20,111 nucleotides of DNA from Myxococcales bacterium (GTDB lineage: Bacteria; Myxococcota; Polyangia; HGW-17; SLPX01). Position 1 is the first letter of the stretch, and every line of letters starts with the position of its first letter. The stretch covers positions 1-20,111 of the forward strand of contig SLPX01000103.1 of NCBI GenBank assembly GCA_007131745.1, in the 5' to 3' direction. The notes below the pieces were generated by a model that did not search any database, had not been told where the DNA came from, and saw only the letters and a program-made list of their open reading frames with translations. Below are positions 1-20,111 of the stretch, piece after piece. The translations under genes and the position numbers were made by a program.

Positions 1-140
1 AAGCGCCCGGCTTCTGTTTTTGGTCCGGGACTGCTTTTCTTCCAGTTGCGCCTGTTTTGGTCTACGGCAACTACCGGTTTGAAAGGACCGTCGTTTCCTT
101 CGCCGGTATTTTGGGTTGAACACACTTGTGATTCTTTCAT
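1..140 (-). CDS. Partial CDS (5' end only), downstream gene of the nif3-like operon
   Basis: A reading frame begins with ATG at 140-138 and stays open to the window edge, giving 46 codons. The ATG overlaps the TGA stop of the Nif3-like gene as ATGA (140-137), the usual layout for translational coupling. The visible residues are hydrophilic and rich in Lys, Asn and Gly, with no signal peptide, membrane segment or recognisable motif. In related genomes a zinc-ribbon protein often follows nif3, but nothing in these residues shows that here. The function is unknown. Support comes from the coupled start and the open frame; coding content is too short to judge. Confidence 0.45.
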   Translation of the reverse strand, partial: MKESQVCSTQNTGEGNDGPFKPVVAVDQNRRNWKKSSPGPKTEAGR

Positions 141-904
141 ACCGGATTCGGAATATTGATGTGAAAAACTTCCAGGCCGAATTCTTTTGCTAGATGATTT
201 CCAACCGCCTGGACTCCGAAAGTTTCCGTATTGTGATGGCCCGCGGCGAAAATGTGAATACGTTCTTCCGCTGCGATATGCATGCAGGGTTCGGAGGGTT
301 CTCCGGTGATGAAAACATGAAATCCCGATCGAGCGGCGGAAACACCCAGACCGGAAGCGCCTCCAGACACTACAGCAACCGATTCGACCACATCAGGTCC
401 TCCGGTGAAGTGCAGAACTTCACCTCCCACAACGGATTCGACACTCTTTAGAAAGGTTTCTACAGGACGCGGCGAGAGTCGGCCGCTGATTCCTATCATG
501 GATCCGTTATAATCACCCCAGGGTTTCTTTTCCGTAAGGTTCAACTTGTCGGCTAAAACAGCATTGTTTCCGAGAACGGGATGGGCATCGATCGGGAGGT
601 GATATGCAAGCAGATTCATTTTTTCTTCGAAAAGACGACGAACCCTCGCTCCGAGACCTCCAATTAAAACCGGATCTTGACCTTTCCAAAACAGACCGTG
701 ATGCGCCAAGATGGTGTCGGCCTCCGCTTCGGCGGCTTTTTCAATCAGGGCAAGAGACGCTGTGACTCCGGTGGCAAGACGGCGAACCTCCATCCTGCCG
801 GATTCGACCTGGATTCCGTTGCAGGATCGATCATCGAAATGGGAAGCGTTTAAAATATCATCAAGGTGCTTTGCGAGATCTGCAATGGTCGGCAATGCGT
901 CCAT
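137..904 (-). CDS. Nif3-like dinuclear metal centre protein (YbgI/YqfO family)
   Basis: The 255-residue protein matches the Nif3/YbgI family over its full length. The N-terminal metal-site motif AHHGLFW (around residues 67-73) is present, and the C-terminal half carries the second metal motif GHHNTETFG, followed by the family's usual HINIPNPV ending. Family members form hexameric toroids with two metal ions per subunit. Some act on GTP or related compounds, but the cellular role is not settled. It lies 21 nt downstream of the double-receiver gene on the same strand and shares an ATGA overlap with the next gene, so the three probably form one transcript. An AGAAAGG sequence just before the ATG serves as ribosome-binding site. 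No truncation is visible. Confidence 0.93.
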   Translation of the reverse strand: MDALPTIADLAKHLDDILNASHFDDRSCNGIQVESGRMEVRRLATGVTASLALIEKAAEAEADTILAHHGLFWKGQDPVLIGGLGARVRRLFEEKMNLLAYHLPIDAHPVLGNNAVLADKLNLTEKKPWGDYNGSMIGISGRLSPRPVETFLKSVESVVGGEVLHFTGGPDVVESVAVVSGGASGLGVSAARSGFHVFITGEPSEPCMHIAAEERIHIFAAGHHNTETFGVQAVGNHLAKEFGLEVFHINIPNPV

Positions 905-925
905 CCTTTCTTTTTTCGGCTGTAT

Positions 926-1777
926 TCAGGAAACAGTCCGGTTAAACGCCCTCAATGTGCGAGTGCGTTTCAACAGGATTTCCATTTTTGTTAAAAGCTC
1001 TTGCGTTGAATCAAGCGGCAACTTTATCATGTATCTTATTCCCAAGGCTTCGGAAAAGCTTTTTGCATCCATTGAATCTTCTGTTTTTCGATACAGTCCC
1101 ATAATGGAAATGGTGGGGTGTTTTTGTACTGCCCACCTTGCCAGCGCTGGGGAGTTGCCTCCGGGAAGTCCGAGATCCACGACCAGAACATGCGCTGTTT
1201 TTTCTTGTAAAAAATCATAGACCTTATCGACTTCCCCGGATACGGCCACGAGGAAATCATTTCGGGATGAAAGCCCCTTGATGGAAGTGTTGATTTCCCG
1301 GGAATCCGAAACAATCAAAACAACGTCTTTTTCTTGGGGTTTGTTCAGGATTTCCTGGATATCGACCACAATCACCTGATTGGTTTCTTCGGTTTCTTTT
1401 TCGGCTGACGATGAAAGCGCGGTTTCTATCGTCTGTACGAGAACGCGCAGGTTCACCGGTTTTTCGAAATACTCGGATACGCCTAAATGTTGAACCATCA
1501 ACCTGCTTCTCTCCGACGGGTATCCGGTCATGAAGATGACGGGTAGGTCAGGATTGTTAAAACGAATTTGTGACAATACTTCCACACCGGACATGTCGGG
1601 TAGATTCTTGTCCAGCAAGATCAGGTGAAAGACCTCTTCTTCCATCGCCTCAAAGGCTTTTTCCGCGGTGGGTACCACTGTGACGCGGTAACCCGAACGG
1701 GACAGGAAATCTTCAAGCATTCCTTGAACGTATAGTTCATCTTCTACGACGAGAACGTGTGAGCTTTCTTTTGTCAT
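926..1777 (-). CDS. Double-receiver response regulator, second receiver degenerate
   Basis: The 283-residue protein has two CheY-like receiver domains and no output domain. Receiver 1 (about 5-120) is complete: acidic pair in VVEDE, phospho-acceptor D56 in LLDKNLPDMSG, T84 in FMTG and K106 in FEKP. A charged linker (about 122-150) leads to receiver 2 (about 151-270). Receiver 2 keeps an Asp (D201 in VVDLGLPGG) and a Lys (K252), but has MGL where the switch Thr/Ser normally lies, so its conformational switching is doubtful. No histidine kinase is encoded nearby. The ATG at 1777 follows an AAAAAGGG ribosome-binding site. A phosphorelay or scaffold role is an inference; the partner is unknown. 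Confidence 0.9.
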   Translation of the reverse strand: MTKESSHVLVVEDELYVQGMLEDFLSRSGYRVTVVPTAEKAFEAMEEEVFHLILLDKNLPDMSGVEVLSQIRFNNPDLPVIFMTGYPSERSRLMVQHLGVSEYFEKPVNLRVLVQTIETALSSSAEKETEETNQVIVVDIQEILNKPQEKDVVLIVSDSREINTSIKGLSSRNDFLVAVSGEVDKVYDFLQEKTAHVLVVDLGLPGGNSPALARWAVQKHPTISIMGLYRKTEDSMDAKSFSEALGIRYMIKLPLDSTQELLTKMEILLKRTRTLRAFNRTVS

Positions 1778-1808
1778 TCAAAACCCTTTTTCACCGTTGT
1801 TTTGTGAG

Positions 1809-1837
1809 AGTGTACCGCATTCATTCAGCGGCCTCAA
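1809..1837 (-). promoter_or_regulatory. Candidate sigma70 promoter of the double-receiver operon
   Basis: On the minus strand, TTGAGG (1837-1832) and TACACT (1814-1809) are separated by 17 bp, placing transcription start about 25 nt before the ATG at 1777. Both boxes match the consensus at four of six positions. It faces the plus-strand promoter at 1852. Confidence 0.45.
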
Positions 1838-1851
1838 GGGAAAGGGGCGTC

Positions 1852-1879
1852 TTGACAATAACGCCGGGTAGAGTAACAC
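1852..1879 (+). promoter_or_regulatory. Candidate sigma70 promoter of the small zinc-motif gene and murA
   Basis: A perfect TTGACA box (1852-1857) is followed after 16 bp by TAACAC, a weak -10 box. Its position upstream of the 1995 gene and divergent from the promoter at 1809-1837 fits a two-way promoter region. The resulting leader would be about 110 nt. Confidence 0.4.
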
Positions 1880-1994
1880 TTCGCCAGTTTCAAAAAAAAG
1901 AATCCAGTAATAAAAGCACGGCCGTAGGCAACCGAGCCCGGTTTGTGCCTTAAAATGCAAGTCGGAACTTTTGACAAAAAAGGAAAAGGTAGTC

Positions 1995-2189
1995 ATGACA
2001 GAGGAAACGACCGCTGCCCAGGAAAAAACAACACTGGCCAGGGAAGAGAAGACATGCAAGCTCGAAGGATGTAAACGGCCTTATAGGGCAAAAGGGTATT
2101 GTAACGTTCACTACAGGAAGTGGAGAAAAGGCGGCCTGGAGCGGGCCCGGCATAATAAAGCCGGCAAGAAGAAGAAGTCTGAAGAATAA
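1995..2189 (+). CDS. Small Cys/His-motif basic protein (putative zinc-binding)
   Basis: The 64-residue protein has an acidic/Thr-rich N-terminus, a compact Cys/His motif (C-x4-C-x9-C-x2-H, in CKLEGCKRPYRAKGYCNVHY), and a very basic C-terminal tail rich in Lys and Arg. The spacing suggests one zinc ion and, with the basic tail, nucleic-acid binding; both are inferences. Similar short proteins with the core RAKGYC-x2-HYRKWR occur in myxobacteria-like genomes without a defined role. I chose ATG 1995 because AAAAGG lies 5 nt before it; a TTG at 1971 is in frame but has no such site. The gene ends 16 nt before murA and probably shares its mRNA. Confidence 0.8.
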   Translation: MTEETTAAQEKTTLAREEKTCKLEGCKRPYRAKGYCNVHYRKWRKGGLERARHNKAGKKKKSEE

Positions 2190-2205
2190 GAGGTGAGGGC
2201 CATCC

Positions 2206-3465
2206 TTGGATAGGATTACCATAAGAGGAGGAAATCCCCTCCGCGGTTCGATCCGCCTGAGTGGCGCCAAGAATGCAGCGTTGCCTTTGCTTTCAGCAAC
2301 CCTGTTGGCGTCGGGCAGGAGTGTGTTGTTGCGCGTGCCTCGTTTGCGGGATGTTGGGACAATGGGCAAACTTTTGAAGTTGCTCGGAGCGCGCGTAAAT
2401 GAAGATGAAAAAATAGAGATTGACACCGAGGGCGTAAAAAGTGTTGAGGCTCCTTACGAACTCGTAAAGACCATGAGAGCCTCAGTCCTGGTTTTGGGAC
2501 CTTTGCTGACAAGGTACGGAAGGGCTAGAGTGTCTCTTCCCGGAGGATGCGCTATTGGTACGCGACCCATAGACATGCATCTCGACGGGTTAAAAGCCAT
2601 GGGGGCCGACATAGAGTTGAAAGGCGGATACGTGGAAGCAAGAGCGGATGGTCTCCATGGCGCGGATCTGGTGTTTCGTCGGTCATCGGTTACAGGCACG
2701 GAAAATCTTATGATGGCTGCTGTCCTGGCTCGCGGCCGGACCACGATTCAAAACGCCGCCAGGGAACCCGAGGTGGAAGAGTTGGCCAGGGTTTTGAACA
2801 AGATGGGGGCGGAGATTCATGGTGCCGGCACTTCCTACATAACAATCGAGGGTGTTGAGGAACTTCATCCGGTTGAGCACGCGATAATTCCCGACAGGAT
2901 AGAAGCCGGAACCTTCATGGTCGCGGCCGCGCTTACCTGTGGGGATGTTTTGTTGGAAAACTGCCTGCCTGAACATTGCGGGACGTTTCTGGAAAAATTG
3001 CAGGTCAGCGGTGCCGAAGTGACCGCGGAAAACGGCGGCCTGAGGGTGCGGGGATCCGACAATATTGAATCACTGGATATCACAACTTGTCCGTTTCCGG
3101 GTTTTCCCACCGACATGCAAGCCCAGTTCATGGTGTTGGCCACCCAGGCGAAGGGACACAGCGTGATCACTGAAACCGTGTTTGAAAACAGGTTCATGCA
3201 CGTAGCGGAACTTGCCAGGATGGGGGCGGATATACATGTTGACGGCAGGACTGCTATTATAAAGGGGAGAAAAAAGCTGGAGGGAGCAGTGGTGATGGCC
3301 ACTGATTTGCGCGCCGGCGCGGGGTTGGTGCTGGCAGGGTTGATAGCGCGAGGAAAGACCGAGATACGAAGGGTCTATCATTTGGATAGGGGATACGAGG
3401 CGATCGATGAAAAGTTGAAGGGATTGGGCGCGGATATAAGAAGGGAGCAGCGCGGTGGGCTTTGA
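2206..3465 (+). CDS. murA: UDP-N-acetylglucosamine 1-carboxyvinyltransferase MurA
   Basis: MurA transfers the enolpyruvyl group of phosphoenolpyruvate to UDP-GlcNAc, the first committed cytoplasmic step of peptidoglycan synthesis. The 419-residue length is normal for the family. The catalytic framework is intact: K22-N23 in [12 protein letters not shown]115 in [11 protein letters not shown] (the residue attacked by fosfomycin), the FPTDMQAQ motif with the general-base Asp, and the C-terminal DLRAGAGLV segment with its Arg. Having Cys rather than Asp at position 115 predicts fosfomycin sensitivity of the enzyme. The start is TTG at 2206, set by GAGGTGAGG about 8 nt upstream and by the family's usual N-terminus. 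Its 3' end overlaps a possible 23-codon ORF in another frame. Confidence 0.97.
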
Positions 3466-3526
3466 AGAAGAAATCCCTGTGACGGAGAACGGGCAGATGA
3501 TAAAGTGGTTGATTAAGGTGTTTTGA
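3455..3526 (+). CDS. Possible 23-residue linker ORF between murA and the next gene
   Basis: A GTG at 3455 begins a 23-codon frame inside the end of murA. It has a good ribosome-binding site, AAGGGAG (3441-3447), 7 nt before the start, and its TGA (3524-3526) shares one base with the ATG of the next gene (TGATG). The first half is acidic and the second half amphipathic with a hydrophobic end (MIKWLIKVF). It could be a real micropeptide or only a way to carry ribosomes from murA into the next gene. It is too short for codon statistics, and the next gene has its own AAGGTG site, so this call is tentative. Confidence 0.3.
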
Positions 3527-4221
3527 TGAACCTGGATTACCGAAAAAACATAGCCGATGGTCTGCTGCTTCATCCAAGGGTGGAATATCAAAGAGTTTGC
3601 AAGAGAGCAAAAGACCGCACAAGCATAGCAGCCGAGGTGCCCGACTTGGTGCCTTTCGATACAAATGAATACTGGCGCTTTTTGCCGATTTTAGACTGGG
3701 ATCACAAGCTTCCCTCCAAGAACTTCTACCTTCGCATTTATGCTTATTATGACAAGGAATCATATGATTTGGGCGATGCCGACAGGAAAGCGCGGTTGTC
3801 CAGGATCCAAAGACTGGATCGGTTTCCCGAGTTCGACGTGCCTGATTTTTCCGGCATGGTTTCGGACGAGGCCTATGAAATAATTCTTGATTCGAATGGG
3901 AAGAGAAAGAGCAGTCGTTTGACGTCCACATGGAGAAGGGACCTGGATCCCGGCCAGGCTTCATCCGCGGCTGCAATTGTTCGAAAAAGCAAGGAATTCG
4001 CCCAGGTTAACAGCCGTGTCAAGAAAAGACCTGAAAACCTGGGTGACGCGGAAGCAGTTAGTTGGACGCCTCCCTGTGAGAGTGGCCACAGAAACTGGAC
4101 TTTGGATGTCTGGTACCTGGTGGCATATGACGGCATGCATGGTAAGGGACATTCCTTTTTGGTTGATTTGCAAGAGCAAAAAATAGTTGCTGTCAGGGAG
4201 TTTACGGTTCGACCGGATTAG
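3526..4221 (+). CDS. Unrecognised protein, 231 residues
   Basis: I do not recognise this family. The protein is soluble, with no signal peptide or membrane segment. It is rich in Asp, Arg, Tyr and Trp, and two blocks look conserved in character: an aromatic block around residues 45-70 (EYWRFLPILDWDHKLP, then FYLRIYAYYD) and a C-terminal block with SWTPPCESGHRNW. It has only two Cys, too few for a zinc cluster by itself. The ATG at 3526 follows AAGGTG by 5 nt. It sits 60 nt after murA on the same strand and converges on folK with a 29-nt gap that holds no obvious terminator. Confidence 0.75.
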   Translation: MNLDYRKNIADGLLLHPRVEYQRVCKRAKDRTSIAAEVPDLVPFDTNEYWRFLPILDWDHKLPSKNFYLRIYAYYDKESYDLGDADRKARLSRIQRLDRFPEFDVPDFSGMVSDEAYEIILDSNGKRKSSRLTSTWRRDLDPGQASSAAAIVRKSKEFAQVNSRVKKRPENLGDAEAVSWTPPCESGHRNWTLDVWYLVAYDGMHGKGHSFLVDLQEQKIVAVREFTVRPD

Positions 4222-4250
4222 ACACTGGTGGATTTCGAAAACCTTGCAGT

Positions 4251-4775
4251 TCACATTTCGTCAAGGGGACCTATGCGCACCGCACCTGTTTTTTCAGCCG
4301 CTTCCAGAAGGTCTTTCATTGCAACACCGGTTTTAGGGTGTTTTACAAGAGGCGCCAGTTCGCAAAGTGGTTCCAGAACGAATTGCCGTGTATGCATTCG
4401 CGGATGGGGCAAGGTCAGGAATTCGTGATTCATGACCATGTCCTCGTAAAGTAGCATATCGATGTCGATGACTCGGGGTTCGTTGGGTGTAGACGTGCGC
4501 CGTCTTCCCAGCAAGGTTTCGATATCGAGCAGGTTTTTCATCAAAGTCACGGGATCGGACCGGGTTGATACACCAAGGACCATATTCAGATATGGTGGAC
4601 CGTCTCCTCCCACGGGATTTGTTTCATACACCCAAGACAGATCCGTGACCCCGGTTTTTGGCAGGTTTTCGATGAAGCGCACGGCCTCTCGGAGGCGGTC
4701 GCCCCTGTTTCCCAGATTTGAGCCGAGGGCCAGGAATGCTTTTGAATCCTTACCTTCATCCGTGCAGGATTTCAT
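4251..4775 (-). CDS. folK: 2-amino-4-hydroxy-6-hydroxymethyldihydropteridine pyrophosphokinase
   Basis: FolK transfers pyrophosphate from ATP to 6-hydroxymethyl-7,8-dihydropterin in folate synthesis. The 174-residue protein shows the family marks in order: LGSNLGNR near the N-terminus, VYETNPVG with the product following as PYLN, the arginine-rich ATP loop LGRRR, the metal-binding PRVIDIDMLLY (two Asp of the DxD-type site), and LPHPRMHTRQFVLEPL. Its ATG lies inside the last codons of rng with a 20-nt overlap in a different frame, and no separate ribosome-binding site is visible, so translation is probably coupled to rng. A ten-residue N-terminal extension precedes the usual start of the fold. 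It is complete. Confidence 0.96.
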   Translation of the reverse strand: MKSCTDEGKDSKAFLALGSNLGNRGDRLREAVRFIENLPKTGVTDLSWVYETNPVGGDGPPYLNMVLGVSTRSDPVTLMKNLLDIETLLGRRRTSTPNEPRVIDIDMLLYEDMVMNHEFLTLPHPRMHTRQFVLEPLCELAPLVKHPKTGVAMKDLLEAAEKTGAVRIGPLDEM

Positions 4776-6279
4776 AGTGTTCTACGTGCAGCTTTGGGTT
4801 TGCGTTTATGAAGATGGATTTTTCCAGGCGGTGTTCCAGATCGTCAATCATGTCTTGTTCCGACTGTGTCAGTGTTTCAGCGACAATCGGGTGACAGTTT
4901 ACAATGAGCCGATCGGCCGAGCAGTGAAGCGCTTCTCTTCTTAGTTGTCTCAGGATCTCGTATGAAACAGCGAGCGGAGTTTTCACGGATCCTCTACCCT
5001 CGCAATAACTACATGGTTCCGTAAGGGTTCGAGTCAAACTTTCACGAGTTCTTTTCCTGGTCATTTCCACGAGACCAAGAGCGGATATCGGGCCGAGGTT
5101 GCATCTCGCCCTGTCGCGAGCCAGCCTTTCCTGGAGGGTTCTCCAAACGATGTCCCTGTTTGATTTCTTTTCCATGTCTATGAAATCGATGATGATAATG
5201 CCGCCGATGTTGCGCAGCCGAAGCTGATCCGCGATTTCTCGGCAAGCTTCCAGGTTTGTTTTCGTTATGGTTTCTTCGAGGCTGCGTTTTCCCACGAAAC
5301 GTCCGGTGTTCACATCTATAGCTGTCAGCGCTTCGGTCTGTTCAATTATGAGGTATCCACCGCTTTTGAGCCATACGCGGCGTTGAAGAGCTCTATCTAT
5401 CTGGGGCTCAACCCCGAGTGCGTCAAAGATAGGTTCGGTTTCATCATAGAGTTGGATATTGTCTGTAAACCTCGGCATAAAAGTCGAAACGAACTCCTTG
5501 ATTTTTTCAAATTCCCGCTCGGTGTCTATAATACATGTGTCGGTGTCCAGTGAGAGCATATCCCGCACAGACCTGAGGATGAGGTCAAGGTCCGCGTGCA
5601 GTAGGGCGGGTGCTGAAGATTCTTTTTCCTTTTTCTTGATTTGGGCCCAGAGTTTTGTCAGGAAATCCATATCAGCGGCCAACTTGGCTGGACTCTGTCC
5701 TTCCGCTGCCGTTCTTATTATGAATCCGTCACCGTCTTTTTTCTTCAACGCTTCAGCAAGATCCCTCAATCGCTTTCTCTCCGCTTCGTCAGCGATTCTA
5801 CGCGATATTCCGATGTGCTGGAAAGTCGGCATGTATACAACATTTCTGCCGGGCAGTGAAACGTGGGCTGTAACCCTGGCGCCTTTGGTGCCCAAAGGTT
5901 CTTTTGCCACCTGAACCAGCACATCTTGTCCCTCGTGCAGCAGATCTTCTATTCTTGGTTTGCCGAAAGGATCTTCCATTTCCTCTTCACAAATGGATGC
6001 ACCGTTTGTTTCATCGAGTTCCTCAAAAAACAGAGCCGATTCCGTGGAAGGTGTTACGAGGTCTGCAACATGCAGAAAAGCGGTCTTTTCCGCTCCTATA
6101 TCCACGAAGGCCGCTTGCATGCCCGGTAGAACCCGGATAACTCTGCCTTTGTAAACATTGCCGACGATCCCCAGTTCTTTGGGGCGCTCGATGTGGATTT
6201 CCGTCAATATGTCGTTTTCAAGTAGTGCAACCCTGTGTTCCGGTCCGTCGGTATTTATTATCAGTTTGTTTCCGTTCAT
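4756..6279 (-). CDS. rng: Ribonuclease E/G family endoribonuclease
   Basis: This endoribonuclease processes rRNA and mRNA in the cytoplasm. The 507-residue size is that of RNase G, with no long C-terminal degradosome scaffold. It starts with the family N-terminus (KLIINTDGPEHRVALLE), then an S1 domain with NVYKGRVIRVLPGMQAAFVD, the RNase H-like and catalytic region with two metal-binding Asp (AIDVNTGRF near 322 and IIDFIDM near 365), and the zinc-link cysteines in CSYCEGRGS (423 and 426). I chose ATG 6279 over ATG 6291 because the family start begins there and a TTTGGA sequence precedes it; neither has a strong ribosome-binding site. It is followed by overlapping folK. Its upstream region is shared with the sigma54 unit on the other strand. 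Confidence 0.95.
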   Translation of the reverse strand: MNGNKLIINTDGPEHRVALLENDILTEIHIERPKELGIVGNVYKGRVIRVLPGMQAAFVDIGAEKTAFLHVADLVTPSTESALFFEELDETNGASICEEEMEDPFGKPRIEDLLHEGQDVLVQVAKEPLGTKGARVTAHVSLPGRNVVYMPTFQHIGISRRIADEAERKRLRDLAEALKKKDGDGFIIRTAAEGQSPAKLAADMDFLTKLWAQIKKKEKESSAPALLHADLDLILRSVRDMLSLDTDTCIIDTEREFEKIKEFVSTFMPRFTDNIQLYDETEPIFDALGVEPQIDRALQRRVWLKSGGYLIIEQTEALTAIDVNTGRFVGKRSLEETITKTNLEACREIADQLRLRNIGGIIIIDFIDMEKKSNRDIVWRTLQERLARDRARCNLGPISALGLVEMTRKRTRESLTRTLTEPCSYCEGRGSVKTPLAVSYEILRQLRREALHCSADRLIVNCHPIVAETLTQSEQDMIDDLEHRLEKSIFINANPKLHVEHYEILHG

Positions 6280-6347
6280 GATTCCAAACATTTGTGTGCT
6301 GAAGCAGCTGTCGGATCCGTCGATTCAGCTGAAATGGTTTCCTTTGC

Positions 6348-6365
6348 CATGACAGCAATGTCATG
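6348..6365. promoter_or_regulatory. Perfect 7-4-7 palindrome, candidate enhancer site for the sigma54 promoter
   Basis: CATGACA and TGTCATG flank GCAA, an 18-bp perfect inverted repeat. Its centre lies about 123 bp upstream of the start predicted for the sigma54 promoter at 6453-6469, which is the normal distance for an enhancer-binding protein. It is also about 70 bp upstream of rng on the other strand, so it could act on rng instead. As RNA it would form a hairpin with a GNRA-type loop on the plus strand. Confidence 0.45.
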
Positions 6366-6452
6366 AAAGGTTCGGTTGTGATCCCCTTCCTTGCCAACAC
6401 GAAGAGTAACAATGTGTAATAAATCCGAGTGGTTGGAAGGCCTGTCCGGTTT

Positions 6453-6469
6453 TTGGCATCTTGCTTGCA
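6453..6469 (+). promoter_or_regulatory. Sigma54 (-24/-12) promoter
   Basis: TTGGCATC-TTGC-TTGCA matches the sigma54 consensus TTGGCACG-N4-TTGCA at all positions except two in the less conserved part (C to T and G to C). The essential GG (6455-6456) and GC (6467-6468) have the required 10-bp spacing. Transcription would begin near 6480. It points away from rng into a region with no ORF that ends in a strong terminator. An NtrC-type sigma54 activator is encoded at 8625-10016, but a link between them is not shown. Confidence 0.6.
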
Positions 6470-6603
6470 GGTTCTATTCAACAGGAGGTCGATAGGGAAG
6501 AAAAGAATTGGCCTTTGGTGAGCGTTTGTTAAGAAAGCTGGCATCCCGTTCAGCCTCCTCCTCCTCCCTGACGGTGGGTCAAGGCCCGCTGATAGAAAAT
6601 ACA

Positions 6604-6627
6604 GCCCCGAGAATGTATTCTCGGGGC
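6604..6627. repeat. Perfect 11-bp inverted repeat with 2-bp spacer
   Basis: GCCCCGAGAAT and ATTCTCGGGGC flank GT. As RNA this gives a very stable hairpin. On the minus strand it is followed by CTGTATTTTC, which is only weakly terminator-like; on the plus strand no T-run follows. It lies inside the candidate sigma54-dependent transcript, where it would be an internal structural element. Confidence 0.6.
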
Positions 6628-6731
6628 ACACTTTGAGAGATACTTCAGTTTGTTGAAGTTTACAATATGATTTCACTGATTTTATTGCAGTTTTACTTTT
6701 AACACTTATTTTGCCTTGTGAGTTTCGTTTA

Positions 6732-6800
6732 GTTAAAGTTTTGTTTCGTTAAGTTGCCCTTGAGTTAAGTTAGAGTCGATTTTGTTTGCCTTGAAGTTAG
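6732..6800. repeat. 16-bp periodic GTTAAGTT units
   Basis: GTTAAAGTT begins at 6732, GTTAAGTT at 6748 and 6764, and GTTAG at 6796. All are spaced by multiples of 16 bp, with a diverged unit at 6780 that still shares GCC-TTGA with the 6748 unit. It is a degenerate short tandem array within the candidate non-coding RNA, just before its terminator. Confidence 0.5.
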
Positions 6801-6832
6801 CCTAAGCTTCCACATTGTCGAGGTGTTGGTGT

Positions 6833-6866
6833 AGGCCCTGCAAATAGCAGGGCCTTCCCTTTTTTT
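6833..6866 (+). terminator. Intrinsic terminator, plus strand
   Basis: A perfect 9-bp stem, AGGCCCTGC and GCAGGGCCT with loop AAATA, is followed by TCCC and seven T. On the minus strand no T-run follows, so it acts on plus-strand transcripts. No plus-strand protein gene lies upstream for more than 2.6 kb, so it must end an RNA that starts within the gap. Confidence 0.8.
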
Positions 6867-7016
6867 GGGAAATTTTTCCGGACGGGGACCGTTTTTGGCT
6901 GGGTTTGAAGAGAGGGTGACAGAAATGTCGCACTTTGGCAAGAATACGGAAAAATTCGAGCCTTCTTGAGATCTCCGTGTCGACCGGCTCTAATGTTCAC
7001 TGTCATAAACAAACAT

Positions 7017-7245
7017 GCTCGCCCAATCTCGAATCGTGAGTGGATGCCGAGGCCATGTTTTCGCAGGCTCCGGAAACGCCGGACGTCGCCGTTTGAAGCT
7101 TACCCTTCGGGTAGCATCGTCGGCGACTCGGTCGAATCCCTTCAGCCCTTCGGGCAGCGGTCTTCAAACGCCGGCTTTTTCCGAACCTGCTTCAACTTTA
7201 GCCTCGGCACAACACCTACGATCATTCGCCGTACATAGAGCGAGC
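7017..7245. repeat. 230-bp nested foldback element (structured RNA or MITE-like repeat)
   Basis: Successive helices nest from outside to inside: GCTCGC 7017-7022 with 7240-7245; CGAAT 7030-7034 with 7224-7228 and CGT 7035-7037 with 7218-7220; GCCGAGGC 7046-7053 with 7201-7208; GCAGG 7063-7067 with 7186-7190, extended by TC-GGAAA; and CGTTTGAAG 7090-7098 with 7162-7170. At the tip are two small hairpins with the same CCCTTCGGG core (7103-7111 and 7146-7154). GTCGCCG 7085-7091 can also pair with CGGCGAC 7121-7127, giving an alternative fold. The strand is unclear; on the minus strand a T-rich stretch follows the outer stem. No named family was recognised. Confidence 0.6.
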
Positions 7246-7248
7246 CGC

Positions 7249-7283
7249 AAAAAAAAGGCAGATGGACAACAAGCCGACATCTG
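7249..7283 (-). terminator. Intrinsic terminator of the sigma54 activator/cNMP-binding operon
   Basis: On the minus strand CAGATG (7283-7278) and CATCTG (7264-7259) enclose a 13-nt loop and are followed by CC and eight T (7256-7249). It begins 15 nt after the stop of the gene at 7298-8617 and reads in that gene's direction. Confidence 0.7.
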
Positions 7284-7297
7284 AGTTGCTTAAGATT

Positions 7298-8617
7298 TTA
7301 GATGAGAATCATTTCGTCGGAGATCTCAATGCCGTCGTCATCTGAAAGAACGGCTCGTGTATCATGGAGTCTTTCTTCCGAAAGGTTTTCAAAGAAAGCT
7401 TTTATCTCCGGCAGAGCGTCAACGAGTCGCACGAAATAAACCCGGTCCAGAAACAGTATAGTGGATCGTCGGACGGCTTTCACCGATGCGGTGGCCGGGA
7501 AACCTTTGATCAAGGAAATCTCGCCGAAAACGTCTCCGGCCTTTAGAGTGGCCAACAAGATCTGGCCGCCTTCGTGATCCTTTGTAATCTCAACTTCTCC
7601 TGAAAGAACAACATAGAGCCCCCGGCCTTCATCCCCTTCGCGGATGATTACAGTTTCGGGAGGAACCTCGTGCCCGGAAAACCTGCGCAACAGGTCAAGA
7701 CGTTGTTTCTTGGAAAAAGGAGCGAAGAGCGGTGACGTGGCCATTAGATTGTTCAAGAGACGGTCGCGGGTAAAATGATCGAGTGCCTGGGCTACGCTCT
7801 GGAGATTCGACGCCATAGCAGAAAGACCGGCGCTGTCGATTTCGAGCAGGTCTGCATCGCCGGCTGACATTACGGATGCGGTTCTGGGAGATGCATGGAT
7901 GAGCGCCATTTCTCCGAAAAGAGCGTTTTCTCCCAAGGTGGCGAGAGTTTTTTCATGGCCGTGTCTGTCGGCGTGAAACACGCGCACTTGCCCCATGGCC
8001 AGGAAAAAGAAAGATCGTCCCATTTCACCCTCCCGGATTATGGCCGCCCCGTCATCCACCCGGATCGCTTTGATCGATGTGCAAAGACGAATGAATGTAT
8101 CATGGGGGAGTTCGCTCAGGAGAGGAATCTTGTGAAGGGTCGATGGATATTCGGTAACCGATTCCAGGTTTGCCGCCGCTCTGGCAGCTCCCGTGATAAT
8201 GTCCTGGGGAGCGATCTCGGCTTCAAGATCCGGTGCTTTTATTTCAGTATCGGGATGTTCCGGAGAAAGCCGCTGACCCTTGGATGAGGTCTTTGTCGAT
8301 GAAGAAGAGTAGTATTGCGCGAGCATCTGGAGCAATGGTTCGATGTCGTGGCCGTGTTCTTGCAGAATCTTAATTGCCACGAGGGAAACAAGGGGATGTC
8401 CGGATTTGATCCCGTAGATTACGACCGCTTTGTACACTTCCGCTGCAATATCTTTTGATCCTGTTTTTGAAACAAGATCTGCAATTTTCAGCCTGTTTTC
8501 GATGTCCTGCGGCGAAGCGTCCACAAGTCTCCAAAAGATTTTTAGTGCCGTTGCCGTATCCCCGGCGGTTTCGGCTTTTCGTCCGGCTTCTTTTAGTTTT
8601 TCGATGGTGATTTTCAT
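7298..8617 (-). CDS. Protein with N-terminal helical repeats and two cyclic-nucleotide-binding domains
   Basis: The 439-residue cytoplasmic protein begins with about 100 residues of TPR-like helical repeat (AGRKAETAGDTATALKIFWR) and a Ser/Thr-rich linker. Two CNB (CRP/PKA-type) domains follow, at about 164-275 and 297-410. The first has a full phosphate-binding cassette with FGEMAL and Arg245 in SPRTASV. The second has FGEISL but Ala375 in PATASV where the phosphate-binding Arg is expected, so it may not bind cyclic nucleotide in the usual way. There is no DNA-binding or kinase domain. It starts 7 nt after the sigma54 activator's stop, so the two are co-transcribed and may act in one signalling route. 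The ligand is unknown. Confidence 0.9.
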   Translation of the reverse strand: MKITIEKLKEAGRKAETAGDTATALKIFWRLVDASPQDIENRLKIADLVSKTGSKDIAAEVYKAVVIYGIKSGHPLVSLVAIKILQEHGHDIEPLLQMLAQYYSSSSTKTSSKGQRLSPEHPDTEIKAPDLEAEIAPQDIITGAARAAANLESVTEYPSTLHKIPLLSELPHDTFIRLCTSIKAIRVDDGAAIIREGEMGRSFFFLAMGQVRVFHADRHGHEKTLATLGENALFGEMALIHASPRTASVMSAGDADLLEIDSAGLSAMASNLQSVAQALDHFTRDRLLNNLMATSPLFAPFSKKQRLDLLRRFSGHEVPPETVIIREGDEGRGLYVVLSGEVEITKDHEGGQILLATLKAGDVFGEISLIKGFPATASVKAVRRSTILFLDRVYFVRLVDALPEIKAFFENLSEERLHDTRAVLSDDDGIEISDEMILI

Positions 8618-8624
8618 TGGCTTT

Positions 8625-10016
8625 TCATGATTCCTTTTTGATGTTGTAGGATTTGATTTTCTTATGCAAATTCGTTCTTTCGATTCCGAGTTTTCTGGCG
8701 GCCTTGGAAATATTCCAATCGCATTCTTCGAGATTCAAAAGGATGAAAGCCTTTTCCATCCGGTCTCTGAATTCCCGAAGCGTATCAGTTGCATATTGCC
8801 TCAGATCGATCCTGGCTCGTGAGGTCGATTCCATGGAATCCGGAAGATCGGACAGGGTGATTCGGTCCCCGGATAGAATGACGAGACGTTCGATTAGGTT
8901 TTTTAATTCTCTTACGTTTCCCGGCCATGTGTGGCGTTTTAGAGCGTCGAGAACCTCGGGTTCGATCTCTTTCTTTTTAAACCCGTTTTCATTGCAGAAC
9001 TCGGAAATGAAGCTTTGGACCAACAATGGTAAGTCTTCAATCCGTTCACGCAGGGTAGGGGTGTGTATGGGAATGACATTTAGGCGGAAGAAGAGATCTT
9101 CTCTGAAAACGCCCTGTGCAACCAGCTTGTTCAGATCCCGGTTTGTTGCGGCCAGGACGCGGACATCGACATGTATGGCTTGTTCCGCACCCACCCTGAC
9201 CATTTCACCGGATTGAAGAACTCTCAGCAGTTTTGCCTGTGCCGAAAGGCTCATGTCACCAACTTCGTCGAGGAAGATGGTTCCGTCGGCCGCGGCTTCG
9301 AAGAGCCCTTTTTTCTTTCCGACCGCGCCGGTAAAAGAGCCTTTTTCGTGACCGAACAATTCGCTTTCAATCAGATCAGCAGGAATGGCGGCGCAGTTGA
9401 CTTTGATAAAAGGCTTATCTCTGAGTTGGCTCTGGATGTGTATGGCCCGTGCGACTAATTCTTTGCCCGTCCCACTTTCTCCCGTGATCAGAATTCGACC
9501 CTTGGTGGGAGCTACTTTTTCTATTTGTTCAAAGAGTTTCAGCATGGCCGGGCCGGCGCCGACCATTTTGTATCGATCGCGTTGCTGGTTTTTCAGGTTT
9601 GCAATTTCTAGTTCTATCCGCCGGCGCTCAAGAGCGTTGCGCACCGAAACCAGAACGCGATGTCGGTCCAAGGGCTTTTCGAAAAAATCGAAAGCGCCCA
9701 GTTTTGTAGCTGAAACGGCATCAGATACCGAGGCATGTCCGGAAATCATGATGACCGGAATTCCGGATAATTTACCTTCTCCGGTCTTTAGTTTTTCAAG
9801 CGCGGTTACGCCGTCCATTCCAGGAAGCTTTATATCCATCAGCAAACAGTCGATGGTTTCCGAGGCAATGATTTGCATGGCCGCCTCGGCCGATTCCGCG
9901 GTTTTCACTTCATAGCCTTCAGCTTCCAAAACCATCGCAAGGGTGCGGCGGATGTTTTTTTCATCATCCACAACGAGAACCGTGAGTTCCGGATTTTGGG
10001 AGTTGTGTTTGTTCAT
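8625..10016 (-). CDS. NtrC-family sigma54-dependent response regulator
   Basis: The 463-residue protein has three domains. The receiver (about 11-130) has VVDDE, phospho-acceptor D61, ISGHA and K114. The AAA+ domain (about 150-385) has Walker A GESGTGKE (179-186), the sigma54-contact loop as GSFTGA (226-231) with the common Ala-to-Ser change, and Walker B GTIFLDEVGD. The C-terminal Fis-type helix-turn-helix (about 430-459) contains NISKAARKLGIERTNLHKKI. It opens sigma54 promoters by ATP hydrolysis after phosphorylation. I chose ATG 10016 rather than ATG 10109, because the domain starts there and a promoter lies between them. No kinase gene is adjacent. The cNMP-binding gene follows after 7 nt. 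Confidence 0.96.
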   Translation of the reverse strand: MNKHNSQNPELTVLVVDDEKNIRRTLAMVLEAEGYEVKTAESAEAAMQIIASETIDCLLMDIKLPGMDGVTALEKLKTGEGKLSGIPVIMISGHASVSDAVSATKLGAFDFFEKPLDRHRVLVSVRNALERRRIELEIANLKNQQRDRYKMVGAGPAMLKLFEQIEKVAPTKGRILITGESGTGKELVARAIHIQSQLRDKPFIKVNCAAIPADLIESELFGHEKGSFTGAVGKKKGLFEAAADGTIFLDEVGDMSLSAQAKLLRVLQSGEMVRVGAEQAIHVDVRVLAATNRDLNKLVAQGVFREDLFFRLNVIPIHTPTLRERIEDLPLLVQSFISEFCNENGFKKKEIEPEVLDALKRHTWPGNVRELKNLIERLVILSGDRITLSDLPDSMESTSRARIDLRQYATDTLREFRDRMEKAFILLNLEECDWNISKAARKLGIERTNLHKKIKSYNIKKES

Positions 10017-10021
10017 GGCGG

Positions 10022-10073
10022 CCGGGTTTTTTTGTTTACCCGGAGTATAGGGGGTTTGTCCGGGTATAGGCAA
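10022..10073 (-). promoter_or_regulatory. Sigma70 promoter of the sigma54-activator operon with repeated CCGGGT arms
   Basis: On the minus strand TTGCCT (10073-10068) and TATACT (10049-10044) are 18 bp apart, giving a leader of about 20 nt before ATG 10016. Three alternating copies of one hexamer overlap the promoter and leader: TCCGGGT (10059-10065), ACCCGGA (10038-10044) and CCGGGT (10022-10027), about 21 bp apart. This forms an inverted repeat around the -10 box and a second one just before the start codon. It looks like an operator or a leader hairpin that could mask translation. No good ribosome-binding site is visible before the ATG. Confidence 0.5.
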
Positions 10074-10154
10074 AGGAAAAAAACCTTGACCCCGATTCCC
10101 TTTGTCCACTGTTTTTTGTCATGAAAAACTCTTGTTAGGATCTGTGAGAAAAGC

Positions 10155-10196
10155 GTCAAGGCCTGCTTGACACCTGCCGAAAGCGAAATTTATACT
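10155..10196 (+). promoter_or_regulatory. Strong sigma70 promoter of the DUF507-mtnA operon with overlapping operator-like palindrome
   Basis: A perfect TTGACA (10167-10172) and TATACT (10191-10196) are 18 bp apart, about 30 nt before the ATG at 10232. A perfect inverted repeat, GTCAAG (10155-10160) and CTTGAC (10166-10171) with 5-bp spacer, overlaps the -35 box, a position where a bound protein would block RNA polymerase. Confidence 0.65.
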
Positions 10197-10231
10197 CGCA
10201 TTCATTCATTGCTGCGAAAAAGGAGTCCTTC

Positions 10232-10753
10232 ATGCGGCTTTACAGCGGAAAAGTACCGGTTATTGCTTCGGAGATAGTAGGAAGACTTGTAGGAGACGGG
10301 GATATAGAATCTTCAAACCCTAAAGAGGTGGAGTTGGATATCGCTGCGATTCTGAACGAGTACATCAAAACCGAACGTCATGTGTCCGAAAAAGCCAAGG
10401 ACCTGATGGAACGGCGCGGTTTGTCGTACAACCAGTTTGGAAAGATCAAGAGGCAAACAGCAGAGGATATGGGGTTTTTGATGGGTGAGGAGGGCATTTC
10501 CTGGATGTGCAACCAGATCCTGGATTTCTTCATGCATCAGTCCGAGTTTGTTGAAGAAATATTTGTGGATGATCACGTTATGCGCTCCAAGATGAAAGAG
10601 GTATTCAACAAGCACATGATGGTGGATGAGGAGTTGGACAAGGAAGTCAGGGATCGAATTCGGAACCTCGAAGAAGGATCTACTGCGTGGGAAGTCGAGT
10701 ACAAGAAGATGATGGAACAGATCCGCCGGAAACACGGTTTGGAAAAACGGTGA
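10232..10753 (+). CDS. DUF507 family protein
   Basis: The 173-residue protein matches the DUF507 family along its length. The typical start MRLYSGKVPVIASEIV, the block VELDIAAILNEYIKTER, the SEKAKDLMERRGLSYNQ segment, and a C-terminal half with VDEELDKEVRDRIRNLEEG are all present. It is soluble, charged and mostly helical. The family occurs mainly in deltaproteobacterial-type and a few other phyla, and its function is unknown. The ATG follows AAAAAGGAG by 7 nt, one of the best ribosome-binding sites in the window, and a near-consensus promoter precedes it, so expression is probably high. mtnA follows 44 nt downstream. Confidence 0.93.
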   Translation: MRLYSGKVPVIASEIVGRLVGDGDIESSNPKEVELDIAAILNEYIKTERHVSEKAKDLMERRGLSYNQFGKIKRQTAEDMGFLMGEEGISWMCNQILDFFMHQSEFVEEIFVDDHVMRSKMKEVFNKHMMVDEELDKEVRDRIRNLEEGSTAWEVEYKKMMEQIRRKHGLEKR

Positions 10754-10797
10754 ACTGTTTCGGTCGCGCGAAGACTGACTATCGAGGCGTTAATCCA

Positions 10798-11853
10798 ATG
10801 AAGTATGATTCCATTCGTCCCGTGTTGTGGAAAAACAACAGGCTTGAGTTGATCGATCAACGTTTTTTGCCGCACGAGGAAAAGCTTTTTATCTGTGAAT
10901 CCGTCGAGGATGTTCGAGATGCTGTTTCGGAAATGGTTGTTAGGGGAGCTCCGGCCATAGGTTGTGTTGCTGCATTTGGAATGGTTTTTGCTGCTCGTTC
11001 TTTTACCGGTAATGCAGGAAAAGACGCGGAGCAGCTTTCGAACTCCCGGAAAATGATCCAGCGAACACGTCCCACAGCGGTCAACCTATTCTGGGCGCTG
11101 GACCGGATGGAGCGGATATGCAGCGATCACCTGGGGCGCTCGGCCGAAGATGTCGAAAAAGCCGCCCTGGCCGAGGCGGTTGCGATTCTTGAAGATGACC
11201 TGGCGTCTTGCAAGGCCATCGGGGAATTCGGCGCGGACTTGATTTCCGGTTTTCCCGGGAGTTCTACTTTGATGACTCATTGCAACGCCGGCGCGCTTGC
11301 AACCGCGGGATATGGAACGGCTCTCGGGGTGGCGAGATCGGCATTCGGCCGCGGTCTGATCAAAGAGGTCATGGCGTGTGAAACAAGACCGAGACAGCAA
11401 GGCGCGCGCCTGACTGCTTGGGAATTGCACAAGGACGGCCTTCCGGTAAAGCTGGTGTCGGATACGGCCGCGGGGCACATGATCAAGACGGGGCGGGTTC
11501 AATGTGTATGCGTGGGCGCGGACAGGATAGCAATGAACGGAGACACAGCGAACAAGATAGGAACATACCCCATTGCCTTGGCTGCGAAGGAAAACGGGGT
11601 TCCTTTTCTTGTAGCAGCCCCGGTTTCAACCATCGACGGTTCATGCGTGAATGGAGATGGTATTGTTATCGAGGAGAGATCTCCGGACGAAGTTCTGTTT
11701 TGCGGCGGAATTCGGATAGCGCCCGAAGGTGTGGATGGAGAGAATCCCGCTTTTGATGTGACCCCCGCGCGTTATATCAAGGCGATCATCACCGAAAGAG
11801 GCATTGCGGAACCGCCGTTCGAAAAGCATTTCGAGCATTGGTTGAATGTGTGA
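10798..11853 (+). CDS. mtnA: S-methyl-5-thioribose-1-phosphate isomerase
   Basis: MtnA converts methylthioribose-1-phosphate to methylthioribulose-1-phosphate in methionine salvage. The 351-residue protein has the expected N-terminus (DSIRPVLWKNNRLELIDQR), VVRGAPAIG, catalytic Cys162 in THCNAGALATAGYGTALGV, CETRPRQQGARLTAWEL, and catalytic Asp242 in VGADRIAMNGDTANKIGTY. I chose ATG 10798, since an upstream in-frame extension would run through the DUF507 gene and is not part of the family; GAGGCG lies about 8 nt before it. No other salvage gene is in the window. The stop overlaps the GTG of the next gene (GTGA). Confidence 0.97.
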   Translation: MKYDSIRPVLWKNNRLELIDQRFLPHEEKLFICESVEDVRDAVSEMVVRGAPAIGCVAAFGMVFAARSFTGNAGKDAEQLSNSRKMIQRTRPTAVNLFWALDRMERICSDHLGRSAEDVEKAALAEAVAILEDDLASCKAIGEFGADLISGFPGSSTLMTHCNAGALATAGYGTALGVARSAFGRGLIKEVMACETRPRQQGARLTAWELHKDGLPVKLVSDTAAGHMIKTGRVQCVCVGADRIAMNGDTANKIGTYPIALAAKENGVPFLVAAPVSTIDGSCVNGDGIVIEERSPDEVLFCGGIRIAPEGVDGENPAFDVTPARYIKAIITERGIAEPPFEKHFEHWLNV

Positions 11854-12401
11854 AAAAGAAAGCCGGGAAATATTTTTCGCCGCAAGATGGCAAGTGCGTG
11901 GAAAAGGCCAGGCTTAAGGCCGAAGAGCTAACCGGAGAGCATTTCAAAATATCCAGGTTCGGCCCCGAGAAGTATCTATACGAAGTAGTCACGCTTAGGG
12001 AAGCGCTTCCTGAAGAGATTGCTCCAGGAAACTTTGCGCATTTGATCCGATATCTGCGAGCCGGGCCGGGTCCCGGACACAATAGGAAACCAGAACGGTA
12101 TTACAGGGTTTTGTTGCAAGACGATGAGATACTGAGTTGTCTCCAAAGAAACGAGGCTGATTTCGACCTGGAATCTCTTCTATTGTACATTTTAACGCAC
12201 GAACTCATTCATATTGTGCGATTTGAAAGATTTCTTCATGCAATGGATGCAGAAGAAGAGAAGAAAGCCCAAGAGGAATCCGCGGTACACCGGATAACAT
12301 GCGATATTTTGGATCGCGTTTCAGAAGGCCGGCTTGAGAACGTGTTGAGCAAGTACCGAGGTGGGCCGAAAGATTGTTTCAGGCTGTCGGACAAAACATG
12401 A
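11850..12401 (+). CDS. HExxH-containing protein, putative zinc metalloprotein
   Basis: I do not recognise a named family. The 183-residue protein has an HExxH motif, HELIHIVRFE at residues 117-126, set in a helix-like stretch (LLLYILTHELIHIVRFERFL). His130, Glu142/Glu143 and His147 further on are candidates for a third metal ligand. The block EEKKAQEESAVH after the motif looks like a conserved signature. The N-terminal half is basic and has no signal peptide, so it is probably cytoplasmic. The GTG start overlaps the mtnA stop as GTGA; a TTG four codons earlier is possible. Proteolytic activity is not shown by the motif alone. It converges on the lipoprotein gene with a 12-nt gap and no terminator. 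Confidence 0.8.
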   Translation: MKKKAGKYFSPQDGKCVEKARLKAEELTGEHFKISRFGPEKYLYEVVTLREALPEEIAPGNFAHLIRYLRAGPGPGHNRKPERYYRVLLQDDEILSCLQRNEADFDLESLLLYILTHELIHIVRFERFLHAMDAEEEKKAQEESAVHRITCDILDRVSEGRLENVLSKYRGGPKDCFRLSDKT

Positions 12402-12413
12402 AAAGGCGATGGG

Positions 12414-13772
12414 TTATTGTTCTGATCGAAAGAACCTGCCCTTTATCCTGAATTCCGGACTGATACCTTCCGACCATGCCGCAAAATAGATGTTTTCGCC
12501 CACGTATGTGAGAGAAAGACTGTAAGGAGCAGCCGGGCCTTCAGTGATCATTGTTTCTTCCCCTAAAATGATTTCCCGGCCTTCGAACCTGAAGGGCTGT
12601 GCAATAACCATGTTTCTCAAACCGCTGATGTTTCTGTAAAAAGCCAGCATTCCGGATTGCTCTCCGCCGGCGAGAGCGGGGGAATGATCCATTTCAGAGG
12701 TATCTCCTGCATAAACAAAGGGTTCGGAAGGATCCAGTACATCTCCGTTTGTAAGCAAGATGTTTCCGCCCGTGGTTCCAACCGCAAGCACCGCCCGTTC
12801 TACACCGTCCGATCCCCCGGCCCAGTATGCGGAGCTTAACCCTTTGATGTTTTCAATGGCGTTGACCGGTTCCTCCGCGCTTGCAGAGCCGGATTTGAGC
12901 ACCGTGTGAAATATTTCATCTTCTCCTGAGCTGGCGAATCGGTTCCACGAAAGGTATATGTCTTTGCTCGGGGAAATGCTAAGCGCCGGCAGTAAATGGG
13001 TAATTCCAGGTTCGGTCACCGGTTCATGAGCTTCTCCTTTGAGGTTGCCTGTCAGGTCGATTTCCTGCAAAAAAACATGGAACGTGCCGGTTTCTTCAAT
13101 GCCTCTCACTCCGGCCAACCATATGGATTCTTCGTCTATTGCGGCTGTAACCGGATACATCATGTTTCGGGTGACAGGGACGGACTGCCTTGTGGTTTCC
13201 AGTTTTTTTGGTTCTTCGATAATGGGAATTCCGTCCCGGGTGAAAGAAGTGAAACTGATCTCCATGTTGTTTTCATGTGCGCCGGTGTCGACCCCCCATG
13301 CGATGAAAACAGCGGATGATGCACAGGTAATTCTCGGAGCAGTTTCATTTTGTTCCGGCTTGTCGCCGAGTTGAAAAGGTTCCACGGATGTTTCCCCGTT
13401 GCACTCTACCCGGGTAGCCCATACGTCAAAGAGTCCCAGGCTGTTGGGAAGGCTGTATGCGGCCCACAATGCTTCCCCGTCAAAACACACTGATGCGTGT
13501 ATTTGTGTGTCAGGCCCCAATGGATCCGGTTCCACGTCGGTGAGAAGTAAAACCTCGGTTCGGCAAGGACCCGGCGGTGAACCTGCGTCCGGCTCGAAAG
13601 CGTCGATAAGCGTTGAGTCCGGTCCTCCATCCACCACGTGTGCATCTTCTTCCGGTTCGACTTTTTCGCTGCAACCGGGAATCGATGTCAGGAAATGAGC
13701 GGCTAAAAAAGCGCTCAGGAATGGAGCGACTGCCAACAACCCCGAATTCTGTTTTCGAGCAATTTTCATCAT
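12414..13772 (-). CDS. Lipoprotein with Asp-rich linker and beta-propeller-like repeats
   Basis: The roughly 452-residue protein begins with a basic N-terminus and a hydrophobic segment ending at SIPGC, a slightly atypical lipobox. After the Cys comes a linker rich in Asp, Gly, Pro and Glu (through about residue 45), like those of many surface lipoproteins in myxobacteria-like bacteria. The rest holds about seven repeats of the type x-I-x-x-A-W/Y followed by a second strand, for example ALWAAYSLP, VFIAWGVD, IWLAGVRG, IYLSWNRF, MLAFYRNI and IYFAAWSE. This suggests a seven-bladed propeller exposed at the cell envelope; the fold is an inference. The start is ATG 13772 or 13769, both behind AAAGGCAGG. 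The ligand and role are unknown. Confidence 0.82.
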   Translation of the reverse strand: MMKIARKQNSGLLAVAPFLSAFLAAHFLTSIPGCSEKVEPEEDAHVVDGGPDSTLIDAFEPDAGSPPGPCRTEVLLLTDVEPDPLGPDTQIHASVCFDGEALWAAYSLPNSLGLFDVWATRVECNGETSVEPFQLGDKPEQNETAPRITCASSAVFIAWGVDTGAHENNMEISFTSFTRDGIPIIEEPKKLETTRQSVPVTRNMMYPVTAAIDEESIWLAGVRGIEETGTFHVFLQEIDLTGNLKGEAHEPVTEPGITHLLPALSISPSKDIYLSWNRFASSGEDEIFHTVLKSGSASAEEPVNAIENIKGLSSAYWAGGSDGVERAVLAVGTTGGNILLTNGDVLDPSEPFVYAGDTSEMDHSPALAGGEQSGMLAFYRNISGLRNMVIAQPFRFEGREIILGEETMITEGPAAPYSLSLTYVGENIYFAAWSEGISPEFRIKGRFFRSEQ

Positions 13773-13800
13773 CCTGCCTTTCGTGTTTCCTTTTAATCTA

Positions 13801-13812
13801 ACACGTGTACAC
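13801..13812. promoter_or_regulatory. Overlapping palindromes ACACGTGT and GTGTACAC
   Basis: Two perfect 8-bp palindromes share four bases, about 30 bp upstream of the lipoprotein start. The position fits an operator or the promoter region of that gene, but no protein is known to bind it. Confidence 0.25.
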
Positions 13813-13846
13813 AGAAACCGCATCTTTGAACAGATTCGGTTTTGTC

Positions 13847-13875
13847 TTGTCACGCTGCGTCATGCCGGTTATCTT
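13847..13875 (+). promoter_or_regulatory. Candidate sigma70 promoter of the SDR gene
   Basis: TTGTCA (13847-13852) and TATCTT (13870-13875) are 17 bp apart, with a leader of about 65 nt before the ATG at 13946. Confidence 0.45.
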
Positions 13876-13905
13876 CATGTTTCCTTTTTTTTGATGAACA
13901 CGGTT

Positions 13906-13920
13906 TCCCCTTAAAGGGGA
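13906..13920. repeat. 15-bp palindrome in the SDR gene leader
   Basis: TCCCCTT and AAGGGGA flank a single A. It lies between the predicted transcription start and the ribosome-binding site (AGGAGG) of the gene at 13946, so it could be an operator; its one-base spacer argues against an RNA hairpin. Confidence 0.5.
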
Positions 13921-13945
13921 TTCGAAGATAAGCAGGAGGCCGCAA

Positions 13946-14989
13946 ATGACCAAACCCCTTTGCCTGGTGACCGGGGCCTGTGGCTTTATGGGCACGCACA
14001 TGGTGGAAGTGCTTCGTGATCGAGGTTTTCCGGTTCGCGCCACGGATCTTCCTTCCGCGTACCGGAAAGACGACAAGGTTCGAGGAGTTTTTCCATCCGT
14101 ACTCAAGCGGCTCGACGTGGAATTCGTTCCAGCGGATCTTACAGATCCGAAATCACTTGATCCTGTTGTAAAAGATGTGAGTTATGTTTTTCACATAGCT
14201 GCCGTGTTCAATTACAGTGCTTCATGGAACTTGCTGGAAGCCGTCAATATAGCGGGAACGAGATCTTTGTTGGAGCGGTTGAGATACGGGGATTCTTTCA
14301 AAAAAATTGTTTTTTGGGGTGCCGGAGGGATATATGACCTTGAATCATCTCTTCCGATTACAGAGCAATCCCCGGTTTTGCCGGCAAATGACTATCTACG
14401 TTCCAAGTGGGAGGCGGAAAAACTCCTTAGGAGGTTTTCGGAAGAGCACAAAATGGCTTTTTCGATTGTGAGGGGTACGACGGTTTACGGCCCGAGAGGA
14501 GTATACGGCGGGGGACAGATGCTTATGGCGGCGGCTACGATGGCCGTTTCTGCGTCACCGGCCAACTGGACTTTTCGCATACCATTCGTTCATGCAAGGG
14601 ATGTATGCGGAGCAGCCTTGCACGTGGCCCGAAAACCTGCGACCGACGGAGAAGATTATATAGTCAATGACGATTCCCAACTTACAAATGTTGATTTTTT
14701 TCGTTTCGCGGCCCAGTTGACCGGGCATCCGTTCGTTAAACTGCCGCCCGTGCCGATTCGTCCGCTCAAGGCGGTTTTGAAACCAACGGCTCGTGCGCTT
14801 CAATGGATTTCGAAAAATGTTACGCATGTGCAATCGCCGCTCGAGGCCGATACGGTAGATTATCTGGGTCTGGATATTGTTTATTCTAATGACAAGCTGA
14901 AGGAGACGGGATATCAATTTCAGTATCCGGACGCGAGGCATGGAATAGCTGAAACCCTGGCGTGGTACGGCCGAAACGGTTGGATTTGA
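13946..14989 (+). CDS. Extended SDR-family NAD(P)-dependent epimerase/dehydratase-like protein
   Basis: The 347-residue protein has an N-terminal Rossmann fold with TGACGFMG (9-16) and D34 after the second strand, which favours NAD. The DLTD motif (64-67) is present, and Tyr150 and Lys154 form the YxxxK active-site motif (YLRSK). The segment that usually carries the catalytic Ser/Thr reads FWGAGGIY, with Ala126 at the key position, so the proton relay may be altered. RGTTVYGPRG and PFVHARDVC follow as in extended SDRs of the 3-beta-HSD/dihydroflavonol-reductase type. The ATG follows AGGAGG. A second, unrecognised gene lies 51 nt downstream. The substrate cannot be told from sequence. Confidence 0.92.
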   Translation: MTKPLCLVTGACGFMGTHMVEVLRDRGFPVRATDLPSAYRKDDKVRGVFPSVLKRLDVEFVPADLTDPKSLDPVVKDVSYVFHIAAVFNYSASWNLLEAVNIAGTRSLLERLRYGDSFKKIVFWGAGGIYDLESSLPITEQSPVLPANDYLRSKWEAEKLLRRFSEEHKMAFSIVRGTTVYGPRGVYGGGQMLMAAATMAVSASPANWTFRIPFVHARDVCGAALHVARKPATDGEDYIVNDDSQLTNVDFFRFAAQLTGHPFVKLPPVPIRPLKAVLKPTARALQWISKNVTHVQSPLEADTVDYLGLDIVYSNDKLKETGYQFQYPDARHGIAETLAWYGRNGWI

Positions 14990-15040
14990 TATCGACCTGA
15001 AAGAGTCGATCTGCATGAGCCGGCATACAGGAAGAAAACA

Positions 15041-15634
15041 ATGAGCAAGAAAAATATATCTGGTCCGATGCAACCGAGCGGCCGACGTTACGACTATACG
15101 GCATTGTGCCTTGCAGGAAACGCGGAGCTTGAAAATGTTATGAGGATGGGGGTTCAGCCCGAATTGAAAGATCTGGCGGGCTGGGAATTCCGCGGGTTCA
15201 ATACGCTGGAGGTCACGTCCTTGTTGGGAATTCGCAAATTCAAAAAAGGCTTTTACCAAGAGGATCCCTCTGAAGATATCAGTAAGACAAAAAAGATCAG
15301 TGGTTATAACGTCCAGGTGGTCCAGACGGCCTTGGGAGATGACTGGTTTGCAAAAATTAGAAACGGCGCGACGATCAAGCACGGGTGGTATGATTGTTAC
15401 CCGGTGAAATTGACCGAAGTTGACTGCAAATATCCCAACAGTGTTTTGATCAATTACGCATGTGCCCGCAACCCGGCCTGGGATCCCTCCAAGAAGTTAC
15501 GTGATTACCTGGTTCAGGTTTATCCCGACAACAGGGATCTTTTTCTGGGCAAAGCATATGTTGCTTTGGCTGGACCGATTCGCCTGTTTGTAAGTTATTT
15601 TGTTCTGGAAAGGATGAATGAAAGTCCCTTGTGA
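15041..15634 (+). CDS. Unrecognised protein, 197 residues, possibly linked to the SDR gene
   Basis: I do not know a name for this family. The protein is soluble and has a central block LAGWEFRGFNT, then RKFKKGFY, SGYNVQVVQ and HGWYDCYPV, with a C-terminal LRDYLVQVYPDNRDLFLGKAY before a hydrophobic stretch (IRLFVSYFVL). The regular alternation of aromatic and Gly residues resembles a small beta-rich fold. It follows the SDR gene by 51 nt on the same strand, with AGGAAG before the ATG, so the two are probably co-transcribed and may act on the same compound. No catalytic motif can be assigned. Confidence 0.8.
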   Translation: MSKKNISGPMQPSGRRYDYTALCLAGNAELENVMRMGVQPELKDLAGWEFRGFNTLEVTSLLGIRKFKKGFYQEDPSEDISKTKKISGYNVQVVQTALGDDWFAKIRNGATIKHGWYDCYPVKLTEVDCKYPNSVLINYACARNPAWDPSKKLRDYLVQVYPDNRDLFLGKAYVALAGPIRLFVSYFVLERMNESPL

Positions 15635-16020
15635 TTGAGGATGGATTCGGATGGACGGGGGACTTGACGGACCTTGAAAACACAAATATCATTTTCTCAT
15701 AGACGGACCGAAACCTTTGTTGAAGGAATTTCTCGACAGCTGGTAGACGGCCGATTTTTCGATCTTGACTGCCGGGTGTGAAAAGAGCATGCCCGGTCGT
15801 CGTAATAGTCAAACCAGAAATTATCTGTTGTAAGGTGCTCGAAGACAACTTTGGGATCCGGGTTCCAATCCATCCTGTCGGATACACCAGGAGTTAACAG
15901 TTGTTTTCGAGCCGGCCGCGGGGAGATATACGCTGTCATTTGACCGCTTTCCTCGGCCGGGAATGGAACTTGTCGTGTGTGAGTTATGGGTGAGAGGTTT
16001 GAAGAACTTGGGGTGAAGTC
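15635..16020. other. 386-bp gap with a possible small minus-strand gene
   Basis: The plus strand has no gene here. The direct repeat GACGGACC occurs twice near 15668 and 15704. The only ORF worth noting is the minus-strand frame 15697-15939, listed separately. I saw no convincing terminator or promoter. Confidence 0.5.
15697..15939 (-). CDS. Possible small protein, 80 residues
   Basis: This frame fills most of the gap between two plus-strand genes and overlaps neither. The middle part (VFEHLTTDNFWFDYYDDR) looks protein-like, while the C-terminal third is basic and Ser/Thr-rich. An AGGA lies 11 nt before the ATG, a little far. It has no recognised domain. It would converge on the gene at 15041-15634. 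Coding status is uncertain. Confidence 0.4.
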   Translation of the reverse strand: MTAYISPRPARKQLLTPGVSDRMDWNPDPKVVFEHLTTDNFWFDYYDDRACSFHTRQSRSKNRPSTSCREIPSTKVSVRL

Positions 16021-17787
16021 GTGTTGTTGAAGGATTTTATCGAACGGACGCGTATGGTCGACATAAAGGCTTTTCCTGAAGATCGGGTGGACAAGCTTCT
16101 ATCCGACTTGGAAAAGGCGGGTGGTCTGGCCGATCTGGAAGATGATTGGACCCCCTTGCTTTCCAAGGTTCCGGTTGCCCATGTAAAAAGGCTTTCAACG
16201 GCTGTAAGCGCGTGGAAAGAAAGGGAAGAAACATTCGTCCGGCTGGTCAGGAGCTTGGAATCGAGCGGCTTTGCGGAGCTGCCTGGTGCTGCTGCGGAAA
16301 AGGCTCTTGTTTCGCACAAGCTTTGGGCATTGGGGAGGGCGGTCAGAATGTGTCCCAAAGATGATTTTGCGACTGAAGAAGAATGGGCCGAGGCGTTGGC
16401 CGCTCACGTGGATACATGGAGTGGAGCGGTTAATCTCTGTTTGAAAAGGGGGGAGATGCAGTGCCGGTTGCAAGATGATCACCCGGAAGCCGGGAATTTC
16501 GGAGAATACGCAAGACGGAGAGAAAGCCTTTCGAACATGCCGAATCATCGGTGGATGGCTTCGCGCCGCGGTGAAAAGATGGGCGCTCTCAAGATATCGT
16601 TCAGTTGGCCCGAATCCAACATAAAATCATTTGTTGAGTCCATGTTGCCTAGAATGGGTCCCGCGGCAAAGGAAAGGGGCGGGGATTCCGCCGCGGAAGA
16701 ATTGATATGGAATGATCTTCCTCCGGTCATAAGATCTGTTTTGGACCGTAGGGCTGAAGACGAAGCCATTCGGAGCGCGGTCACTATATATACAGACTTG
16801 CTCAAAAGTTCACCTTTGTGCGATGGGCCTGTCGGATCCATAGCCATAGGTTCCGCAACGGCCAAGCTGGGCGTGGCGGTGGTTTCGGATTTTGACGAAT
16901 TGAGCACGGGTGCGGTGATAGAGGGAACCGACTGGGAAGCGGATATGCTTGCATTGTTGAGAGGGCATGGTTTGACGTGTGTGCTCGTTCCCTCCACCGC
17001 GCCCGACAAAGACAAGCTGGCCTTGGTCAGAAAGGTCCTTGCGGTTCATTTCTCCGTTATTCCGGTGCGGAGCGCGGCTCTTGCAGAAGGGAGAATAAAA
17101 ATTCTTCAACGAAAGCCTGATTTGGCTCCGGAGTTGGCATCCGCTCTGGTGCTTGCAAACAGGGCTTTGAATCCCGCAACTGCATGGTCCGAGGTGGATC
17201 CCGTTAACATTGGTCTTGCCGAATATCAGAACGATATCGATAAAAATCGTTTGGCCACCGGGCTTACGGAAGCCCGCAGACTGTTCTTCCTGGACAGGCA
17301 CGCAGGAGAAACAGTCCGGATCGGAGCGAAACCTTCGAACTTTGTTGGGAAGGGGGTGGGAGAAAAAGCCGTTGCGTCCAGATTGAAACCGAATCCCCTT
17401 GTCAAGAGCATCGGTGATCTGAAATCCGGCATGATGGTTTCGGGTGTGGTATCGAACATAACCCGCTTCGGTGTTTTCGTGAATCTAGGTCTCGAGGAAG
17501 AGGCGATGATACACATATCGGAGTTGTCGGACCGGTTCACCAATGCGCCTGAAGAAGTGGTATCCCTGGGGCAACAGGTCAATGCGCGGGTTTTGGAGGT
17601 GGATGTTGAAAAGAAAAGGGTCGCGCTCACGCTGAAAAACAACGATAAAAACGGTCCGCTCTCCAGGTCGGTCCAGGAGTCGAAACCGCCCGATTCCCAC
17701 AAGAAGCCTATGGGTGAGCGCCGGGGAAAGAGAACCCGGGATAGAAACGAAGCCCTCCGTCAATTGGAAGATCTGTTCAAAAAATAG
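16021..17787 (+). CDS. Divergent, shortened Tex-like protein with C-terminal S1 domain
   Basis: The 588-residue protein resembles the transcription accessory protein Tex in its framework. FGEYARRRESLSNMPNHRW and RRGEK (about 160-187) correspond to Tex's IPSHR...RGEKEG block. SALVLANRALNPATAW and NIGLAEYQNDID (about 380-407) correspond to its ARRLQDPLAELV and SIGVGQYQHDV. The S1 RNA-binding domain (about 467-540, MMVSGVVSNITRFGVFVNLG) is intact. The YqgF nuclease-like motif, normally GVDPG, reads AIGSATAKLG near 271, without the Asp. The helix-hairpin-helix block between QYQHDV and S1, about 150 residues in Tex, is reduced to about 60. The start is GTG 16021, with GGGGTG before it and an upstream stop at 16000. 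The basic C-terminal tail may add RNA binding. Confidence 0.85.
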   Translation: MLLKDFIERTRMVDIKAFPEDRVDKLLSDLEKAGGLADLEDDWTPLLSKVPVAHVKRLSTAVSAWKEREETFVRLVRSLESSGFAELPGAAAEKALVSHKLWALGRAVRMCPKDDFATEEEWAEALAAHVDTWSGAVNLCLKRGEMQCRLQDDHPEAGNFGEYARRRESLSNMPNHRWMASRRGEKMGALKISFSWPESNIKSFVESMLPRMGPAAKERGGDSAAEELIWNDLPPVIRSVLDRRAEDEAIRSAVTIYTDLLKSSPLCDGPVGSIAIGSATAKLGVAVVSDFDELSTGAVIEGTDWEADMLALLRGHGLTCVLVPSTAPDKDKLALVRKVLAVHFSVIPVRSAALAEGRIKILQRKPDLAPELASALVLANRALNPATAWSEVDPVNIGLAEYQNDIDKNRLATGLTEARRLFFLDRHAGETVRIGAKPSNFVGKGVGEKAVASRLKPNPLVKSIGDLKSGMMVSGVVSNITRFGVFVNLGLEEEAMIHISELSDRFTNAPEEVVSLGQQVNARVLEVDVEKKRVALTLKNNDKNGPLSRSVQESKPPDSHKKPMGERRGKRTRDRNEALRQLEDLFKK

Positions 17788-17830
17788 ACGACTGACAGCC
17801 TTTTGGGTTTGTCGCCGACCGGAGCCGCAA

Positions 17831-19435
17831 TTGATATTCGATTTGTTAAAAAACCCCTTAAAAAGATTGATTCCAATTGTTGTATTTCTGATCGGCGCGG
17901 CCGGAGGAGTTCTGTACGGAGTCGTTCTTGCCTTGAAGACCGGATCCCTTCTGCCGTTAGGGGCCGGTCTTTCCGCTGGATTCGCCGTGGGAGGCATCGG
18001 TTTTCTCGTGGCTTTCCATTCAGCATGCCGGGCTACGGATGGGTCACTCGTTGATCGGTTTACGCCCCTGATAATTTACATCATCGCAGCGGCCGGACTC
18101 GCCGGCGGTGCGGGAAGCCGGCTTCTCCGGCCGTCGGAAGACAATCATTTTGTTTACATGGCCGATTCTTTGAACCACGGAAAATTGGAGATGCTCCGTC
18201 CTCCTCCTCATGGAAACGATTGGGCGAGGGTGGTCGAGATCACCATGAGGGACGGCCGGAAGTTGCGCGGATCTCCATGGCGGACGGTTGGCCCGAGGGC
18301 TTTCAGGACAACTGCTGGAGAAATGTTGGAGCTTGCTCCCGGAGACGTGGCTTCCAGGCACAATGTTTGGTATGTATCTTTTCCTCCTCTGCCTGCAAAA
18401 TTGATGATGCCGGGCGTGGCTATTTGGGGATATGATTTCAACGATGTCTGGTTTACCTTGCTGATAGCGGCGTTGAATCCCGTCTTGTGTTTTTTCGTGC
18501 TCGAGTCACTTCGCCGGAAAGGGCTCGGCGGGAGATCTCTGAAAAACAATCTATGGTTGACGCTTTTTTTCTGTTTCGGAACAGTGCACTTTTACTGCGC
18601 TGTCTTAGGCCAGGTTTGGTATACGGCCCAGATTGTAGCGACGACCCTGCTCTTGGGGTATATTTTAGCTTCCATGGATCCTGCACGGCCATTGTTGGCC
18701 GGACTCATGTTGGGGCTTGCTTTCATCACCCGTACTCCCATGTTGTTCGCGGCGCCCTTTTTTCTTTTGTCCGCTCTCCATCCCGGGAAGTCATCGGCTG
18801 AAAACGGACCCGTTTTTTGGGATCATTTCAGGGATGTCGAGTGGAAACCTGCATTTAAGAGAATTCTTTTATTTGGACTGCCTGTTTGCCTGATCGGCAT
18901 ATGGATGGCTGTTCTCAACTATATGCGTTTTGACAATCCCTTCGAATTCGGACACACCTATCTGAACATACGTTGGATTGACCGGATACAGCGCTGGGGA
19001 TTGTTTAACATTCATTATGCGCCCCGGAACTTGTCGGCAGCGTTCACGTTGCTTCCCCACATACAGGCGAGGTATCCGTATTTAATTATAAGCCGGCACG
19101 GAATTAGTCTCCTTGCAACAACTCCGCTGCTGTTATATACGTTTTGGCCCAAGGAAAAAGGATGGCTTCATCATCCTTGTTGGGTCAGTATAGCGTTCAT
19201 GGCCGGATTGCACTTTTTCTACCAGAACTCGGGCTTTGTGCAGTTCAGCTACAGGTTCAGCCTGGATTACACACCTTTTTTGGTGATGCTTCTGGCCCTT
19301 TCCAAGCGGAAACTGGGAACCACAGCGAGTGCGCTTTTGGTTTGGTCCCTTTTGGTTCATACTTTCGGAGCTCTCAGTTTCGGCAGATGGCATGATTTTT
19401 ATGCAAGAGGAAACTGGCTCTTTGTAATCGACTGA
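17831..19435 (+). CDS. Polytopic membrane protein, GT-C glycosyltransferase-like
   Basis: The 534-residue protein has about ten or more membrane segments, the first three at about 12-33, 40-62 and 78-97. The first large outside loop begins DNHFVYMADSLNHGKLEM and ends WYVSFPPLPAKLMMPG. This acidic-then-PPLPA pattern is typical of GT-C (PMT/ArnT-like) transferases that use polyprenyl-linked sugars, and of related unassigned membrane proteins. Between these motifs lies an extra hydrophilic insert (about 127-176) that looks beta-rich. I chose TTG 17831, because GGAG lies 6 nt before it and earlier codons lie within the upstream gene in another frame. The donor and acceptor are unknown. It follows the Tex-like gene by 43 nt. 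Confidence 0.83.
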   Translation: MIFDLLKNPLKRLIPIVVFLIGAAGGVLYGVVLALKTGSLLPLGAGLSAGFAVGGIGFLVAFHSACRATDGSLVDRFTPLIIYIIAAAGLAGGAGSRLLRPSEDNHFVYMADSLNHGKLEMLRPPPHGNDWARVVEITMRDGRKLRGSPWRTVGPRAFRTTAGEMLELAPGDVASRHNVWYVSFPPLPAKLMMPGVAIWGYDFNDVWFTLLIAALNPVLCFFVLESLRRKGLGGRSLKNNLWLTLFFCFGTVHFYCAVLGQVWYTAQIVATTLLLGYILASMDPARPLLAGLMLGLAFITRTPMLFAAPFFLLSALHPGKSSAENGPVFWDHFRDVEWKPAFKRILLFGLPVCLIGIWMAVLNYMRFDNPFEFGHTYLNIRWIDRIQRWGLFNIHYAPRNLSAAFTLLPHIQARYPYLIISRHGISLLATTPLLLYTFWPKEKGWLHHPCWVSIAFMAGLHFFYQNSGFVQFSYRFSLDYTPFLVMLLALSKRKLGTTASALLVWSLLVHTFGALSFGRWHDFYARGNWLFVID

Positions 19436-19470
19436 AAAAAAGTTTGCAGAGTAAAACACCCCCAAGCTGC

Positions 19471-19482
19471 GGAGAAAACTCC
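19471..19482 (+). promoter_or_regulatory. Ribosome-binding site in a small hairpin
   Basis: The GGAG site (19471-19474) can pair with CTCC (19479-19482) across AAAA, directly before the ATG at 19483. With only four base pairs it is weak, but it could lower initiation. Confidence 0.25.
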
Positions 19483-20111
19483 ATGTATCTTTGTCCCAAC
19501 TGTCACGAAGAAATACCGGATCGTGTCAAACGAAACACCGAAGATTGTCCTTTTTGTCACGAGGCATGGCCACCCGAGCCCGTGATTGATGAACCCGAAG
19601 AACCCGAGGCCGCGCAGGACGGCTGGGCAACCCAAGCCGGTGGAGCGGCAGGTGATTCAGCTCATCCGGTGCCGCCTATTGAAGAGCCGAAATCCAAGGT
19701 GAAAATGTTCCTGTTGATCGGAATAGGGATCCTGCTTCTGGGCGGCGGTGGAGCGGGCGCGTATTTCGCCTTCTTTAGAGGCGAAGAAAAGGTGGCTTCT
19801 GACAAGGCGATCACCGTCAATGTAGGCGATGAGGAAGTGAGCATTGACAAAATTTACGGTGAAGAATTCGAAGAAATGGTGGCCTGGCATAACGAGGTTC
19901 GAAGAGCGATCCTTGAATTCTTGGCTTCCAGGTGCGAGCCCTACAGGAAAAGCGGGTTTTCGTTTTCATCCCAGCTTGTAAAGCGTGAAAAATTCGTGTC
20001 GACCACAAAGAGAGTCAGTAACCTGGAACTCGAAATCAGGCAGGAAGAGGGGGACCCTGTCCCACTGGACAATTTCAATTGGTATAATTGTCCAGGTATT
20101 TTGGCTTATGT
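19483..20111 (+). CDS. Zinc-ribbon and single-membrane-segment protein (3' end cut by window)
   Basis: The frame starts at ATG 19483 and is open to the window edge, with 209 codons visible. An N-terminal zinc ribbon has CPNC (C4, C7) and CPFC (C22, C25). A Pro/Glu-rich linker follows to about residue 70, then one membrane segment (about 75-98, FLLIGIGILLLGGGG), then a soluble, charged domain with two further Cys (an ASRCEP block and YNCPG). No signal peptide precedes the zinc ribbon, so the ribbon is probably cytoplasmic and the C-terminal part outside, by analogy with the common zinc-ribbon/TM architecture. The role is unknown. It lies 47 nt after the GT-C-like gene and is probably in the same operon. 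Confidence 0.8.
   Translation, partial: MYLCPNCHEEIPDRVKRNTEDCPFCHEAWPPEPVIDEPEEPEAAQDGWATQAGGAAGDSAHPVPPIEEPKSKVKMFLLIGIGILLLGGGGAGAYFAFFRGEEKVASDKAITVNVGDEEVSIDKIYGEEFEEMVAWHNEVRRAILEFLASRCEPYRKSGFSFSSQLVKREKFVSTTKRVSNLELEIRQEEGDPVPLDNFNWYNCPGILAY

Follow-up and report, generated by a model that had tools for sequence, protein, structure and literature searches.

The gap between the RNase E/G gene rng and an operon that encodes a sigma54 activator and a cNMP-binding protein, in a contig from a Myxococcales bacterium, has, as judged from its sequence, about an even chance of being an independent plus-strand gene for a sigma54-type non-coding RNA under the control of that activator. The window is the whole stretch of DNA analysed, 20,111 nt in length, and all positions refer to it. 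A sequence-only reading had proposed a regulated non-coding RNA of up to 387 nt at this place; a plus-strand, non-coding, sigma54-type unit is still the best reading of the gap, whereas the palindrome that had been cast as its enhancer has no statistical support in that role. In favour of an independent gene are the top promoter match of the window, a rare terminator, the weak coding signal of the gap, the operon's own terminator and the nearby activator. Against it stand loose pattern counts without excess, a T run set 4 nt off its stem, a palindrome that is not significant by itself and, ahead of the terminator, five weak sigma70-like sites on the plus strand (each 8/12); by analogy with Pxr (108 nt), 387 nt would also be long for such a small RNA (sRNA).

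The gap (6292–7297, 1006 bp) lies between rng and the minus-strand activator–cNMP pair, in the following setting:

4756–6291, minus strand: rng, a gene of the RNase E/G family (Pfam PF10150; NCBIfam TIGR00757 above cut-off)
7249–7283, minus strand: terminator of the activator–cNMP operon, read from the sequence (stem 7259–7264/7278–7283, T8 at 7256–7249)
7298–8617, minus strand: cNMP-binding protein gene (PF00027 in two stretches)
8625–10016, minus strand: gene for a response-regulator sigma54 activator, the candidate controller of the promoter (PF00072, PF00158, PF02954)

The activator ORF spans 8625–10109; relatives begin near M32 in an alignment of 13 proteins, which makes a start at 10016 likelier than one at 10109. 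The protein keeps a GSFTGA motif. Across the 13 aligned activator proteins GAFTGA and GSFTGA are the sole variants at this motif, and GSFTGA is counted as a functional variant in the relevant part of a study of D. vulgaris (PMC4641369). Because this likely sigma54 activator gene sits a single gene away from the sigma54-type non-coding unit, the description of the unit as an 'orphan' is doubtful. The unit lies next to rng, and its link to RNase E/G is one of position only.

The plus-strand terminator needs a plus-strand start inside the gap, because the closest plus-strand gene upstream finishes at 4221, with two genes of the minus strand in between. As the facing activator–cNMP operon has a terminator of its own, a distinct plus-strand unit seems to occupy the gap, an argument that is independent of the sigma54 match. 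The predicted unit comprises:

6453–6469, plus strand: sigma54-type −24/−12 promoter TTGGCATCTTGCTTGCA, the best in the window by a weighted matrix
6480–6866, plus strand: predicted non-coding transcript of up to 387 nt, from promoter to terminator (fold z −2.87)
6833–6866, plus strand: intrinsic terminator with a 9-bp stem, a 4-nt gap and T7 (an equal in 0 of 2000 shuffles)

The terminator is present as it had been described, with stem 6833–6841/6847–6855, then TCCC and then seven T (6860–6866). The T run, which starts 4 nt past the stem and not directly after it, fits plus-strand transcription only. A perfect 9-bp stem followed by a T run arose in none of 2000 shuffles of the gap on either strand, by a criterion set after the site had been seen; a loose terminator scan of 5400–7800 returned 4 sites against a shuffle mean of 3.2, which is no excess.

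The −24/−12 element likewise has the correct spacing that had been claimed for it, with GG at 6455–6456, ten bases, and GC at 6467–6468. Taken alone, GG-N10-GC is uninformative (149 in the window, 167 expected), and TGGCACRN4TTGCW with up to two mismatches gives 4 matches in the window, with 5 expected. By a weighted matrix with weights that were not fitted, TTGGCATCTTGCTTGCA scores 15.6, the window maximum on both strands, and it is the only intergenic site among the top 15 sigma54-like sites of the window. Dinucleotide shuffles of the 1006-bp gap reached this score in 8 of 2000 cases on the plus strand and in 16 of 2000 on either strand. TTGGCATCTTGCTTGCA shows two departures from the consensus TGGCACG-N4-TTGC(T/A), and mutationally studied M. 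xanthus promoters deviate equally, among them nla28 with TGGAGCG-N4-CTGCT, in the part of the source that lists them (PMC9765219). By its −24/−12 elements and their spacing, we denote TTGGCATCTTGCTTGCA a sigma54-type promoter, with sigma54 dependence as a prediction. When the regions upstream of 77 distant rng genes were scanned (from 80 loci, those below 200 bp being dropped), a sigma54-like site above 12 bits appeared in a single one (L020, 12.4 bits, versus 15.6 here), and it was set aside as lying 9 bp before an 834-aa ORF.

These results bear on two other readings of the gap. If it is not transcribed, the motifs are coincidental and the hairpins are features of DNA or of decaying sequence; the loose pattern counts, which are at chance, agree with this, and we consider it quite unlikely because the highest-scoring promoter match is joined by a rare terminator, in the right order and on the right strand. 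Alternatively, the terminator is real and ends a shorter RNA (about 120–190 nt) with a sigma70 start in the A+T-rich tract 6637–6739, the sigma54 match being a coincidence. The tract has an A+T fraction of 0.66 and three sigma70-like sites (6637–6666, 6644–6671 and 6711–6739, each 8/12). All three are weak, however, the tract is T/G-skewed on one strand, unlike a plain promoter island, and the sigma54 site outscores every other one in the window; such a shorter RNA is in our view unlikely.

The statement that no conventional ORF lies between promoter and terminator holds, in the ordinary meaning of the term, for the plus strand, where the longest ORF inside 6480–6866 (42 aa, 6508–6636) has a TTG start and lacks a Shine-Dalgarno sequence. 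Codon scores are 0.03 to 0.21 for 14 genes of the window and −0.23 to 0.01 for nine ORFs of the gap; one 117-nt window in the frame of the 42-aa ORF reaches 0.11, and two minus-strand windows elsewhere in the gap, outside 6480–6866, reach 0.14–0.17. On the minus strand, ORF 6218–6676 contains an internal ATG (6544), preceded at 9 nt by GGAGG, that opens a 108-aa frame overlapping the start of rng; a Pfam search with this frame, the one frame of the gap tested, finds nothing. It is very unlikely that the RNA is the mRNA of a small protein encoded by the 42-aa plus frame or by the 108-aa minus frame. The GGAGG fits such a protein, as does the codon score of the 42-aa frame (0.014), which is near that of the lowest gene (0.029); set against this, the minus frame scores about −0.11, overlaps rng in a different reading frame and matches no Pfam family, and the plus frame has the defects already named. 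Small proteins encoded in the gap are thus disfavoured by codon usage. Searches for tRNA and tmRNA genes found none.

Ahead of the promoter lies an exact inverted repeat:

6348–6365, no strand assigned: 7-4-7 palindrome CATGACA-GCAA-TGTCATG, a possible activator site or rng operator (exact match)

The palindrome is exact, and its centre lies about 123 bp upstream of the start predicted at 6480, as had been observed, a distance apt for an enhancer; its role as an enhancer site is without statistical support, since 162 of 2000 gap shuffles hold a 7-4-7 palindrome. With a spacer of 2–8, the figure is 717 of 2000. The same palindrome, 57–74 bp away from the start codon of rng, might also be an rng operator. 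CATGACA occurs 4 times in the window (2.1 expected), and this arm recurs at 10117–10123, upstream of the activator. There, the longer word TGTCATGAAA (10117–10131), some 100 bp ahead of the probable activator start, is shared with the flank of the palindrome; a word as long was shared in 65 of 5000 shuffles and in 4 of 197 window tiles, among which the activator's own tiles may be included. The recurrence of TGTCATGAAA and CATGACA is a weak hint, suggestive only, of autoregulation of the activator. Separately, a strong plus-strand sigma70-like promoter (11/12) at 10167–10196 precedes a DUF507 gene. Beyond the terminator, TGACAGAAATGTCG (6917–6930) has one mismatch against the core of the 6348–6365 palindrome, and none of the window's top 15 sigma54-like sites lies near this near-copy for it to serve.

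The predicted RNA contains the following elements:

6554–6568, plus strand: CCTCCTCCTCCTCCC, in which 6554–6559 pairs with 6483–6488 and 6560–6567 is predicted to be single-stranded
6604–6627, no strand assigned: 10-bp hairpin in the predicted RNA, terminator-like when read on the minus strand
6721–6752, plus strand: U-rich 16-nt tandem repeat AGTTTCGTTTAGTTAA (2.0 copies, 87% matches)

The region 6480–6866 folds at −117.1 kcal/mol on the plus strand (z −2.87, 0 of 100 shuffles as good) and more weakly, at −102.2, on the minus strand; the 120-nt window 6572–6691, around hairpin 6604–6627, has a fold z of −4.52 on the plus strand and −3.57 on the minus strand. With a signal present on both strands, fold alone does not fix the strand. 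RNase E autoregulates through its leader, and the structured part of the gap might likewise be transcribed from the minus strand, as a long, hairpin-bearing leader of rng that has the palindrome 57–74 bp before the rng start as its operator. The terminator-like form of the hairpin on that strand (6627–6604), the minus-strand fold z of −3.57 and two weak minus-strand sigma70-like sites (6844–6814 and 6736–6708, 8/12) are consistent with such a leader. It would leave the plus-strand terminator and the sigma54 site unexplained, however, and the plus strand folds better over 6480–6866, so that we hold a minus-strand leader to be decidedly unlikely.

In the predicted plus-strand fold, AGGAGG (6483–6488) pairs with CCTCCT (6554–6559), and the adjoining CCUCCUCC (6560–6567), with a predicted unpaired probability of 0.79–0.93, is the one C-rich run of its type in 6480–6866. 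The T/G-rich tract 6640–6830 is unstructured and holds the 16-nt tandem repeat, of which a degenerate third AGTTTCGTTTAGTTAA copy can be made out by eye at 6753–6768; the strand skew of the tract is reached by 3 of 3984 window positions, all inside the tract. No Rfam family matches in the window, and three sub-threshold hits fall in the gap (E 1.7–2.5).

An independent plus-strand gene, our preferred reading, would work as follows. Sigma54 RNA polymerase would start near 6480 once an enhancer-binding protein, most likely the response regulator of 8625–10016, is active, and transcription would stop at the terminator ending at 6866; we infer both the transcription of the unit and the action of this activator on its promoter. 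The RNA would probably act in trans, in the manner of Pxr or Dv_sRNA2, as its 5′ part is predicted to hold CCUCCUCC single-stranded between two hairpins, from where it could cover the Shine-Dalgarno sequences of target mRNAs. We propose anti-Shine-Dalgarno pairing as the mode of action only tentatively. Among the start regions of the window, with starts assumed, those of EPSP synthase (−12.7 kcal/mol) and an epimerase (−11.7 kcal/mol) are the most complementary; because any GGAGG would match, we claim no target.

By the precedents of Pxr and D. vulgaris, the placing of an sRNA next to its sigma54 activator is a known arrangement. Pxr of M. xanthus adjoins the sigma54 response-regulator gene nla19/pxrR (PxrR = Nla19, SpdR) and, in the portions of the reports drawn on here, appears to be transcribed by sigma54 (PMC5568312, PMC5684412, PMC10217877); it is described as 108 nt long with three stem-loops, its gene being flanked by nla19 and by a gene for a predicted NADH dehydrogenase (PMC5568312). 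The present unit resembles Pxr, as described there, in that a putative non-coding RNA of a myxobacterium has a sigma54 promoter predicted for it and a sigma54 response-regulator gene nearby. In contrast to Pxr, its neighbours are rng and the cNMP-domain gene, its length is up to 387 nt rather than 108 nt, and the cNMP gene stands between the RNA and its candidate regulator gene, which is directed towards the RNA. In D. vulgaris, the response regulators DVU0679 (with Dv_sRNA2) and DVU0653 are each listed with a non-coding RNA downstream of their own gene, and the reconstructed sigma54 regulome is summarized as including four non-coding RNAs (PMC4641369, PMC3333781); the likeness, a response-regulator activator with a non-coding RNA near it, is one of description and concerns a different bacterium. 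The sigma54-dependent sRNA GlmY of gammaproteobacteria, with QseF, is similar in that an sRNA stands under a response-regulator activator, as far as that system is described in outline; the present unit differs in that no Rfam family matches it. The alpha-r14 sRNAs, as presented for NfeR1, share with it an anti-Shine-Dalgarno motif, CCUCCUCC(C), predicted to be single-stranded between stems (PMC10746234). In contrast to the single run here, however, alpha-r14 members are described as having three hairpins, each with an unpaired CCUCCUCCC, and NfeR1 as having a sigma70 promoter repressed by NtrC, where the promoter here is of the sigma54 type (PMC10746234). The locus is thus probably a further example of an sRNA beside a sigma54 response regulator, and we file it neither as Pxr nor as alpha-r14.

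Comparison with relatives bears on the candidate controller. The nearest Rng proteins are 83% and 81% identical and the next 62% (best 120 listed), and the source names among these 120 matches include Polyangia, Polyangiaceae, Myxococcales, Deltaproteobacteria and Pseudomonadota, so that the host looks Myxococcota-like. Equal contig size served as a proxy for a shared contig, compared by eye over 120 listed rows for each gene, so that the counts are lower bounds; the proxy can mislead, as in a coincidence at 2117 nt, a length too short for both genes. Among the matches listed, relatives of rng, the cNMP gene and the activator gene all occur on contigs of 8729 nt, and those of rng and the activator gene at 65876. 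The cNMP and activator genes coincide at least at 21080, 61836, 84358 and 94826, and rng and the cNMP gene at least at 42629, 21012, 147630, 34297, 21527 and 5994. Conservation of the neighbourhood is therefore probable, and with it the activator becomes the natural candidate for the controller. The matches listed for the activator include a 100% identical protein with a longest contig of 86,124 nt, those listed for Rng showing 20,111 nt, and a longer assembly of the activator-bearing organism or a close strain may exist.

More distant loci, from other lineages, were collected by a scan of genome contigs with Rng, which retained 80 of the 162 relatives; none of them exceeds 54% identity. In a tree built from 200 Rng sequences, the clade that includes the window has 120 members (support 0.895), and none of the 80 fetched loci belongs to it. 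Apart from rng, no gene of the window has a match above 100 bits in these 80 loci; a looser search found response-regulator or activator-type matches in six and the cNMP gene in none. A search at 1e-30 with the cNMP protein found nothing in the genomes that carry 44 of the 80 loci, and 39 genomes of one phylum gave three partial matches (32–36%). In 60 relatives of genome G001, rng identity is likewise at most 54%. Viral contigs yielded 23 rng loci (45–46% identical), of no use for comparison, and no match to the cNMP gene.

Pxr, a sigma54-type sRNA, gates multicellular development in M. xanthus; no other myxobacterial sRNA is named in the literature surveyed at the level of titles and abstract openings. 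M. xanthus is described, in the relevant portion of one report, as being without an hfq homolog (PMC5684412). If the present reading is true, a second activator-linked sRNA, beside RNase E/G in a Myxococcota-like lineage, would suggest that regulator–sRNA pairs are more widespread in Myxococcota, and the locus would be a defined place to ask how Myxococcota run sRNA regulation. As a speculative extension, which we regard as decidedly improbable, the locus would be a conserved Myxococcota module, with the sRNA set among the genes of its own controllers: the response-regulator sigma54 activator, a protein that senses cNMP, and RNase E/G. In such a module, CCUCCUCC would act as a broad translation brake and the U-rich 16-nt repeat tract as a dock for RNase E/G or another protein, with synthesis and destruction of the sRNA encoded side by side.

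Just past the terminator of the activator–cNMP operon, the gap holds a further structure at 7040–7215, a 176-nt rod-like fold with two CCCTTCGGG apical hairpins and without an Rfam match. It is far stronger (z −8.14 on the minus strand, −5.20 on the plus strand) than the fold of 6480–6866 and, being strong on both strands, may be a palindromic DNA element of the MITE or REP type.
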